Below, piece after piece: positions 1 to 64,000 of a stretch of 64,000 nucleotides of DNA. The translations under genes and the position numbers were made by a program. Below the pieces are notes generated by a model. That model saw nothing but the letters and a program-made list of their open reading frames with translations. It did no database searches and was not told where the DNA came from. Position 1 is the first letter of the stretch. Every line of letters starts with the position of its first letter. Source of the stretch: Gemmatimonadota bacterium (lineage in GTDB: Bacteria > Gemmatimonadota > Gemmatimonadetes > Gemmatimonadales > Gemmatimonadaceae); NCBI GenBank assembly GCA_016182795.1, contig JACPFW010000035.1, positions 1 through 64,000 of the forward strand. The letters run 5' to 3'.

Positions 1-144
1 CTGGCGCCGGGAACACAACACCGAACGCCCCCACCACGCCTGCTATCCCTTGACGCCCGCCGAGTACGCTCGGACTTTCACCCCTTCACCCACCGCTCGA
101 TTGTCTGCTTAGAAACGGCGAAAGGACGGGGGGACCCGCAGATC

Positions 145-244
145 GCGATTCAGGACGACGATTCTGGATACCGATATGCGATCGTGCATCGGTATCCGTG
201 ATCGAAATCCGGTGTCGCAATCCTAGGTCCATATCCTGAATCGC
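145..244. repeat. Imperfect palindromic intergenic element
   Basis: Outer arms of 11 bp (145-155 and 234-244) are perfect inverted complements. An inner 10-bp pair, GGATACCGAT at 166-175 and ATCGGTATCC at 188-197, also pairs perfectly around a 12-base loop. It lies directly after the stop codon of the M28 peptidase gene on the minus strand, so it may end that transcript. It resembles the element at 17636-17790 in its GGATAC-type core. No gene is visible in bases 1-144. Confidence 0.7.
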
Positions 245-245
245 C

Positions 246-1583
246 CTACCCCCGCTTGCCCAGCGTCACCTTCAGCGTCACCTCGTCACCGCCCCGTTTG
301 ACGACGACTTCAACCACATCATCGGGCTTGAACGACCCCAGCGCGTCGGTGTAATCGTAGATGTTGTTGATGACCTTGCCGCCGAACTTGACGATGATGT
401 CACCGGCCTTCAGGCCGCCCTGTTCGGCGGGGCTGCCGGGGCGCACGCCGGACAACGGCATGCCCTTCACATCGCCGGCGCCCATATCGGGAACCGTGCC
501 GAGGTAGACGCCGCTCCCCGCGCGCGATGACGGACGGTTGGCGCCCGCGGTCTGCACGCGCTGGAACGTAAGGCGTCCCGGCCGGTCGGCGAGCGCGCGC
601 ACGACGCGTTCGGTGTAATCGGTGACGCGCACGAGCCCGTCGATATTGAGGCGGTCGGCCAGGTCGAGCGCGGTGTGGTAGTCGTCGTGCAAGTCGGTGA
701 ACAGGTGCAGAACCGGCAGGTCCTTGCGATAGAACGCCGCGTGATCGCTCGGCCCTTCACCGTCGCCGACGGCGTTGATCGTGAGCTTGGGCGCGAGGTT
801 CGCGCTGTCCACGATGGCCTTGAGCTCGGGCGCCGTGAGGACCCCGTACACGATCAGCTTGTCGTTCTTCATGCGGCCGACCATGTCGAGGTTGACCATG
901 GCCTGCACCTTCTCCTTCGGCACCGGCAGATTGCCGGCGAACTGCGTGCTGCCGAGCAGGCCGAGTTCCTCGCCCGTGAAGTTGACGATGATCAGCGAGC
1001 GGTTGGTTGGCTGCTTGGCGAAACGCCGCGCGAGTTCCATCGTCGCCACTGTTCCGGACCCGTTGTCGTCGGCGCCGGGGTGCATCACATGCCCCTTCTC
1101 CGGATCGCGCGCGTTGGCGGAGTCGCGGCCGAGGTGGTCAAAGTGCGCGCCGACAATCACGTACTCGCTGGCGAGCGGACCTTTGCCGGGAATGATCGCG
1201 GCGACGTTCTGCGTCTTGAGCTGACGCGGCGCGCCGTTGCGCACAGGCACCGACGCCGTGAATGGCAGGATGAAGCACTCGGCCTTGCCGGTCACGCCGC
1301 CGGACGCGCAGGCCGGCCGGTCGGCCTGCGCGATGCTGGCGAGCCGCAGCGCGTTGTAGCGCCGCGCGAGGAACATGGCGGCGCTGTCATTGCCAGCCGT
1401 GCCGGTCCCGCGTCCGTCGAGCGCCGCGCTGGCGAGGATCGTCACGTCTTCGCGCAGCTGCGCGGCGGGCGGGGTGCTGAGATTGGCGGGGGTCGGCGCG
1501 GCACGATGGCACGCGGCGAGCAACAGGACGGCGGCGCCAAGGGCGGCGCCACGCGAGCGGACAGAAGCGCGCATTGCGGTCAT
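246..1583 (-). CDS. Secreted M28 family zinc aminopeptidase with C-terminal PDZ domain
   Basis: This is a 445-residue exported peptidase that probably removes N-terminal amino acids from peptides outside the cytoplasm. The start at 1583 is chosen because it begins a lipoprotein signal (hydrophobic run then LLAACH); the open frame extends further upstream but that part is Arg/Ser-rich and overlaps the divergent gene. A second ATG at 1574 is equally plausible. The M28 metal ligands are visible: GAHFDHLG, DDNGSG, TGEELGLLGS, NLDMVG and a late DDYHTALD. After the catalytic domain, a PDZ domain (about residues 355-440) contains GSPAEQGGLKAGDIIVKFGG. PDZ-fused M28 enzymes are a known arrangement in which the PDZ domain is thought to bind peptide C-termini. 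It is divergent from the HEAT-repeat gene. Confidence 0.9.
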   Translation of the reverse strand: MTAMRASVRSRGAALGAAVLLLAACHRAAPTPANLSTPPAAQLREDVTILASAALDGRGTGTAGNDSAAMFLARRYNALRLASIAQADRPACASGGVTGKAECFILPFTASVPVRNGAPRQLKTQNVAAIIPGKGPLASEYVIVGAHFDHLGRDSANARDPEKGHVMHPGADDNGSGTVATMELARRFAKQPTNRSLIIVNFTGEELGLLGSTQFAGNLPVPKEKVQAMVNLDMVGRMKNDKLIVYGVLTAPELKAIVDSANLAPKLTINAVGDGEGPSDHAAFYRKDLPVLHLFTDLHDDYHTALDLADRLNIDGLVRVTDYTERVVRALADRPGRLTFQRVQTAGANRPSSRAGSGVYLGTVPDMGAGDVKGMPLSGVRPGSPAEQGGLKAGDIIVKFGGKVINNIYDYTDALGSFKPDDVVEVVVKRGGDEVTLKVTLGKRG

Positions 1584-1592
1584 GGGTGTTGA

Positions 1593-1609
1593 GGACGGGG
1601 GGGACCCGC
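1593..1609. repeat. G-rich direct repeat, copy 2 (copy 1 at 124-139)
   Basis: GGACGGGGGGGACCCGC here and GGACGGGGGGACCCGC at 124-139 differ only by one G. The two copies bracket the M28 gene. This copy lies in the short divergent space between the M28 gene and the HEAT-repeat gene, so a regulatory role is possible. It could also be a duplication scar. Confidence 0.4.
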
Positions 1610-1668
1610 GTATGTTAGGCGAGCGGGAGAATGAATTCCAGAGAACCGCGTTCCTCACGATCCCCTGC

Positions 1669-3324
1669 ATGGACCGCCACGTCGAGTTCGCCACCCAGCT
1701 GTCAATTCTGGTCGCGCTCTACGCCCGCGATCCGGTGGATCACGGCGCCGAGAAGGCGGCCCTGCGGGCCGCGCGCGGCGCGGCCAAGCACGGTGCCGTC
1801 GAACTCCTCATGGTGGGCGGCAAACTGCGCGCCGGACGCCACGAAATAGAGTCGGAGGGTGCCGCGCTCGAGGCGGTGCAGACGCTGCTCGCTGGACTTG
1901 GCGTGGAACGGCTTGGCGTGGCGCATCACGCCAAGCAGGAGCAGATCAAGCGGCTCGCCAAACTGCTCGGTGCGGTAGCGCAAGGAAACACTTCACCGGA
2001 GCAGTTTGTCGCTGCCCTCGGTGCGGGCGACTGGGACGAGATCACCGTTGAGCGCGCGGCCGCCGCTGGCGCCGAACGCGTACCGCAGGCGCCGTCCGAG
2101 GTGGAACCCGTTCCCGCGGTCGAGGCGACCACCGGCAGCACCGAGCGCACCGCGGATGCCGATGCGCCTGTGGCGACCGCGGAATCGGCCGAGCCGACTC
2201 CCGAATCGGAACCGCTCGCTCCGGTCGAACCCCCGAGTGACGTCCCGACGCGTCCGCTCGCTGAGCAGCTTCCCGACGCCGCGCAGCGGCTCAGCCCCGA
2301 ACATCGCCAGATCTTTGAGCGTCTGATCACGTCGAGCGAGCCGCTGACCCTACGCCGACTGCTCGAGCCGCTGCAGACGGTCATCGAGCAGACGCAGCGC
2401 GACGGGCAGGTCACGGATTCCGTTCGTCTGGTGCTGGCGATGTTTGCGTGCGAAGCGTGCGCCGAGGACTCCGAGATGCGTCGGCAGTTCGTCGTGACGC
2501 TCCGCCGACTTACCAAGCCGACGCTCCTGCGTGCCTACGCGATGACCTATCTCGAGGCCGAGGATCGGCGCGCCGAGATCGAGCAGGTGCTCGCGCGGTT
2601 TGGCGAGGATGGCGCCGAGGCCGCCGCCGACTGTGCGGGGAGCGCGTCGAACGGCGAGGAGCGCGCGCTCTACCTCGATCTGCTCCGCCGTCTGCCCGGC
2701 ACGAACGACGCGTTGGTGGCGATGCTCGACGATGAACGCGCGTCAATGGTTGAGCGCGCGATCTCGCTGCTCGCCGAGCTGGGCCACCCAGACATGGATC
2801 GTCTCTTCGGCGAGCAGCTGGGCGACGAACGCCCCCGCGTGCGCCAGGCGGCCGCGCGCGCGTTGACGGCGCTCAAGGATTCGCCGTTTGCCGCCGACGC
2901 GCTGGCGCGCGCGGCGCACGATACGTCTCCCGAGGTGCGGCTGGTGGCAGCGGTCGGACTCCAGGCGCGGCGCGAGGAGCGGCTGGTGACCGCCGTGCTG
3001 CCGCTTGTCGACACCGAGGACGAGCTCGATGTGCAGCTCGCGCTCGTCGCGACGCTCGGCCGGATCGTGACGTCCGAGGGCGTGCAGAAGCTGATTGCCC
3101 TCGCCAATCCGTCGGAGCGCATGCTGCGGCGTCGCCGCGCGCCGGTGCTGCGCCTGCACGCCATCGAAGCGCTGGGCGAGGCGCGGACCCCCGCCGCCAT
3201 GGCGGCGCTGCAGAAGCTCCTCGAAGACAAGGAACAGAGCGTGCGCGAGGCCGCGGCGCGGTTGTACACGAGGGCGCGGCGGCAAACCGCCGCAATGGGC
3301 GTGCAAGCCGTCAGCGACACCTGA
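1669..3324 (+). CDS. HEAT-repeat scaffold protein with acidic Pro/Glu-rich linker
   Basis: The protein is about 551 residues with no signal peptide. Residues 1-130 are helical, beginning MDRHVEFATQLS. Residues 130-200 form a Pro/Glu/Ala-rich linker with many repeats of the PxxEVEPVP and ESAEPTPE kind, probably disordered. From about 330 to the end there are consecutive HEAT-type helical repeats (for example ERASMVERAISLLAELGHPDM and RPRVRQAAARALTAL), which normally form a curved protein-binding surface. The open frame runs further upstream, but that part overlaps the M28 gene. I chose the ATG at 1669 because the sequence becomes a normal helical protein there. The ATG at 1582 is an alternative. 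The exact partner and function are unknown. Confidence 0.75.
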   Translation: MDRHVEFATQLSILVALYARDPVDHGAEKAALRAARGAAKHGAVELLMVGGKLRAGRHEIESEGAALEAVQTLLAGLGVERLGVAHHAKQEQIKRLAKLLGAVAQGNTSPEQFVAALGAGDWDEITVERAAAAGAERVPQAPSEVEPVPAVEATTGSTERTADADAPVATAESAEPTPESEPLAPVEPPSDVPTRPLAEQLPDAAQRLSPEHRQIFERLITSSEPLTLRRLLEPLQTVIEQTQRDGQVTDSVRLVLAMFACEACAEDSEMRRQFVVTLRRLTKPTLLRAYAMTYLEAEDRRAEIEQVLARFGEDGAEAAADCAGSASNGEERALYLDLLRRLPGTNDALVAMLDDERASMVERAISLLAELGHPDMDRLFGEQLGDERPRVRQAAARALTALKDSPFAADALARAAHDTSPEVRLVAAVGLQARREERLVTAVLPLVDTEDELDVQLALVATLGRIVTSEGVQKLIALANPSERMLRRRRAPVLRLHAIEALGEARTPAAMAALQKLLEDKEQSVREAAARLYTRARRQTAAMGVQAVSDT

Positions 3325-3375
3325 TTTCCGGCGCGCGGTGCCGCGAGAATTCCTTTTCACCCGTTCAAGGACGCC

Positions 3376-3732
3376 ATGGACTCGACGCTGCTTATGATCA
3401 TTGGCCTCGCGGCCGGCGTACTCGCCGGCCTCTTCGGCATTGGCGGCGGCATCATCATTGTGCCCGCCCTCGTCTATGTCGCGCGGCTGCCGCTGCAGAC
3501 GGCCATTGGCACGTCGCTCGGCGCACTGCTGCTCCCTGTCGGGGCGCTCGGCGCGTGGTCGTACTACCGGGGCGGACATCTCGATTGGCGCGCCGCCCTC
3601 TGGGTGGCGCTCGGGCTGTTCTTCGGCGCGTTCTTCGGCGCAAAACTCGCGCAGGCCATGACCGACGCATCGCTCCGCCGGATGTTCTCCGTGGTGCTGG
3701 TGGTTGTGGCCGTTAAGATGTGGATGAGCTAA
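3376..3732 (+). CDS. Half-size TauE/SafE family membrane protein
   Basis: This is a 118-residue integral membrane protein with about four hydrophobic segments. It starts with the family's N-terminal signature, a helix followed by LAGLFGIGGGIIIVPAL, and continues with TAIGTSLGALLLP. TauE/SafE proteins are usually about 250 residues and have two such halves; they export sulfite, sulfoacetate or related anions. This one has only one half and would have to work as a dimer if it is a transporter. It follows the HEAT gene by 51 bases on the same strand and converges with the next gene with a 5-base gap. Confidence 0.8.
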   Translation: MDSTLLMIIGLAAGVLAGLFGIGGGIIIVPALVYVARLPLQTAIGTSLGALLLPVGALGAWSYYRGGHLDWRAALWVALGLFFGAFFGAKLAQAMTDASLRRMFSVVLVVVAVKMWMS

Positions 3733-3737
3733 CGCGC

Positions 3738-4127
3738 CTACTCCGGGATGGGCACGACCGCGAGACTCATCGCAAAGACGAGCGCCCCCGGCAGCACCAG
3801 CCGCCAGTCACCACCGAGCAGGAACAGCACACCGCCAAAGAGCGCGGCAAACTCGCCGACCGCCCACGCGATGACCGCCAGTGCGCGCCGCGTCGCGGGC
3901 GTCGCGCTCTCAATCCGCAGCCGCAGCGCCATCACGATGGCGGCCGCGACGCCGACCGCCACGTACATGGCGGTCTTCAGCTTTGAGAGCGTGGCCGCCG
4001 GCGGCGCGGCGAGCTGGCCTTTGCCATGCAGCACCGCGGCGACCACGATGAACGTCGCCACGCCGACGGCCATGGCGATGCGGATCACGAGGAATCGCTG
4101 CCGTTCGGGCAGCTGCGCCGGGGTCAC
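3738..4127 (-). CDS. Small four-helix membrane protein of unknown function
   Basis: This is a 129-residue protein with four predicted membrane segments (around FLVIRIAMAVGVATFIVV, TAMYVAVGVAAAIVMAL, ALAVIAWAVGEFAALFG and VLPGALVFAMSLAVV). I chose the GTG start at 4127 because it overlaps the TGA stop of the upstream amidohydrolase as GTGA, a common translational-coupling arrangement. An ATG further upstream would only add Arg-rich residues read inside the amidohydrolase gene. The family is not one I recognise. Coupling suggests it is made together with the amidohydrolase, but no functional link is visible. Confidence 0.7.
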   Translation of the reverse strand: MTPAQLPERQRFLVIRIAMAVGVATFIVVAAVLHGKGQLAAPPAATLSKLKTAMYVAVGVAAAIVMALRLRIESATPATRRALAVIAWAVGEFAALFGGVLFLLGGDWRLVLPGALVFAMSLAVVPIPE

Positions 4128-5797
4128 GGCGCCGCGGCGTAGACGCGCACGCCTCCGACCCACGTGGAGAGCACCTTCGTATTGAGGATCAGTTCCGCGG
4201 GGACGCGCATGATATCCTGGTCGAGCACCACGAAGTCTGCGTACTTCCCGGGCGTCAGCGAACCGAGGACCTTCTCCTGGAAGGCGGCGTAGGCGGGCCA
4301 GATGGTCATCGCCTTCAGCGCCTCATCACGCGTCATCCGCTCGGCGGGATACCAGCCCCCCGGCGGCCAATCGCGCGCGTCCTGGCGCGAGACGGCCGAG
4401 TGGAACGAGATGAGCGGATTCACCTGTTCAACCGGGAAATCGCTGCCATTGGGGACGACGACGCCGGTGTTGAGCAGGGAGCGCCACGCATACGCGCCGA
4501 GCAGTCGGCCGCTGCCGAGCCGCGCCTCGGCCCAGTACATGTCGCTCGTCTGATGGCTCGCCTGCATCGACGGGATGACGCCGAGCGCGGCGAAGCGCGG
4601 AATGTCGTCGAAGCTCAGGATCTGCGCGTGCTCGACACGGAATCGATGGTCGGCCGTTGGGTTGGCCTTGAGCGCCGCCTCGTAGGCGTCGAGCACCAGC
4701 CGGTTGCCGCGGTCGCCGATGGCGTGCGTGTTCACCTGAAAGCCGGCCTTGAGCGCGCGCGCCGCGACGTCCTGGATGTGCGCGGGGGCCGACACTAGCA
4801 GGCCGGTGTTCTTGGGGTCGTCGCGATACGGTTCGAGCAGCGCGGCGCCGCGCGAACCCAGCGCGCCGTCGGCGTACAGCTTGATGGACCGCACCCAGAG
4901 CGTGCCGCCGTAGCCGTCGGCGAGCGCGCCGCGCTTGAACCACGCGTCAATGGTGGGGGCGTTGTCGCTGATCATCGCGTTGATGCGGAAGTGCAGCTGA
5001 CCGCTCTTGGCGAGTTCCTCGTACACTTCCAGTTCGGTGGCCCCGGCGCCGGCGTCATGCACGCCCGTGAGGCCCCACCGCTGCGCTTCCTTTACCGCGT
5101 CCACGATGGACGCCTTCACGTCGTCGCGCGTCTGGCGCGGGATGGCACGCCGCACCAGCCCCTGCGCGTTGTCCACGAAGACGCCGGCGGGTGAGCCGTC
5201 CGCCGCGCGCTCGATATGCCCGCCTGTGGGATCCTGCGTGGCAGCCGTCACGCCGGCCGCTTGCATGGCCTTGAGGTTGGCGAGGCCGGCGTGGCCGTCG
5301 ACGCGCACGATGTAGACCGGATGATCGGGCACGGCGGCCGTCATCTTGTCGTGCGTCGGGAAACGCGTATCCCCCCAGTCGTTCTGGTCCCAGCCGCGGC
5401 CGAGCACCCACTGTCCCTTGGGGACGCTCTTGGCGCGCGCGGCGACGCGGGCCACGACCTCGTCGTACGTCGTCGTGCCGGTGAGGTCGACGATGTGAAG
5501 CGCGTCGCCGAGTCCGGCGACGTGACCGTGCGCGTCGACCATCCCGGGAATCATGGTGCGTCCGCCGAGGTCCACCATCTTGGTGGCCGCCCCGCGCAGC
5601 GCCATCGCGCCGGACGCATTGCCGGCGAACAGCACGCGCCCGCCACCGACGGCGATTGCCTCGACCACGGGGCGCGTGTCATCGGCGGTGTAGATGCGCC
5701 CGTTGGTGACGATGAGGTCCGCGACCGGCGCGGCGCCTTGGGCGAGCGCGACGACGGGAACGAGGCAAAGCAGCGCGCGAGAGATAAGGCGAAGCAT
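4124..5797 (-). CDS. Exported metal-dependent amidohydrolase, YtcJ/Amidohydro_3 family
   Basis: This 557-residue enzyme begins MLRLISRALL with a signal peptide that ends near VALAQG, so it acts outside the cytoplasm. The family folds as a metal-dependent TIM-barrel hydrolase acting on C-N bonds. Visible motifs include the HxH metal pair in GMVDAHGHVAG, a later NTHAIGDRGN, RVEHAQI and the PNGSDFPVE aspartate near the C terminus, followed by the usual LTPGKYADFVVLD small beta domain. The substrate cannot be told from sequence; YtcJ-type members include amide and formamide hydrolases. It ends in a GTGA overlap with a small membrane protein and starts 25 bases after the M61 peptidase, so the three probably form one operon. 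Confidence 0.88.
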   Translation of the reverse strand: MLRLISRALLCLVPVVALAQGAAPVADLIVTNGRIYTADDTRPVVEAIAVGGGRVLFAGNASGAMALRGAATKMVDLGGRTMIPGMVDAHGHVAGLGDALHIVDLTGTTTYDEVVARVAARAKSVPKGQWVLGRGWDQNDWGDTRFPTHDKMTAAVPDHPVYIVRVDGHAGLANLKAMQAAGVTAATQDPTGGHIERAADGSPAGVFVDNAQGLVRRAIPRQTRDDVKASIVDAVKEAQRWGLTGVHDAGAGATELEVYEELAKSGQLHFRINAMISDNAPTIDAWFKRGALADGYGGTLWVRSIKLYADGALGSRGAALLEPYRDDPKNTGLLVSAPAHIQDVAARALKAGFQVNTHAIGDRGNRLVLDAYEAALKANPTADHRFRVEHAQILSFDDIPRFAALGVIPSMQASHQTSDMYWAEARLGSGRLLGAYAWRSLLNTGVVVPNGSDFPVEQVNPLISFHSAVSRQDARDWPPGGWYPAERMTRDEALKAMTIWPAYAAFQEKVLGSLTPGKYADFVVLDQDIMRVPAELILNTKVLSTWVGGVRVYAAAP

Positions 5798-5822
5798 GGA
5801 AGGTGTCCGTGAGGAAGGGGCT

Positions 5823-7673
5823 TCAGTCTTTGCGTGCGGATCCGAGCCAACGTTGACGGAAGGCGAGCTGCGCGGGCGTAGGCTGCTGCCCGATTGCTTC
5901 GCCAAGGACGAACTCGAGGTGCGGGTTCTCGGCCAGCGTCAGCACCGCCTGTCGGCTGCCGTCGCGGCTGAAGAAGACAATCGGCAGTCGGTCGCCGGGC
6001 CGGTGCGCGGCGACGATGGAATCCACCTGGGCCGCGCGCGTGATCGGCGCGCCGTCGAGCTGCGCGATCTGATCGCCGAGCTCCACACCGGCCGCGTACA
6101 GCGGCGTGCCCTGCAGCAGCGGCGAGGCGACCGCGAGGCGCGCGCCGTTGGGCGCCAGCCGCGTGTCGCCCAGCCACGCCGCGGCGGCGTGCGCCGGGCG
6201 GACCACAATACCGGCCCGCGCGGCGAGCGCGGCGTAATCGGGGACCTCGCGTCCGGTGACATAACGGGCGAAGAACGCGTTGGCCCACGCGGTGTCGCTC
6301 GCCACGCGGCCGAGCACGCGACGGGCGTCCTCCAGACGATAGGGCTTCGCCGGCGCGTAGTTCGCCTGCGCGCGGCCGAACTCGTTCCACAACGCGCGCA
6401 TGAAGGTGTCGAGCGACAGCGTGTCGTTTCGCGCGCGCAGCGAGAGATCAAGTCCGAGGGCGATGGCGTCGCCCCAACTGTAGTACGAGATGAACGTGTT
6501 GGCCTTGTTCTGCGGATCGATCGACACGGCGGCATCGACGAACGGGGCCTGCTGGCTCATCTCCGCCGGGCTGAACCACCGGCGGCCCGGCGCGTTGGCG
6601 ACCGCGTCGGCGTTGGCGCCGGCCGAGGCAATGAATGCCGGCGCGGGCACGAGTCCCGCGCGGGTCATGATCAGCTCGCCGTAGTACGAGGTGAAGCCCT
6701 CGGCCAGCCAGAGTTCCGACGACGGGTTGGCGTCGGAAAAGTCGAACGGTTCGAGTGACTTGGGGCGCAGGCGTTCAACATTCCACGCGTGGAAGAACTC
6801 GTGCGCGACGGTGCCGAGCATCGTCGTGGCGCGCGACTTCAGCGCCCCGCTCGATGTGAGCGACGTCGAGTTGCGGTGTTCCATGCCGTCGCCCGATGCC
6901 CACGGGAGATACGCCGCCAGGAACGTGTACCGGCCGAAGTCGAACGCCGGCAACTCGCCCCACACGCCTTCGGTTTCGCGCACGATGCGCCGCACGCCGT
7001 CCGCGTAGGCGTCGGCTTCGGCATCCGTTCCCGCGTGATCCAATGCCACGCGAAACTCGGCGGCGCGGCCGGCTGAGGTGACCGTCCAACTGCGCACGAC
7101 CAGCGGGCCGAGCATGGTGGGACTGTCCATGAAGTACTGCAGGTGCGGTGCCGTGAACCTCAATGAGTCGGCGGTCGGCGCCAACTGCGTGGCGACCCGC
7201 CGCCACCCGGCGAGGGGATGGAACGTCACCTCCATCGGGCGCGTCTCGTAACCACGGGCCCACATGAACGTCGCCGGCATGTTCAGGTGCGCGTGCGCGA
7301 GCGAGATGCCGGCGTAAGTGCCGTCGACGCGGTCGCCAAAGAGCGTGTAGCGCACGCGCACCGTGCCACCGGGCGTCGCCACGTCCCATTGATGCGGCGA
7401 GGGGTGCGTCACCGCGAGCGACTGGCCCGCGCCGTCCTCGACACGCACGCCGTACACGTTCTTGGCGAATTCATGGAGGGCGTATCGCCCCGGTGAACTG
7501 CGGCTCATGCGGAGCGCCAGCGTGCCCGATCGCACACCGCTGAACTGCACCGTGATCTCGGCTTCGTGATGCACGGCGTTGGGAAACGAGACATCGTACC
7601 GCACCGGCTCGACGCGCTGCGCGGCGAGCGCGACGGGAGCAAGCAGGGCGACGGCGAGGGCGAAGGTGCGCAT
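5823..7673 (-). CDS. Secreted M61 family glycyl aminopeptidase with PDZ domain (paralog 1)
   Basis: This is a 616-residue exported peptidase. The start at 7673 gives a clean signal peptide, MRTFALAVALL to LAAQ; the frame stays open far upstream but that stretch is low-complexity Arg/His and antisense to the histidine kinase gene. The zinc site is HEFFH at about residues 291-295, with the third ligand region WLAEGFTSYY (Glu near 325). A beta-rich N-terminal domain precedes it. The C terminus holds a PDZ domain (about residues 515-600) with AAGVELGDQIAQLDG. M61 enzymes release N-terminal Gly and Ala. A second M61 gene lies at 11376-13199 but is only distantly similar, so this is not a recent duplication. 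Confidence 0.92.
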   Translation of the reverse strand: MRTFALAVALLAPVALAAQRVEPVRYDVSFPNAVHHEAEITVQFSGVRSGTLALRMSRSSPGRYALHEFAKNVYGVRVEDGAGQSLAVTHPSPHQWDVATPGGTVRVRYTLFGDRVDGTYAGISLAHAHLNMPATFMWARGYETRPMEVTFHPLAGWRRVATQLAPTADSLRFTAPHLQYFMDSPTMLGPLVVRSWTVTSAGRAAEFRVALDHAGTDAEADAYADGVRRIVRETEGVWGELPAFDFGRYTFLAAYLPWASGDGMEHRNSTSLTSSGALKSRATTMLGTVAHEFFHAWNVERLRPKSLEPFDFSDANPSSELWLAEGFTSYYGELIMTRAGLVPAPAFIASAGANADAVANAPGRRWFSPAEMSQQAPFVDAAVSIDPQNKANTFISYYSWGDAIALGLDLSLRARNDTLSLDTFMRALWNEFGRAQANYAPAKPYRLEDARRVLGRVASDTAWANAFFARYVTGREVPDYAALAARAGIVVRPAHAAAAWLGDTRLAPNGARLAVASPLLQGTPLYAAGVELGDQIAQLDGAPITRAAQVDSIVAAHRPGDRLPIVFFSRDGSRQAVLTLAENPHLEFVLGEAIGQQPTPAQLAFRQRWLGSARKD

Positions 7674-7772
7674 GGTGGTGGGCGGGGGACGCGGTGAGGC
7701 GGTGGCCGCAAGAAGATAGTGGAATCGGCCAGCCGTTGCCGCCGCGCCTGCCAGCGCCGAATATCCAAGCGC

Positions 7773-10652
7773 ATGACTCTGCCATCCGATTCGCGCGGCG
7801 CCGCACCGGCCGACTCCTCCAGCGCCACGCGGGGCGCTGTGGCGCGCCTTGCGATGGGCGTTGCGTGCGGCGTCGTCGGGTGGCTGCTCAACCTGGTGCC
7901 GCTGCCGATGATTTCCGGCGAGGCGCCGAAGATTCTGGTCGGCGGCGTCTTCGTGCTCTTCGCGTTTCGGGTGCTCGGACCGGTGCCCGGCATCGCGTCG
8001 GCGCTGATTGCGTTTGCCGGCGTCAGCCCCGTGTCGGAAGTCGTGCTCGTCGCCACCGCGTTGTACACGACAGAAGGGCTCGTCGTCTCGCGACTGGCCG
8101 AGCGGACGCGCAGTCTGGTGGTGGCGGACGTTCTGTTCTGGCTCACCGGCGGCGCCCTGCTCGATGCGGTGACCTACGGCTGGTGGATGGCGCTGTCGCC
8201 GGCGTTCGTCCTGCTGCTTCTGCTCAAGCAGCTGCTGAACGGCGTAGGCAATGCGGTGCTGGCGGACTGGGCGGCGCGCAGCCGGTGGGTGCGAACGCGG
8301 CTGCGGCTGCCGCTGGAGCCGGCGCGCTCGTGGCACGAGGTGCTGTTCGACCGCACGGTGCCGATCGTGATGGTGCCGATGACGATCATCGTGCTCCTGC
8401 TCGCCCGCGCGTCGCACGACGCGACGGTGAACGAGTTGGCCGCGCAACTGCGGCAGGGCGCTGTGAGCGCCGGCGCGGGCGCCGAACAGTTCCTTCGGTC
8501 GCGGCTCACGTCGCTTGAGTCGCTGCAGCGCGCGCTGTGGACCTCGGGTGAGACGGCGAACACAAGCGCTGACACCGAGCTCGGGACGTTTCTCGCCGCG
8601 CACCCGGAGTTCGTGAATGTCTTTGTCACGAACGCCGAGGGTGTAGTCGTCGCCGCCGCGCCGGAGCGCGCGTCGACGGGCGATCCCAACGTCGGACGCG
8701 ACGTCAGCCGGCGCCCGTACTTCGCGGCGGTGCGGACGAGCGGTCGACCGGTGTTCGGAACGCTCGTGCTTGGCCAGCTCCACGTGCGCCGCGCCGGCGT
8801 CGAGCCGGTGCTGCCGCTGGTGGTGCCGCTGCCGACGCTGCGCGACGGTCGCTTTGCCGGGGTGGTGCTGGGTGCGCTCGACGCCAGCACGTTGCGCGCG
8901 ATTCTCGCGGCCCGCGCCGGCCGCCAGGCCGGCTCAGCCCAGCTGCTCGACGCGGCCGGGCGCGTCGTGGCCAGCTCGACCGCCGAGTGGACGCCGGGCA
9001 TGCCGCGCGCGGCCGACGTGCCGTCGACCGTTGCCGCCGGCGGCATCCACCAGGTGCTGCGCGTCGGCGGTCAGGATTCGTTCGCCGACCGGCTCGGCGT
9101 TTCGCCGCGCCTGACCATTGCGCACGTCGTGTCCACGTTCCCGTTCACGGTGCTGGTCGACGAGCCGCTCTCGACGGTGCACGAGGCGATGATCTCCACG
9201 CTGCTCGCGCTGATCGTGCTCATGCTTATCGCGTTGCTGGCCGTGTATGCGGTGGCGCGCACGCTCGGGTCGCAGCTGGTGACGCCGCTGCGGTCCATCG
9301 GCGCCGTGGCCGAGGATCTCGCCGACGACCGGCCCGTTCCGCGCGAAGTGCTCGACCGGTTTGGCGGGAGTCCGGTGCGGGAGATCCACACGCTTGGCGC
9401 GCAATTCCTGCGCATGGACCGCGCCCTGCGCGCGCGGCGCGAAGCGGACGCGCGGGCGGTGGCGCAGAGCGAGTCGCGGTATCGCGAGACGCTGGAGCAG
9501 CTGGTGCAGGCGCAGAAGATGGAGGGAATCGGCCGGTTGGCGGGCGGCATTGCACACGACTTCAACAACCTGCTGACCCCCATCGTCGGGTATACCGATC
9601 TCGCCATGGCCAGCGTGCCGGCCGACAGTTCGGCGCGCCGCGACATGGCGCTCGTGCGCACCGCCGCCGGCCGGGCCAAGGAGGTCGTGGCGCAGCTGCT
9701 GGCGTTCGGTCGCGCACAGGTGCTCGATACGCGGCGCATCGACCTGGCCGAGGTCGTGACTGAGTTCGAGCCGTTCCTGCGCAAATCGCTCAGCGTCAAC
9801 CACGACCTCGTCATCCTTGCCGAACCGGGAATCGTCGTTGACGCCGATCGTCCCAAGGTGCAGCAGGTGCTGATGAACCTCGTGCTGAATGCCGCGGATG
9901 CCATGCCTAAGGGCGGCCGCGTCGAGGTCCGCGTTGGGGTAATGGAATTGACCCAGACCGACCCATCGGATCCCGAACCGCTGCCGCCCGGTCGGTATGG
10001 CGTCATGCACGTCGGCGACTGGGGGGTCGGCATGGATGACGACACCCGCCGTCGCGCGTTCGATCCGTTCTTCACCACCAAGCCGCGCGGGAAAGGGACG
10101 GGGCTGGGCCTGTCGACGGCGTATGGCATCGTGCGCCAGCATCGCGGCACCATTCAGGTGGACTCGGTGGTCGGGGAAGGCACCCGCATGCGCGTGCTGC
10201 TCCCCCTCGCCGCGACGGTGCCGCACCTCGTGGACTCGGTGTCGGAGCTGCCCGATGTGCCGCTCCTGGCGCCCCAAGTGGACGACGAATCAACCCGCAC
10301 CGTGCTGGTGGCCGAGGATGAGAGCGCCGTGCGCGAACTTGTGCGCGTCGCACTCACGCGCGCCGGGTTCCGGGTGCTGGCGGCCCGCGACGGCGATGAG
10401 GCGCTGCGCCGCGCCGCCGCCCACGACGGACGCATCGATCTCCTGCTCTCTGATGTGGTGATGCCCGGACTGAGCGGGCCCGAGGTCGCGCGCCGACTTG
10501 CCGAGGTGCGTCCCGGCACGCGCGTGCTCTTTATGTCCGGTTACGCCTCGGACGTGATGGCCGATGAAGCAGACCAGGGCGGGGAACTGATCTCGAAGCC
10601 GTTCACGCCCGACGAACTGGTCGCGCGCGTGCGCGTGACGCTGGCCAACTAG
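7773..10652 (+). CDS. Membrane hybrid histidine kinase with receiver domain
   Basis: This 959-residue sensor has an N-terminal multi-helix membrane domain (about residues 25-160, MASE-like), one more helix near 185-205 and an extracytoplasmic dCache-like sensor (about 215-430) with SRRPYFAAVR. A further helix, LLALIVLMLIALLAVYAVA, and a HAMP-like linker follow. The HisKA motif GGIAHDFNNLLTP has the phospho-acceptor His595. The HATPase domain shows NLVLNAADAM, GVGMDD, FFTTKPRGKGTGLGL. A C-terminal receiver domain carries Asp894 in LLLSDVVMPGLSG. The DFNNLL form is typical of phosphorelay hybrid kinases. No response regulator is adjacent, so the partner is elsewhere. The start at 7773 is preferred; an ATG at 7719 would add 18 Arg-rich residues. 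Confidence 0.9.
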   Translation: MTLPSDSRGAAPADSSSATRGAVARLAMGVACGVVGWLLNLVPLPMISGEAPKILVGGVFVLFAFRVLGPVPGIASALIAFAGVSPVSEVVLVATALYTTEGLVVSRLAERTRSLVVADVLFWLTGGALLDAVTYGWWMALSPAFVLLLLLKQLLNGVGNAVLADWAARSRWVRTRLRLPLEPARSWHEVLFDRTVPIVMVPMTIIVLLLARASHDATVNELAAQLRQGAVSAGAGAEQFLRSRLTSLESLQRALWTSGETANTSADTELGTFLAAHPEFVNVFVTNAEGVVVAAAPERASTGDPNVGRDVSRRPYFAAVRTSGRPVFGTLVLGQLHVRRAGVEPVLPLVVPLPTLRDGRFAGVVLGALDASTLRAILAARAGRQAGSAQLLDAAGRVVASSTAEWTPGMPRAADVPSTVAAGGIHQVLRVGGQDSFADRLGVSPRLTIAHVVSTFPFTVLVDEPLSTVHEAMISTLLALIVLMLIALLAVYAVARTLGSQLVTPLRSIGAVAEDLADDRPVPREVLDRFGGSPVREIHTLGAQFLRMDRALRARREADARAVAQSESRYRETLEQLVQAQKMEGIGRLAGGIAHDFNNLLTPIVGYTDLAMASVPADSSARRDMALVRTAAGRAKEVVAQLLAFGRAQVLDTRRIDLAEVVTEFEPFLRKSLSVNHDLVILAEPGIVVDADRPKVQQVLMNLVLNAADAMPKGGRVEVRVGVMELTQTDPSDPEPLPPGRYGVMHVGDWGVGMDDDTRRRAFDPFFTTKPRGKGTGLGLSTAYGIVRQHRGTIQVDSVVGEGTRMRVLLPLAATVPHLVDSVSELPDVPLLAPQVDDESTRTVLVAEDESAVRELVRVALTRAGFRVLAARDGDEALRRAAAHDGRIDLLLSDVVMPGLSGPEVARRLAEVRPGTRVLFMSGYASDVMADEADQGGELISKPFTPDELVARVRVTLAN

Positions 10653-10663
10653 ACACCGGCCAA

Positions 10664-10688
10664 CCCGGCGACTGTGCTAGTCGCCGGG
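10664..10688. terminator. Bidirectional stem-loop between convergent genes
   Basis: CCCGGCGACT at 10664-10673 pairs perfectly with AGTCGCCGGG at 10679-10688 around a 5-base loop. It sits just after the histidine kinase stop and overlaps the stop codon of the convergent gene, so it probably ends both transcripts. There is no clear T-run. Confidence 0.6.
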
Positions 10689-11198
10689 GCCGATAGCCGG
10701 GCCGGCGGCGTCCCGCGCTTCGCGCAGCATCGTGATGGCCGCGGCGTGAATCACGACGTCGCCGAGCGCCCGCCCATCGGCGGCGAGTGAAGCCGCCCTG
10801 ACGCCAACGAACCGGCCGCTGGAACTCAGGTAGTCGCTCAGACGCTGCTGCGGGGCGAGCGGCAGGATGCCCTTCACCGTGGTGCCACCCATCAGCACAA
10901 TATCCACGCCGCGCTCGCCGACTCCCGAGGCGCTCTGGCCGAGCACGAGGACGTTGTTGTCGGGAGCGGAGGCGAGTACAATGTGGTCGGTCTGTACGAT
11001 CAGGTGGCCCGGCATTTCGTTCAGCTTCGGGCGCCGCGCCCGCACCATATTCATCCAGCCGCCCTTGCGGTTGCCGAGATACTGTACGAGCGGCGCGTCG
11101 TCGCCGATGAAAATCTCCCCCTCCACCATGGTCGTGTCGCGCATGATCAGGTGGAGCCGCTTGGAGTCGACGGCCTTGGTGGCCCTGGGTCCAGTCAT
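10677..11198 (-). CDS. Cytoplasmic protein of unknown function, internally duplicated (DUF6812-like)
   Basis: This 173-residue protein has no signal peptide or membrane segment. Two halves look alike: the first has MVEGEIFIGDDAPLVQYLGN and the second has TVKGILPLAPQQRLSDYLSS, each a beta strand followed by a short helix ending in a Tyr-Leu pair. That pattern resembles small DUF6812-type domains, an identification I hold only loosely. Function is unknown. It stands alone, convergent with the histidine kinase gene and divergent from the second M61 gene. Confidence 0.6.
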   Translation of the reverse strand: MTGPRATKAVDSKRLHLIMRDTTMVEGEIFIGDDAPLVQYLGNRKGGWMNMVRARRPKLNEMPGHLIVQTDHIVLASAPDNNVLVLGQSASGVGERGVDIVLMGGTTVKGILPLAPQQRLSDYLSSSGRFVGVRAASLAADGRALGDVVIHAAAITMLREARDAAGPAIGPGD

Positions 11199-11375
11199 GC
11201 GGAAGCCTCGTCAGGCGGAATGCGGAATGACGCGTGGCGATGCCGGAGCCCGCGCGTCGATGACGTGCGCCAACAGCCGGACAGAATCCGGCCGTACAAT
11301 AATCAACGATCCACCGGCGATGCGGCAACGTCCAGCCCGCCGCTAAGTTCCGGAGACCCCTCTCGCGGACTCCGC

Positions 11376-13199
11376 ATGTCGCGCTTCTCTGCTCCCCTCT
11401 TTGTGCTGCCCGCCGCGCTCGCGGCACTCGCGGCCGTTCCCGCGGCGCCGGCCGCGGCCCAAACGCTCGCCGGTGTGTCGGCCGCCATTACCGATGTTCG
11501 GTACCAGCTCCGTTTCGACGCGGCGCACGGCGTTATGCGGTCGGTGGGGGTGGAAATGCGCTTCGTGGTGCGAGGCTCCGGCCCGGTGCTGCTGTCACTG
11601 CCGGCGTGGACGCCGGGCGCCTACGAGATCAGCGACTACGCGCGCAACATCTCGGGATTCTCCGCCGCCGCCGCCGGGCGGGCGCTGCGATGGGACAAGT
11701 TCGACCCCGACACCTGGCGCCTCGTCGGCGACTCTGGCGCAACTGTGACGGTCAGCTACGAGGCGCGCGCCGACTCGCTCGACAATGCGTTCAACTGGGC
11801 GCGCGACGAGTTCGCGCTGGTGAACGGCACCAACGTCTTCCTGTATCCGGAGGGACAGCCGCCGGAGTTTCCCTCCACCGTGACGGTGCAGACCGAACCG
11901 CAGTGGCGCGTGGTCACCGGGCTGCCGCGTGAGACCGCGGGAACGTTTCACGCGCCGTCGTATCATGAACTGGTAGACGCCCCGTTCTTCATTGGGCGCT
12001 TCGATCTAGACAGCGCCGAGATTGCCGGTCGTTGGACGCGCCTCGCCACCTATCCGGCGGGGAGTGTGGCGGGCGCGCGCCGCGCGCGGCTCTGGGAGTC
12101 GTTGCGGCGGTCGGTGCCGCCGCAGGTGGCGGTGTTCGGCGAGACGCCGTGGACCACGTACACCGTGATGCAAATCGCCGACTCGTCCTTCGGCGGAATG
12201 AGCGCCCTCGAACACCAGAACTCAAACGTCGGGGTCGTTGGCACGCCGTACCTCGATGAGTCGTTCGTGCCCAGCGTGTACGCGCACGAGATCTTCCACG
12301 CGTTCAACGTCAAGCGGCTGCGTCCGGTCGATATGTGGCCCTACCGATACGACACGGCGCAGCCCACCACCTGGCTGTGGGTGAGCGAGGGAATCACCGA
12401 TTACTACGCCGACGCGGTGATGGTCCGCGGCGGGGCCATCACGCCCGCGGAGTTTCTCGCGCTCACGCAGGGCAAGATGGATCACGTCGCCCAGCTGGCG
12501 CCGGTGGCGCTCGAGGACGCGTCGCTGCAGACGTGGCTGCGCATGCGCGACGGCACGCAGGACATCTACTACGACAAGGGATCGCTGGCCGGCCTCGCAC
12601 TCGACATTCTCATCCGCGACGCCAGCGACAACTCGGCGTCGCTCGACGACGTGATGCGTGCCCTGTACACGGATCGCTACAAACAGGGACGCGGCTTCAG
12701 CGGCGTCGACTGGTGGGCGGCCGTGACACGCGCGGCGGGCGGCGCGTCGTTTGCCGACTTCAATGCGCGGTACGTGGATGGTCGCGATCCCATGCCGTGG
12801 AACGAATGGCTTCCAAAGGCCGGATGGCGTTACGCGGTGGACACCATCGTCGAGCCGCGGCTTGGCGTGCTCCTCGCCCCCGACTCCTCCGGGCAGTTGG
12901 TGAGCTCGGTCAATGAGCACGGCGCCGCGTATCAGGCCGGTGTCCGGGTGGGGGATGTCCTGCTGCGCGTCAATGGCGTTGCCGCGTCGGATCCCGATTT
13001 CCTCGCCGCCTGGCGCACGCGTGCTGGCACCCGCGCCGGTGCGCCGCTCACCATTGAGGTGCGCCGAGACGGGCGGGCGCTCACCCTCAAGGGGAGCGTG
13101 CAGGTCGTGACGATGATCAACGCCCGGCTCGAAGACGATCCGGCCGCAACGCGAAAAGCGGTGCGGATCCGGACCGGCATTCTCACCGGTAGGCGCTAG
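11376..13199 (+). CDS. Secreted M61 family peptidase with PDZ domain (paralog 2)
   Basis: This is a 607-residue exported zinc peptidase. The ATG at 11376 begins a signal peptide (MSRFSAPLFVLPAALAAL to AAAQ); sequence further upstream in frame is not protein-like. The N-terminal beta domain contains the M61 signature region LPAWTPGAYEISDYARN. Zinc ligands are HEIFH at residues 304-308 and Glu338 in WVSEGITDYY. A C-terminal PDZ domain has AAYQAGVRVGDVLLRVNG. The family cleaves N-terminal Gly/Ala. It is distantly related to the M61 gene at 5823-7673. Its TAG stop overlaps the stop of the convergent M24 gene in a shared CTAG. Confidence 0.92.
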   Translation: MSRFSAPLFVLPAALAALAAVPAAPAAAQTLAGVSAAITDVRYQLRFDAAHGVMRSVGVEMRFVVRGSGPVLLSLPAWTPGAYEISDYARNISGFSAAAAGRALRWDKFDPDTWRLVGDSGATVTVSYEARADSLDNAFNWARDEFALVNGTNVFLYPEGQPPEFPSTVTVQTEPQWRVVTGLPRETAGTFHAPSYHELVDAPFFIGRFDLDSAEIAGRWTRLATYPAGSVAGARRARLWESLRRSVPPQVAVFGETPWTTYTVMQIADSSFGGMSALEHQNSNVGVVGTPYLDESFVPSVYAHEIFHAFNVKRLRPVDMWPYRYDTAQPTTWLWVSEGITDYYADAVMVRGGAITPAEFLALTQGKMDHVAQLAPVALEDASLQTWLRMRDGTQDIYYDKGSLAGLALDILIRDASDNSASLDDVMRALYTDRYKQGRGFSGVDWWAAVTRAAGGASFADFNARYVDGRDPMPWNEWLPKAGWRYAVDTIVEPRLGVLLAPDSSGQLVSSVNEHGAAYQAGVRVGDVLLRVNGVAASDPDFLAAWRTRAGTRAGAPLTIEVRRDGRALTLKGSVQVVTMINARLEDDPAATRKAVRIRTGILTGRR

Positions 13200-14689
13200 G
13201 GCTTCAGCCGGCGGTACGACTCGACACGCGCCGCATTGCGCGGTGCGGGCCCGGTTGGCTGAGCCATCTCGCGTTCCACCGCGTCAATGTCGCGCGGCAC
13301 GTCCGCGGTGATGCGGTCGAACCCGGACGCCGTGACCACGTAATCGTCCTCGATGCGCACGCCGATGTTCGCGTACTTCTGCACCGCCGACGCAATCCGC
13401 GCGCGGAGCGCGGCGTTGGCGGCGACGTTGGGAATGATGTCCACGGTGTTTGCCCGCACGTAGACGCCGGGTTCAATGGTGAACACGCTTCCCTCGGCCA
13501 GGGCGCCCGATGTGTACGCGTCGACGTCGTGCACGTCGAGCCCGATGGGATGGCCCAGTCCGTGCATGTAGTACAGCCGGTACTGCGGACACCGGCCGGC
13601 GCGCCCCGCCGTGCCGCAGTCGTAGGTGGCGTCGGGCGCCTCGATGAGGCCCAGGCGCGCGAGGCCGGTCTTGAGGACGGCCAGCGCGGAGTCGTTGAGC
13701 ACCGCGGACGACACCCCGGGGCGAATCTGCCGCTCAGCGGCGGTCTGCGCCGCCAGCACCACCGAATAGATGTCGCGCTGCGCCGGCGAGAACGTGCCGC
13801 CGACGGGCACCGTGCGGGTGATGTCGGCCGAGTAGCCGCCGTAGTACGCGGCCATGTCCATCGTCACCACCTCGTCGGCGCGCATGAAGCGGTCGTCGCG
13901 GTTGTAGTGCAGCACGGTCGAGTTGGAGCCCGACCCCACGATGGAACCGTACGACGGCCCGTCGCCGCCGTTGCGCCGGAACGTGTATTCGGCGATGGCC
14001 TGGATCTCGAACTCGTTCATCCCCGGCTCGATGGCGCGCATCGCCTCGCGATGCGCCGCGGCGCTCACCGCGGCCGCGTCGCGGATGAGCCCCAGTTCGG
14101 CCGTCGATTTGCGGCCGCGCAGTCGCATGACCAGTTCATTGACGTCGGCGACCTTCACGGTGCGGTGCCGCCCCTTGATCGCATCGAGAAACTGGTCGTG
14201 CACGGTGCGCGGCGTGGCTTGTCCAGGCACGTCGGCGCCGCCGCCCCGCGAAAAGTCACCCACGGCGTACAACGTGCCACCGCCGCTCAGGAGCGAGTCG
14301 AGGACCGTACGCAGGGTGCCGGCGTCGCGCCCCTCGAGGCCGAGTTGCGCGCGCGCACCGTCAACGCCGAGGCGTTCCCCCGTCCAGACCTCCTGGGCGG
14401 GGTCTTTGGGCGGCACGAAGAGCATGGCGCGGCTTGAGCCCCCGCGACGCACGATGACCAGCGCCGCATTCGGTTCGAGGAATCCGGTCAGGTACCGGAA
14501 GTTCTGCGACTGCCAGAAGTTCAGGTAGTTCTCTACCGGCTCGGGCGCACCGAGGACGAGCAGTACGCCATCACCTGGCAAGGCCGTGGCAAGCGCCGCA
14601 CGGCGCGACTGGTATTCGGATTGCGGCACCTGCGCGCCGAGAAACGGGGCGACGCAGGCGGTGAGCAGAACGGCACGGAAGAAGCGCAT
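13196..14689 (-). CDS. Exported Xaa-Pro aminopeptidase, M24B family
   Basis: This 497-residue enzyme removes N-terminal residues that precede proline. The start at 14689 gives a signal peptide (MRFFRAVLLTACVAPFLGAQ), unusual for a family whose best-known members are cytoplasmic but common in this kind of bacterium. The N-terminal creatinase-like domain is followed by the pita-bread fold. Metal ligands are visible: TMDMAAYYGGYSADITRT (two Asp), HGLGHPIGLDVHD (His), FTIEPGVYV (Glu) and GVRIEDDYVV (Glu). The C-terminal tail ends in a short Arg-rich segment. It converges with the M61 gene with a 4-base overlap of stop codons. Confidence 0.92.
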   Translation of the reverse strand: MRFFRAVLLTACVAPFLGAQVPQSEYQSRRAALATALPGDGVLLVLGAPEPVENYLNFWQSQNFRYLTGFLEPNAALVIVRRGGSSRAMLFVPPKDPAQEVWTGERLGVDGARAQLGLEGRDAGTLRTVLDSLLSGGGTLYAVGDFSRGGGADVPGQATPRTVHDQFLDAIKGRHRTVKVADVNELVMRLRGRKSTAELGLIRDAAAVSAAAHREAMRAIEPGMNEFEIQAIAEYTFRRNGGDGPSYGSIVGSGSNSTVLHYNRDDRFMRADEVVTMDMAAYYGGYSADITRTVPVGGTFSPAQRDIYSVVLAAQTAAERQIRPGVSSAVLNDSALAVLKTGLARLGLIEAPDATYDCGTAGRAGRCPQYRLYYMHGLGHPIGLDVHDVDAYTSGALAEGSVFTIEPGVYVRANTVDIIPNVAANAALRARIASAVQKYANIGVRIEDDYVVTASGFDRITADVPRDIDAVEREMAQPTGPAPRNAARVESYRRLKP

Positions 14690-14892
14690 CAGGATCGCCC
14701 GGACAGGGACGGCCACAAAGTTGCGATGCGTCCCAGCCTTCGGGGAGATGGCAGGGCGCGCCCGACGGCGATAAGCTAGAGCGTCACGCCGGCGGCGGCG
14801 GGCGCTCAACGCGCCGCCGACGCGCCACGTTACGAAGGCATCGGTTCCATCGCGGCCTGTGCCGCGTCTCGTTCCCCGATACCCCCACCACC

Positions 14893-17625
14893 ATGCGACT
14901 CACCGTCCGCCGCGCGTTGTCCGCCTTGCTGCTGGCCGCCGCGCTTCCGATCGCCGCCGTCGCCCAGGGTCGGCTGACCACGCCGAAACAGTTCTTCGGC
15001 CACGACATCGGCGAAGACTACTGGCTGCCCAACTACACCCAGTTCGCCAAGTACTGGGAGACGCTCGCCAAGGAATCGGACCGCATGGTGCTCGACACCA
15101 TCGGCCTGACCGCCGAAGGGCGCCCGCAGTTGATGGCCATCGTCTCGTCGCCGGAGAACATCAAGAACCGCGAGAAGTACCGGCAGATTGCCGAGCGGCT
15201 CAACCACGCCGAGGGGCTCACCGAGGCCCAGGCCCAGGCGCTCGCCAAGGAAGGGAAGGCGATCATCTGGATTGACGGCGGCCTCCACGCCACCGAAGTG
15301 CTGGGCGCCAACCAGCTCATCGAGACCGAGTGGCAGTTCGTCTCGCAGAACGACGAGGAGACGCTGCGCATTCTCAACGACGTGATTCTCGTCTTCGTCC
15401 ACGCCAATCCCGACGGCATGGAGCTGGTGGCCAACTGGTACATGCGCGAGAGCGATCCGAAGAAGCGCAACATGCAGATCCCGCGCCTCTACCAGAAGTA
15501 CATCGGACACGACAACAACCGCGACTTCTACGCCAACAACCAGCCCGAAACGATCAACATGAATCGGGCGATGTACCAGGAGTGGTTCCCGCAGATCATG
15601 TACAACCATCACCAGACCGGCCCCGCCGGCACGGTGATGTTTGCGCCGCCGTTCCGCGACCCGATGAACTACAACCTGCACTCGCTGATCATGACCGGGC
15701 TCGACCAGGTCGGTTCGGCGATGCACGCGCGGTTCGTGGCCGAGCACAAGCCCGGCGTCACGATGCGCACGAGCACGCTCTACTCCACGTGGTGGAACGG
15801 CGGCCTGCGCACGGGCGCGTATTTCCACAACATCATCGGCCTGCTCACCGAGACCATCGGCAACCCGACGCCGATGCGCATTCCGTTCCTGCCCGACAAG
15901 CTGATGCGCAATGCCGACCTGCCGTTGCCGATCACGCCGCAGGAGTGGCATTTCCGGCAGTCCATCGACTACTCGGTGACGGCCAACCGCGCGGTCCTCG
16001 ATTTCGCCCAGCGTTATCGCGAGACGCTGTTGTATCGCAACTGGGAGATGGGACGCGACATGATTGCCGCCGGCAGCCAGGATTCGTGGACGGTGTGGCC
16101 CAAGCGCCTGCAGGCGATGAAGGACGCGATCGCCGCGGCCAACCCGCGCTCCGACGTCAACGCGCCGGTGATCCCCAACCGCGGCGGGCTCGGCGGCGGC
16201 GTGGCCGACCCGAAGTTCGCCGCGATGCTGCGCGCCCCCGACCTGCGCGACCCGCGCGGCTACATCATCTCGGCGAACCAGCCCGACTTCCTGACGGCGC
16301 TCAAGTTCGTGGAGAAGCTGCAGCAGAACGCCATCGTGGTGCATCGCGCCACCGCGCCGTTCACGATCGCGGGCAAGTCGTACCCGGCCGGCTCGATCGT
16401 CATCAAGACCGCGCACGCGTACCGCTCGTTCATTCTCGACATGTTCGAGCCGCAGGATCACCCGAACGACTTCAAGTTCCCGGGCGCGCCGCCGACGCCG
16501 CCGTACGACAACGCCGGCTACACGCTCGCGTACCAGATGGGCGTGCAGTTCGACCGGGTGCTCGACGGCTTCGACTGTCCGTGTGAGAAGATCGACCCCG
16601 CGAAGCTGGTGACGGCGCCGGCCGGCACCGTGGCCAAGAGCGGCACGTGGAAGCTGTCACCCGTGCAGAATGACGCGTTCGCCGCCGTGGCCCGCCTGCT
16701 CAAGGGCGGCGTTGAGGTGTCGCGCGGCTTCGACGGCAACTTCTACGTGGCGTCCAACGGCAAGAGCCGCCCGATCGCCGAAAAGGCCGCCAAGGACCTT
16801 GGCGTCACGTTCGCCGAAGGGAAGAAGCCGGCCGGGGCCCAGAAGGTCACCGCGCCGCGCATCGCGCTGTTCGACCGCTACGGCGGACTGATGACGTCGG
16901 GGCATACCCGCTGGCTGCTGGAACAGTTCGGCATGCCGTACAGTGACATCTATCCGCAGGAACTCGACGCCGGCAACCTGCGCGCCAAGTACGACGTGAT
17001 CGTCTTCCCCGATGGCTCGATTCCGGCGGCGGTGGGCGGACGGCGCGGCGGCTTTGGCGGCGCGGGTCCGGATACGGCGTCGCTGCCGGCCGAGTGGCGC
17101 AAGACGGTTGGCAGCGTGACGGTCGCCAAGACCGTGCCGCAGCTCAAGGCCTTCCTCGAGGCCGGCGGGCGGGTGGTGACCATCGGGTCGTCCACCTCGC
17201 TGGCGCAGCACCTCGGCCTCCCGGTCGAGAACTACCTCGCCGAAGGCGGCAAGCCGCTTCCGGCCGAGAAGTTCTACGTCCCGGGCTCCATCCTTAAGGC
17301 GTCGTTCGACACGACGGCCATGGTGGCCAAGGGAATGTCGGCGCAGGCGAACGTCTTCTACGACAACTCGCCGGTCTTCAAGCTTGGCGCCGATGCGGCG
17401 TCCAAGGGTGTGAAGCGCATCGCGTGGTACGAGAAGGCGCCGCTGCTCTCCGGCTGGGCGTGGGGCGAGAACTACCTCGAAGGCGGTACGGCCATCGCCG
17501 AGGTATCCGTGGGGCAGGGCACGCTCTATCTGTTTGGCCCGGAGATCATGTTCCGCGCGCAGCCGCACGGCACGTTCCGGCTGTTCTTCAACTCGCTGTA
17601 CTCGGTGAAGCCGCCGGTGCAGTGA
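14893..17625 (+). CDS. Large secreted M14 family zinc carboxypeptidase
   Basis: This is a 910-residue exported protein starting MRLTVRRALSALLLAAALP with cleavage near AVAQG. The M14 zinc motif HxxE is in GGLHATEVLGA. A later MYNHHQTGPAG supplies the His and the substrate-binding region. LLTETIGNP provides the family's C-terminal catalytic Glu region. The last 350 residues form an extra domain of unknown role, with a glutamine-amidotransferase-like feel (RIALFDRYGGLMTSGHTRWLL). Such long M14-like proteins are frequent in environmental bacteria and probably break down peptides outside the cell. It is divergent from the M24 gene. Confidence 0.88.
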   Translation: MRLTVRRALSALLLAAALPIAAVAQGRLTTPKQFFGHDIGEDYWLPNYTQFAKYWETLAKESDRMVLDTIGLTAEGRPQLMAIVSSPENIKNREKYRQIAERLNHAEGLTEAQAQALAKEGKAIIWIDGGLHATEVLGANQLIETEWQFVSQNDEETLRILNDVILVFVHANPDGMELVANWYMRESDPKKRNMQIPRLYQKYIGHDNNRDFYANNQPETINMNRAMYQEWFPQIMYNHHQTGPAGTVMFAPPFRDPMNYNLHSLIMTGLDQVGSAMHARFVAEHKPGVTMRTSTLYSTWWNGGLRTGAYFHNIIGLLTETIGNPTPMRIPFLPDKLMRNADLPLPITPQEWHFRQSIDYSVTANRAVLDFAQRYRETLLYRNWEMGRDMIAAGSQDSWTVWPKRLQAMKDAIAAANPRSDVNAPVIPNRGGLGGGVADPKFAAMLRAPDLRDPRGYIISANQPDFLTALKFVEKLQQNAIVVHRATAPFTIAGKSYPAGSIVIKTAHAYRSFILDMFEPQDHPNDFKFPGAPPTPPYDNAGYTLAYQMGVQFDRVLDGFDCPCEKIDPAKLVTAPAGTVAKSGTWKLSPVQNDAFAAVARLLKGGVEVSRGFDGNFYVASNGKSRPIAEKAAKDLGVTFAEGKKPAGAQKVTAPRIALFDRYGGLMTSGHTRWLLEQFGMPYSDIYPQELDAGNLRAKYDVIVFPDGSIPAAVGGRRGGFGGAGPDTASLPAEWRKTVGSVTVAKTVPQLKAFLEAGGRVVTIGSSTSLAQHLGLPVENYLAEGGKPLPAEKFYVPGSILKASFDTTAMVAKGMSAQANVFYDNSPVFKLGADAASKGVKRIAWYEKAPLLSGWAWGENYLEGGTAIAEVSVGQGTLYLFGPEIMFRAQPHGTFRLFFNSLYSVKPPVQ

Positions 17626-17635
17626 GGCATTTCGA

Positions 17636-17790
17636 ATTTCGGATACGGATGACGGATACAGATAGGGGATATTGATACAGGATTGCGAGCGGGGGACTCG
17701 GCGAAGGGCCGAGTCCCCCGCTTACTGTATCGCGTATCCTCATCTGGCATCGGTACCCTGTATCGGTATCCGAAATCCGTATTTGCCAAG
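17636..17790. repeat. Long nested palindrome with perfect 14-bp core hairpin
   Basis: The core stem pairs 17689-17702 with 17708-17721 perfectly around a 5-base loop. Outside it GATACAG (17674-17680) pairs with CTGTATC (17725-17731), and further out an imperfect ATTTCGGATAC-type arm pairs with GGTATCCGAAAT. The element follows the M14 stop codon by about 10 bases and could end transcription. It shares iterated CGGAT units with other intergenic elements in the window. The rest of the space to 17894 holds no gene. Confidence 0.75.
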
Positions 17791-17894
17791 TTGCCGATGT
17801 GTGGGCCACGTGCTACGCTCAATCGAAGGAGGCTCTGGCGCCGATGCCATAGCCGGGGCGATCGACCGCCCTCTTTCGCCCCACCCCGTTTATC

Positions 17895-18980
17895 GTGTCG
17901 ACGCGCCAGACTCCCATCACGCAGCGCACTGCGCGCAGGAATTCGGCAGGCGAGTTTCTCGCGCCGCTCGGTCGGCTCTACCTCTGGTTCCCATCGGAGC
18001 AGGCGATGGCCCGCGTGGCCGGCCTGCTGAGCCAGCAGACGCTCGATTTTGAATCGGCAGACGTGGATTCCGTCGTCGTCGACGTCGAATGGTCGGTGCT
18101 GCGCGAGATTGTCGGGCCCATTCGGCGCCTGCTGACCCACGGCGAAGCGGATGACACGCGGGTGCTGTACAAGCCCGCCGGCGGCTCGCTCTCGATCCGC
18201 GACTTTCCGGCCGTCAAGTCGTACGCGCAGTTCGCGCTCGTCAGTCAGAGCACCTGGCTGCGCGACCTGCTCGACAGCCGGCGGTACACGAGTGTGCTCC
18301 AGCCCATCGTCCACGCACGGGATACGGGAACGGTCTACGCCCGCGAGGCGCTGCTGCGCGGCGCTGAGCGCGACGGCGGAGTCGTGCACGCGCAGTACAT
18401 GTTCGAAGTGGCGCGCGGATGCGGCATGCTCGCCGATCTCGATCTGGCGGCACGCGACTCGGCGATCGACACGATGGCCCGGGCCGGGCATCAGGAATCG
18501 CTCTTCCTGAACCTGACGCCCAGTGCCATCGATGATCCGCTGGCCGCGCTCGAGCACACCGTGGCGCAGATCGACCGGCTGCGGCTGCCGCACGAACGCG
18601 TGGTGTTCGAGGTGGTGGAGAGTGAGCACGCCCCCGACATCGTGCATCTGCGCGGCCTGCTCGCCACGTATCGCGAGGCCGGCTTCCGCGTGGCGCTCGA
18701 CGACGTCGGCGCCGGCTACTCGTCGCTGAACCGCGTGCACCAGCTGCGCCCCGACTTCATTAAGCTCGACATGGACCTGATGCGCGGCGTCGATCGCGAT
18801 CCGTACAAGGCGCTCATCGCCCGCAAGACGATTGAGATCGCCACCGAGCTGGGCATCGCGACCATCGCCGAAGGCGTCGAGACCGAGGGCGAACTGGGGT
18901 GGGCGCAGTCGCACGGCGCCGCCTTCATTCAGGGGTACGCCACCGGCCGCCCCAGCGAACCCGTCTTCGGCCAGACCTAG
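17895..18980 (+). CDS. EAL-domain cyclic-di-GMP phosphodiesterase
   Basis: This 361-residue cytoplasmic protein likely hydrolyses cyclic-di-GMP. An N-terminal domain of about 120 residues has no family I recognise. The EAL domain follows with a complete catalytic set: EALLRG (Glu151), LFLNLTP, VVFEVVESE, ALDDVGAGYSS, DFIKLDMDL, IAEGVETEGE and IQGYATG. All metal- and lysine-ligand positions that are usually tested look present, so it is probably active. No GGDEF domain is attached and no cyclase gene is nearby. The start ATG at 17895 has only weak upstream Shine-Dalgarno character. Confidence 0.9.
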   Translation: MSTRQTPITQRTARRNSAGEFLAPLGRLYLWFPSEQAMARVAGLLSQQTLDFESADVDSVVVDVEWSVLREIVGPIRRLLTHGEADDTRVLYKPAGGSLSIRDFPAVKSYAQFALVSQSTWLRDLLDSRRYTSVLQPIVHARDTGTVYAREALLRGAERDGGVVHAQYMFEVARGCGMLADLDLAARDSAIDTMARAGHQESLFLNLTPSAIDDPLAALEHTVAQIDRLRLPHERVVFEVVESEHAPDIVHLRGLLATYREAGFRVALDDVGAGYSSLNRVHQLRPDFIKLDMDLMRGVDRDPYKALIARKTIEIATELGIATIAEGVETEGELGWAQSHGAAFIQGYATGRPSEPVFGQT

Positions 18981-19042
18981 CCGGGCGAAACCTGCCCCCC
19001 GGGGCGGGCCGTAGGGAGACTACCTTCAGTCGGAGTTGCGCC

Positions 19043-19258
19043 ATGTTTGCCCTGCTTGGCCGCCTGCTCGTGCTGCGCCCGCTCTTCGGCATCGCCGTGC
19101 TCGGAATTCCCGTGCTGGCGCTCATCGCCATTGGGCTGAGCGTCGTGATCGCCATCAAGCTGCTGCTGTTCGTGGTGGTGCCCATCATGCTCGTGGTCTG
19201 GCTCATGAAGACGGTCTTCAAGCCGCACGACGATTTGGCCCCGCCGCCAGCGGAATAG
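19043..19258 (+). CDS. Small membrane protein with two membrane helices
   Basis: This 71-residue protein is almost entirely hydrophobic: VLRPLFGIAVLGIPVLALIA and SVVIAIKLLLFVVVPIMLVV form a helical hairpin, then a short charged tail with PHDDLAPPPAE. The ATG at 19043 follows CGGAGTTGCGCC, a modest ribosome-binding site. No function is known. It lies 62 bases after the EAL gene on the same strand. Confidence 0.6.
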   Translation: MFALLGRLLVLRPLFGIAVLGIPVLALIAIGLSVVIAIKLLLFVVVPIMLVVWLMKTVFKPHDDLAPPPAE

Positions 19259-19342
19259 GCCGCGCCGGCGCGGCGGGCCGGCCCGCTCGAGGGCCGGCCG
19301 CCCTTGATACCGGCGGCGCGCGCGGCCACCTTGCCGACGCCC

Positions 19343-19837
19343 ATGACCGCGCGCCTCCCCCTCGCCGCTCTCGTGCTGTCGTGCGTCGCCATCGGCGGCG
19401 CATATGCGCTGGCGTTCCTGCCGGGCGGCGCGCCGCCGTGGGCGGCGTGGGGACTCATCCTCGGCAGCGCGGGCGCGCTCGCGGCGATGATGGCGCTTGG
19501 CGCCACCCGCAACGGTCGGCTTCGCCCCGTGGCGCTCGTTGCCTGTCTGCTCACGTTTGGCGTCGTGGTCATCGCATTCGGCGCCGCGCTGCTGCTGCCG
19601 GCCGATGAAGGGCCCGGCGCGCGGCTGCTGCTCGGACTTCCCCTGCGCACGGCGATCGTGTTGTACGGCGTCGGTCTCGTGCCGTTGCTGTTCCTGCCGC
19701 TGGCGTACGCGGCGTCGTTCGACGCCGACACGCTGAACGAAGACGATCTCGATCGCGTGCGCCGCGCGGCGCGAGAGCGGGAGGCGATGCGTGGACGCCG
19801 CGCCGATGCGGACGCACCGCCGGGGCACACGCCGTGA
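19343..19837 (+). CDS. Four-helix membrane protein coupled to a sodium/solute symporter
   Basis: This 164-residue protein has about four membrane segments followed by a charged C-terminal tail (EDDLDRVRRAAREREAMRG). I do not recognise the family. Its TGA stop overlaps the GTG start of the symporter gene as GTGA, so the two are very probably translated together. Some SSS transporters have a small membrane subunit encoded just upstream (DUF485 or DUF4212 types), but this sequence does not show their signatures. A subunit role is therefore inference from position. The ATG at 19343 is preferred; one at 19304 would add 13 residues. Confidence 0.7.
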   Translation: MTARLPLAALVLSCVAIGGAYALAFLPGGAPPWAAWGLILGSAGALAAMMALGATRNGRLRPVALVACLLTFGVVVIAFGAALLLPADEGPGARLLLGLPLRTAIVLYGVGLVPLLFLPLAYAASFDADTLNEDDLDRVRRAAREREAMRGRRADADAPPGHTP

Positions 19838-21348
19838 GCGCGTCGTTTCTCCTCGCTGAGGCGGCACCGCCTGCCGCGCTGCGCCAGCCGGCGATCATTG
19901 GTGTGGCGCTGCTGTATTTCACCGCCGTCGCGCTCATTGGCGCCTGGGCCTCGCGGCGCACGCGCAGCGCGCGTGACTTCTTTGTCGCCGGTCAGGGCAT
20001 CGGCATTGTGACGCTCGCCGTCGCCGCGATGGCCTCCACGCTCTCCGGCTTCGCGTTCATCGGCGGCCCTGGGCTGGTCTACTCCGCCGGCACCGGCGCG
20101 GTGTTCATCGTGCTCTCGGCGTCGATCACCAACACCATGGGGGCCTGGGTGCTGGCGCGGCGCATGCGACTGCTCGGCGAGGCGCGCGGGCTGATCACCG
20201 TGCCCGATGCCATTGGCGCGCGCTTCCGCTCCCCGGCAGCGCAGGGGCTCAGTGCGGTCGCGCTGCTCGTGGCCGTCGTCGGCTACATGGCGAGCAACTT
20301 TCTGGCGCTCGGTCTCGTGATTGATGCGATGTTCGGCACCGGACTCGCGCTCGGCATCTGGCTGGCGATGCTCGTGACGCTGTCGTACACCGCGGCTGGC
20401 GGCATCCTCGCCGGCGTGTACACCGATCTGTTCGAGGGCGCGGTCAAGACTGTCGCGTCGGTGACGGTGTTCTACTTCGTGCTGCGCGCCGGCGGCGGGC
20501 TCGACGGAATCTCGCGCGCCATCACGGCCGTGGACGCCACGTTTCTTGGCCCGTGGGGCAAGATGCCGGCGCTGTCGGCGCTGTCGCTCTTCTTCGTGTT
20601 CGGTCTCGGTGCGCTCGGCCAGCCGCACGTCGCGCACAAGTTCTACATGCTGCGCGATCCGCGGCGGCTTAAGTGGTATCCGCTGTTGATGAGCGCCGCG
20701 ATGGCGCTGACCCTGCTCCTCTACGTGGGCGTCGGTCTCGTGATGCGCGCCAAGGTGGCGGACGGCGCGCTGCCGGCGCTCGCCCGCGCCGACGACGCCA
20801 CGCCGGCTTTCGTGCTCGGTTTCACGCCCAGCGTGGTGGCCGGCCTCGTCTTCGCCGGCGTCATCGCCGCCGGCATGAGCACCGTCAACTCGTTCATGAA
20901 TATCGGCGCCGCGGCCATCACGCACGACCTGCCGCGCGCGCTCGGCCGGCGCGTGGGCGACGAACTGCGCTGGGGGCGCGTGTGGACGATCGTGCTGTCG
21001 CTGGCGGCGGTGGTGCTCGCCCAACTGCCGGGGGCGGTTGTCGCCTTCCTCGGCATCTTCGGCTTCGGGCTCTTCGCGGCGACGCTCGTACCGTCGCTCG
21101 CCATCGGCCTCAACTGGAAGGGTGCGACGCGCGAAGGCGCCATCGCTTCCATCGCCACGGGCCTCGTGCTGACGCTCACGCTCGAGACGTGTGCGTTCCT
21201 GAAGCTGTTCACGCTCCCCGCCGGCGTCACGATCAGCGGGCTGTCGCTCGTGCTTTCCGTGCTCGTCTTCTTCGCGGTGTCGAGGCTCACCCGCGCGCGC
21301 GCGGCGGCGCAGCTCGACGACGATGTGCGGGTGGTGATGGAGGTGTAA
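19834..21348 (+). CDS. Sodium/solute symporter (SSS family)
   Basis: This is a 504-residue protein with about 13 membrane helices. The family couples sodium entry to uptake of solutes such as proline, pantothenate, sugars or acetate; the substrate here is not clear. Recognisable SSS features are the early TRSARDFFVAGQGIG (unwound helix region), ASTLSGFAFIGGPGLVYSAG and the later FAGVIAAGMSTVNSFMN sodium-site helix. The GTG start overlaps the stop of the preceding small membrane gene by 4 bases. A second SSS gene lies at 30340-31764 but is only moderately similar. Confidence 0.9.
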   Translation: MSASFLLAEAAPPAALRQPAIIGVALLYFTAVALIGAWASRRTRSARDFFVAGQGIGIVTLAVAAMASTLSGFAFIGGPGLVYSAGTGAVFIVLSASITNTMGAWVLARRMRLLGEARGLITVPDAIGARFRSPAAQGLSAVALLVAVVGYMASNFLALGLVIDAMFGTGLALGIWLAMLVTLSYTAAGGILAGVYTDLFEGAVKTVASVTVFYFVLRAGGGLDGISRAITAVDATFLGPWGKMPALSALSLFFVFGLGALGQPHVAHKFYMLRDPRRLKWYPLLMSAAMALTLLLYVGVGLVMRAKVADGALPALARADDATPAFVLGFTPSVVAGLVFAGVIAAGMSTVNSFMNIGAAAITHDLPRALGRRVGDELRWGRVWTIVLSLAAVVLAQLPGAVVAFLGIFGFGLFAATLVPSLAIGLNWKGATREGAIASIATGLVLTLTLETCAFLKLFTLPAGVTISGLSLVLSVLVFFAVSRLTRARAAAQLDDDVRVVMEV

Positions 21349-21454
21349 GCGCCGCCGGGCATGCGCCAACGCGCCGTTACGACCTCACCGGCTACTTGCA
21401 CCCTCAGCCAGAACCACGTAGGGTGGTAATAGGGGCCGCCACATCACGGGCGGG

Positions 21455-21471
21455 CCCTCCTGTGCGGGAGG
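21455..21471 (+). promoter_or_regulatory. Hairpin that contains the ribosome-binding site of the lipoprotein gene
   Basis: CCCTCC (21455-21460) pairs perfectly with GGGAGG (21466-21471) around a 5-base loop. GGGAGG is the Shine-Dalgarno sequence, 4 bases before the ATG at 21476. The hairpin would hide it from the ribosome, suggesting control at translation. That effect is inferred. Confidence 0.5.
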
Positions 21472-21475
21472 TTCT

Positions 21476-22078
21476 ATGCGGCGTTGGCGATTCGTCCTTG
21501 CGATGCTCGTCGCGGGTATCGCTGGCTGCTCGTTGCCCTTCATTGGCGGCAAGTCTCACACGGTAACGCCGGCGGTGCCAGCGGCCACCGCCGTGCCTGC
21601 CGCCCCCGCCGCACCTCCAATCGTTCAAGTGCGCGGCTTCTGGCGGTCATCCGTCGTGTCGGTCGTGGCTTGGGACCTCGAGGATGCACAGTTCGGCCTG
21701 CGAACCGAGGTCAGTCGAACCGGACGACTGGTCGGCGGCGCCCGGCTCGGCGACCACAGCGTTTACATCACGCCTTTCTTTGCGTGGTACCTCGGCGGCT
21801 TCAGGCACGCGTACATCGTGCCGGGAAGGCCACTGCTGCCGGTTGGCGGCAACGATATCTATGCATGCTTTTACGGCGTGCACTGCTCGCCGATGGCGAT
21901 GGTCGGCGTCCGTGTGCCAGACTCGCTGCTGCGGGCCAATCGTGACAGTCTTGTCGTGACGTTCGTTCCCGCGTCACAAGATCCGTGGACGATCACCCTG
22001 CGAAGAGAGTTGATCACGGCGTACCTGACGGCGGTCGATTCCGTCGTCGCCGAGCGGCAGAAGGTCAGTGCGCGGTAA
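21476..22078 (+). CDS. Lipoprotein of unknown function
   Basis: This 200-residue protein starts MRRWRFVLAMLVAGIAGCS, a clear lipoprotein signal with the lipobox Cys at residue 18. A Pro/Ala-rich linker follows (about residues 30-48), then a beta-rich domain from GFWRSSVVSVVAWDLED to the end with two cysteines in ACFYGVHC that may form a disulfide. I recognise no family. It ends 9 bases from the convergent acyl-CoA dehydrogenase gene. Confidence 0.7.
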   Translation: MRRWRFVLAMLVAGIAGCSLPFIGGKSHTVTPAVPAATAVPAAPAAPPIVQVRGFWRSSVVSVVAWDLEDAQFGLRTEVSRTGRLVGGARLGDHSVYITPFFAWYLGGFRHAYIVPGRPLLPVGGNDIYACFYGVHCSPMAMVGVRVPDSLLRANRDSLVVTFVPASQDPWTITLRRELITAYLTAVDSVVAERQKVSAR

Positions 22079-22087
22079 CGCCTCCGA

Positions 22088-23257
22088 CTACTTCAGCACC
22101 GCCTTCGCGATCGTCTGCAGCTGCATGTTGCTGGTCCCCTCGTAGATCGCGCCGATCTTGGCGTCGCGGTAGAACTTCTCCACCGGATAGTCCTTGGTGT
22201 ACCCGGCGCCGCCCAGCAGTTCGACGGCGAGCGACGTCACCTGCTGGCAGACCTGCGAGGCGTACAGTTTGGCCATCGCGCCGGTGACGGCGATATCCAT
22301 CCCCGTCTCCTTCTGGCGGGTGGCGTTGTAGACCATCAGCCGCGCCGCCTCGAGTTCGGTGGCCGCCTGCGCCACCTGGAACTGGATCCCCTGGAACTCG
22401 GCGAGTGCCTTGCCGAACTGCTTGCGTTCCTTGAGGTACGCCACGGCGGCGTCGAGCGCCCCCTGTGCATTGCCGATCATCTGCGCGCCAATGCCGATAC
22501 GCCCCTCATTGAGCGTCTCGATGGCGATCTTGTACCCCTGGCCCACCGGGCCGAGCACGTTGGCGGCGGGCACCGGCACGTTGTCGAGGATCAGTTCGCA
22601 GGTGCTGGAGGCGCGGATGCCGAGCTTGTCCTCCTTCTTACCCACCGAGAAGCCGGTGAAGCCGCGCTCGACGATGAAGGCGGTGATGCCCTTGTAGCCC
22701 TTCTCCGGCGCCGCGTTGGCGAAAACGATGAAGAACTCGGCTTCGGCGCCGTTGGTGATCCACAGCTTGCGGCCGTTTAGCACCCAGGAGCCGTCGCCCT
22801 GCGCCGTCGCGCGCGTCTGCAGCGCAAAGGCATCGCTTCCGGATACGGCCTCGGAGAGGGCATACGCCCCCACCATGTCGGTGCAGAGGCGCGGCAAATA
22901 GCGCGCCTTCTGGTCGTCGCTGGCGTATGTGAGCATCGGGTAGAGCACGAGCGTGTTCTGCACGTCCACCATGATCGCCGCCGCGGCGTCAGCCTTGCTG
23001 ATCTCCTCGACGGCGATGGTCACCATCATCAGGTTGCCGCCGGCGCCACCGTACTGCTCGGGCACCTGAATGCCCATCAGCCCCAGCTCGAAGTACTTGG
23101 GAATGAGCGTCGGGTCGAGCTTGGCCGCGCGCTCCATCTCCTGCACGCGCGGGCGGACCTCGCCGTTCGTGAAATCGGCGACGGCCTCGCGGAATGCGAG
23201 TTCGTCGTCGGTGAGCGTCGTCAGCGGGGGGCGCTGAGAGGAGAAGTCGTTGGTCAT
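22088..23257 (-). CDS. Acyl-CoA dehydrogenase
   Basis: This 389-residue flavoenzyme introduces a double bond into acyl-CoA during fatty or branched-chain acid breakdown. It has the standard length and domain order: N-terminal helical domain, central beta domain with YALSEAVSGSDAFAL and WITNGAEAEFFIVFA, and C-terminal helical domain with GAGYTKDYPVEKFYRDAKI. The catalytic Glu is in IYEGTSNMQ, the placement found in short-chain and medium-chain enzymes. The ATG at 23257 starts MTNDFSSQRPP. No electron-transfer flavoprotein gene is adjacent. Confidence 0.95.
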   Translation of the reverse strand: MTNDFSSQRPPLTTLTDDELAFREAVADFTNGEVRPRVQEMERAAKLDPTLIPKYFELGLMGIQVPEQYGGAGGNLMMVTIAVEEISKADAAAAIMVDVQNTLVLYPMLTYASDDQKARYLPRLCTDMVGAYALSEAVSGSDAFALQTRATAQGDGSWVLNGRKLWITNGAEAEFFIVFANAAPEKGYKGITAFIVERGFTGFSVGKKEDKLGIRASSTCELILDNVPVPAANVLGPVGQGYKIAIETLNEGRIGIGAQMIGNAQGALDAAVAYLKERKQFGKALAEFQGIQFQVAQAATELEAARLMVYNATRQKETGMDIAVTGAMAKLYASQVCQQVTSLAVELLGGAGYTKDYPVEKFYRDAKIGAIYEGTSNMQLQTIAKAVLK

Positions 23258-23324
23258 CCCAATAAGCTAACGTCGGCGGGGGAGCACGCCCAAGTGGAGC
23301 CGTGCTCCGCGCGACGGCGCCCCG

Positions 23325-24407
23325 CTACCGGTGCATCCGCACGGGCGTCCGTCGGTTGCCGAACGCCCCGCGGTATGCGCCAAACCGCCCGGCGATCGCG
23401 GCGTGGCAATCCGGGCACGTTCCCCCTGCCGTGACGCGGTACGTGACGATGTCATACCAGTCACGGACGATGAGCGGCGCGTGGCACCGCGGGCAGGACG
23501 TCGTGCCACCATCGCGGTCGTGGACGTTGCCGGTGTAGACGTACTCCAGCCCCGCCTGCCGGGCGATGGAACGCGCTCGGGTCAACGTCGATGGCGGCGT
23601 GGGCGGCACATCCATCATCCGCCAATCCGGATGAAAGGATGAAAAGTGCAGCGGGGTGTCGGCCCCCAATTCGCGCCCGATCCATTCGCTCATCGCCGCG
23701 ATCTCGGCGTCGGAATCGTTGTGGCCGGGAATCACCAGCGTGGTGAGCTCCACCCACACCTTGGTGTCGCGCTTGAGATACACAAGGGTGTCGAGCACCG
23801 GCTGAAGGTGCCCGCCGGTGAGCGTGTGGTAGAACGACTCGGTGAACGCCTTGAGGTCGACATTGGCGGCGTCCATCGTCGCGTAGAACTCGCGGCGCGG
23901 CGCGTCGCAGATGTAGCCGGCCGTCACCGCCACGGTCTTGAGACCGGCCGCGTGGCACGCGTCGGCCACGTCCATGGCGTACTCGGCGAAGATCACCGGA
24001 TCGTTGTAGGTGAACGCCACGCTGTCGCATCCCGCGCGCTTGGCCGCCGCGGCGATCTCGTTTGGCATCGCCCGGTCCACGAGCGTGTCGGTCTCGCGTG
24101 ACTTCGAGATGTCCCAGTTCTGGCAGAACTTGCAGGCGAGGTTGCAGCCCGCCGTGCCAAACGAGAAGACCGACGAACCGGGGAAGAAGTGGCTAAGTGG
24201 CTTCTTCTCGATCGGGTCCACACAGAAGCCGGAAGACCGGCCGTACGTCGTGAGCTCCATCACGCCGTCCTGCATGCGGCGCACAAAGCACATCCCGCGT
24301 TGGCCCTCGTGCAGTCGGCAGGCGCGCGGGCAGAGGTCGCACTGAATGCGGCCGTCGTCCAGCGCGTGCCACCAGCGCGCGGGGTAGCGCGATTCGGCGC
24401 TGATCAT
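23325..24407 (-). CDS. amrS: AmmeMemoRadiSam system radical SAM enzyme
   Basis: This 360-residue protein is a radical SAM enzyme with the 4Fe-4S motif CNLACKFC (Cys88, Cys92, Cys95). An N-terminal Cys cluster (CDLCPRAC, GMC at residues 23-40) is typical of the AmrS family, which is named for its co-occurrence with AMMECR1 and Memo. The C terminus adds two CPxC pairs (CPRC and CPDC), probably a zinc ribbon. The substrate of this family is not established. Its ATG overlaps the TGA of the Memo-AMMECR1 fusion gene by 4 bases (24404-24407), so the two are made together. Confidence 0.92.
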   Translation of the reverse strand: MISAESRYPARWWHALDDGRIQCDLCPRACRLHEGQRGMCFVRRMQDGVMELTTYGRSSGFCVDPIEKKPLSHFFPGSSVFSFGTAGCNLACKFCQNWDISKSRETDTLVDRAMPNEIAAAAKRAGCDSVAFTYNDPVIFAEYAMDVADACHAAGLKTVAVTAGYICDAPRREFYATMDAANVDLKAFTESFYHTLTGGHLQPVLDTLVYLKRDTKVWVELTTLVIPGHNDSDAEIAAMSEWIGRELGADTPLHFSSFHPDWRMMDVPPTPPSTLTRARSIARQAGLEYVYTGNVHDRDGGTTSCPRCHAPLIVRDWYDIVTYRVTAGGTCPDCHAAIAGRFGAYRGAFGNRRTPVRMHR

Positions 24408-25774
24408 GCGCCGGGCTCCTCGAACTTCGTGACGGTGAATCGGGAGAGCTTCACGCCGGGGGCCCAGAAGTTCGCGGACAGGCCGGCCTTCTCCTTCAGG
24501 TGCGCGAGGAACAGCCGGGGCTGCGGCAGCTGCTCCCAGACCTGCGGCAGATAGACGCTGCGATGCCGGCCGTGCTCGAAGATCAGGCCGTCCACGTGCG
24601 GTCGCAGCGCCGCGATCGCGTCGGCTTCGCTCGCCACGACCATCGGCTCTGGCGGCGACAGCACGGAGACTTCGACGCGCACTTCGTCGAGCTCCGTGCG
24701 GCGCAGCGGCCGGAAGCGAGGATCCTGGAATGCGGCGGCCACGGCGTTCTCCTGCACATCCTCGCCCAGCGGACGGCGTGCCTCAATGGAGCCGATGCAG
24801 CCGCACAACGCGCCGCGCCGAGTGAGTGTGACGAACGTCGCACCCGGCTCGGCGAGCCAGTGCGCCTCCGGCACGGGCGGCGCGTCGAGGCCGAATGACG
24901 CGGCAATCGCCGAGCGGGCGAGTCCAAGCAGTATCGTGCCCTGTGCCTCGATCGACGGCATGGGATCGGGGACCACGGCGGCGTCCGGCACGAATGCAAT
25001 CGACGCGTAGCCCACCACGCGGTCCGCATCGCCGGCGGTCTGGCTGGAGTTGCGCACGTCGAGCGCCACCGCGCGCAGACCGTGCCGATGCGCCGTGAGC
25101 AGGAGGCCGTTGATGGGCGTGGCGCCGCACGCCTGGCGATGCCCGAGGTGGTGGTTGAGCGCCAGGATATCGGTGACCGTCCGCTGGTCGGCGTCACGCG
25201 CCCGCTGGTCGGTGAGATAATGCGACAGGTCGGAGCTGATGACGATCAGCGTCTCGTCACCGCCCCACACGACGTCGAGCACGTCGGCCACTTCCTCGGC
25301 GCTCGACTCGCCCACCACCAGTGGTACGAGCGCAAAATCACCGAGCACGCGCTGGAGGAACGGGAGCTGCACCTCGAGCGAATGCTCGGGCGCGTGCGCC
25401 GCGGCGCTGCGGACGACGAACGGCGAGGCGTCGAGCAAGTGCATGGCCTCCGCGTCGAGCGGGATCTCGCCGAGCGGCGTGCGGAATCGGTCGGCCTTGG
25501 GGAGCGCGAGGCCGCGCACTTCCACGTAATGCGCGGGGCCCAGCAGCACGACGCGGCTGATGCGGCCGCGCAGCGGCGCGAGCCGAGCATACGCGCTGGC
25601 CGCAATCGGGCCGGAGTACACGTACCCCGCGTGCGGCACGATGAGCGCCTTGGGCGCCTGCGTCAGCGCGGCGCCTTCGGGATGCGCAAGCAGGTCGGTC
25701 ACGTCGCGCTCGAGCACGGCGGCGCCGCCCGGATAGAACGTGCCCGCAACGGCGGGTGGGCGAACGATGGTCAT
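24404..25774 (-). CDS. Memo and AMMECR1 fusion protein (AmmeMemoRadiSam proteins B and A)
   Basis: This 456-residue protein joins two domains that are separate in many genomes. Residues 1-265 are the Memo (AmmeMemoRadiSam B) domain, related to extradiol dioxygenases, with VPHAGYVYSGPIAA, LLGPAHY and SSDLSHYLT, each carrying likely metal-binding His. Residues 285-450 are the AMMECR1 (A) domain with LTRRGALCGCIGSIE and DPRFRPLRRTELDEVRVEVSVL. The two domains plus the overlapping radical SAM gene complete the three-part set. Fusion supports a physical complex. The reaction carried out by the system is unknown. Confidence 0.93.
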   Translation of the reverse strand: MTIVRPPAVAGTFYPGGAAVLERDVTDLLAHPEGAALTQAPKALIVPHAGYVYSGPIAASAYARLAPLRGRISRVVLLGPAHYVEVRGLALPKADRFRTPLGEIPLDAEAMHLLDASPFVVRSAAAHAPEHSLEVQLPFLQRVLGDFALVPLVVGESSAEEVADVLDVVWGGDETLIVISSDLSHYLTDQRARDADQRTVTDILALNHHLGHRQACGATPINGLLLTAHRHGLRAVALDVRNSSQTAGDADRVVGYASIAFVPDAAVVPDPMPSIEAQGTILLGLARSAIAASFGLDAPPVPEAHWLAEPGATFVTLTRRGALCGCIGSIEARRPLGEDVQENAVAAAFQDPRFRPLRRTELDEVRVEVSVLSPPEPMVVASEADAIAALRPHVDGLIFEHGRHRSVYLPQVWEQLPQPRLFLAHLKEKAGLSANFWAPGVKLSRFTVTKFEEPGA

Positions 25775-25813
25775 ACGCCAAGCCCTCCCACTTCAGTCCG
25801 ACGTCTGGTCCTG

Positions 25814-28800
25814 CTACTGCGGATACTTGAACACGCGCTTGGGATACGGTGGCGGCGATGGCACTCGGCGTGGATCCTCGGCGATCTTCTTCTTCAGGAA
25901 CGCGAGCGCGGCATCGAGCTGCGCGTCCTGCCCGTTGAAGGTCGCGTGCGGAAGGTTGTCCACGACGATGTCAGGGATCACGCCTTCCTGCTCAATCAAC
26001 CACTTTCCGTCCGGTCCGTACACTCCCATCATCGGCGCGCGGGCCACGCCGCCATCGGAAAGCGTATTCGCGCCGCTCAGCCAGATCTCGCCGCCCCACG
26101 TGCGCGCGCCAATGACCGTGCCGAGTCCGAGACGACGGAACCCTTCGGCCACCGCCTCGCCGTCCGAGGCGGTCTCCTGATCGACGAGCATCACCATGTG
26201 ACCGCGGAAGGCGCCCTGCATGTTCCAGTACGGCTCGCCCGCGCGGTCCTTCCAGTACATCCACGCCTTGCGCAACAGGATCTCCAGTACCCACGGGTCA
26301 ATGTTGCCGCCGCGGTTCTGCCGCATGTCGAGCACCAGCCCCTGCCGGTTGAAGACCGGATTGAACTCGCGGTAGAACTGGTTGATATCGCCGGTGCCCA
26401 TGGCCCGCAGGTGCACGTAGCCAATGGCGCCATTGCTCTGCTGTTCGGTGGCCAGCCGGCGCGTGTATTCCCAGTCGGCGTAGCGCAGGGCGCTTTCGTT
26501 GCCAATCGGCACGACGACGATGTCGCGCGGCGCCTGCCCGTCGGACGCGATCGTGAGCAGCACCTGCTTGCCCACCTGGTTGCGCAGCAGTTCGCCGATG
26601 TCGCGCGAGTCGAGCGCGCGCACGCCGTTGACCGCCGTGATCACGTCGCCGTTCTTCACGCCGAGGTCCGGGTCGGCAAGCGGCGAGCGCTCGGCCGGGT
26701 AGTCCGGGTCGGTGCGATAGATGTACTCGATGCGATAACCGCCCTTGGCGGTGTCGCGCAGGAGGCGCGCACCGAGCGACGCCACCGGAATGTTGTCGTC
26801 GCCGCGCCGCAAGTCGCCGCCGCCGACCGACGTGTGCAGCGCCGACAGCTCGCCGACCGCCCAGCCGATCAGGTCGCTGAGTTCGGCCCGCGTCGTGATG
26901 CGCGCGACGAGCGGGAGGTACTTGTTGAGCGTGGCCTTGTAGTCCACGCCATGCATGCCCGGATCGTAGAACCAGTCGCGCTCGAGTCGCCACGCGTCGA
27001 CGAAGATCTGCCGGAAGTCGTCGCGCACGTCGATGCTGAAGCTCCAGCCGGCGAGGTCCACGCGGTTCTCGCTCATGCGCGATTCCTTGGTCGCGCGGGC
27101 GTCGATGACGTGCAGCGCGGCGCCCTTGCGCACCAGCATCTTCTTGCCGTTGCCCGAGAGTTCGGCGGAGCGGATGTCCTCGACCATCACCACCGGTTCC
27201 GGCTTCTCGTTGCCGATCTTCAGTCCAACGAGGTCGGTCTTCGCGTCGGCGCCCGAACCAGCCGAGGTGTAGAACAGCACTTCGGAGTTGATGGCCAGCC
27301 AGCCGTAGTTCCCCGACGGCACGGGAACGCGGCGGATGCGCATTGGCAGTCCATCAAGCTCAATCTGCACGGCGCGGGACGTCGTATCGGCCGGCTTCGC
27401 GGGCACGGCCGGCTTGCGCAGTTCATCGTCGGGCTGGAACGGCGACCGCAGCCCCGGGCGCAGCGCCACCTGGTAGATCTCCATCTCCTTGTCGAAGTAC
27501 GGCTCTGGACGGCGATTGCCCCACGGCGCCCCGACCAGCGAGCGCAGGTTGCGGTCGGAGATGAAATAGATGAACTCGCCCTTGGGATCCCACGCCGGCG
27601 AGCGACTGTTGGTGCGGTCGCTGGTGCGCGCCACGCTCTTGCCCGATTCGACGCTGAAGATCTTTATCTGCTCAAACGAGTTGGCGGCCTGCATCACATA
27701 GGCAAGCCAGCGTCCGTCGGGCGACCACGACATGCCGCCGAGTCCCTCACGGTTCTCGGAGACCTTGCGGGTCTCCTTGGACGCCAGGTTCATCACCCAG
27801 AGGTCGCGATTGTTGTCGCTCCACGCGAGCCACTTGCCGTCGGGCGACGGATAGCCGGCGAAACGCAGAATGCTGCCGTTGCGCGTGAGCGCGTCGTCGT
27901 TGCCCACGCCGTTGGCCGGCAGGCGCACCCATTCCAGTTCGCCGCTCTCGTCGCTGAGCGCGACCAACGACTTGCCGTCAGGGGCGAAGACGGCGTCGCG
28001 GTAGCGCACGCTGTCCTTGCGGGTGGCGCGCACAAATCGACCGCCCTTGACCGGCGCCACGAAGACGCGACCGCGCGAGGTGAGCGCCACGCGGTCGCCG
28101 TCGTGCGACAGATGCGCCGACGTCAGGTAGATCAATGGGTCACCGACCCAGTTCTCGCGGAGCTGGTCGAGATCGGTGGCGAGCGTGATCGGAATCAGCT
28201 TGGTCTGGCCGGAGGCGATGTCGAGCGTCCAGAGGTCGGCGCCGAGCTGATAGACGATGCGGCCGTTGGAGAGCGACGGGTCGCGCACGTCCCAGCCGGA
28301 GTGGCGCGTGATCTGCTTCTTATCCGAGCCGTCTTCGGCCATCGACCAGATGTTCATCGTGCCGTCACGGTCGCTGACGAAATAAACGCGGCCATTGTAC
28401 CACATCGGCGAGTGGCTTTCGCCCTTGTAGTCGCCGGTGAGTTCCACCGCTTCCGACGCGCCGGTGGTGTACTTCCAGACATCGCGCGCGGTGCCGCCCG
28501 TGTACCGCTTGGTGACGTTGTTGTGGAAGACGGGGCGCGCGAAGTACAGCGTGCGACCCGACCCGTCGTACGAGGCCTCCGACGCGCCGACCAGCGGCAC
28601 ACGGGTGCGCGTGCCGCTGGTGATGTCTAGAAGGACGAGCGCGCTCTTCGGGATGCCCGCGTACTGCGTGGTCCGATAGACGAGCTTGCCGTCGGGTGTC
28701 CATGACGTGGCGATTGCCGCGTCGCCGTCGTACGTCCAGCGCGTCGGTGCGCCGCCTGTCACGGGCATCGTGTACAGCGCGGCGGGCCCTTCGTACCGGG

Positions 28801-29050
28801 CCGTGAACGCCAGCGTCTTGCCGTCGGGCGAGATGACGGGATCCGTCTCCTCGGCGGCGTGGCTGGTGAGCCGGTGGGCCAGGCCGCCGGCGAGGCCGAC
28901 ACTCCACAGGTCGCCTTCGGCGGCGAACACAATGGTCTGGCCGCTGACCGCTGGGAAGCGATAGAACCCGCGCGCTCCCTCGGTTGGCGTCTGCGCGTTG
29001 AGCGCGGCGGCGGCGAGCACGACGGCGAAGGACAGGCAACGACGCAACAT
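25814..29050 (-). CDS. Exported tricorn-like S41 protease with beta-propeller and PDZ domains (paralog 1)
   Basis: This 1078-residue protein starts MLRRCLSFAVVLAAAALNAQ, a signal peptide. WD40/TolB-like beta-propeller blades fill residues 30-650 (repeated SPDGKxLAF-type units). A tricorn C1-like helical segment (FRQIFVDAWRLERDWFYDPGMHGVDY), a PDZ domain and the S41 catalytic domain follow. The nucleophile is probably Ser962 in QETASDGEAVAEG, and the oxyanion-type region GARTWGGEIW follows. Tricorn-type proteases degrade oligopeptides; here export implies a periplasmic or outer role. A second such gene is at 58335-61682. It lies 35 bases downstream of the DSD1-like gene, on the same strand. 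Confidence 0.92.
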   Translation of the reverse strand: MLRRCLSFAVVLAAAALNAQTPTEGARGFYRFPAVSGQTIVFAAEGDLWSVGLAGGLAHRLTSHAAEETDPVISPDGKTLAFTARYEGPAALYTMPVTGGAPTRWTYDGDAAIATSWTPDGKLVYRTTQYAGIPKSALVLLDITSGTRTRVPLVGASEASYDGSGRTLYFARPVFHNNVTKRYTGGTARDVWKYTTGASEAVELTGDYKGESHSPMWYNGRVYFVSDRDGTMNIWSMAEDGSDKKQITRHSGWDVRDPSLSNGRIVYQLGADLWTLDIASGQTKLIPITLATDLDQLRENWVGDPLIYLTSAHLSHDGDRVALTSRGRVFVAPVKGGRFVRATRKDSVRYRDAVFAPDGKSLVALSDESGELEWVRLPANGVGNDDALTRNGSILRFAGYPSPDGKWLAWSDNNRDLWVMNLASKETRKVSENREGLGGMSWSPDGRWLAYVMQAANSFEQIKIFSVESGKSVARTSDRTNSRSPAWDPKGEFIYFISDRNLRSLVGAPWGNRRPEPYFDKEMEIYQVALRPGLRSPFQPDDELRKPAVPAKPADTTSRAVQIELDGLPMRIRRVPVPSGNYGWLAINSEVLFYTSAGSGADAKTDLVGLKIGNEKPEPVVMVEDIRSAELSGNGKKMLVRKGAALHVIDARATKESRMSENRVDLAGWSFSIDVRDDFRQIFVDAWRLERDWFYDPGMHGVDYKATLNKYLPLVARITTRAELSDLIGWAVGELSALHTSVGGGDLRRGDDNIPVASLGARLLRDTAKGGYRIEYIYRTDPDYPAERSPLADPDLGVKNGDVITAVNGVRALDSRDIGELLRNQVGKQVLLTIASDGQAPRDIVVVPIGNESALRYADWEYTRRLATEQQSNGAIGYVHLRAMGTGDINQFYREFNPVFNRQGLVLDMRQNRGGNIDPWVLEILLRKAWMYWKDRAGEPYWNMQGAFRGHMVMLVDQETASDGEAVAEGFRRLGLGTVIGARTWGGEIWLSGANTLSDGGVARAPMMGVYGPDGKWLIEQEGVIPDIVVDNLPHATFNGQDAQLDAALAFLKKKIAEDPRRVPSPPPYPKRVFKYPQ

Positions 29051-29085
29051 GAATGTTCCTCTTATCGAAAGTCCGAACCGCGCGT

Positions 29086-30210
29086 TCAGTACGTCCCGCC
29101 GCGCGCCGACACCGGCCACACACACTCCACCCGCCTACCCCGCACGCCGACATACCAGTCGTACATATCAACCGTCGGATCGCAGTGCCCGGGGATGAGG
29201 CGCAGCTTCTCGCCGAGTTGCGGCGACGCGGTTTCGCTTGCCACGTCGAGCTTGCCGTGCTCGTCGGAGAAGTTGACGTATCGCACGTCGGGCCGGCCCC
29301 ACACTTCGGGGAGACCCGAGTCCATGGAAACCGCCTTGGCGCCCGCATCGAGCACCGCGCGTCCCGGCACCGGGGCGCTCATCACGGTGGAAAGCACGAA
29401 CAGCGCGTGCCGGAACGTGCTGACCGGCGCCCCCGCAGCGTCGAGATTCTTGGCGTAGTCGACATCCATGAAGATGTAGCTCCCCGCCTGCAGCTCGGTG
29501 AGCGCGCCGGCCGTCATCTCGAGGTCGAACGTTCCCGTGCCAGCGCCGCCAATGATCGCGCACTCCAGGCGCTGGGCGCGCAGCGCGTCGCGCGTGCGGA
29601 GCGCGGCGTCGGTGGCGGCCTTCACAAGCGCGGCGCGCTCGGCGACCGTGCGCCGGTGCTGGGCGCTCCCCTGGTACGCCTGCAGTCCGCCGAAAATCAG
29701 GTGTTTCGATGCGGCGATGCGCTGCGCGAGCGCCACGGCAGCGGGTCCCGCCGCCACACCGCACCGCGCGCCGCCGACGTCGATCTCCACCAGCACCGTC
29801 ATCCGCCGCCCCGACGCGGCGGCCGCCTGCTCGATCCACGCCACCTGCTCGGCGTCGTCCGCGCAGACCGCGATGTTGGTGATGGCCGACAGGGCGCAGA
29901 GCCGGGCGAGCTTGGTGGCACCGACCACTTCGTTGCTGACGAGGATGTCGGGTACGCCGCCCCAGGCGAGCGCCTCGGCTTCGGCCACCTTCTGTACGCA
30001 GCAGCCCACGGCGCCGTGCGCCATCAGTCGCTTGGCGATGATCGGCGATTTGTGGGTCTTGGCGTGCGGACGAAGCTTCACGCCGGTCGGCGCGACGAGC
30101 GTCGTCATCCGGTCGATGTTGTAGTCGAACGCGTCGAGGTCGATCAGCAGCGCGGGGGTGTCCACTTCATCTTCGCGCATGCCGGGCACAGCGGGCGGGG
30201 TCTGCCGCAT
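29086..30210 (-). CDS. DSD1-type PLP enzyme (D-threonine aldolase / D-serine dehydratase family)
   Basis: This 374-residue enzyme has an alanine-racemase-like barrel and a C-terminal beta domain. The PLP lysine is probably in LRPHAKTHKSP. The C terminus has GHCDPTVDMYDWYVGVRG, where the His and Asp of HxD match the metal-binding pair of D-serine dehydratase and D-threonine aldolase. Which reaction it performs cannot be told from sequence. The upstream frame gives MRQTPPAVPGMREDEVDTPALLIDL; the ATG at residue 11 is a possible alternative start. It is divergent from the second symporter gene, with 129 bases between them. Confidence 0.88.
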   Translation of the reverse strand: MRQTPPAVPGMREDEVDTPALLIDLDAFDYNIDRMTTLVAPTGVKLRPHAKTHKSPIIAKRLMAHGAVGCCVQKVAEAEALAWGGVPDILVSNEVVGATKLARLCALSAITNIAVCADDAEQVAWIEQAAAASGRRMTVLVEIDVGGARCGVAAGPAAVALAQRIAASKHLIFGGLQAYQGSAQHRRTVAERAALVKAATDAALRTRDALRAQRLECAIIGGAGTGTFDLEMTAGALTELQAGSYIFMDVDYAKNLDAAGAPVSTFRHALFVLSTVMSAPVPGRAVLDAGAKAVSMDSGLPEVWGRPDVRYVNFSDEHGKLDVASETASPQLGEKLRLIPGHCDPTVDMYDWYVGVRGRRVECVWPVSARGGTY

Positions 30211-30339
30211 GGGGAAAGTCCAGGGGTCTGGGGCGCCGCACAGAGAAGATCGTGCGCGGCAGGCGCGCTGTCGAGCATATTCCGACGCTTTCCGACGAGT
30301 GCACTATGGTTTCCGACGACCGAGGGAAGGATTAAGGCA

Positions 30340-31764
30340 GTGAGAGTCAACCTTGCCATTCTGATCTTCGCGCTGACGCTCGTCGCGACGCTCGCGGTTT
30401 CGTATCTCGGGCGCCGCCACGAGGCGCGCAAACGCGGCGGCGCGCTGGCCGGGCAGGGGTTGAACCGATGGCTCGTCGGGCTCAGTGCCGGCGCCACCGC
30501 CAATAGCGGCTTCGTGGTCACGGCGGCGGTGGGATTGGGCTACAGCTTCGGGGCCCGCTGGCTGCTGCTCCCGCTCGGCTGGCTGGCCGGTGACGTGCTG
30601 TTCTGGATCGTCTTCCCGCAACGGATCAATCGTGCGGGCGCCGAGGCGCGCGCCACGACGCTCACCGACGTGGTGGTCAACGGTCTCCCCGCGCGACCCA
30701 AGCGAGTCCTTCAGGCGCTCATCGGATCCATCACGCTCGTCTGCCTCGGCGGCTACGTCTCGGCGCAGTGGGTGTCGGGCCAGAAGTTCCTGATGGGGGC
30801 GTTCGGCATCGGCAGCGTTGTCTCACTGCTCGTCTTCGCGGCCGTCATCGTTATCTACAGCTCGCTGGGCGGTTTTCGCGGCTCGGTCTACGCCGACACT
30901 TTGCAGGCGATCATTCGGATCGTCGGCACTCTGATTGCTGGCACCGCGGTCTGGATTGTGGCGGCTCGAGATCCAGCGGCGTTCTGGGCCAATCTGCAGG
31001 CCGCCGGGCCCGACTTTCTGGCACTTGTCCCGACGGACGGCGCGCTCGCCGCCCTCGCATCGAGCGCGGGGTTCGCCGCGGCGGCGCTCGGGTTCGGGCT
31101 CGGCCAGCCGCAGATCGTGACGCGGTACCTCGCCGGTGCCAGCCCGCGCGAGACCCAGCAGGCGTGGTGGATCTACATGCTGTTCGTCCAGTCCACGTGG
31201 CTCGCGATGACGATCTTCGGCGTCGCGCTGCGCGGCGTCATGCCGGGGCTGACGGATCCCGAGATGGGACTCAGCGCCTTTCATCGCGAGATGACGGGCC
31301 CGATTGTGACGGGCATCATCGCCGCCGACATCTTCGCCACGATTGCCGCCACCTCCAACGGCATTCTGGTCGCCATGGCCCAGACGCTTACCGTAGACCT
31401 GTGGCGTCCGCGGCTGGCCAGCGAGACCGCGCATCGCGATCTCTGGGTGCCGACGGCGATCCTCGGCGCCGGCACGATGATCATGTCGCTCTCGCTGCAC
31501 AGTACGGTGAAGGATCTTGCGTTGTCGTCCGTGGGCATCATGGGCGCCGGCCTGGCGCCGGCGATGATCATCCGGGTGCTGCGGTGGCGTTACGTGCCCG
31601 ACGCGCTCCTCTGGGTTGTGCTCAGCGGCTTTGCGACGGCGACGCTCTGGATGTACTTCGGCTACGATGACATCATCAACGAGGCCGCACCCGGCATTTG
31701 CGTCGGCCTCGCCGTCAACGCGCTTCTCGCGCGTTCCTGGTCCCGAACCGCAATCGCCGAGTGA
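30340..31764 (+). CDS. Sodium/solute symporter (SSS family), second copy
   Basis: This 474-residue transporter has about 13 membrane helices. I chose the GTG at 30340 because GAGGGAAGG lies just upstream and the first helix (VNLAILIFALTLVATLAVSY) starts immediately; the frame continues upstream into antisense of the DSD1-like gene. The pattern RWLVGLSAGATANSGFVVTAAVGLGYSFG matches the first SSS helices, and TGIIAADIFATIAATSNGILV carries the sodium-site region. Substrate is unknown. It ends 4 bases before the methyltransferase gene start, so the two probably form an operon. Confidence 0.88.
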   Translation: MRVNLAILIFALTLVATLAVSYLGRRHEARKRGGALAGQGLNRWLVGLSAGATANSGFVVTAAVGLGYSFGARWLLLPLGWLAGDVLFWIVFPQRINRAGAEARATTLTDVVVNGLPARPKRVLQALIGSITLVCLGGYVSAQWVSGQKFLMGAFGIGSVVSLLVFAAVIVIYSSLGGFRGSVYADTLQAIIRIVGTLIAGTAVWIVAARDPAAFWANLQAAGPDFLALVPTDGALAALASSAGFAAAALGFGLGQPQIVTRYLAGASPRETQQAWWIYMLFVQSTWLAMTIFGVALRGVMPGLTDPEMGLSAFHREMTGPIVTGIIAADIFATIAATSNGILVAMAQTLTVDLWRPRLASETAHRDLWVPTAILGAGTMIMSLSLHSTVKDLALSSVGIMGAGLAPAMIIRVLRWRYVPDALLWVVLSGFATATLWMYFGYDDIINEAAPGICVGLAVNALLARSWSRTAIAE

Positions 31765-31768
31765 CGGA

Positions 31769-33205
31769 GTGACGTACTTCAACCAGAAACAGAGCGACAC
31801 GCGCGATTGGCGCTGGTCCATCAAGAGCGAGATCATCAAGGATCTCCTCGGCGCCTTCAACATGCGCGATGCGGTGGAGGCGGTCTTTCCGTCCGCCCAG
31901 GATCGCTCCCGGGTGGACGAGATCACCACGGCGTCGTACAAGTGGTCGACCCACTACCCCACGAAATACCGGTACTTCTTCGACAAGCTGGCCACGACGC
32001 TCGGCTGCGAGCCCACGGTGCACGGGCTGACCCTCGTGCGGGCGTCGGTGGACGAGTTCATCGAGCTGCTGCCGGAAAACCGGCGCGAGCAGGCGCGGAA
32101 GGTCGTGCGCAAGCTCACGGGGCATGTGTCCGAGCCGACGCCGCAGTCCACGTCGCGCGAAAGCCGCGCGGTCCCCGACGCCGAGTCCACCCGGCAGGGC
32201 GCGCGTTTCGTGCGCCTGAATCACACGAAGGACTTCGAATCGCTCACGTCGGGCGTGAAGGCCGGGCTCCTCGACACCCGCAACTACTACTCGACCGCCG
32301 ACGCGGCCGATGTCTGGCAGAACCTCGTCTCCGCCGAGTCGTACCGCATGTACGACCAGTGCAAGGCCGGACTGCGGGCCCTGCTGCAGGACGCCCACTG
32401 GCTGGATGCCCTGCGCGAAACGCCGCTCACCACGGCGGTGATGCTTGCCGGCGGCGGGGCGCCGACCAAGGATCTCGTGATACTGCGGAGTCTGCTCGAT
32501 CAACCGGCGGTGCAGGGAAAGACCGTCAGCCTGGTGCTGGTCGACATCAACTTCTACATGCTGTATCAGTCCAGGCGGCTGCTCGACCGCGCCCGCGCCG
32601 AGTCGCCGTGGAGTGATCGCGTGAACTTCGAGTACGTCATCGACGACGTGCTGGCGCTCGGTGATTCAGGCGAGGTGTTTCATCGCGAGGGTCCCACCCT
32701 GTTCGCGATCACCGGCGGGACCATTGGGAACCTCAGCGAGATGAAGTTCTTCCGCTCGCTCAACCGCATCGCCGAACCGCGCGATCTGCTCATCGTCAGC
32801 GCCGACACGGTCGACGGACTCCCCCCGAACGAGGTCAAGGAGGAGCTGGAGCGGAAGTACAATCACGAGGAGATGCGGCGGTTCATCACCCCTGGGGTGC
32901 GCGCGGTGATCGACGAGCTTGGCCTGCCGCTGTCGGTGCAGGATGCGTTGCGGACGGTCGAGGTGCGCGTGCGGCCCGACGCGGAATCGGGACTCAGCGA
33001 CGTGCCCGGAAGCTGGAGCGTGGCGCTCGTGCAGCCGGCCGCGCACCGGGAAGTCACGCTGCTGAGTTCCACGCGCTACGTCTCGGACGAGCTGGAGGCG
33101 TTCATCGCCCGACTCGGGTGGGAGCTGATCTGTGCGGTGCCCAGTCCGGCCAACGCGCACTATGTACAGTTCTGCTTCCGGCGCCGGAGCGCCGAATCGG
33201 CCTGA
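31769..33205 (+). CDS. EgtD-like SAM-dependent methyltransferase
   Basis: This is a 478-residue protein beginning VTYFNQKQSDTR at a GTG 4 bases after the symporter stop. The C-terminal half looks like a histidine-specific methyltransferase domain (Methyltransf_33, the EgtD family): LAGGGAPTKDL for cofactor binding, LVLVDINFYMLY, and the diagnostic AITGGTIGNLSEM. The N-terminal 170 residues have a helical start and a hydrophilic linker without a known domain. EgtD itself trimethylates histidine on the path to ergothioneine, but this protein is longer and no egtB-type gene is near, so the substrate is uncertain. Coupling to a symporter hints at a transported substrate. Confidence 0.7.
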   Translation: MTYFNQKQSDTRDWRWSIKSEIIKDLLGAFNMRDAVEAVFPSAQDRSRVDEITTASYKWSTHYPTKYRYFFDKLATTLGCEPTVHGLTLVRASVDEFIELLPENRREQARKVVRKLTGHVSEPTPQSTSRESRAVPDAESTRQGARFVRLNHTKDFESLTSGVKAGLLDTRNYYSTADAADVWQNLVSAESYRMYDQCKAGLRALLQDAHWLDALRETPLTTAVMLAGGGAPTKDLVILRSLLDQPAVQGKTVSLVLVDINFYMLYQSRRLLDRARAESPWSDRVNFEYVIDDVLALGDSGEVFHREGPTLFAITGGTIGNLSEMKFFRSLNRIAEPRDLLIVSADTVDGLPPNEVKEELERKYNHEEMRRFITPGVRAVIDELGLPLSVQDALRTVEVRVRPDAESGLSDVPGSWSVALVQPAAHREVTLLSSTRYVSDELEAFIARLGWELICAVPSPANAHYVQFCFRRRSAESA

Positions 33206-33321
33206 AACGAAGGCCGGTGACCGGGTTTCCGGACCTTTCCGGGGCTTTCCGTTGAGTGGCGGTTGCGCGTCCTAGGCTTTCCGGCTGGGCCGCGGTAGCG
33301 TGCTCCACAAGGAGGACGCCC

Positions 33322-34080
33322 ATGACCGCTACTCGCCTGCTCATCACACCAGCCGTGGCACTGCTGTGCCTGGCGTCAATCGCTCCACCCGCCGATGCTC
33401 AGCGCCTGTCGGGCGACGGGTTTCTCTTCGGCGCGCCCAAGGCCAGCGTCGCCGTCCGGTTCGGCTATGCGGCGCCATCGGCCGGCAGCGACCTGTTTTC
33501 GTTCGTGACCGATGAACTGTCGCTGCGCCGAAGCGACTTCGGAACGTTCAACTATGGTGCCGATCTCGCCGTTCCGGTGCGCCCGCGCTGGCACGTCGTG
33601 CTCAGCGCGGACATTGGCGGGATGGACAAGAAGTCAGACTATCGCGAGTGGCAGGACAACTCGGGCCTGCCCATCGAACAGTCGACGTCGTTCAAACGAC
33701 AAGCGTACGCCGCCAGCATCCGGTACTATCTGCGTCCGGTCGGGCGGTCGCTGAGCACCTTCGCGTGGATCCCGGCGCGATTCGCTCCGTGGGCAAGCGC
33801 CGGCGTTGGACGCACGTACTACAAATTCGCGCAGCGCGGCGACTTTGTGGATTTCACCAACAGCAATCGAATCTTCGCGGACTCCTACAAGTCCGCGGCG
33901 TGGGGATTCACCGCGCAGGCCGCAGCGGGTTTCGACTGGAGCCTCTCTCCCCGCTTTGCCATGACAACGCAAGCCAAGTACCTCCGGGGGAAGGCCGATC
34001 TCGGCCTCGACTACTCCGGCTTTGCACCTATCGACCTGTCCGGGCTGAGCATGACCGGCGGGCTGGCTGTCAGGTTCTGA
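33322..34080 (+). CDS. Outer-membrane beta-barrel protein
   Basis: This is a 252-residue exported protein. The start at 33322 has a perfect AAGGAGG 6 bases upstream. A signal peptide ends near PADAQ. The mature part alternates hydrophobic and polar residues with many aromatic girdle residues (VAVRFGYAAPSAG, YAASIRYYLRP, ASAGVGRTYYKFA) and ends in LAVRF, a C-terminal Phe as expected for barrel insertion. This suggests an 8-strand barrel of the OmpA/OprF-like size. No ligand can be named. Confidence 0.8.
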   Translation: MTATRLLITPAVALLCLASIAPPADAQRLSGDGFLFGAPKASVAVRFGYAAPSAGSDLFSFVTDELSLRRSDFGTFNYGADLAVPVRPRWHVVLSADIGGMDKKSDYREWQDNSGLPIEQSTSFKRQAYAASIRYYLRPVGRSLSTFAWIPARFAPWASAGVGRTYYKFAQRGDFVDFTNSNRIFADSYKSAAWGFTAQAAAGFDWSLSPRFAMTTQAKYLRGKADLGLDYSGFAPIDLSGLSMTGGLAVRF

Positions 34081-34090
34081 GGAGATCACC

Positions 34091-34218
34091 ATGAAAACCA
34101 CAATCAGTCTCTCCATCGAGGGCCATCCCTTCATGTCTTAATCAAACTTCTTGCGACGGTAACGCTGGTTATGGCGCCGCTGTTTTTGTGAGAAAGGGCC
34201 GGCATTCTATCCCTTTGC
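34091..34218 (+). pseudogene. Broken 5' end of the following gene
   Basis: A ribosome-binding site GGAG precedes ATG at 34091, but that frame stops after 16 codons (MKTTISLSIEGHPFMS). Another frame, the one used by the gene that follows, then encodes LIKLLATVTLVMAPLFL, which looks like a signal peptide core, and meets a TGA at 34189-34191. A frameshift plus a stop codon seem to have separated a signal peptide from the gene at 34219. A sequencing error is the alternative. Confidence 0.5.
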
Positions 34219-35331
34219 TTGACGGCGGGCAAGGTGACGAGCCGCGACCTCATCGACGCCACGGCTGAACCTCGGGCCGTCACCCGCGATGGGTGCCAGG
34301 GCACGGAAACCGCGCAATGGTCCATGACGGGCCGGCGGGTCTATATGCACAGCGCGCTCACCTGTGCGGATGGCACCAAGCGCACGAGTTCAGGCGTACT
34401 CTCGTTTACGGCGCCCAACCAGTGGCTCGACGTCCGCGGCCTCTCGCTGAATGGCGCGCCGTCGGGGATTGCCATTGGACGATTCGTCGCCGTGGAAGCC
34501 GCCGACAGTGCCGGCATTCCCGCTGACGTGTGGCGCGCCACTCCGTCGCGCACCGTCGTTGGCGAAGCTGCGGCGGTCGCGGCGGCGGCCCCACTGACGC
34601 TGACCGACATTGCCGATGTCGCCACGGTAGTACAGGCGGACGTCGCTTCGGCGTGGCTCGTGGAGCGCACACGGGGGCTCCTCCTGTCCATCGACGGCAG
34701 GCAGTTGGCGGCGTTGGCTGACAACGGTGTCCCGGGCTCCGTCATCGACGTGGCGGTGGCGCTCGCCTATCCGGACGTCTTCGGCATCGCGGCTGACTCC
34801 CGTGCGGCGCAGCGTCGCGTCGACACGCGGGCGCAGACCGCGCAGGCTCAGTATCGCGGGGTGTACGCCGGCAGGCCGATGTTCGGCTCCTACGACGATC
34901 CATACCTCTGGGCGCTTGACCCGTGGTACTACTACGGGATGTACGGCGCCCGGTATGGCTATCGGTACGGCTACTATGGATATGGATACGGATTCGGTTA
35001 TCCGTACGGCTATCCGTACGGCTACGGATACGGCTATCCGTACGAGGGCTACGGTCGATTCGGCGGCGGATACTACACGGGGCCGGCGGTCATCGTGATC
35101 CGCAACGACGGCGCCGGCTCGACACCTCCGTCGCACGGGCGCGTGGTGAAGGGGCAGGGCTACACCAGCGGGGCAGGGGCCAACGGGCCCGTCGCCCGCG
35201 GCGGTGGTTCCTCGACGTCCTGGACGTCTGGCTCGGCGAGCATGAGTGCCGGCGGCAGTTCATCGTCCGGCTCCAGCGGCACGTCGTCCTCTTCGAGCGG
35301 CGGTGAGCGGACCGCGGTCAGGAAGCCGTAA
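34219..35331 (+). CDS. Protein with Tyr/Gly-rich repeat, N terminus probably lost
   Basis: The open frame is 370 codons from a TTG at 34219 and has no signal peptide of its own. The first part (residues 1-200) includes a conserved-looking region with DGCQGTETAQWSMTGRRVYMHSALTC and two Cys. The middle carries a Tyr/Gly/Pro-rich tract (about residues 240-290), and the end is Ser/Gly-rich low-complexity sequence. Tyr/Gly tracts of this sort occur in exported surface proteins. A likely signal peptide is encoded just upstream in the same frame but is cut off by a stop codon, so this may be a pseudogene or start at a later GTG. I recognise no family. Confidence 0.5.
   Translation: MTAGKVTSRDLIDATAEPRAVTRDGCQGTETAQWSMTGRRVYMHSALTCADGTKRTSSGVLSFTAPNQWLDVRGLSLNGAPSGIAIGRFVAVEAADSAGIPADVWRATPSRTVVGEAAAVAAAAPLTLTDIADVATVVQADVASAWLVERTRGLLLSIDGRQLAALADNGVPGSVIDVAVALAYPDVFGIAADSRAAQRRVDTRAQTAQAQYRGVYAGRPMFGSYDDPYLWALDPWYYYGMYGARYGYRYGYYGYGYGFGYPYGYPYGYGYGYPYEGYGRFGGGYYTGPAVIVIRNDGAGSTPPSHGRVVKGQGYTSGAGANGPVARGGGSSTSWTSGSASMSAGGSSSSGSSGTSSSSSGGERTAVRKP
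34960..35075 (+). repeat. Tyr-Gly codon repeat tract
   Basis: Degenerate tandem units of TAC/TAT, GGC/GGA and CCG codons encode alternating Tyr-Gly with Pro. Units such as GGCTATCCGTAC recur at least three times between 35000 and 35045. Such tracts expand and contract by slippage. Confidence 0.7.
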
Positions 35332-35752
35332 GGCACGATTCAGCGGCAGCGCTCACAGCACACACGAACGCCCGGTGCGCAGAGCCCGGGCGTTCTGCTT
35401 ACTGATACCACGGATTGCACGGATCTTCACGGATGAACACGGGTGACGCAAAGGCAGGGCAGGTGTATCAACGTCTCATCCTGCAGCACGGCAACTGTCG
35501 TTCGCACTGGCATCCTGATGGCCAGGGAGCAAGTCGATTTGCCACGGGGGACCTCTCGCGTAACGCGGGGCGACGGGCGCCGCCATATGGTCATTTTTGT
35601 GGCACGGCCGGCGAACCAGATCAGGACGTGATATCTTCAAACGTTACGTACCGTAATAGCATTACCCTGCGATGCTGCGACGTCGGCCCGGAGCCCGCAG
35701 CATGGCCATCCAGGGCACTACTCACGAGCACACCTAACAAGGGGTCTCTGTC
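35332..35752. other. Intergenic region with repeat arm and AT-rich promoter-like segment
   Basis: I see no gene in these 421 bases. An ACCACGGATTGCACGGATC-type repeat arm lies at 35408-35443. Around 35630-35665 the sequence is unusually AT-rich for this genome (GATATCTTCAAACGTTACG), which suits a promoter for the gene at 35753. A GGGG-type ribosome-binding site precedes its ATG. Confidence 0.5.
35408..35443. repeat. CACGGAT repeat arm, copy A
   Basis: Three spaced CACGGAT units followed by AACACGGG. It matches the inverse of the arm at 37189-37225 and the arms of the palindromes at 57367-57410 and 61731-61834. The gene at 35753-36841 lies between the two inverted arms. Confidence 0.65.
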
Positions 35753-36841
35753 ATGATGCCAAGGTCACGACACCGTCGTCACCGTGACGCCGTGGACGCG
35801 CGGGTGGTGATGGGGCTGATCGCGCTGATGACTCTTCTACCCCTGCAGCTCTCGGCGCAGCGGCGAACGGCCGCGTCGATTCAGGGCCGCGTGGTCGATA
35901 TCGGCGGAGTTCCCGTTCCCAACGCACGGGTCCTCATCGCCGACTCCAAGCGGCGTACGGCCAGCGATGAGGAGGGCCGCTTCGTGCTCAGCGCCCTGCC
36001 GGCCGGCGACACCCTTCGGATCGTGGTGGCGCGGATCGGGTTCAAGCCGATCATGGTGCCGGCGCTCTTGCATGAAGGCATGAATGACCTGGTGGCAGAA
36101 CTCGAGCCGATCCCGATGCAGCTCAATGCGGTGTACACCGAGGCGGAGCAGTCCGGTCTGTTCGGTGTGGTGGGCGACACGGCCTTCAACGTCATAGCGG
36201 GCGCGCGCATTGCGCTCACCGCGGGACGAAAGCAGGAGGCGGCGACCAATGATCTTGGCCAGTTCGCCGTCGATTCGGTGGGGAAAGGGCCCAACTTCCT
36301 GCAGGTGACGAAGCCGGGCTATCGTCCGCGACTACTCTCGTTCTCGCAACCGGCGAAAGGTGGCTCCAAGCTGGCCATCTGGATGAAGCCCCTCCCGGCC
36401 GACGCATCCAAGCGGGACGGCGAGTTGGAGAACCGCGTCCATCAAGCGTTGTTTGACTTTCGCGCGCGCACCAGCTTCAAGTCAACGAAGGCGACGATCA
36501 TCACGCGTGAGACCCTCGTCAAATACGGGATAGGGCTCACTCTGGGCGATGCGCTCAACCGCATGCCAGGGTCTGTCACCAAGAATCTCCGGGCGGACGG
36601 CTGGGTGCTCGTGGTCGATGAAACCGAGGCACCTGGCATGAGTCTCTTCGACTACTTCTCCGACGACGTGGAAATGTTGGAGCTCTATCCGCCGTGCTCG
36701 GACATCGCCTCCATGATGCGCACGTGGAATAGGTCGTGCCGCATGAACGTGCAGTCGATGTCATTGGCGCGCGGCGCGGGTGCTGGCGTGGTAGCGCCGT
36801 CGGACGCGGTACCAGTAGCGCGGATATGGCTACGACGCTGA
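35753..36841 (+). CDS. Exported protein with two carboxypeptidase-regulatory domains and a plug-like domain
   Basis: This 362-residue protein has a basic N terminus and a signal peptide ending near LQLSAQ. Residues 40-120 are a carboxypeptidase-regulatory-like beta sandwich (SIQGRVVDIGGVPVPNARVLI, DEEGRFVLSALPAGDTL). Residues 125-215 look like a second copy (GARIALTAGRKQEAATNDLGQFAVDS). The C-terminal third has TIITRETLVKYGIGLTLGDALNRMPGS, which resembles the plug of TonB-dependent receptors. No barrel follows; the protein ends after a Cys pair, PPCSDI and RSCRM. It may be a surface or periplasmic binding protein. ATG at 35753 or 35756. Confidence 0.7.
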   Translation: MMPRSRHRRHRDAVDARVVMGLIALMTLLPLQLSAQRRTAASIQGRVVDIGGVPVPNARVLIADSKRRTASDEEGRFVLSALPAGDTLRIVVARIGFKPIMVPALLHEGMNDLVAELEPIPMQLNAVYTEAEQSGLFGVVGDTAFNVIAGARIALTAGRKQEAATNDLGQFAVDSVGKGPNFLQVTKPGYRPRLLSFSQPAKGGSKLAIWMKPLPADASKRDGELENRVHQALFDFRARTSFKSTKATIITRETLVKYGIGLTLGDALNRMPGSVTKNLRADGWVLVVDETEAPGMSLFDYFSDDVEMLELYPPCSDIASMMRTWNRSCRMNVQSMSLARGAGAGVVAPSDAVPVARIWLRR

Positions 36842-37269
36842 GGCGTGCCACCAAGCGTGCCCACGTCTATGTGGTGTGACGGATCTGGTGGCGCACGCGC
36901 GTGGCCGCGCTACGCGCCTTGGGGGGCATGCTTCGGTGGTCGCGCGCGGGCACGGAGGAGTACGGTATGGCCACACCCCGCACGCCCCCGCACCGCCAGC
37001 TCCCAAGCGGAGTGGCTCGGCATCCCAAGCCGGACACGGCATCGCGCAACGAACCACAGAGACGCCATGTTGACTACTTTCGAGTAGCCGAAGCCTGAGC
37101 CGACGACCGCGGGGGACGTCTGGATGGTGACGTACCATCCCGGCCTCCGTGCAGCGCACGTCCTCGGCGGCGCACCCCTCAATTGCCCAATCCGTGTTGC
37201 TCCGTGTTCATCCGTGGTAAGCCGTGCCGCGCTGGCTGACCCTGGTCTGCGCACGACAACCGTGATTGC
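36842..37269. other. Intergenic region without a gene
   Basis: No frame here reads like a protein. The only recognisable content is the CGGAT-type arm at 37189-37225. The segment 36880-37080 is GC-rich with no obvious hairpin. It separates two convergent genes and may hold a terminator I cannot identify. Confidence 0.5.
37189..37225. repeat. CACGGAT repeat arm, copy B (inverted)
   Basis: ATCCGTGTTGCTCCGTG and ATCCGTGGTAAGCCGTG form the inverse of the arm at 35408-35443. It lies downstream of the metF-type gene on the minus strand. Confidence 0.6.
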
Positions 37270-39147
37270 TCAGGGCCGGAACACGTCGAGTGCCAGCTCC
37301 ACCTTTCCAAACGGCGCCGATACCTGCACGCCCTGCACCGCACCGCGCACGCGGTCGAGCATTTCGCGCGCAATAGCAATGCCTTCGGCCACGGCGTGGT
37401 CCTTGGACTTTTCGTTGGCGCGCCGCATACGATCAATCACCGCGGGCGGCACCGTGACGCCGGGTACCTCGTTCGCCAGGAACTCGGCGTTGCGCACCGA
37501 CACCAGCGGCCAGATGCCGGCCACCACGGGAATGCGCGTCTCCTCGATGCGCGCAAGGAAGTGCTCGAGTTGGGCCGTGTCGAAGACCGGCTGCGTCACC
37601 GCAAACTCGGCGCCGGCCTCCACCTTCCAGGCAAAGCGCTTGAGCTCGTGTTCGGGGTCGATCGCCACTGGATTGACGCCCACGCCAATCACGTAGCGCG
37701 TTGGCGCGCCAATGCTGTTGCCGCCGGGATCCACGCCATGATTCAGCCGGCTCACGAGATTCGTCAGGCCAATGGCGTCGATGTCGAACACCGCGGTGGC
37801 GTCGGGGTACGGCCCCATCTTGGGCGGATCGCCAGTGACGAGCAACACGTTGTGCAGGCCGAGCGCCGACGCGCCGAGCAGGTCGGATAGCATGCCGAGC
37901 AGGTTGCGGTCGCGGCAGGCGTAGTGCGTGACCGTCTCGATGCCGCATTCCTGCTGGATGAGCACGCTGGTGGCAATGGCACTCATGCGGCTTTGCGCGC
38001 GCGGTCCGTCGGGCACATTGACGGCATCCACGCCGGCGGCCTTCAGCTTGCGCACTTCGTCGAGCATCCGCGACGGCTCGACGCCGCGCGGCGGGACAAT
38101 CTCGACGCTCGTCACGAACTCGCGGGCCGCCAACTTGCGCCCCCACGCCGACCGTTCGCCCAGCGGCACCGTCGCGACCGCGTGCGATTCGTGCTGCGTC
38201 GTCACGCGCGAGAAGCGTCCGCCCCCCGCCGAGCCCTCGACCGTGGCGTGGCGCGGTACGAGCGGGCGCACGCCGTCCACCATGGCGCGAATGTGCTCGG
38301 GTGTGGTGCCGCAGCAGCCGCCGACAATGCGCACCCCGGCCTGGATCAAGTTGCGGGCGTACGACGCCATGTACTCGGCGTTGGCCATGTACATCACGCG
38401 TCCGCCGACGTCGCGCGGCATGCCGGCGTTGGGCATCGCCGAGAGTTTCTTGGTCGTGACCAGCGCCATCCGCTCGATCGCTTCAAGGATCGTCTGCGGT
38501 CCAACCGAGCAGTTCAGCCCGATGATGTCCGCGCCCGACTCTTCCAGCGCTTCCGCGACCTCTTCGGGCGGAACGCCAAATGACGTCACGCCGTCGGTCC
38601 CAACCGTCATCTGCGCAATGATCGGCAGGGCGGGATCCACGGCGCGCGCCGCCTTGACGGCCTGCGTGATCTCGTCGAGATCGCTGAACGTTTCGAGGAT
38701 GAAGCAATCCACGTCGCCGTCGCGCAGGGCGCCCATCTGCTCGGCAAAGAACGCCTCGGCTTCCTCGCGCGAGGTTGGCCCGTACGGTTCGATACGGAGT
38801 CCCAACGGACCGACGGCGCCGGCCACCAGCGCATCATCACCCGCCGCTTCGCGGGCGAGCGTGGCCGCCGCGAGGTTGAACGCGCGCACCTGCCCCTCGA
38901 GCCCGTAGTGCTGCAGTTTGGGCCGGTTGGCGCCAAACGAGTTGGTTTCGAGCAGCTCGGCGCCGGCGCGCACGTAGTCGGCATGGATGCCGCGCACGAG
39001 GTCGGGCTGGCGGACGTTCAGTTCATCGTAGCATTGGTTGATGAACACGCCCTTTGCGTACAGCATCGTTCCCATCGCGCCGTCGGCGATCACCACCTGA
39101 TCGGGGTCCAGCAGCCGCTGCCGCAGCGCATCGCGCGTCGCGCTCAT
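37270..39147 (-). CDS. Bifunctional homocysteine S-methyltransferase / methylenetetrahydrofolate reductase
   Basis: This 625-residue fusion supplies methyl groups for methionine. Residues 1-290 are a homocysteine methyltransferase domain with ADGAMGTMLYAKG, and the zinc cysteines in GLNCSVGPQ and VGGCCGTTPEH. Residues 325-620 are a methylenetetrahydrofolate reductase with SVEIVPPRGVEP, NVLLVTGDPP and the FAVTQPVFD loop. The arrangement matches Bacillus YitJ-type proteins. The ATG at 39147 overlaps the metH stop as ATGA; the frame upstream of it is antisense-like. It lies after metH in the same transcript, so both may be controlled by the upstream SAM-II riboswitch. Confidence 0.92.
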   Translation of the reverse strand: MSATRDALRQRLLDPDQVVIADGAMGTMLYAKGVFINQCYDELNVRQPDLVRGIHADYVRAGAELLETNSFGANRPKLQHYGLEGQVRAFNLAAATLAREAAGDDALVAGAVGPLGLRIEPYGPTSREEAEAFFAEQMGALRDGDVDCFILETFSDLDEITQAVKAARAVDPALPIIAQMTVGTDGVTSFGVPPEEVAEALEESGADIIGLNCSVGPQTILEAIERMALVTTKKLSAMPNAGMPRDVGGRVMYMANAEYMASYARNLIQAGVRIVGGCCGTTPEHIRAMVDGVRPLVPRHATVEGSAGGGRFSRVTTQHESHAVATVPLGERSAWGRKLAAREFVTSVEIVPPRGVEPSRMLDEVRKLKAAGVDAVNVPDGPRAQSRMSAIATSVLIQQECGIETVTHYACRDRNLLGMLSDLLGASALGLHNVLLVTGDPPKMGPYPDATAVFDIDAIGLTNLVSRLNHGVDPGGNSIGAPTRYVIGVGVNPVAIDPEHELKRFAWKVEAGAEFAVTQPVFDTAQLEHFLARIEETRIPVVAGIWPLVSVRNAEFLANEVPGVTVPPAVIDRMRRANEKSKDHAVAEGIAIAREMLDRVRGAVQGVQVSAPFGKVELALDVFRP

Positions 39148-42100
39148 GAGGCCTCCGCCGCGGTCCGCACCGCGTAGTACTTGCATTCGGGGTGGTGGAA
39201 GACGATCGCCGCCGTGCTCTGTTCCGGAACGAGCTGGAACGACTCCGTAAGCGTCATCCCCAGCGCCTGCTCGGCGGGCAGCAGTTTGAAGACTTGCGCG
39301 TGATCGTCGAGGTCGGGGCATGCCCCGTACCCCCACGAGTAACGCTTGCCCTGTTCGGCGCCGAGCCCGAGTTCGCGGCGGATGCGCAGGTGCATCCACT
39401 GCGCTGTCGCCTCGGCCGCTTCCACCGACAGGCCGTGCACCAGGAACGCCTCGCTGTATTCACCGGCCGCCTGCAGCGCGGCGAAGCGCTCCGACGCCGC
39501 CTCGCCGACTGTCACCACCTGCAGGGCGATCACGTCCACGTCGTCGCTCCCCACCGGGCGCACATAGTCGGCGAGGCAGAGGCGCTCGCGCCCCGCCTGT
39601 CGCGGGAAGGCGAAGCGGGCGATCTCGCGCTTCGAACCGCCGTCGCTCTCAAACGCCGCCGGGTCGTACACGACGATGGCGTTGCCATCGGCCTGCACCG
39701 GGAAGTAGCCGTACACCGCGCGGGGCCGCAGCCAGCCGTCGCGCATGGCCTCGCCTTCGAGCCGGTGGCGCATCGGTTCAAACTCATCGCGCACCAACGC
39801 GTCGAACGCGTCACCCGATCCGCGTCCGCCCCATTGCAGGCGATACAGCTCATCGAGGTCGAGCAGGTCGAGCACTTCGCGCACGGGAATCTCATCCATG
39901 ATGCGAGCGCCAAAGAACGGCGCGCGCGGCACGGCCACGTCGGTGCGCACGTCGCTGCGCTCGCCCCCCGACTCACCCGACCGCACATCCTTGCCGACAT
40001 GCGCGTGCAGGAACACGTCGTTGCGCGCGTCCTCGTGCAGCTGCTGCGTAAATGCGGGGCGCACCGATGGATCCTGCAGGCGGTCCATCGTCTCCAGCCC
40101 TTCAAACGCGTCCTTGCAGTAGAAGACGCCCGGTGCGTACGCGCGCTCGGCGTCCACGAACATCGCCCGGCGCCCAAAGCGCCGATTGATGGCCGCGCCG
40201 CCGATCAGCACCGGCAGGGCGAGTCCGCGCCGGTCGAGCTCCTGCACGCACAGCGGCATCTGCTTGGACGTGCTCACCAGCAGCGCGCTCAGGCCAATCG
40301 CGTCGGCCTTCAGCTCCACGGCCTTGTCGACGATGGTGTTCACCGGCACCTGCTTGCCGAGGTCGTGCACCGTGTAGCCGTTGTTGGCGAGAATCGTGTT
40401 GACGAGCGACTTGCCGATATCGTGCACGTCGCCGTAGACCGTGGCGAGCACCACGGTGCCCTTGGTGTAGCCCTCCTGCCGCTCGAGGAACTGCTCGAGG
40501 TGCTTCACGGCGCGCTTCATCACCTCGGCGCTCTGAAGAACGAACGGCAGGATCAGCTCGCCGGCGCCGAACTTGTCGCCGACGTCCTTCATGGCGGGGA
40601 GCAGCACTTCGTTGAGCACGCGCACCGGCTCGTCGCGCACGCGCGCCGCGTCGAGCGCCGCCTCGATGCCCTCCTTCTTGCGGTGCACCACCATCCAGTG
40701 CACGCGCTGCTCTGCACTCATGCCCTCGGTTGGATCCGACTTCTCCGCCATCTGCCGCCCGCCATCCGCCTTCTGCGAGAACCGTTCGATCAACTTCTGA
40801 AGCGCGTCGGGCCGTCGATTGAAGATCAGGTCGTCGGCGAGAGCGCGCGCGTCGGCGGGGATCTCGGCGTACGGCGTGATGTGCGCGGGGTTCACGATGG
40901 CGGCGTCGAGCCCGGCCTGCACGCAGTGGTGCAGGAAGACCGAGTTGAGCGTGCCGCGCGCCTCGGGGGAGAGGCCGAACGACACGTTGCTGACACCGAG
41001 GATCGTGAGCACGCCCGGCAGGGCGCCCTTGATGGCGCGGATGCCCTCGATGGTCTCGTGCGCCGAGTCGATCCACTCTGCGTCGCCGGTGGCGAGGGTG
41101 AAGGTCAGCGCGTCGAAGATCAGGTCCGACGGCGCCATGCCGTATTCGCCGACCACGATGTCGTGGATCTTGCGCGCCACCTCGACTTTCCGCGCGGCGG
41201 TGCGCGCCATGCCGGCCTCGTCGATGGTCAGAGCCACGAGGGCGGCGCCGTGCTTCTTGGCGATCGGCACCACGCTTTCGATGCGCTTGCGCCCGTTCTC
41301 CATGTTGATGGAGTTGACCATCGCGCGCCCCGGCACGTGCTCGAGCGCGCGGGCGATGACGTCGGGCTCCGTGCTGTCGATCATCAGCGGCGCTTCCACC
41401 GACTGCGACAGCAGGCGCACGACCTGCGCCATCTGCTCGGCCTCGTCGCTGCGCTCGGTCACGGCGACGCAGACGTCGAGCACGTGCGCGCCGCCGTCCA
41501 CCTGCTCGCGCGCCACCTCGAGAATGCCTTCGTAGTCCTCGGCGAGGAGGAAGCGCTTCACCTTGCGCGAGCCCTGCGCGTTGACGCGCTCGCCGACGAT
41601 CAGCGGCGCCGGGTCCTGGTGCAGCGTGATGGCGCGCATTGCGGACGACACGCGGGGCACCGCGTGCGCGCGGGCGGCGGCCGGTGCGGCGGCGGGCGAG
41701 CGCACCGCCTGTACGACGGCCTCGAGATGCGCGGGCGTCGTGCCGCAGCAGCCGCCGACCACACGCACGCCGAACTGGTGCACGAACTCGCGCAGCGCCT
41801 CGGCCATCGGCGCGGGCTCGAGCGGGTACACCGCGTCGCCGGTGCCCGTGTTGAGCGGCAGGCCGGCGTTGGGGATGCAGCTCACCGGGCGCGTGGCGTG
41901 CTCGGTGAGGTAACGCACCGGCTCGCGCATATGCTCCGGGCCGGTGGAGCAGTTGAGGCCGATGATGTGGATCGGCAGCGCCTCGAGCGTCGTCATCGCG
42001 CTCGCGATGTCGGTGCCCAGCAGCATGCGCCCGCTCGTATCGAGCGTCACCTGCGCCTGCACCGGCACGCGGTGCCCAAGCTCAGCGAACAGCTGCTCAA

Positions 42101-42653
42101 AGCCGGCGATCGCCGCCTTCACCTCGAGGATGTCCTGCGACGTCTCCACCAGCAGCACGTCCACGCCGCCCTCGACGAGGTACTTCGCCTGCCAGTAGTA
42201 CTGCTCGGCGAGCGCGTCGAAGGTGATCGCCGACAGCGCGGGATCGCTCGAGCTCGGCAGCATCCCCGTGGGGCCAATGGAGCCGGCGACGAACCGCGGC
42301 TGTTCGGGGGTGGCGTACTTGTCGCACGCCGCCCGCGCGACGCGAACGGCCGCCACGTTGATGTCGCGGGCCTTGTCCTTGAGCCCCCACTCGTCGAGCC
42401 GGCGCGGCGTGCTCTGGAACGTGCAGGTCTCCACGACGTCGCACCCCACGGCGAGGAATGACTCGTGGATCGACTGGATCACATCCGGGCGCGTGAGCAC
42501 CAGATGATCGTTGCACCCCTCGAGCGCGGTGCCGCCAAAATCGTCGGCGGTCAGGTGAAAGCGCTGAATGCTCGTGCCCATCGCGCCGTCGAATACCAGC
42601 ACGCGGTCTCCGAGGGCGGAGAGGTAACGCGAATCGACCGGCGGAGGAGTCAT
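39144..42653 (-). CDS. metH: Cobalamin-dependent methionine synthase
   Basis: This 1169-residue enzyme transfers a methyl group from methyltetrahydrofolate through cobalamin to homocysteine. Domain order is standard: homocysteine domain (1-330, with VFDGAMGTSIQ, GLNCSTGPEHM and VGGCCGTTP), pterin domain (345-605, with IVGERVNAQGSRK and DVCVAV), cap domain (640-730), B12 domain with DVHDIGK (His744 is the cobalt ligand) and SAM-binding reactivation domain to the C terminus (GYGACPDLDDH). I chose the ATG at 42653; no Shine-Dalgarno is visible before it because the upstream leader is C-rich. A SAM-II riboswitch lies 64 bases upstream. A short repeat lies in the linker near residue 630. Confidence 0.96.
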   Translation of the reverse strand: MTPPPVDSRYLSALGDRVLVFDGAMGTSIQRFHLTADDFGGTALEGCNDHLVLTRPDVIQSIHESFLAVGCDVVETCTFQSTPRRLDEWGLKDKARDINVAAVRVARAACDKYATPEQPRFVAGSIGPTGMLPSSSDPALSAITFDALAEQYYWQAKYLVEGGVDVLLVETSQDILEVKAAIAGFEQLFAELGHRVPVQAQVTLDTSGRMLLGTDIASAMTTLEALPIHIIGLNCSTGPEHMREPVRYLTEHATRPVSCIPNAGLPLNTGTGDAVYPLEPAPMAEALREFVHQFGVRVVGGCCGTTPAHLEAVVQAVRSPAAAPAAARAHAVPRVSSAMRAITLHQDPAPLIVGERVNAQGSRKVKRFLLAEDYEGILEVAREQVDGGAHVLDVCVAVTERSDEAEQMAQVVRLLSQSVEAPLMIDSTEPDVIARALEHVPGRAMVNSINMENGRKRIESVVPIAKKHGAALVALTIDEAGMARTAARKVEVARKIHDIVVGEYGMAPSDLIFDALTFTLATGDAEWIDSAHETIEGIRAIKGALPGVLTILGVSNVSFGLSPEARGTLNSVFLHHCVQAGLDAAIVNPAHITPYAEIPADARALADDLIFNRRPDALQKLIERFSQKADGGRQMAEKSDPTEGMSAEQRVHWMVVHRKKEGIEAALDAARVRDEPVRVLNEVLLPAMKDVGDKFGAGELILPFVLQSAEVMKRAVKHLEQFLERQEGYTKGTVVLATVYGDVHDIGKSLVNTILANNGYTVHDLGKQVPVNTIVDKAVELKADAIGLSALLVSTSKQMPLCVQELDRRGLALPVLIGGAAINRRFGRRAMFVDAERAYAPGVFYCKDAFEGLETMDRLQDPSVRPAFTQQLHEDARNDVFLHAHVGKDVRSGESGGERSDVRTDVAVPRAPFFGARIMDEIPVREVLDLLDLDELYRLQWGGRGSGDAFDALVRDEFEPMRHRLEGEAMRDGWLRPRAVYGYFPVQADGNAIVVYDPAAFESDGGSKREIARFAFPRQAGRERLCLADYVRPVGSDDVDVIALQVVTVGEAASERFAALQAAGEYSEAFLVHGLSVEAAEATAQWMHLRIRRELGLGAEQGKRYSWGYGACPDLDDHAQVFKLLPAEQALGMTLTESFQLVPEQSTAAIVFHHPECKYYAVRTAAEAS
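40744..40775 (-). repeat. Intergenic-type repeat inside metH linker
   Basis: The metH strand reads GCGGATGGCGGGCGGCAGATGGCG here, which nearly repeats GCGGATGGCGGGTGACG...GGCAGATGG at 49110-49134, an intergenic copy. It encodes the linker residues ADGGRQMAEK between the pterin and cap domains, where length changes are likely tolerated. Confidence 0.6.
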
Positions 42654-42658
42654 TATGA

Positions 42659-42680
42659 GGGGAAGGGGAAGGGGCAGGGG
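42659..42680 (+). promoter_or_regulatory. G-quadruplex-capable tract before metH
   Basis: Four runs of GGGG with 2-base spacers (42659-42662, 42665-42668, 42671-42674, 42677-42680) on the plus strand, the template strand for metH, just 6 bases before its start codon. This fits the classic quadruplex rule, while the mRNA itself would be C-rich. Whether it folds in the cell is unknown. Confidence 0.55.
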
Positions 42681-42691
42681 CAATTGAAAAT

Positions 42692-42717
42692 GCCCAGGGC
42701 GACGGGGCGCCCAGGGC
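42692..42717 (-). terminator. Terminator-like hairpin between SAM-II aptamer and metH
   Basis: On the metH strand GCCCTGGGCG pairs with CGCCCTGGGC (one central T-T mismatch) around a 6-base loop, then ATTTTC follows. It begins immediately after the aptamer and may serve as its expression platform by attenuation. The T-run is only four bases, so termination may be weak. Confidence 0.55.
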
Positions 42718-42770
42718 TGGCGCTTTAGCGAAGGATTAGCGTGGCCGCAATTTGCCCGAAATCGCCACGT
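42718..42770 (-). ncRNA. SAM-II riboswitch aptamer upstream of metH
   Basis: The minus strand shows the SAM-II layout: P1 arms CGTGGC (42769-42764) and GCCACG (42745-42740), GATTT directly after the first arm, then ATTGC in the loop, then CTAAT and the conserved GCTAAA (42729-42724) followed by GCGCC. GGC in the loop can pair with GCC in the tail to form the pseudoknot. SAM-II aptamers bind S-adenosylmethionine and repress methionine genes, which fits the metH and metF-type genes downstream. Other riboswitch classes do not match. Confidence 0.85.
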
Positions 42771-42835
42771 GCTACGGTTGTCGTTCTAATGATCGTCATC
42801 CCATGCGGTGAATTGCAAGGGAATCCGTGAAAGGC

Positions 42836-42852
42836 GGGCGGCGGCGCCGCCC
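42836..42852 (-). terminator. Hairpin after the receiver-like gene
   Basis: GGGCGGC at 42836-42842 pairs with GCCGCCC at 42846-42852 around a 3-base loop, just past the stop of the gene at 42858. It may end the YggT-YggU operon before the metH leader begins. No T-run follows. Confidence 0.4.
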
Positions 42853-42857
42853 CACCA

Positions 42858-43262
42858 TTAGATCCCCGGCTGCGGCTCCGGCGGTGTCACGATCGGCCCG
42901 CCGCGTCCCGTGCGCTGCGCGCGCGTTTGCACGTGCGACGCCAGCGCGGTGAGCCGGGCGCGCTCGAGGGGAAGCCGCAGCTCGGCCAGCACGGCGCGCC
43001 GCACGGGGCCGGCGAGCGGCGTCGCGGGGTCGCCGTACGCCACCAGCGCGCCGCCCGGCGCGAGCGGAAGCGCGCGCGCGTCACCTCCGGTGGCGAGCAG
43101 TGCGCGGTCGACCACGGCAAGAAGCGGCGGCGCGGCCCCGGCGACGAACACCGCTTCGCCGAGTGTGGCGGCGGTCAGGACCTGATGCCCGGCGGCGCCG
43201 AGCGCCTGGGCGATGCCTTCGAGAAGCGCCGCATCGGCGCCGACAAGCAGTATGGAAGCCAC
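42858..43262 (-). CDS. Receiver-like protein of unknown role
   Basis: The protein has 134 residues if it starts at the GTG at 43262 (VASILLVGADAALLEG). It has the alternating fold of a response-regulator receiver: a hydrophobic first strand, then AVVDRAL where Asp takes the place of the phosphorylated residue. The usual acidic pair of the first strand is replaced by Gly-Ala-Asp and no clear switch Lys follows, so phosphorylation is doubtful. The C-terminal 35 residues are a Pro/Arg-rich tail. It follows the YggU gene by 31 bases on the same strand. Confidence 0.55.
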   Translation of the reverse strand: MASILLVGADAALLEGIAQALGAAGHQVLTAATLGEAVFVAGAAPPLLAVVDRALLATGGDARALPLAPGGALVAYGDPATPLAGPVRRAVLAELRLPLERARLTALASHVQTRAQRTGRGGPIVTPPEPQPGI

Positions 43263-43293
43263 GGTCAGTCGGTAGGGTGGCGAAAGGTCATGG

Positions 43294-43587
43294 TCATGGA
43301 GCGAGGAGCCGCGCGGTTGCCGCGGCCGCATCAATGCCGTCGACGTCGACGAGTTTGGCGCGGCTGGTGTGCCCGGCCGCAATGTGCACGGCGCGCGCCG
43401 GCACGCCCAGCGCCGCGGCGAGCACGGCGATGACGGCGTCGTTGGCGGCGCCATCCACGGGCGGCGCCTGCACGCGCACCCGCAGCGCGTCGCCGTGCGT
43501 GCCGTCGACGCCCGGCTTCTTGGCGCGCGGCTGCACGTGCACGGCAAAGCGCACGCCGGCGTCGCGGGTCGACACGGTGAACGCCAT
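43294..43587 (-). CDS. DUF167 / YggU family protein
   Basis: This 97-residue protein has the family signature VRFAVHVQPRAKKPGVDG, LRVRVQAPPVDGAANDAVI and TSRAKLVDVDG. Its role is not established, though it is usually encoded beside YggT as here. Its ATG overlaps the YggT stop codon by one base (TGATG). Confidence 0.92.
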   Translation of the reverse strand: MAFTVSTRDAGVRFAVHVQPRAKKPGVDGTHGDALRVRVQAPPVDGAANDAVIAVLAAALGVPARAVHIAAGHTSRAKLVDVDGIDAAAATARLLAP

Positions 43588-44177
43588 CAGGCGAGCCGCA
43601 TCAGGAAACCCTGCACGATCCCAAGCAGGAAGTAGGCGACGATCGGCGTGATGTCGATCATCATCACCAGCGGAATGAAACCGCGCAGCGGATGCAGCAG
43701 CCATTCGGTGAGCGTGTACGACCACCGCACGTACCAAGCGAACGGCGACGGATGCACCCACGAGACGATCACCCGCACGATGATCGCGAAGCGCAGCAGC
43801 TCGAACGCCCACGAAATGCCGAGGCGCAGCGCGCCGCGCAGGCCGCCGGACAGCATGCCCGCCGCGATCGCCGCCTGGTCGCGCACAAACGCGAGCAGTT
43901 CGAGCGCGATGATGCCGGCCAGCACCACGACGACGAGCGTCCACCACGGCGCCGACGCCGGACTGCCGCCGGCGCGCACCACGCGGCGCTCCACCGGCGC
44001 CATGAACGGACGGATGCTGTTGCGCAGGAAACCGGCGAGCGGGCCGAACGGGTTGATCCGCCGAATCCGCACGAGCCAGTCGAGCAGGCAGACGAGCGCG
44101 ACGACAAGCGCGACGGCGAGGAAGCCCCCGCGCAGTGCGTTGATGAAGACGTCGAGACCATACAGCAGCGCGCTCAC
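43587..44177 (-). CDS. YggT family membrane protein
   Basis: This is a 196-residue protein from the GTG at 44177 (VSALLYGLDVF); a TTG two codons earlier is also possible. It shows two YggT-like halves. Membrane segments include FLAVALVVALVCLLDWLVRI, WTLVVVVLAGIIALELLAF and the C-terminal IIVRVIVSWVHPSPFAWYVR with TEWLLHPLRGFIP, which is the YggT signature. YggT proteins are linked to cell division and osmotic stress in other bacteria. It lies upstream of YggU in the usual pair. Confidence 0.88.
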   Translation of the reverse strand: MSALLYGLDVFINALRGGFLAVALVVALVCLLDWLVRIRRINPFGPLAGFLRNSIRPFMAPVERRVVRAGGSPASAPWWTLVVVVLAGIIALELLAFVRDQAAIAAGMLSGGLRGALRLGISWAFELLRFAIIVRVIVSWVHPSPFAWYVRWSYTLTEWLLHPLRGFIPLVMMIDITPIVAYFLLGIVQGFLMRLA

Positions 44178-44219
44178 GCACAAAATTTGTGCGGGCGCGC
44201 CGCGATCAACAAGGCGCGG

Positions 44220-45812
44220 TCAGATCTTGCGCGATGGCGCGACGACGAGTCGCAGTACGCTCGGCAGCGCGCGCAGGCGCGACATCAGCGACGCGCCGTG
44301 CGCGGCCACGAGGAACGCACCAATCTGCTCGCGGTGCGACGCCCCATAGCCAAACCACCACGGCTGTCGCCACCCCTGGAACCAGTCGGCGGCGATTGCC
44401 TTGGTGCGCACGCATTCCTGCAAGCCGAGCTCGCCGTGCACCTTGCCCAGTCCGCTCGCCTTCGCGCCGCCGTGCGGCACGTCGCAGAGACCGGCCGACG
44501 TGCAGGCGTCGTTGATCAGCACCGACCCCGCCTGCAGTCGCTGCGCCACCGCGATGCCGCGCGTCACGTCGCCGGTCCACACGCTCGCCGACAGACCCTG
44601 CGTCGTGTCGTTGGCCCGCGCAATCGCCTCGTCGACGTCGCGCACCTTCGTCACCGGCAGCAACGGGCCAAAGGTCTCCTCGGTCATCGGCCGGCTGTCG
44701 AACGGGCAGTCGGTGAGGATCGTTGGCGGGAAGTAACAGTCGCCCGACGGCGCATCGAGGCGCAGCGCCTCGCGCGCGCCGCGGGCCATCGCGTCGGCGT
44801 GCTGCGCGGCAATGATGGCGCGCTGTTCGGGACGGATCATCGGTCCCACGTCGGTGGCCTCGTCCGTCCCCGGGCCCACCTTGAGCTGGCGCACGGCCGC
44901 GGTCAGGCGCTCGAGGAACTCGTCGTACACACTCTCTTCCACGAAGACGCGCTTCGCCGCCACGCACGTCTGCCCCGCGTTGGAGAACCGCCCCCACGCA
45001 ATGCCGCTTGCCGCGTGCGCGAGGTCGGCATCGGCGAGCACGATCGCGGGATCGCTGCCCCCCAGCTCGAGCGCGCACGGGATCAACCGCTGGGCGCAGG
45101 CCATCGCAACTTTGCGCCCCGTCGCCTCAGACCCGGTGAAGAAGATCTTGTCCGCCGACTCGCAGAGCGCCGCGCCGGTGGCTCCGGCGCCGTGCACCAC
45201 CTGATAGACATCGGCCGGCACGCCCGCCTGATGCAGGCACTCCTTCACCAGCTCGGCGATGCCGGGCGTCCACTCGCTTGGCTTGTTCACCACCGCGTTG
45301 CCGCACAACAGGGCGGGGAGCGCCGAGCTGAGCGGCAGGAACATCGGGTAGTTCCACGGCGAGATCACCCCCACCACGCCGTATGGCTCGTGCACCAGCG
45401 TCACGCGCTTGCGCCACGCCGCCAGCATCCGGCTGCGCCGCCAGCGGGCACGCAGGAATCGCGGGGCCGCGACGACAAAGTAGTCGGCGAGTCCCAGCGT
45501 GACGCCCACGTCCACGCCGAGCGCTTCACCAATTGGCTTGCCGTTCTCGCGCGCGATGATCCGCGCCGCCTCGTCGCGCCGCGCAAGGAGCTTCTGCGCG
45601 AACAGGCGAATCACGTCGGCGCGCACTTGCGCCGGCACCGCCGCCCACGCCGGCTGCGCGGCCCGGGCGCGGGCAACGGCTGCCTGCACGGCGGCGGCGT
45701 CAGCCACCGGGTACCGTTGCCACACCTCGCCGGTGGCCGGATCCCTCGACTCCGGGAGTCGAGCCGGCGGCGCGGACGCGGGTGATCTCGTCTGGATCTC
45801 AGGGCTGGTCAC
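44220..45812 (-). CDS. Aldehyde dehydrogenase family protein
   Basis: This 530-residue NAD(P)-dependent enzyme oxidises an aldehyde to the acid. I chose the GTG at 45812, because sequence before it is not ALDH-like. Motifs are complete: PWNYP with the catalytic Asn, VNKPSEWTP, FTGSEATGRK, ALELGGSDP with the general-base Glu, and NAGQTCVAAKR with the nucleophilic Cys. The C terminus has 45 extra residues with a basic hydrophobic patch (FGYGASHREQIGAFL, LPSVLRLVVAPSRK), which may touch a membrane. It looks like the first gene of the YggT-YggU operon. Confidence 0.92.
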   Translation of the reverse strand: MTSPEIQTRSPASAPPARLPESRDPATGEVWQRYPVADAAAVQAAVARARAAQPAWAAVPAQVRADVIRLFAQKLLARRDEAARIIARENGKPIGEALGVDVGVTLGLADYFVVAAPRFLRARWRRSRMLAAWRKRVTLVHEPYGVVGVISPWNYPMFLPLSSALPALLCGNAVVNKPSEWTPGIAELVKECLHQAGVPADVYQVVHGAGATGAALCESADKIFFTGSEATGRKVAMACAQRLIPCALELGGSDPAIVLADADLAHAASGIAWGRFSNAGQTCVAAKRVFVEESVYDEFLERLTAAVRQLKVGPGTDEATDVGPMIRPEQRAIIAAQHADAMARGAREALRLDAPSGDCYFPPTILTDCPFDSRPMTEETFGPLLPVTKVRDVDEAIARANDTTQGLSASVWTGDVTRGIAVAQRLQAGSVLINDACTSAGLCDVPHGGAKASGLGKVHGELGLQECVRTKAIAADWFQGWRQPWWFGYGASHREQIGAFLVAAHGASLMSRLRALPSVLRLVVAPSRKI

Positions 45813-46075
45813 GAACGTTTCCGGTTGGTGAGGTGTCTCACAGAATGAACCGACGGACGAAGGCCCGCCAGCGTGTAATGAATGTGACGCCACGCCGTGC
45901 CTGCGGGTATCTGAGAGTGCGGACGGAGCGCCAGTCGCAGTGGCGGACCCGAAGTCGAAATTGATACTAAGTTGTTCAGTAGCAGCGAATTACGAGAGTT
46001 TGGCGGGGTTCGGTGCTGGTCGTTCGGTGTCGCGATGTGGTGACCCGCGGTGCGGGCATCTCCCAATGGAGCGCA
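45813..46075. promoter_or_regulatory. Divergent region between aldehyde dehydrogenase and sigma operon
   Basis: These 263 bases hold no gene. The AT-rich part near 45955-46000 (AAATTGATACTAAGTTGTTC) is the likeliest promoter region for the sigma factor gene. I could not define -35 and -10 boxes. Confidence 0.4.
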
Positions 46076-46705
46076 ATGCCGTCACGAGCACGTCGTGTGG
46101 AAGCGGTAGCGAGGGAGCAGGTGCCCGGGGTATTGTGGGCTATTCAACCCGCAAACCCGACTTCCTTGCGAGCGAACACCGACATCGATCCTGCCATCCC
46201 GTTGCGAGCGCGCAGCGGGGATATGCAGGCGTTTGCCGAAATTGTGGAGTTTTTTCACGCGCGGTGCCTGCGGTACGCGCGGTATATGCTGGGCGAAGAA
46301 GAGGATGCGGAAGAGGCGGTGCAGGACACGTTCGTGCGCGTCTGGGATCACATCGAGCAGTTCCGGCTCGACGCGCGGTTCGAGCCCTGGCTTTTCCGGA
46401 TCCTGGCGAATCGGTGCCGGACGGCGCGCGAGCGTCGGCGTCGGCGGGAAGCGCTGGTGACCACGGGCGAACTTCCCGCGGTCGCCGCCGAGGCAACCGA
46501 GGCGTCGCGCGACCTGATGGAAGAAGTGGAGGCTGCCCTTGAGGAGCTTCCGAGTGAGCAGCGGGAAGCGTTCTTGCTGCGGCACGTGGAAGATCTGTCG
46601 TACGAGGACATGGCCGTGATCACCGGGGTGCGGTTGTCCGCGCTCCGCATGCGGGTGAAGCGCGCGTGTGATGCGCTGCGCACCCGACTGCAACAGGAGA
46701 GGTGA
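46076..46705 (+). CDS. ECF-type RNA polymerase sigma factor
   Basis: This protein has 209 residues if it starts at the ATG at 46076; a later start is possible because the first 40 residues do not look conserved. Sigma-2 is clear from FAEIVEFFHARCLRYARYML and DAEEAVQDTFVRVWDHI, and sigma-4 from LEELPSEQREAFLLRHVEDLSYEDMAVI. It directs transcription of a set of promoters. The next gene follows by 2 bases and encodes a membrane protein with the layout of an anti-sigma factor, so the pair probably works together. Confidence 0.9.
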   Translation: MPSRARRVEAVAREQVPGVLWAIQPANPTSLRANTDIDPAIPLRARSGDMQAFAEIVEFFHARCLRYARYMLGEEEDAEEAVQDTFVRVWDHIEQFRLDARFEPWLFRILANRCRTARERRRRREALVTTGELPAVAAEATEASRDLMEEVEAALEELPSEQREAFLLRHVEDLSYEDMAVITGVRLSALRMRVKRACDALRTRLQQER

Positions 46706-46707
46706 AC

Positions 46708-47286
46708 ATGATGGACGCACATGACGAACTGATCGAGCGGGCGGCGGCGGCGCTGCGGAGGCGGCAGTCGCCGAATCCGCGCCTTGTCTCTCGAATCCTC
46801 GGGGCGGTCGAAGGGCGGCCGCGCCGCTGGTGGCGTGCGGTCAGCTGGCCTTCGGCGCCGCTCTCGCTCGCGGCGGCCTCCACGCTCGCGGCCGCCGGTC
46901 TGATGCTGGGGTTCCTCTCCCACGGCGCCACCGAGTCTGCCGACCGCGCGCCAATCGCGGCCGGGGCCCAGATGCTCCCGATCGTTCCCGCCGCCCGCAA
47001 TGCCAACGACGCCCTGCCGGTGCCGGTGCAGTTCACCCTGCGTGGAGTGAAGGGCTCGCAGGTGGCGCTCGTGGGCGACTTCAATGGTTGGTCGCAGACG
47101 GCAACGCACCTCGAGCCCGGCTCCGAGCCGGGCACGTGGAGCGTGACGGTTCCGCTTGCCGCGGGGCGCCACGTATATGCGTTCGTCGTCGATGGCAAGA
47201 CCTGGATGACCGATCCGCGGTCTCCCAAGGCCGTTGATCTGGACTTCGGGCGTGAAAACTCCGTACTTATCGTGCAGGCACCGTGA
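46708..47286 (+). CDS. Membrane-anchored putative anti-sigma protein with glycogen-binding-like domain
   Basis: This 192-residue protein starts at the ATG at 46708, with AGGAGAGG 5 bases upstream. A short cytoplasmic helical segment (DELIERAAAALRRRQSPN) precedes a membrane helix around residues 48-72. The periplasmic part ends in a domain of about 85 residues with VQFTLRGVKGSQVALVGDFN, GWSQTATHLE and YAFVVDGKTWMTDP, which is the AMPK1/CBM48 glycogen-binding fold. The cytoplasmic segment could bind the sigma factor encoded upstream, and the outer domain could sense a ligand. That function is inferred from order and topology. It is not a typical zinc anti-sigma domain. Confidence 0.75.
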   Translation: MMDAHDELIERAAAALRRRQSPNPRLVSRILGAVEGRPRRWWRAVSWPSAPLSLAAASTLAAAGLMLGFLSHGATESADRAPIAAGAQMLPIVPAARNANDALPVPVQFTLRGVKGSQVALVGDFNGWSQTATHLEPGSEPGTWSVTVPLAAGRHVYAFVVDGKTWMTDPRSPKAVDLDFGRENSVLIVQAP

Positions 47287-47930
47287 TGACCTTCCGCCAG
47301 TGGTTCCTCATTTCGCTTGTCTCGGGCACCGCCGCCACGGCGTTGCCCGCGCAGGCGGCCCGCCTCGACGCCTCCGCGGACCTTGGGCTCCGCCGCGCCG
47401 TGGAGCATGAGCTCGTTGCCGCTCGTGCCATTGGGCTGCCCGAAGGCCTGCTGATTGCCAAGGCCAACGAGGGGATCGCCAAGCGCGCTGCGCCGAAGCG
47501 GATCACGGATGCCGTCGCCGCCCTTGGAAAGCGGCTGCAGGTTGCGCGCGACCAGCTCGCGCCCAACCCGAGCGAGGACGAGATTGCTGCCGGCGCCGAC
47601 GCGCTCTATGTCGGCGTACCCGCGCCCCTTCTCAAGAAGATGCGCGCGGCGTGGCCCAACCGATCGCTGGCCCTCCCCCTCGGCGTGCTCACCGAGCTCG
47701 TCGCCAAGGGATTGCCGGCCAGTCGGGCCGCCCAGGTTGTCACCGACCTGATGGCGCGCGGGGCCAGCAACGTGCAACTCTACGCGCTCGCGCAGTCGGT
47801 CCAAGGCGACGTCGCCGCCGGCTGGGCGCCGGAAGCTGCACTCGATCTTCGCGCCCGCGGGGTGATGTCGCTCCTGCCACCAGTCCCCGCCGCGTCCGCG
47901 TTCGCGAATCCGAACCCGCGGAGGCCGTAA
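47286..47930 (+). CDS. Exported helical protein of unknown function in the sigma operon
   Basis: This 214-residue protein begins MTFRQWFLISLVSG with a signal peptide ending near LPAQA. The rest is Ala/Leu-rich and helical with repeats of the kind LPEGLLIAKANEGIAKRAAP and ASRAAQVVTDLMARGAS. No family is recognised. Its ATG overlaps the previous stop codon by one base, and the next gene starts 9 bases after its end, so it is fixed in this operon. Confidence 0.65.
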   Translation: MTFRQWFLISLVSGTAATALPAQAARLDASADLGLRRAVEHELVAARAIGLPEGLLIAKANEGIAKRAAPKRITDAVAALGKRLQVARDQLAPNPSEDEIAAGADALYVGVPAPLLKKMRAAWPNRSLALPLGVLTELVAKGLPASRAAQVVTDLMARGASNVQLYALAQSVQGDVAAGWAPEAALDLRARGVMSLLPPVPAASAFANPNPRRP

Positions 47931-47939
47931 TCCGATGAA

Positions 47940-49085
47940 ATGAGGGGTCTCGCCGCCGTCTGCTTGTTGCTTGCCGCCATGAAGGTCGCGGCGGCGCAGG
48001 CCCCTGATGAGATTCGCGTGGAAGCGGGCGCCGCCCAGGTGCGGCAGGCCGGCAACCGCACGCGCTCGGCTGCCCTGCTTGGCGTGACGTGGCGTCGCAC
48101 CGAGGCGCGGTTCGCGACGACCGTCAGCGGCTCGGTCACCGCCGCTCATGACTCCACCGGCACTGCGCAAGGATTGCTGGCCCTGCGCTATCAGTTGCCG
48201 AGGCTCCCCAAATGGCGCGTTGAAGGCGGCGTCGCCGGCGCGATGTTTGGCCTCAATGCGCTCACGGGCGGCGGCAACGGCGCCACCTTCGTGCGGGTCC
48301 AGCGCGGCAACGGTCCCGGCGGGATGTGGGCGGGCACGGCGGGGAGCATCACCAACCGCAGCGGCCACAACATGCAGTCCTCGACGTTCGATGTCGGGGC
48401 GTGGGGCGAGTACCGGCGCACGTCGGCGACGCTCGCGGCCGTCTCAACCCGGTCGCGCGATGCCGACCTGCTGGCGGCGAGCAGTTTGCCGTCGCGGCGT
48501 CCGGTAGGCGCATACACCGTGCGTGACGCGACGCTGACCGTGCAGCAGACATTCGCCGCGCTCGACCTGGCCGCCATCGGCACCATCCGCAGCGGCGAAG
48601 GCATCGCCACCAAGGTGAACGACCGCTCGTTCATGCTTGCCGCGGCGTTCTACCTGTCGCCGGTCATGGCCCTCACCGTTTCCGGCGGGCGCCAGTTGGC
48701 CGATCCCCTGCGCGCGCTTCCCGACGCGCGGTTTGTCTCGGCCTCGGTGCGCCTTCTGTTGCTGCGCCGGGATCCCGCCGTGCTGCAGATCGATCGCTAT
48801 GGCGCCATTGCGCTCACGCGGCGCGATCCTGAGGGTGGCGCGACGCTCACCATACGCGTGCTCGCCAACTCGGCCGCGCGCGTCGAGGCCTATGGTACGT
48901 TCAGCGGCTGGCAGCCCGTGCGCATGAACTGGGTGCTCGACGCGTGGGAGCTTCAAGTCCATCTGCCGCCCGGCCCGCAGCGCGTCGCCGTACGCATCAA
49001 CGGCAGTCAGTGGCGCGCGCCGGCCAACCTGACCAAGGTGACGGATGAGTTTGGGGGCGAGGCGGGGCTGGTGGTCGTGCCCTGA
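47940..49085 (+). CDS. Exported beta-rich protein with C-terminal glycogen-binding-like domain
   Basis: This 381-residue protein has a signal peptide ending near VAAAQ. Residues 25-290 alternate polar and hydrophobic residues in a beta-barrel-like pattern (for example MLAAAFYLSPVMALTVSGGR). Residues 300-381 are an AMPK1/CBM48-like domain with LTIRVLANSAARVEAYGTFS and GWQPVRMNWVLDAWELQVHL. The same domain type occurs in the second gene of the operon. The gene ends in an intergenic palindrome. Function is unknown; an outer-membrane protein that displays a binding domain is my preferred reading. Confidence 0.7.
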   Translation: MRGLAAVCLLLAAMKVAAAQAPDEIRVEAGAAQVRQAGNRTRSAALLGVTWRRTEARFATTVSGSVTAAHDSTGTAQGLLALRYQLPRLPKWRVEGGVAGAMFGLNALTGGGNGATFVRVQRGNGPGGMWAGTAGSITNRSGHNMQSSTFDVGAWGEYRRTSATLAAVSTRSRDADLLAASSLPSRRPVGAYTVRDATLTVQQTFAALDLAAIGTIRSGEGIATKVNDRSFMLAAAFYLSPVMALTVSGGRQLADPLRALPDARFVSASVRLLLLRRDPAVLQIDRYGAIALTRRDPEGGATLTIRVLANSAARVEAYGTFSGWQPVRMNWVLDAWELQVHLPPGPQRVAVRINGSQWRAPANLTKVTDEFGGEAGLVVVP

Positions 49086-49262
49086 TGGCGGAGGGCAGTT
49101 GACGAATTGCGGATGGCGGGTGACGGGTGGCAGATGGCTGACGCCTCCAGCCGCTGGCGCTCGCTGATATCAACCGCATATTAGCGCAATCGTTGAAGCC
49201 AGGCTGGCAGTTGCCGCCATCTGCCTTCCGCCATCTGCCATCTGCCAGTTCCCACCACCATC
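49086..49262. repeat. Imperfect palindromic element with GGCAGATGGCGG units
   Basis: The left half has GCGGATGGCGGGTGACGGG and GGCAGATGGC, and the right half has the inverse CCGCCATCTGCC, TTCCGCCATCTG and CCATCTGCCAG. The core (49150-49195) is not repetitive. A related unit is inside metH at 40744-40775. It lies between the sigma operon and the aminotransferase gene. Confidence 0.65.
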
Positions 49263-49280
49263 TGTCCCCACACCGCCCCC

Positions 49281-50570
49281 ATGGACCGCCGCAACTTTCT
49301 CGCCGGACTCGCCGCCGCTGGTGTGACGCTCCCCGCATTCCGCGCCAACGCGATGTCGCAGCTGTTCAGGGCCAACGCCGTGGCCGGCACGCGCACGCCG
49401 TCCGCCCTCGCCGACGACGAACTGTACTGGGCGCAGATCCAGCGTGCGTTCGACGCCGACCGGACGATGATCAACCTGAACAACGGGGGGGTCTCGCCGA
49501 CGCCGTCGCACGTGCTGGAACAGATGATCCGCGACCTCAAGTTCACCAACGAGCTGCCCGTCGAGCACATGTGGCGTGTACTCGAGCCGCGCATGGAGAG
49601 CACACGGCGCGACCTGGCGCGCGACTTCGGCTGCGACCCGGAAGAGATGGCGGTGGTGCGCAACGCCTCCGAGGCGCTGGAGACCATGATCTTCGGCATC
49701 GACCTCAAGCGCGGCGATGAGGTGGTGATCACCAACCAGAACTATCCGCGGATGATCACGTCGTGGCAGCAGCGCGCGGCCCGCGAGGGGATCGTGCTCA
49801 AGCAGATCTCGTTCAAGGTGCCGCCGCCGAACGACGCGTACATCGTCGACCAGTTCCGGCAGGCAATCACGCCGCGCACCAAGGTCATCGAGGTCACGCA
49901 CATCACCAACCTCACGGGGCAGATTCTCCCCGTGCGCGCCATCGTGCAGATGGCACGCCCGCTTGGCATCGAAGTCTTCGTCGATGGCGCGCACGCGTTC
50001 AATCATTTCCCGTTCACACGCGACGAACTCGACGTCGACTTCTACGGCACGTCGCTGCACAAATGGACGCACGCCCCCATCGGCACGGGCTTCCTGTACG
50101 TGCGGAAGGCCAAGATTCCGCAGCTCTGGTCGCTGATGGGCTCCACCGAGGGGAACCGCGCCAACATTCGCAAGTACGAAGAGATCGGCACGCATCCGCA
50201 GGCCAACTTCAACGCCGTCTCGGCGGCCTTGGCGTTCAGCCGCGGCATCGGCGCCGACCGCAAGATTGCCCGCCTGCGCTACCTGCGCGACCGGTGGGCC
50301 AAGCGCCTGCTGGCCAGCAGCGATCGCGTAAAGGTTCTGACGCCGCTCGACAGCGACCGCGCTGGCGCCATCTGCCTGTTCAGCGTCGACGGGATCGACC
50401 CCGGCAAGCTGGGCGGCTGGCTGCTCAGCAAGCACCGCATCGTCACCACGCCGATTGGACACCCGGAGTTCAGCGGCATTCGCGTCACGCCCAGTGTGTA
50501 CACGAGCATTGACGAGATCGACACGTTTGCCGACGCCGTGCTCAAGGCGATCGCGAACGGGATTGCCTAA
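49281..50570 (+). CDS. Tat-exported class V aminotransferase-like PLP enzyme
   Basis: This 429-residue protein starts MDRRNFLAGLAAAGVTLPAF, a short twin-arginine-like signal. The fold is that of class V aminotransferases and isopenicillin-N epimerase: NLNNGGVSPTPSHVL, VVRNASEALETMIFGIDL, VDGAHAFNHF and the PLP lysine in GTSLHKWTHAPIGTGF. The reaction could be epimerisation, desulfuration or transamination. Export of such a PLP enzyme with its cofactor agrees with Tat transport, which carries folded proteins. Confidence 0.85.
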   Translation: MDRRNFLAGLAAAGVTLPAFRANAMSQLFRANAVAGTRTPSALADDELYWAQIQRAFDADRTMINLNNGGVSPTPSHVLEQMIRDLKFTNELPVEHMWRVLEPRMESTRRDLARDFGCDPEEMAVVRNASEALETMIFGIDLKRGDEVVITNQNYPRMITSWQQRAAREGIVLKQISFKVPPPNDAYIVDQFRQAITPRTKVIEVTHITNLTGQILPVRAIVQMARPLGIEVFVDGAHAFNHFPFTRDELDVDFYGTSLHKWTHAPIGTGFLYVRKAKIPQLWSLMGSTEGNRANIRKYEEIGTHPQANFNAVSAALAFSRGIGADRKIARLRYLRDRWAKRLLASSDRVKVLTPLDSDRAGAICLFSVDGIDPGKLGGWLLSKHRIVTTPIGHPEFSGIRVTPSVYTSIDEIDTFADAVLKAIANGIA

Positions 50571-50595
50571 CCCGTCCACCTGAACCAGGGACCCG

Positions 50596-51246
50596 ATGGC
50601 CGCGAAAAAGAAACCAGCTAAGCCGAAGGCGCGCACGACGACCAAGAAACCGGTCAAGGCGAAGACACCGGCCAAGGCGAAGAAGCCGGCCAAGGCCAAG
50701 AAGGCCGCGCCTGAGGCCTCGCAGTTCGCCACCGCCGACGGCGGGCCGTGGGGCAAGTGCTTTCTGCCGCGCACCAATGGTGAGCGACGCTACTGGCTGG
50801 TCAAATCGGAACCCGAGACATTCTCGTGGAACGATCTGCTGGCGTCGCCCAGCCAGACCACGCGGTGGGACGGCGTGCGCAACTTTGCGGCGCGCAACTT
50901 CCTGCGCGACGGCATGCGCGTGGGTGATCCGGTCTTCTTCTACCACTCGAGTTCCGAGCCGCCGTGCATCGTCGGCCAGTGTGCGGTGTCGCACGCGGCG
51001 TACCCCGACCCGACGGCGTTCGATCCGGCGCACCCGGGCTTTGATGAATCGTCGTCCCCGGCGAACCCAACCTGGTTCGTGGTCGACCTGCGCGCCGTCG
51101 AACCGCTCGCGCATCCGGTCACTCTCGCGCGAATGAAGCAGACCAAGGCGCTCTCGCGCATGGCGCTGCTGCGCATCGGCCGGCTTTCCGTCACGCCGGT
51201 GACGAAAGCGGAGTGGGATGCGATTCTCGCGTTGTCGCGCGGTTAA
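50596..51246 (+). CDS. EVE-domain protein with histone-H1-like lysine-rich tail
   Basis: This 216-residue protein starts with 40 residues of Lys/Ala/Pro repeats (AKPKARTTTKKPVKAKTPAK), which resembles histone H1 tails and bacterial nucleoid proteins. The rest is an EVE domain with YWLVKSEPETFSWNDLL, WDGVRNFAARNFLRDGM, VFFYHSSSEPPCIVG and LARMKQTKALSRMALLRIGRL. EVE and YTH-like domains read modified bases in nucleic acid. Together the parts suggest a DNA- or RNA-binding protein. It is unlike its secreted-enzyme neighbours. Confidence 0.85.
   Translation: MAAKKKPAKPKARTTTKKPVKAKTPAKAKKPAKAKKAAPEASQFATADGGPWGKCFLPRTNGERRYWLVKSEPETFSWNDLLASPSQTTRWDGVRNFAARNFLRDGMRVGDPVFFYHSSSEPPCIVGQCAVSHAAYPDPTAFDPAHPGFDESSSPANPTWFVVDLRAVEPLAHPVTLARMKQTKALSRMALLRIGRLSVTPVTKAEWDAILALSRG
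50605..50706 (+). repeat. Degenerate AAG-GCC codon repeat
   Basis: The Lys/Ala/Pro tail is encoded by tandem units of the type AAGGCGAAGAAGCCGGCC. Such units change copy number easily, so tail length may vary between strains. Confidence 0.6.
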
Positions 51247-51250
51247 CCCC

Positions 51251-53941
51251 GTGCGCGCGGTGCGTCGGTACACCGTTCCGTTGATTGTCGCGCTGCTCGC
51301 GGCCACCGGGGGACGGGCGTCGGCGCAGTCGAGTACCGCGCTCAGTGGCGATCGTCCGTGGATGGAGCGGCAACGCGCCATCGCCGAGCGCGCGCAGCTC
51401 CTGCTGGCGCGGATGACGCTCGAGGAGAAGTTCTGGCAGCTGTTCATGGTGCCGGGCGATCCGCTGCGAGACACCACGGCATTCGCGCACGGCGCGTACG
51501 GGGTGCAGCTGCTCGCCCTCCGCGAGCGGCTTGGCGACAGCGCGCGCTTGCCGACCGACGCATCGGCGTTGGCCGACTCCGCGCAGCGGTTCTTCGTAAA
51601 GCGCACTCGGCTCGGCATTCCGGCGATCTTCTTTGAAGAAGGGGTGCACGGCCTCATGCAGGACGGCGCCGCGGTTTTTCCGTCCGCCATCGGACTCGCG
51701 GCGTCGTGGGACACGGCCCTCGTGCAGAAGGTGGCGGGGGCCATCGCGCAGGAGGCTCGTGACCGCGGCGTGCGCCAGCTGCTTGCGCCGGTCATCAATC
51801 TTGCGCGCGATCCGCGCTGGGGGCGCGTCGACGAGACCTACGGCGAGGACTCGTGGCTGAGCAGCGCGATGGGACGCGCGTATGTGCGGGCGCTCGAATC
51901 CAACGGTGTGGTCGCCACGCCCAAGCACTTTGTGGCCAACCACGGCGATGGTGGTCGCGACTCGTATCCGGTGTCGGCGGACGCCGCGACGCTCGCCGAC
52001 CTGCATTTCCCGCCCTTCCGTGAGGCGATCGGCGCTGGTGCGCGCTCATTGATGGCGTCGTACAACAGCCTCAACGGCGTGCCGGCATCGGAGAATGAGT
52101 CGCTGCTCACGCGCACCCTGCGCGGCGATTGGCGGTTCGGCGGTGTCGTGATCTCCGATCAAGGCGGCGTCGGCGGGTCGGCGGTGTTGCATCACACCGC
52201 GGCCGATTATACCGAGTCCACGGCGCGCGCGATGCGTGCGGGATTGGACGTCATCTTCCAGAGCGGCGTCGGCGATGCGCGCCTCTTCTGGCCCGCCGTG
52301 CGTGACGGTCGCGTGCCGCGTGCGGCGCTCGACACCGCCGTGGTTCGCGTGTTGCGGCTCAAATTTGCGCTCGGACTCTTTGAGCAGCCCTATGCCGGCG
52401 CGGTGAAGGCCTGGGGTCCTCAGTACGCACTCGCCGTGCGTGCCGCCGAGTCGTCGCTCGTGCTGCTGCAAAACGCGCGCGCCACGCTGCCGCTTGCCGA
52501 CACGGTCAAGCGCCTCGTGGTCATCGGCGCTCCGGCGCACACCGTGCTGTTGGGCGGCTACAGCGTGCGCCCCGCCCGCGAACGCTCGCTGGTGATCGAA
52601 CTCGCCGCCCGCCTCACGGGGCGCACCATCGTCATTGGCGCGGCGGGTCCATCGGTAACGGCGCCCGACTGGGATCCGATTCCGGCTGCGGCGCTCGAGC
52701 ACGACTCGTCGGGTACGCGCGCCGGCGGACTGAAGGCCGAGTACTTCTCGACGCCGTCATTCGACGGCGCACCGGTGGTCACACGCACGGATGCCACCAT
52801 TGATCAGCGGTGGACCTTCAACCGGCCGGCGCGCGGTGTGGACACCGACTGGTTCGCGGTGCGGTGGACGGGCTGGCTCGAAGTGCCCCGCGGCGACACG
52901 GTGCGAGTGGCGGTTGAGGGCGACGACGGATTCCAACTGTGGATCGACGACACGCTGGCGGTGGATGCCGACCGCAAGGTGTCGTACTCGCGACACATCG
53001 CACCGGCGTTGCTCACCGCCGGCCGGCATGCGCTTCGACTGCAGTATCGGCAAACAACCGGGAATGGCCGCGTCCGTCTGTTGTGGGACAAGGGCTACAC
53101 CGACCGCATGCGCGCCGACGAACGTGCGATCGCCGAAGCGGTGCAAGACGCGCGCGGCGCCGACGCGGCGGTCATTGCCGTCGGCGTTGACGAAGGTGAG
53201 TTCCGTGACCGCTCGTCGCTGCACCTGCCAGGGCGTCAGGAAGAGCTCATCGCTCGCGTGGCGGCAACGGGTACGCCGGTCACGGTGATCATCTATTCAG
53301 GCGGCGCGGTGATCACCACGCCGTGGATGGACAAGGTCGGTGCGATTCTGCAGGCGTTCTATCCCGGCGAAGGCGGCGCCGAGGCGATCGCACGCGTGTT
53401 GCTGGGCGACGTGAGCCCCGGCGGCAGATTGCCGTTCACCGTGCCGCGCTTTGAGGGCCAGCTGCCGCTCGTCTATGACCACCTCCCCACCGGACGCGGC
53501 GACGACTACGTCGATCTCACGGGGCAGCCGCTGTTCCCGTTTGGCTACGGGTTGACCTTCGCGCCGTTCCGTTACGACAGCCTCACCATCACCGGCAACG
53601 CTCGGAGTGCGCAGGACACGGTTTGCGTGCAATTCTGGGTGGGCAACACTGCAATGACACCCGGGCGGAGCTCCGGCGACGAAGTGGTGCAACTGTACAT
53701 GCGGCACCGCACGGCGCCAACAGCCCAGCCGGTGCTCGCGTTGCGCGGATTTGCGCGCGTAACACTGTCGCCCGGTGGGTGGCAACGGGTGCGGTTCACG
53801 CTGCCGGCGAGGGCGCTCTACGTCCGAGACGAAAAGGGACGCCTTGTTCCACCCACTGGCCCCATTGAGTTCTTCGTTGGCGCGTCGTCTCGCGACATTC
53901 GACTGCGCGGCTTGCTCGACCCGCACAGAGCATCGCGATGA
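51251..53941 (+). CDS. Exported GH3 glycoside hydrolase with PA14 and fibronectin-like domains
   Basis: This enzyme has 896 residues from the GTG at 51251, followed by a signal peptide ending near RASAQ. The GH3 barrel carries the nucleophile Asp303 in VVISDQGGVGG; KHFVANHGDGGRDSYP is the usual substrate loop. A PA14 domain (about residues 490-625, RAGGLKAEYFSTPSFDGAPVVT to RVRLLWDKGY) is inserted in the second domain, a known GH3 layout. A fibronectin-III-like C-terminal domain follows (FPFGYGLTFAPFRYDS to AVFVRDEKGRL-type region). It cleaves beta-linked sugars; the exact substrate is not visible. It shares a 4-base overlap with the GH29 gene. Confidence 0.93.
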   Translation: MRAVRRYTVPLIVALLAATGGRASAQSSTALSGDRPWMERQRAIAERAQLLLARMTLEEKFWQLFMVPGDPLRDTTAFAHGAYGVQLLALRERLGDSARLPTDASALADSAQRFFVKRTRLGIPAIFFEEGVHGLMQDGAAVFPSAIGLAASWDTALVQKVAGAIAQEARDRGVRQLLAPVINLARDPRWGRVDETYGEDSWLSSAMGRAYVRALESNGVVATPKHFVANHGDGGRDSYPVSADAATLADLHFPPFREAIGAGARSLMASYNSLNGVPASENESLLTRTLRGDWRFGGVVISDQGGVGGSAVLHHTAADYTESTARAMRAGLDVIFQSGVGDARLFWPAVRDGRVPRAALDTAVVRVLRLKFALGLFEQPYAGAVKAWGPQYALAVRAAESSLVLLQNARATLPLADTVKRLVVIGAPAHTVLLGGYSVRPARERSLVIELAARLTGRTIVIGAAGPSVTAPDWDPIPAAALEHDSSGTRAGGLKAEYFSTPSFDGAPVVTRTDATIDQRWTFNRPARGVDTDWFAVRWTGWLEVPRGDTVRVAVEGDDGFQLWIDDTLAVDADRKVSYSRHIAPALLTAGRHALRLQYRQTTGNGRVRLLWDKGYTDRMRADERAIAEAVQDARGADAAVIAVGVDEGEFRDRSSLHLPGRQEELIARVAATGTPVTVIIYSGGAVITTPWMDKVGAILQAFYPGEGGAEAIARVLLGDVSPGGRLPFTVPRFEGQLPLVYDHLPTGRGDDYVDLTGQPLFPFGYGLTFAPFRYDSLTITGNARSAQDTVCVQFWVGNTAMTPGRSSGDEVVQLYMRHRTAPTAQPVLALRGFARVTLSPGGWQRVRFTLPARALYVRDEKGRLVPPTGPIEFFVGASSRDIRLRGLLDPHRASR

Positions 53942-55368
53942 CCGACCACCGCGATGGCGCGCCGCTCACTCGGCGACAGTTCACCCTGCTCACCGGCGGC
54001 GCGCTCGTCACGGCGCGCGGCGCGTCGGCGCTAATGCCGCCGGCCGCAGGTCCTGCTGGCGCTGCCGCGCCCCACGTTGTGCGCGACCGCCCGCGCCCCA
54101 CGCCCGCGCAAGTTGCCTGGCAGCGCGACGAGTTCGCGCTCTTTCTGCATTTCGGCGTCAACACCTTCACCGACCGCGAGTGGGGCGACGGCCGCGAGGA
54201 TCCCGCGATCTTCAATCCCGCCGCCCTCGACGTTCGGCAGTGGGCGCGAGTGGCGCGTGACGCCGGGGCGCGGTGCCTGATTCTCACCGCCAAGCATCAC
54301 GATGGCTTCTGCCTGTGGCCCACGCGCACGTCGCGCCACTCGGTAGCGTCGAGTCCGTGGAAGAGCGGCCGCGGCGATCTGGTGCGCGAGTGCGTGGACG
54401 CGGCGCGCGAGTTCGGTCTGCGCGCGGGACTGTACTGCTCGCCGTGGGATCGCAACGCCCCCGTGTACGGCGATTCGCCGCGCTACAACGACCTGTACAT
54501 CGCCCAACTCACCGAACTGCTGACGCAGTACGGCGACATCGCCGAGGTCTGGTTTGACGGCGCCAACGGCGAAGGACCCAACGGCCGCAAGCAGGTCTAT
54601 GATTGGCCGCGCATCTGGGGAACCGTGCGCCGGCTGCAGCCCAACGCCGTGATGTTCTCCGACGCCGGCCCCGACGTGCGCTGGATCGGCAACGAGACAG
54701 GATCGGCCGGCGACCCGAACTGGTCGACCGTGAATCCCGCGATCGTGACGGCACCCGGCGTGGATGGCCCGGAGATTATCCGTTCTCTGCAGCACGGCGA
54801 CCCCGACGGAACGGTCTGGCGTCCCGGTGAGACTGACGTCTCCATTCGTCCCGGCTGGTTCTATCACGCCGCCGAGGACGCGAAGGTCAAGTCGGTCGTC
54901 GCGCTGATGAGCATCTGGTTTTCGTCGGTCGGGCGCAACAGCAAGCTGCTGCTCAACGTTCCGCCCAATCGCGACGGACTCATTGCCGACGCCGATGCAC
55001 AGCGACTGCGCGAGTTCCGCGTGGCGCGCGATGCGATGTTCGCGCGTGAGCTGTCGCCAGTCGACTGGCGTTGGCGCGCGACCCCCGGTCCTCGCCTCGA
55101 AGGGATGGCGACGCTCGCGGCGCCGGCGACGGTGGGCGTCGTTCGGTTGGGCGAGTCGATCGAGCAGGGGCAGCAGGTGGCGCGCTATCGGCTCGAAGGC
55201 GACTCCGGCAATGGAGAGTGGCGCACACTCGCCGCCGGACAGACGATCGGGTACTGCAAGCTCGACCGAATCGACCCGCTCGTTGCCGTGTCGCGCCTAC
55301 GCCTGACGATCGACGACATTGTGGATCAGATTTCCCCGGTCACGGTGCGTCTGTTCGCCGCCCCGTAG
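53938..55368 (+). CDS. Tat-exported GH29 alpha-L-fucosidase
   Basis: This 476-residue enzyme removes alpha-linked fucose from glycans. The N terminus PLTRRQFTLLTGGALV is a twin-arginine signal. The GH29 barrel shows HFGVNTFTDREWGDG, LTAKHHDGFCLWPT and the nucleophile Asp207 in AEVWFDGANG. Its ATG overlaps the GH3 stop codon (ATGA), so the two enzymes are made together and probably work on the same glycan. The C-terminal 110 residues are a beta sandwich. Confidence 0.93.
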   Translation: MTDHRDGAPLTRRQFTLLTGGALVTARGASALMPPAAGPAGAAAPHVVRDRPRPTPAQVAWQRDEFALFLHFGVNTFTDREWGDGREDPAIFNPAALDVRQWARVARDAGARCLILTAKHHDGFCLWPTRTSRHSVASSPWKSGRGDLVRECVDAAREFGLRAGLYCSPWDRNAPVYGDSPRYNDLYIAQLTELLTQYGDIAEVWFDGANGEGPNGRKQVYDWPRIWGTVRRLQPNAVMFSDAGPDVRWIGNETGSAGDPNWSTVNPAIVTAPGVDGPEIIRSLQHGDPDGTVWRPGETDVSIRPGWFYHAAEDAKVKSVVALMSIWFSSVGRNSKLLLNVPPNRDGLIADADAQRLREFRVARDAMFARELSPVDWRWRATPGPRLEGMATLAAPATVGVVRLGESIEQGQQVARYRLEGDSGNGEWRTLAAGQTIGYCKLDRIDPLVAVSRLRLTIDDIVDQISPVTVRLFAAP

Positions 55369-55456
55369 AACCCAGCGCAAAGCCCCCCCGGCACGTAGCA
55401 CCCGTAGCGGCTCCGCGATGCCGCCCACGGTGACCACCTCGATCCGGGTTCCAGCA

Positions 55457-57352
55457 ATGTCCCTGCGTTTCCCCGCCATTCTCGCGGCCGCGCTCTGTCT
55501 GAGTGCCGCGTCCGCCACCGCGCAGCGCGGTGCCCCACGCAACGAACGGCCATCCGGCCCGCCCAAAGTGCATGTCGTGCCGGGTGTCCGCACCGGGCCG
55601 AGTGCGTTCCCGCTCAGCAACTACGAGCAGGTAAAGCCGCTGGCCGCCGGCCAGATGGATTTCAAGCACTACCACACGAGCGTCGAGATCGAGCAGTGGC
55701 TCCGCAAGTGGGCCACGGAGCATTCCGACTTCGTCGAGCTGTACACAGTCGGCCGGACGTTCGGCGGGCGCGAGATCCTGCAACTGACGCTTACCGACAA
55801 GAAATCCGGCAAGGACACCGACAAGCCGGCCGCGTATTTTGAAGGTGGGCGCCATTCGGGCGAGATCACGGCCACCGAGAGCGCGCTCTACCTGGCCTGG
55901 TATCTCATCGAGAACTACGGCAAGGACGCCGACGTCACCGCGTTGCTGAAGACGCGCACGGTGTACATCCGCCCGATGAATAATCCGGACGGATCGGACA
56001 TGTACCGGCTGACGGCGCAGGCGAACCGCAGCACCGTGCGGCCGTACGACGACGATGGCGATGGCCTGCTCGACGAAGATCCGCCCGAGGATCTGGACGG
56101 TGACGGATTCATCAGGCAGCTGCGCAAGTACGTCGGCGCCGGCAAGGGTGACGCGATCGTCGACACCACCGACAAGTCGGGACGCCTGATGCGCCGCGTC
56201 GGCGCCGGCAAGGGCGATTACCTGCTGATGCAGGAAGGGATCGACAACGACGGCGACGGCCGCGTCAACGAGGACGGCATTGGCGGGCTCGACCTGCACC
56301 GCAACTATCCGGAGAACTGGCGCCCGATGCGCGAGGCGACGGGGCGCGGCTGGACGCAGGGCGGGGCGGGCGAGTACCCGTTGTCGGAGCCGGAGACGCG
56401 CGCGGTGGTGCTGTTCCTGATGTCGCACCCGAACGTCGGCGTCGTCAACTCCATGGATACCGCGGTGCCGATGATGCTCCGCGCTCCGTCGACGTGCGAA
56501 GAGACCGAGTGCATGTACGCGACGGACCTGAAGCTGTACCAGCACTTTGATTCGGTCGGCATCGCGAAGACCAACTACCCGTGGGCGGGTGACGTGTACC
56601 GCGTGTACAACACCCGCATGGGCGTGAATCCGTTCACCGGTGATTCGGCGCGCCCGGCGCCGCTCTTCGGTCACGGGCCGGACTTTGGGTACTTCCAGTT
56701 CGGCGTCGTCTGGTACGGCGACGAACTGTGGAACGGCGGCCGCGAGAAGGACTACAACAAGGACGGGCGCGTCGACGAGTACGAGGTGCTCCGCTTCTGC
56801 GACGAGGAGTACGGCGGCAAGTGCTTCAAGCCGTGGACCAAGTTCAACGCCGGCGGCACGCTGGGCGAAGTCGAGGCCGGCGGCATGAACCCCAAGTTCT
56901 GGTCGCAGAACGCACCGCCCGAATGGCTGGAGAAGTGGGCGCGCAACGAGGCGATGTTCAATCTGTACCTCGCACAGTCACTCCCGTCGGTCGAGATCGT
57001 CAGCGCGACGTCGGCGCCGGTGAAGGCCGTGAAGCCCGCCAAGGGGGTCAAGGCCGACTCGGCGACGCATGAAATAAAGGTTACAATACGTAATAGTGGA
57101 CGCCTGCCCACGGCGCTCGACATGGCCAAGCGCGTGAAGATCGTGCGTCCCGACATGATCACGCTCCGCGCGGATGCGCCCAATACGCGCCTCATTGGCC
57201 GCGCGCCCGAGTTCTGGGTGAACGGCGGCGAGACCAAGGTGATCACGCTGCGCGTGAAGGCCGGCGATACCGCGCCGAGCCGCAAGCTGACCCTGCGGTA
57301 CGTCAGCACGCGCGGCGGGGTCGCGGAGACGACGCACGAGATCAAGCCGTAA
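55457..57352 (+). CDS. Secreted M14 carboxypeptidase with EF-hand-like calcium loops
   Basis: This 631-residue protein starts at 55457 with a signal peptide ending near ATAQR. The zinc pair is in EGGRHSGEITATE (HxxE) and a later zinc His fits the family. HRNYPENW is the substrate-binding region. Three acidic loops of the DxDGDGxxxE kind (DDDGDGLLDED, LDGDGFIRQL, NDGDGRVNED) lie around residues 195-280, and a fourth, NKDGRVDEYE, near residue 437; they probably bind calcium. The C-terminal domain is beta-rich. The role is peptide or cell-wall degradation outside the cell. Confidence 0.88.
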   Translation: MSLRFPAILAAALCLSAASATAQRGAPRNERPSGPPKVHVVPGVRTGPSAFPLSNYEQVKPLAAGQMDFKHYHTSVEIEQWLRKWATEHSDFVELYTVGRTFGGREILQLTLTDKKSGKDTDKPAAYFEGGRHSGEITATESALYLAWYLIENYGKDADVTALLKTRTVYIRPMNNPDGSDMYRLTAQANRSTVRPYDDDGDGLLDEDPPEDLDGDGFIRQLRKYVGAGKGDAIVDTTDKSGRLMRRVGAGKGDYLLMQEGIDNDGDGRVNEDGIGGLDLHRNYPENWRPMREATGRGWTQGGAGEYPLSEPETRAVVLFLMSHPNVGVVNSMDTAVPMMLRAPSTCEETECMYATDLKLYQHFDSVGIAKTNYPWAGDVYRVYNTRMGVNPFTGDSARPAPLFGHGPDFGYFQFGVVWYGDELWNGGREKDYNKDGRVDEYEVLRFCDEEYGGKCFKPWTKFNAGGTLGEVEAGGMNPKFWSQNAPPEWLEKWARNEAMFNLYLAQSLPSVEIVSATSAPVKAVKPAKGVKADSATHEIKVTIRNSGRLPTALDMAKRVKIVRPDMITLRADAPNTRLIGRAPEFWVNGGETKVITLRVKAGDTAPSRKLTLRYVSTRGGVAETTHEIKP

Positions 57353-57366
57353 GGTCGCTGACAACT

Positions 57367-57410
57367 GACACCACGGATTACACGGATTTGACCGTGTGAT
57401 CCGTGGTGTC
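57367..57410. terminator. Bidirectional terminator hairpin made of CACGGAT repeats
   Basis: A 19-bp stem (57367-57385 with 57392-57410, one G-T wobble) around a 6-base loop lies between two convergent genes. TTTGTC follows on the plus strand. It is built of the same CACGGAT units found in the other elements. Confidence 0.8.
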
Positions 57411-57418
57411 TTTGTCTC

Positions 57419-58192
57419 CTACGTGGCCGCCCACGCCATCGCGTCGCGGCGCAGGTCGTCAGGGAGCATGTGGCCGCCGGCAAATTCGCGATAGGTCACG
57501 TCGTAACCGCCGCGACGGAGCGCCGGCAGCGTATCGTCCTGGCACACACGCACGCTGATTACCGGGTCATAGGTGCCGTGCGTGACGAAGAACGCCGGGT
57601 GTCCTCGGCGTTCGCGGGTGATCACTCCACCTGCGGACCACACCATCACGCGCGAGAACAGGTCGCCGTTGGCGAGGCCAAGCGCCAGCGACATCGTCGC
57701 GCCGTCCGAGAAGCCGCCGATCGCGACGCGCTGCGCATCCACGGCGTACTTGGCGAACGTGTCGCGCAGCGCGAGGTCGAGAAACGCAATATCCGGTCCA
57801 AAGCGCCCATTGCCGACGCCGTCCCACGTCACCTTGCGCGAGTCCACCGCAAGCAGGATCTGTCCGGTCTCGTCGGCAACCGGCACGAACGGCGTGATGA
57901 AGTTCGACGCGACGCCGCCGGCGCCGTGCAGCAGGAGCACCAGCGGGGCGGGGGTGGTCGTGGTGTACGAGGCCGGGACGTACACCATGCCATCGGCGAG
58001 CGCGTTGCCGAGCCCAAGCGGGTGCAATCCCAGCGGGCCGGCGCTCGTTGGCGCGCCCGGGCGGGCGCTGAGCCGTGCGCTGCCCGACGCCGTCGGCTCG
58101 GTCAACCCAAGGACCTCGCACCCGGTGAGCAGTGCCGCGGCCGAGGTTGTGGCGGCGGTGAGGAATGTTCGGCGGTCAAGTCGACGTGTCAT
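57419..58192 (-). CDS. Tat-exported lipoprotein esterase, polyhydroxybutyrate-depolymerase-like
   Basis: This 257-residue protein starts MTRRLDRRTFLTAATTSAAA and has LLTGC at the end of the hydrophobic run, so it combines a twin-arginine signal with a lipobox. The alpha/beta-hydrolase fold shows LLLHGAGG and the nucleophile Ser in GGFSDGATMS; VTHGTYDPVI and GGHMLP supply the Asp and His. The family includes feruloyl esterases and PHB depolymerases; the substrate is open. It is convergent with the M14 gene across the shared terminator. Confidence 0.88.
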   Translation of the reverse strand: MTRRLDRRTFLTAATTSAAALLTGCEVLGLTEPTASGSARLSARPGAPTSAGPLGLHPLGLGNALADGMVYVPASYTTTTPAPLVLLLHGAGGVASNFITPFVPVADETGQILLAVDSRKVTWDGVGNGRFGPDIAFLDLALRDTFAKYAVDAQRVAIGGFSDGATMSLALGLANGDLFSRVMVWSAGGVITRERRGHPAFFVTHGTYDPVISVRVCQDDTLPALRRGGYDVTYREFAGGHMLPDDLRRDAMAWAAT

Positions 58193-58334
58193 CTGCCGTA
58201 CCCTACGCGTGATCGGCGGCGGAGGTGTCGCGCTCGGCGCTCCCCCTAGCCGCGCTCATTGCCCTCGGCGCACCTTGTACGGCGTGGACACCGTGTCCGG
58301 TAGCCGGCGTCTGTCACCCTGACCCCCATCCGCC

Positions 58335-61300
58335 ATGCCTCGCCTTCGTCTCTCGTGGCTCCTCGCGAGCCTCTGCTTCGCCGCCGTCCTTCCGGCGCAG
58401 ACCCGCATGCTGCGCTCCCCGTCGGTCAGCGCCAGGTACATCGCCTTCGCCTACGCGCAGAACATCTGGGTGGTCGATCGTGCCGGCGGTGCCGCGCGGC
58501 AGCTCACGAGCTTCCAGGGCGAGACGCAGAATCCCAAGCTTTCCCCCGACGGGTCGCTCGTGGCGTTCAGTGCCGCGTATGGCGGCAACACCGATGTGTA
58601 TGTGGTGCCGGTCGAGGGCGGCTCGCCCAAGCGTCTGACGTGGAATTCGGCGCCCGACTTGGTCCAAGGGTGGACCCCGGACGGCAAGGCGGTCCTCTTC
58701 TCCAGCACGCGCGACACCTTTGGTCCGTCGCCGGCCCCTAAGTTCTTCACGGTGCCGGTGGGGGGCGGTCCCGAGACGTATCTCAACATCTATCGCGGCT
58801 ACCAGGGACGCATTGCACCCGACGGCAAGCGAATTGCCTACCGGATGAACAACAGTTGGGACGAAGAGCGCCGCAACTACCGCGGCGGACAGAACCGCCC
58901 CATCTGGATCGCCGACCTCAAGACGCTCGACGTCGAGACGCCGTCGTGGACCGACTCCAAGGACGTGGAGCCGGCCTGGCTGGGTGACGTCGTCTATTTC
59001 ATCTCCGATCGCGACGGCGTGGCCAACGTCTGGTCGTTCGACACGAAGGCGAAGAAGCTCGCGCAGGTCACGAACTTCAGCGACTTCGACGTCAAGACGC
59101 TCGATGCCGGCGCGGGGGTCGTCGTCTTTGAGCAGGCGGGCTACATCCACGAGTTCGATCCCAAGACGGGCAAGACGCAACGTCTCAACATCACGGCGGT
59201 CGGTGACTTCCCGTGGATGATGCCCGGCTGGAAGGACGTGGCGCCGCGTATCACGAACATGGCGCTGAGCCCCACGGGCAAGCGGCTGGTGGCCGAAGCG
59301 CGCGGCGAGATCTTCACGATTCCCGCCGAGAAGGGCGACGTCCGCAACATCGCGCCGTCGAGTCGGTCGGCCGAGCGCGATCCGGCGTGGAGCCCCGACG
59401 GCAAGTCGATCTCGTATTTCAGCGACAAGAGCGGGGAGTACAAGCTGTACGTCGAAGCCGCCGACGGTCTTGCGGCGCCGCGCGAGATCACGCTGCCGAA
59501 CCACAAGCACTATTACACACCGGCGTGGTCGCCCGATGGAAAGAAGATCCTCTACACCGACACTGACCTGAAGCTCTGGGTGCTCGACGTCGCGAGCGGG
59601 CAGGCCAAGGTGATGGGCGAAGATCCGTGGATGGTGCCGGCGCGCACGATGAACCCCGTGTGGAGCCCGGATTCCAAGTGGATCGCCTATGTGCGCCACC
59701 TGAACTCGCTCTACAAGCAGATCGTGGCCGTGAATGTCGAGACTGGGGTCGCGAAGCCGGTGACCGACGGGCTGTCGGACGTTGTCTGGCCGGCGTTCGA
59801 CGCGAGCGGCAAGTATCTGTGGTTCCTCGCGTCCACGGATTATGGGTTGAAGTCGCAGTGGCTCGACATGACCAATTATCCGTTCGAGACCACGTATGGT
59901 CTGTACTTCGCGATTCTCGCGAAGGGCGAGCCGACGCCGCTGCTGCCGGAGAGCGACGAGGAGACCGGCGCGCCCGCCGCGCCGGCGAACGCCGCGCGGG
60001 CCCCGCGCGCCGAGGGCGGCGCAGCGGAACCGGCGGCGGCCGCCGCCCCGGCGCGTGCGGCCGTGTCGGTGACCATTGATTTCGACGGTCTCGCGTCGCG
60101 CATCATCTCGGTGCCGGGTGTGGCGCCGCGCGCGTACGCCAAGTTGATGACGGGGCTGCACGGCACGGTGTTTCTCAGCGAGGCGCTGCCGCCGACGGGG
60201 ACTGGCATGTCGGCGGGCGGGCAGAATCTGCACCGCTACCAGCTGCGCGATCGCCGCGCGACAGTCTTCGTTAGCGGCATTGCCGACTACGACGTCAGTG
60301 CGGATGGCCGCAAGCTGCTGTATCGCAGCGGCGGCGGTTTCGGCGGCGGTCCCGCGGCTGGGGCGTCAGCTTCGCCCGCGCTGTTTATTGTTGACGCCGC
60401 CGGCGCGCCGCCGCAGGCCGGCGCCGGGCGCATCAACGCGACGCTGCGCGCCTGGATCGATCCAAAGCAGGAGTTCGAGCAGATCTTCAACGAAGGGTGG
60501 CGCAATCAGCGCGACTATCTGTACGTGCCCAACATGCACGGCGCCGACTGGCCGAAGATGCGCACCATGTACGGCGCGCTGCTGCCGTTCGTGAACCATC
60601 GCGCCGATCTCAACTATCTGCTTGACCAGATGGGGGCGGAGATCGCGATCGGCCACTCGTACGTGCGCGGCGGCGACATGCCGGCCGTGCCGCAGAACAC
60701 GGGCGGCCAACTGGGCGCCGACTTCGTGATGGATCAGGGACGCTACAAGATCACGCGCATCTACGACAATGAGAGCTGGAATACCGACCTGCGCGCGCCG
60801 CTCGCGGTGCCCGGCGTCGATGTGCGCGTCGGCGACTATGTGATTGCGGTGAACGGTGAAGAGCTGCGCGCGCCCGACAATCTGTATCGCCTGCTCGACG
60901 GCACGGCGGGGCGGCAGACGGTGCTGCTGGTGAACGACAAGCCGACCACCGAGGGCGCACGCAAGGTGACGGTCATTCCGGTGGCGAACGATCAGGGGCT
61001 GCGCGCCCGCGCCTGGGTGGAGCACAACCGCCGCGTCGTTGACTCACTGTCGCAGGGCAAGCTGGCCTACGTGCATCTCCCCAACACGGGTCAGCCCGGA
61101 TACACGAGCTTCAACCGTTACTACTTCGCGCAGCAGGACAAGCAGGGGGCGGTGATCGACGAGCGGTTCAACGGCGGCGGGTCGGCGGCCGACTACATCA
61201 TCGACGTGCTGCAGCGCGACTTCGACGGCTACTTCAATAACGTGGCCGGCGACCGCGTGCCGTTCACCAGCCCGGCGGCCGGCATCTGGGGCCCGAAGGT

Positions 61301-61682
61301 GATGATCATCAACGAGCAGGCAGGGTCAGGCGGCGACCTGATGCCGTGGATGTTCCACTATCGCAAGATCGGAACGCTCGTCGGCAAGCGCACGTGGGGC
61401 GGGTTGGTACACACCGCCGACACGCCGGGGTTCATCGACGGCGGCTCGATGATCGCGCCGCGCGGTGGCTTCTTCCGGCGCGATAATCAGTGGGACGTCG
61501 AGAACGTCGGGCAGGCCCCCGACATCGACGTCGAGAACTGGCCCAAGGACGTGGCCGCCGGCCATGATCCGCAGCTCGAGCGCGCCGTGCAGGAAGCGCT
61601 CAAGCAGCTCGCCGCCAAGCCGGTGCAGCGCGCCATGAAGGAGCCGCCGTCACCGACGTGGGGCAAGCGCGTGAAACCGTAA
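58335..61682 (+). CDS. Exported tricorn-like S41 protease with beta-propeller and PDZ domains (paralog 2)
   Basis: This 1115-residue protein has a signal peptide ending near LPAQT. Beta-propeller blades (LSPDGSLVAFSAAYGG-like repeats) cover residues 30-510. An Ala/Pro/Arg low-complexity linker (about 540-580) separates them from the C1-like helices, the PDZ domain (VPGVDVRVGDYVIAVNGEEL) and the catalytic domain with Ser998 in NEQAGSGGDLMP and GKRTWGGLVHT. It has the same domain order as the gene at 25814-29050 but a different active-site context (AGSGGD against TASDGE), so specificity may differ. It starts 142 bases after the divergent esterase gene. Confidence 0.93.
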   Translation: MPRLRLSWLLASLCFAAVLPAQTRMLRSPSVSARYIAFAYAQNIWVVDRAGGAARQLTSFQGETQNPKLSPDGSLVAFSAAYGGNTDVYVVPVEGGSPKRLTWNSAPDLVQGWTPDGKAVLFSSTRDTFGPSPAPKFFTVPVGGGPETYLNIYRGYQGRIAPDGKRIAYRMNNSWDEERRNYRGGQNRPIWIADLKTLDVETPSWTDSKDVEPAWLGDVVYFISDRDGVANVWSFDTKAKKLAQVTNFSDFDVKTLDAGAGVVVFEQAGYIHEFDPKTGKTQRLNITAVGDFPWMMPGWKDVAPRITNMALSPTGKRLVAEARGEIFTIPAEKGDVRNIAPSSRSAERDPAWSPDGKSISYFSDKSGEYKLYVEAADGLAAPREITLPNHKHYYTPAWSPDGKKILYTDTDLKLWVLDVASGQAKVMGEDPWMVPARTMNPVWSPDSKWIAYVRHLNSLYKQIVAVNVETGVAKPVTDGLSDVVWPAFDASGKYLWFLASTDYGLKSQWLDMTNYPFETTYGLYFAILAKGEPTPLLPESDEETGAPAAPANAARAPRAEGGAAEPAAAAAPARAAVSVTIDFDGLASRIISVPGVAPRAYAKLMTGLHGTVFLSEALPPTGTGMSAGGQNLHRYQLRDRRATVFVSGIADYDVSADGRKLLYRSGGGFGGGPAAGASASPALFIVDAAGAPPQAGAGRINATLRAWIDPKQEFEQIFNEGWRNQRDYLYVPNMHGADWPKMRTMYGALLPFVNHRADLNYLLDQMGAEIAIGHSYVRGGDMPAVPQNTGGQLGADFVMDQGRYKITRIYDNESWNTDLRAPLAVPGVDVRVGDYVIAVNGEELRAPDNLYRLLDGTAGRQTVLLVNDKPTTEGARKVTVIPVANDQGLRARAWVEHNRRVVDSLSQGKLAYVHLPNTGQPGYTSFNRYYFAQQDKQGAVIDERFNGGGSAADYIIDVLQRDFDGYFNNVAGDRVPFTSPAAGIWGPKVMIINEQAGSGGDLMPWMFHYRKIGTLVGKRTWGGLVHTADTPGFIDGGSMIAPRGGFFRRDNQWDVENVGQAPDIDVENWPKDVAAGHDPQLERAVQEALKQLAAKPVQRAMKEPPSPTWGKRVKP

Positions 61683-61730
61683 AGCGAGAGACGGGGAGGG
61701 GGCAGGGAAGACAACTGCCATCCACGGATT

Positions 61731-61834
61731 GAACGGATCGACACGGATGAACACGGATACGGCAATGAGGCATACCTCAAAGCCGTATCCGTGTTCGTCT
61801 GTGTGCATCCGTGTGCATCCGTGGTATTCGGTCC
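61731..61834. repeat. Nested palindrome of CACGGAT units with perfect 15-bp stem
   Basis: GAACACGGATACGGC (61750-61764) pairs perfectly with GCCGTATCCGTGTTC (61783-61797). Inside it TGAGG and CCTCA (61767-61771, 61776-61780) form a second hairpin. Outer arms carry three more CGGAT units each side. It lies between convergent genes and could end both transcripts. Confidence 0.75.
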
Positions 61835-61858
61835 GCGCCTTTACGCTCCGGATCCTGC

Positions 61859-62674
61859 CTACGCGCTGAGTCGCTCCCACAGCAGCCACGCGCCGCTGCC
61901 GAGTCCGATGCCGATGATCGCACGCCGCACCCACTGCTGGCCCACGCGCTGCGCGAGCCGCGCGCCGATGATGCCGCCGACAGCCGCGCCAACGGCCATC
62001 GTCGCCGCCACCGGCCAGTTCACGATGCCACTGAACGCGAAGATCGCCACGGCAACAAGATTGAGGCACAATCCGCCCCAGTTCTTGAGACCATTCATCG
62101 TGTGAATGTTCGTGAGCCCCATCATGCCGAGTGCGGCGAGCTGCAGAATGCCCGCGCCGGCGCCGAAATAGCCGCCGTAGATGGCAACCACGTACTGCAT
62201 CACGAGCACGCCGAGTCGCGGTGTGGGGAGCGGCGCGCCGTCAGCGACCGGCACCGTGTGGCCGAAAATCCAGCGCATCGCCGGACGCTGGACGATGAAC
62301 AGGGCCGTCGCCCCCCAGATAAGCCACGGAACGCTGTCAGAGAACTTCTGTTCCGGTGTCCAGATAAGGAGGACAGCGCCTGTGACGCCGCCGAGGAGGC
62401 TGGGGATGGCCCACGGCACCTTCCAGCTCTCGGCGTCGCGCAGGGCATCGCGATAGCCCGAGTAGCTGGTCAGCAGCCCCGGCCAGAGGGCGACCGTGCT
62501 CGTGGCGTTGGCGACGAGAGGTGGGACGCCCAGCCAGATCAGGGCCGGAAAGGTGAGCAAAGTGCCGCCGCCGGCGATCGAATTGACCATGCTCCCCCCC
62601 GCCGCGGCGAGCGCGACGAGGGCGAGACGGGTCGGTTCGAGCAGGTGGCTGTCAGCCGGATTCAGGATGGCCAT
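61859..62674 (-). CDS. TauE/SafE family anion exporter
   Basis: This 271-residue membrane protein has about eight helices in two halves, with the family signature SMVNSIAGGGTLLTFPALIW. The second half has QYVVAIYGGYFGAGAGILQLAAL. The start ATG is at 62674; an upstream ATG at 62707 would add 11 residues with two Cys. Family members export sulfite or organosulfonates. It differs from the half-size copy at 3376-3732, which has only one such half. Confidence 0.92.
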   Translation of the reverse strand: MAILNPADSHLLEPTRLALVALAAAGGSMVNSIAGGGTLLTFPALIWLGVPPLVANATSTVALWPGLLTSYSGYRDALRDAESWKVPWAIPSLLGGVTGAVLLIWTPEQKFSDSVPWLIWGATALFIVQRPAMRWIFGHTVPVADGAPLPTPRLGVLVMQYVVAIYGGYFGAGAGILQLAALGMMGLTNIHTMNGLKNWGGLCLNLVAVAIFAFSGIVNWPVAATMAVGAAVGGIIGARLAQRVGQQWVRRAIIGIGLGSGAWLLWERLSA

Positions 62675-62920
62675 GTCGGGTAAGTTGCGCCTACACAGGG
62701 CGCACAATTGCGGTAACGTATTTCGCGTGCGCGCCGTTCAGAATACGGATTCGCGTGACAACGCAGTAGTTTGTTACTGTACGCGAGTTCGACGCGCTGC
62801 CGTACGCGTGTATGTTCGCCGGTGCTGGGCATTTTGCCCGCGCCACCACATTGACCGAGCCCGCGCCTACCGACGCACCCGCGCCGACGCGGTCTCCCAC
62901 TCGGGTTCTGGTAGACGATC
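62675..62920. promoter_or_regulatory. Divergent promoter region of TauE/SafE and citrate synthase genes
   Basis: These 246 bases hold no gene. AT-rich parts near 62705-62730 (ACAATTGCGGTAACGTATTT) and 62765-62785 (AGTAGTTTGTTACTGTACG) are candidate promoters; I could not fix boxes. No ribosome-binding site of normal strength is clear before the ATG at 62921. Confidence 0.45.
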
Positions 62921-64000
62921 ATGTCTGGTACGTCCGATGCGGCCAAGGGGCCGCCCGCTGGGGATCATCTTGAGATCAAGGATTCGCGCACGGGGAAGGT
63001 ATACTATGCGCCCATCATCGACGAGACGATTCGCACCGCCGATCTGAAGCAGATCAAGGTCAAGCCCGATGATTTCGGGATCATGGGCTACGATCCGGCG
63101 TTCATGAACACCGCCTCGTGCCGCTCGGCCATCACCTTCATCGATGGCGACAAGGGCATCCTGCGCTATCGCGGCTATCCCATCGAGCAGCTGGCCGAAA
63201 AGGCGAGCTTCCTCGAAGTGGCGTGGCTCCTGCGCCACGGCGAACTGCCGACGCAGGCGGAGTACGACAAGTGGGTGGCGGACATCACCACGCACACGTA
63301 CGTGCACGAGAACATCAAGCACTTCCTCACCGGGTTCCGGTACGACGCGCATCCGATGTCGATGCTCGCCGCCGGCGTGTCGGCGCTCTCGTCGTTCTAT
63401 CCGACGGCGAAGAGCATCCACGATCCGGTCGAACGCGACATCGCGTTCGTGCGGCTCCTGGCCAAGATGCCGACCATCGCCGCGTTCGCGTATCGGCACG
63501 TGAAGGGCCTGCCGTTCGTCTACCCCGACAACACGCTGCCCTACGCCGAGAACTTCCTCTCGATGATCGCGCGCATGTCGGAGCCGAAGTACGAGGCCCA
63601 CCCGGCGTACGCCAACGCCATCAACGTGCTCTTCATCCTGCACGCGGACCACGAGCAGAACTGCTCCACGAACGCCGTGCGCGCGGTCGGGTCGTCGCAT
63701 GTCGATCCGTACTCGGCCATCTCGGCCGGCATCAACGCGCTGTATGGCCCGCTCCACGGCGGCGCCAACGAAGCCGTGCTGCGCATGCTCGAGGAGATTG
63801 GCCATCCGAGCAACATTCCGGCGTTCATCGAGGCCGTGAAGAGCGGCAAGGGTGAGTCGCGCCTGATGGGCTTCGGCCACCGCGTGTACAAGAGCTACGA
63901 TCCGCGCGCCAAGATCGTGAAGGGGCTCTGCGACCAGGTGCTCAAGGTCGCCGGCATGTCAAAGGACATGGAGATCGCGCTCGAGCTCGAGCGCATCGCC
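62921..64000 (+). CDS. gltA: Citrate synthase, 3' end beyond the window
   Basis: The first 360 codons are present and the frame is open to the last base, so about 65-80 codons are missing. The enzyme joins oxaloacetate and acetyl-CoA to make citrate at the entry of the TCA cycle. N-terminal residues MSGTSDAAKGPPAGDHLEIKD lead into a domain with GDKGILRYRGYPIEQLAE. HADHEQNCSTNAVR, YGPLHGGANEAVL and MGFGHRVYK are the family's substrate-binding and catalytic motifs, each with a His. Its length and motifs fit a type II (NADH-sensitive) citrate synthase, but the residues that decide that lie partly outside the window. Confidence 0.95.
   Translation, partial: MSGTSDAAKGPPAGDHLEIKDSRTGKVYYAPIIDETIRTADLKQIKVKPDDFGIMGYDPAFMNTASCRSAITFIDGDKGILRYRGYPIEQLAEKASFLEVAWLLRHGELPTQAEYDKWVADITTHTYVHENIKHFLTGFRYDAHPMSMLAAGVSALSSFYPTAKSIHDPVERDIAFVRLLAKMPTIAAFAYRHVKGLPFVYPDNTLPYAENFLSMIARMSEPKYEAHPAYANAINVLFILHADHEQNCSTNAVRAVGSSHVDPYSAISAGINALYGPLHGGANEAVLRMLEEIGHPSNIPAFIEAVKSGKGESRLMGFGHRVYKSYDPRAKIVKGLCDQVLKVAGMSKDMEIALELERIA

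Follow-up and report, generated by a model that had tools for sequence, protein, structure and literature searches.

Four adjoining genes in a Gemmatimonadota genome encode an ECF sigma factor, a putative anti-sigma factor, an exported helical protein and a predicted outer-membrane barrel. They form a real cassette that is repeated in many members of the phylum, and two of their products carry CBM48-like domains. We consider it probable that the cassette is an autoregulated ECF sigma/anti-sigma module which ties transcription to the condition of the outer envelope. The window (the whole stretch of 64,000 nucleotides that was analysed) had been the subject of an earlier note that described four adjoining or overlapping genes at 46076-49085; all are present at those positions, and the evidence that they belong together is stronger than that note stated. 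The features are as follows.

45883..45910, + strand: predicted ECF-type promoter, TGTGACG-N16-GGTAT (pattern upstream of sigma in the genus; motif score)
46076..46705, + strand: ECF sigma factor (SIG), 209 aa (Pfam sigma70_r2/r4_2; start kept in the genus)
46708..47286, + strand: putative anti-sigma factor (AS), 192 aa (Pfam; position and topology in 94 units; alignment with the AMPK beta1 CBM)
47286..47930, + strand: exported all-helical protein (HEL), 214 aa, nine helices (AF2)
47940..49085, + strand: OmpG-like barrel with C-terminal CBM48-like domain (BAR; AF2, Foldseek, family alignment, CBM residues)

Conservation of the cassette

The survey covered 94 loci, the window included, chosen by matches to AS, the CBM48 protein, in 60 genomes. 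The order SIG-AS-HEL-BAR is kept in 50 of the 94. Since 11 of these lie in the window's genus and 39 outside it, the cassette is not a chance arrangement. This bears out the proposal of an ECF sigma/anti-sigma-like unit that is conserved, stands by itself and contains two CBM48-like domains. Variant orders among the 94 loci place BAR first (6), turn it divergent (3) or add a second HEL (2). Two observations count against the proposed module: SIG-AS-HEL occurs without a nearby barrel in 9/94 loci, and barrel-HEL pairs occur without sigma, one of them in the window's own genome (L113).

Selection by HEL gave ten loci (four in another family of the class; the sigma of one is cut by a contig end). 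All ten hold a sigma gene, a CBM48 anti-sigma gene and a further long CBM48 frame, and the BAR profile matches this long frame in eight. HEL itself occurs in 186 of 298 Gemmatimonadota genomes. Among the best 30 neighbour clusters listed, no conserved flanking gene appeared beyond local synteny. A GH3-like frame near the cassette is kept within the window's genus only. One single-frame SIG-AS locus (L165) was set aside, its sigma end being apparently out of frame.

Distances between partner proteins were compared over same-genome paralogue pairs. SIG-BAR gave rho 0.58 and HEL-BAR rho 0.65 over 20 such pairs; SIG-HEL gave rho 0.33 (n 36). Sigma distances tracked neither the AS segment (rho 0.03, n 36) nor the CBM (rho -0.02, n 36) in same-genome pairs, which speaks against the proposed module. 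Over all pairs, where shared descent is mixed in, rho is 0.31-0.62.

The sigma factor and its predicted promoter

The sigma gene begins with the ATG at 46076, a start kept in the genus alignment. Over the part searched, from 46169, Pfam finds Sigma70_r2 (PF04542, 3e-15) and r4_2 (PF08281, 5.7e-15) and no region 3; possession of regions 2 and 4 only marks the protein as ECF. It is one of 11 matches to its own sequence in the window's genome.

Upstream of sigma lies a bipartite motif, GTGAC-N16/17-GGT, learned without the window's genus and predicted to be the fixed-spacing promoter that an ECF sigma factor has upstream of its own gene. Its log-likelihood is 272, against 35.7-37.2 in three shuffles that were run with fewer restarts. 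The predicted promoter of the window stands 193 nt before the ATG of sigma and scores 20.3 bits with the genus-free motif, and the exact TGTGACG-N16-GGTAT precedes sigma in 10 of the 11 genomes of the genus. In a held-out test at a threshold of at least 10 bits, the motif was recovered upstream of sigma in 11/11 loci of the window's genus and 10/10 from other Gemmatimonadota; outside the phylum just one of seven units reaches 10 bits. A shared motif upstream of the operon, which the earlier note had suggested seeking there and elsewhere in the genome, is present.

Elsewhere the outcome is divided. Where a barrel gene is placed before sigma, the motif precedes it in five of seven cases, at 15.5-19.4 bits, and in all five the first five letters of the -10 element match those at the neighbouring sigma. 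None of six orphan barrels (HEL-barrel pairs without sigma) and none of four divergent barrels reaches 10 bits. The occurrence of the motif upstream of sigma and before some barrel genes leads us to predict autoregulation and control of the barrel. In the window's own genome a one-mismatch pattern is not specific, because it gives 39 matches against 14 controls.

Searching 11 genomes for the genus pattern TGTGACG-N16-GGTAT gave 15 exact matches, and none with the pattern reversed. Of the 15, 10 are upstream of sigma, three before genes for SusC-like TonB receptors and two elsewhere. Twelve SusC regions were fetched and 11 genes scored (L269 dropped out in gene filtering, and L271 nearly duplicates L272), and all 11 have a site of at most two mismatches. 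Among 80 other genes, three have such a site. The aligned upstream regions of seven SusC orthologues, however, show a TGTGAC...GTCAC inverted repeat adjoining another promoter-like pair. This repeat resembles a CRP-type operator, and SusC was for this reason dropped as a target of the sigma factor. The site at L264 is not palindromic. Proteins encoded after SusC had no Pfam match, and the label SusD-like comes from position only. A looser pattern gave 22 matches against four for reversed-pattern controls in 12 genomes. Genes after these matches include those of sigma and the barrel, another HEL gene, one SusC-like gene and a pair of lipoprotein-like genes that diverge from sigma. The remaining matches stand before uninterpretable or unrelated genes. 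We do not claim a regulon beyond sigma, barrel and second HEL.

Envelope proteins and their CBM48-like domains

The AF2 model of BAR (pLDDT 88.4, pTM 0.67) has 14 barrel strands, within residues 24-276, and a C-terminal beta domain, the CBM48-like one, at 289-380. Foldseek matches include OmpG (1.7e-6) and CymA (2.7e-5), and the TM-score to OmpG, itself 14-stranded, is about 0.45 on the query and 0.6 on the target. BAR models as a 14-strand OmpG-like outer-membrane pore fold. The CBM48 match of the window protein (18.3 bits) falls below the Pfam cut-off; that of a paralogue on another contig of the same genome (C12) lies above it at 34.5 bits, and W100 and W133 are kept in the family. A beta-barrel-like protein with a putative second CBM48-like domain at its end agrees with the earlier description. 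The even strand number of the model, together with loops that are longer after odd strands, predicts that this domain faces the periplasm, the same compartment as the CBM48 domain of AS, the sidedness being read solely from loop lengths. The earlier note had placed this module in a putative surface protein, a view the prediction does not favour.

AS would have about 51 cytoplasmic residues, one transmembrane helix (the single hydrophobic segment from about residue 51) and an outer AMPK1_CBM/CBM48 domain at residues ~105-190. Pfam matches are AMPK1_CBM (5.6e-12; 46.1 bits, above the gathering cut-off of 26.8) and CBM_48 (4.9e-7). In the glycan site of AMPK, W100 and W133 are sugar-stacking positions. 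W100 is kept in 86/86 AS and 69/69 BAR domains and W133 in 66/86 and 66/69; both window proteins and most relatives possess the pair. This retained pair allows sugar binding and makes a sugar ligand plausible. N150 is also kept in 57 of 86 AS domains. These residues, and the fold matches to OmpG and CymA (both sugar porins), fit a reading that we consider quite possible, in which the barrel is the transporter of an oligosaccharide, for instance a maltodextrin or a cyclodextrin, that then binds the CBM48 domain of AS and frees sigma. Against this, N150 is found in 0/69 BAR domains, K126 is replaced in most domains of both proteins (by Ala in 57/86 AS copies), and the best 30 recurring neighbour clusters hold no glycan gene except the genus-only GH3-like frame.

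The loss of N150 from BAR would suit CBM48-like domains that serve as protein-protein E-set modules. Unassembled barrel or HEL would then be sensed and sigma would make more of the set, a reading we think rather unlikely. At some loci sigma is predicted to act on the barrel gene, and HEL and BAR occur in one single frame (L153), as such a reading would have it. Yet both aromatic stacking positions are near-invariant in BAR domains, and it is not obvious why contact between proteins alone should call for them.

For the sigma/anti-sigma module that we favour, the 46708 protein is best read as a putative shortened anti-sigma factor. In the 94 units the first codon of AS falls between -16 and +31 nt relative to the stop codon of sigma, and in the window the AS stop overlaps the ATG of HEL by 1 nt. 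The TM score exceeds 1.5 in 81/94 AS proteins, the window's included, giving the topology of a membrane anti-sigma factor coupled to sigma, in agreement with the earlier description of a one-helix membrane protein with an outer CBM48-like domain. The accompanying claim, that a zinc anti-sigma domain is lacking, is true of the window protein (no HxxxCxxC or zf-HC2 by sequence and Pfam, and no anti-sigma Pfam model matched) but may not extend to all relatives. Two distant units, L065 and L069, carry an HxxxCxxC stretch in the cytoplasmic part, where 3/94 units have two or more Cys; L037 (21.6 bits) and L065 (15.4 bits) resemble zf-HC2 below the cut-off of 22.2, and AS of L069 has no Pfam match. 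In L158 one frame encodes sigma, a transmembrane segment, CBM48 and HEL without a signal peptide, a single-chain fusion that supports the topology. That the second protein is instead a co-activator, or an unrelated membrane protein merely co-transcribed, is improbable: the want of an anti-sigma Pfam match in the window, of zf-HC2 matches above cut-off in relatives and of sigma/AS distance correlation among same-genome paralogues would agree with it, but the close linkage of its gene with sigma across the 94 units, the two HxxxCxxC members and the L158 fusion all argue against it.

HEL has a signal-peptide-like start and an all-helical AF2 model (pLDDT 89.3), as expected of the exported helical protein first described. 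Neither Pfam nor NCBIfam gave it a significant match, nor did the PDB by sequence or fold (best PDB fold match, E 0.014). A CnrX/Metal_resist-type sensor, CnrX being a helical metal sensor, was considered and rejected, with no Pfam support and no close PDB fold.

Proposed model and relation to known systems

We propose that AS holds sigma at the inner membrane through its shortened cytoplasmic segment and exposes a CBM48-like sensor to the periplasm, where HEL would act together with it. The OmpG-like barrel would present the second CBM48-like domain to the same compartment. A change at the barrel, either ligand passage or assembly state, would be relayed by the CBM48 domains and HEL, and sigma released. 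Free sigma would then transcribe its own operon from GTGAC-N16/17-GGT promoters, and also the barrel gene where this stands apart. More tentatively, the cassette may be a phylum-wide trans-envelope relay, in which twin periplasmic CBM48 domains, of the porin-like barrel and of AS, read the same glycan or each other and, bridged by HEL, switch an ECF sigma factor; this would be a third outer-membrane-to-sigma architecture beside FecA/FecR and Dma.

As described in PMC4711584, RsgI/SigI of Clostridium thermocellum resembles the cassette in pairing a membrane anti-sigma factor, which bears an extracytoplasmic carbohydrate-binding module, with a mostly overlapping sigma gene and sigma-dependent promoters at sigI. 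The cassette differs in that its sigma is ECF by Pfam, AS has no RsgI N-domain match, the module is CBM48 instead of CBM3, PA14 or GH10, and an outer-membrane barrel and helical partner are added. FecI-FecR-FecA also joins an outer-membrane barrel, an inner-membrane anti-sigma factor and an ECF sigma; here the barrel is 14-stranded without a plug, its extra domain is C-terminal and CBM48-like, and neither AS nor BAR has a Pfam match to a TonB-dependent receptor plug or signalling domain or to FecR. PMC13088901 links anti-sigma function with the outer membrane and with the expression of loci for glycan use; there one protein, by its name, spans both membranes, whereas barrel and AS are separate genes here. 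CnrH-CnrY-CnrX, with CnrY a class II anti-sigma factor according to PMC7406223, shares an ECF sigma and a very short anti-sigma segment. The cassette is set apart by its CBM48-like sensor and by HEL, which has no Pfam match. In keeping with the earlier note, no described system with this layout appears among the papers listed by the literature searches, and an earlier mention is possible.

The cassette looks like an undescribed way of reporting outer-envelope events to genes. Gemmatimonadota are common in soils. The cassette is self-contained and includes an unnamed protein family (HEL), and its predicted promoter could be used as a read-out of output. If the model is true, CBM48 would be new to ECF signalling as a sensor domain, and an architecture linked to a barrel would be added to it.

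Conservation of the four-gene cassette

The earlier note had read a sigma factor, a one-helix CBM48 protein, a helical protein and a barrel in succession, and the window indeed carries them as four plus-strand genes (46076-49085).

Features of the cassette
46076-46705, +, ECF sigma factor (SIG), first of four consecutive genes
46708-47286, +, anti-sigma candidate with CBM48 domain (AS), second gene
47286-47930, +, exported helical protein (HEL), third gene
47940-49085, +, barrel protein with CBM48-like domain (BAR), fourth gene
45883-45910, window, predicted promoter of sigma (motif match)

Sigma starts at ATG 46076, preceded by GGAG and conserved in the genus alignment. At E <= 1e-5 the sigma protein has 11 matches in the source genome (3.13 Mb, 50 contigs; window on G000:C49), and the closest named protein relatives of the window are Gemmatimonadetes bins (72-74% identity).

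The cassette, seen in its sequence, gene order and promoter motif, is real and widespread. AS was matched in 52 of the 60 genomes searched, including its own; 93 matching regions (all except one weak match, G022:C9) gave, with the window, 94 loci, some cut by contig ends. Families were mapped by profiles seeded from the window proteins, BAR being counted also for a further CBM48 frame of at least 340 codons where its profile failed. Since only AS was used to pick loci, each of sigma, HEL and BAR there is a finding in its own right. The order SIG-AS-HEL-BAR occurs in 50 loci, 11 in the window's genus and 39 outside it, which answers for relatives the gene-order check proposed earlier. Two further loci add a second HEL, six read BAR-SIG-AS-HEL, three have SIG-AS-HEL with a divergent BAR, nine SIG-AS-HEL alone and four SIG-AS alone; SIG-AS-BAR, SIG-AS with divergent BAR, and SIG-AS with HEL/BAR in one frame occur once each. 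A separable SIG/AS pair is absent from 17 loci (nine HEL+BAR, three long CBM frames only, one HEL in the L158 fusion, four none); in HEL+BAR loci L165, L175 and L179 sigma is fused, cut off or out of place.

The reverse search found HEL in 186 of 298 phylum genomes (164 of 256 good ones). In ten HEL regions from nine genomes, our choice among the places listed, HEL was always accompanied by sigma, a CBM48 AS and a long CBM48 frame, and the BAR profile matched in eight; four of the ten (three genomes) belong to another family of the same class. The GTDB scan (80 loci kept) gave sigma, CBM48 and HEL in loci named Proteobacteria (L037), Rokuibacteriota (L062), Spirochaetes (L065), Chitinispirillaceae (L069) and Clostridia (L050 and L051, near copies); Myxococcota-named L052 has sigma and CBM48, with HEL on the opposite strand beside a long CBM48 frame. 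HEL E-values in these seven range from 4e-21 to 7e-7; all come from metagenome bins and may reflect binning errors. Among the 30 neighbour clusters listed, nothing in the flanks recurred beyond local synteny.

In Krumholzibacteriota loci L042, L043, L055, L058, L060 and L111, three CBM48-like frames, two short and one of ~650-760 codons, follow one another or overlap. These loci have no sigma match and are a different CBM48 cluster, which WOR-3 loci L071, L087 and L092 resemble.

The AMPK1_CBM domain occurs at two sites in the window's genome, the window and contig C12. The latter (~32783-34686; L113:6784-8687) has a second barrel+CBM48 gene followed by a HEL gene, with no sigma and no promoter motif there; similar orphan pairs lie in L115, L117, L120, L150 and L202. 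By sequence reading, a GH3-like beta-glucosidase frame lies 2 kb downstream of the cassette (window 51218-53941); its neighbour cluster comprises nine loci, all within the genus.

A shared promoter motif

The shared motif that the earlier note had proposed looking for is GTGAC-N16/17-GGT, often 35-42 nt before the sigma start codon. A two-block search of 71 sigma upstreams from outside the genus gave it a log-likelihood of 272; three mononucleotide shuffles, run with 8 restarts instead of 25, reached 35.7-37.2. Sites of at least 10 bits (the 95th percentile among 400 random 170-nt windows) precede sigma in 58/65 training units, 11/11 held-out genus units (340 nt scanned), 10/10 other held-out Gemmatimonadota, several of them near copies, and only 1/7 units outside the phylum. 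Ten of the 11 genus genomes carry the exact genus pattern (TGTGACG-N16-GGTAT) ahead of sigma. Sigma upstreams had a median score of 16.0 bits, against 3.4 at HEL and 2.2 at BAR genes within operons and 2.1 in random windows.

Where BAR precedes sigma, five of seven BAR genes are themselves preceded by a copy scoring 15.5-19.4 bits (for L137, 500 nt were scanned), with a -10 that starts as the neighbouring sigma's does (GGTAG in L149, L157 and L167; GGTAT in L137 and L162); L142 and L179 have none. The six orphan BAR-HEL pairs and four divergent BARs gave no match (best 8.6 bits). The second HEL of L130, 3' of BAR, has its own copy.

Lipoprotein-like genes diverge from sigma in L275/L286 (G036:C18:288352-288431) and L285 (G051:C76:2472), each with its own motif copy on the other strand. 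Between promoter and sigma start, window 45968-45992 reads TAAG.TGTT......CA....TTA, largely kept in the genus. Upstream of a conserved SusC-like gene, L261:6414-6441 and orthologues (L262, L263, L265-L268) carry a TGTGACgnaaGTCAC-like inverted repeat, a possible CRP-type operator, adjoining a TTGCnCAA...TAGGAT-like pair.

Anti-sigma candidate, helical protein and barrel

Across 94 SIG+AS units (77 from the 94-locus set, 17 from GTDB), the distance from sigma stop to AS start ranges from -16 to +31 nt. A clear TM segment is present in 81, with a cytoplasmic part of 40-98 residues (51 in the window), and many members share a helix LRRPV...fd.rVMaavr. AS of L065 and L069 has an HxxxCxxC stretch. 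Among eight AS fragments scanned for the zinc anti-sigma domain zf-HC2, L037 (21.6 bits), L065 (15.4) and L062 (13.8) fell below the 22.2 cut-off, and L069 and four others gave no match. We read the window AS as a putative shortened anti-sigma factor. PMC7406223 treats domains < 50 aa separately, as possible class II, and describes CnrY as using two helices.

The AS outer domain is CBM48-like by Pfam and matches AMPK beta subunits in the PDB (E 9e-5), as the earlier note had it. W100, W133, N150 and K126 have roles at the AMPK sugar site. With identical rows merged and 108 other domains kept apart (some being AS missed by the adjacency rule), W100 is Trp in 86/86 AS and 69/69 BAR domains, W133 is Trp in 66/86 and 66/69, and N150 is Asn in 57/86 and 0/69; K126 is replaced by Ala in 57/86 AS and by Asn or Ala in 53/69 BAR. 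These residues would allow a sugar ligand, in AS more than in BAR.

The AlphaFold2 (AF2) model of HEL (92 of 110 frames used; pLDDT 89.3) has nine helices. Neither fold nor sequence comparison with the PDB gave anything at E <= 0.001; the best matches were a designed filament by fold (E 0.014) and one at E 0.11 by sequence. In L158:4763-6946 (G029:C67) a single open frame of 728 codons encodes sigma, a TM segment, CBM48 and a HEL that lacks its signal peptide; a promoter match lies 36 nt upstream of the frame's sigma start. The frame reads as a membrane-tethered sigma factor. The fusion puts HEL on the outer side of the inner membrane, next to the CBM48 sensor. HEL and BAR are joined in one frame, possibly a real one, in L153.

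The BAR model (65 of 75 frames used) has 14 strands (24-276), then a C-terminal beta domain (289-380). Foldseek gave 191 matches at E <= 0.001, including an E. coli porin (1.0e-6), OmpG (1.7e-6), VhChiP (5.1e-6) and CymA (2.7e-5). Loops have 5, 2, 5, 2, 19, 9 and 10 residues after odd strands and 3, 6, 2, 2, 3 and 4 after even ones; with the even strand number, these lengths would put both barrel ends in the periplasm. The BAR CBM48 domain, which the earlier note had assigned to a surface protein, is thus predicted to be periplasmic and most likely faces the AS CBM48 domain rather than the cell exterior.

Model for the cassette

The earlier note knew of no described system with this layout, and we found no description of the cassette in the literature searched. 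It falls outside FecIRA cell-surface signalling, the RsgI family of biomass sensors and the zinc anti-sigma families by the tests that define each, but would work like known sigma/anti-sigma envelope signalling. Its binding, relay and signal we infer. We propose that the anti-sigma segment of AS would hold sigma until an event in the periplasm, detected by CBM48 together with HEL and the barrel domain, releases it; freed sigma would then transcribe its own operon and the barrel.
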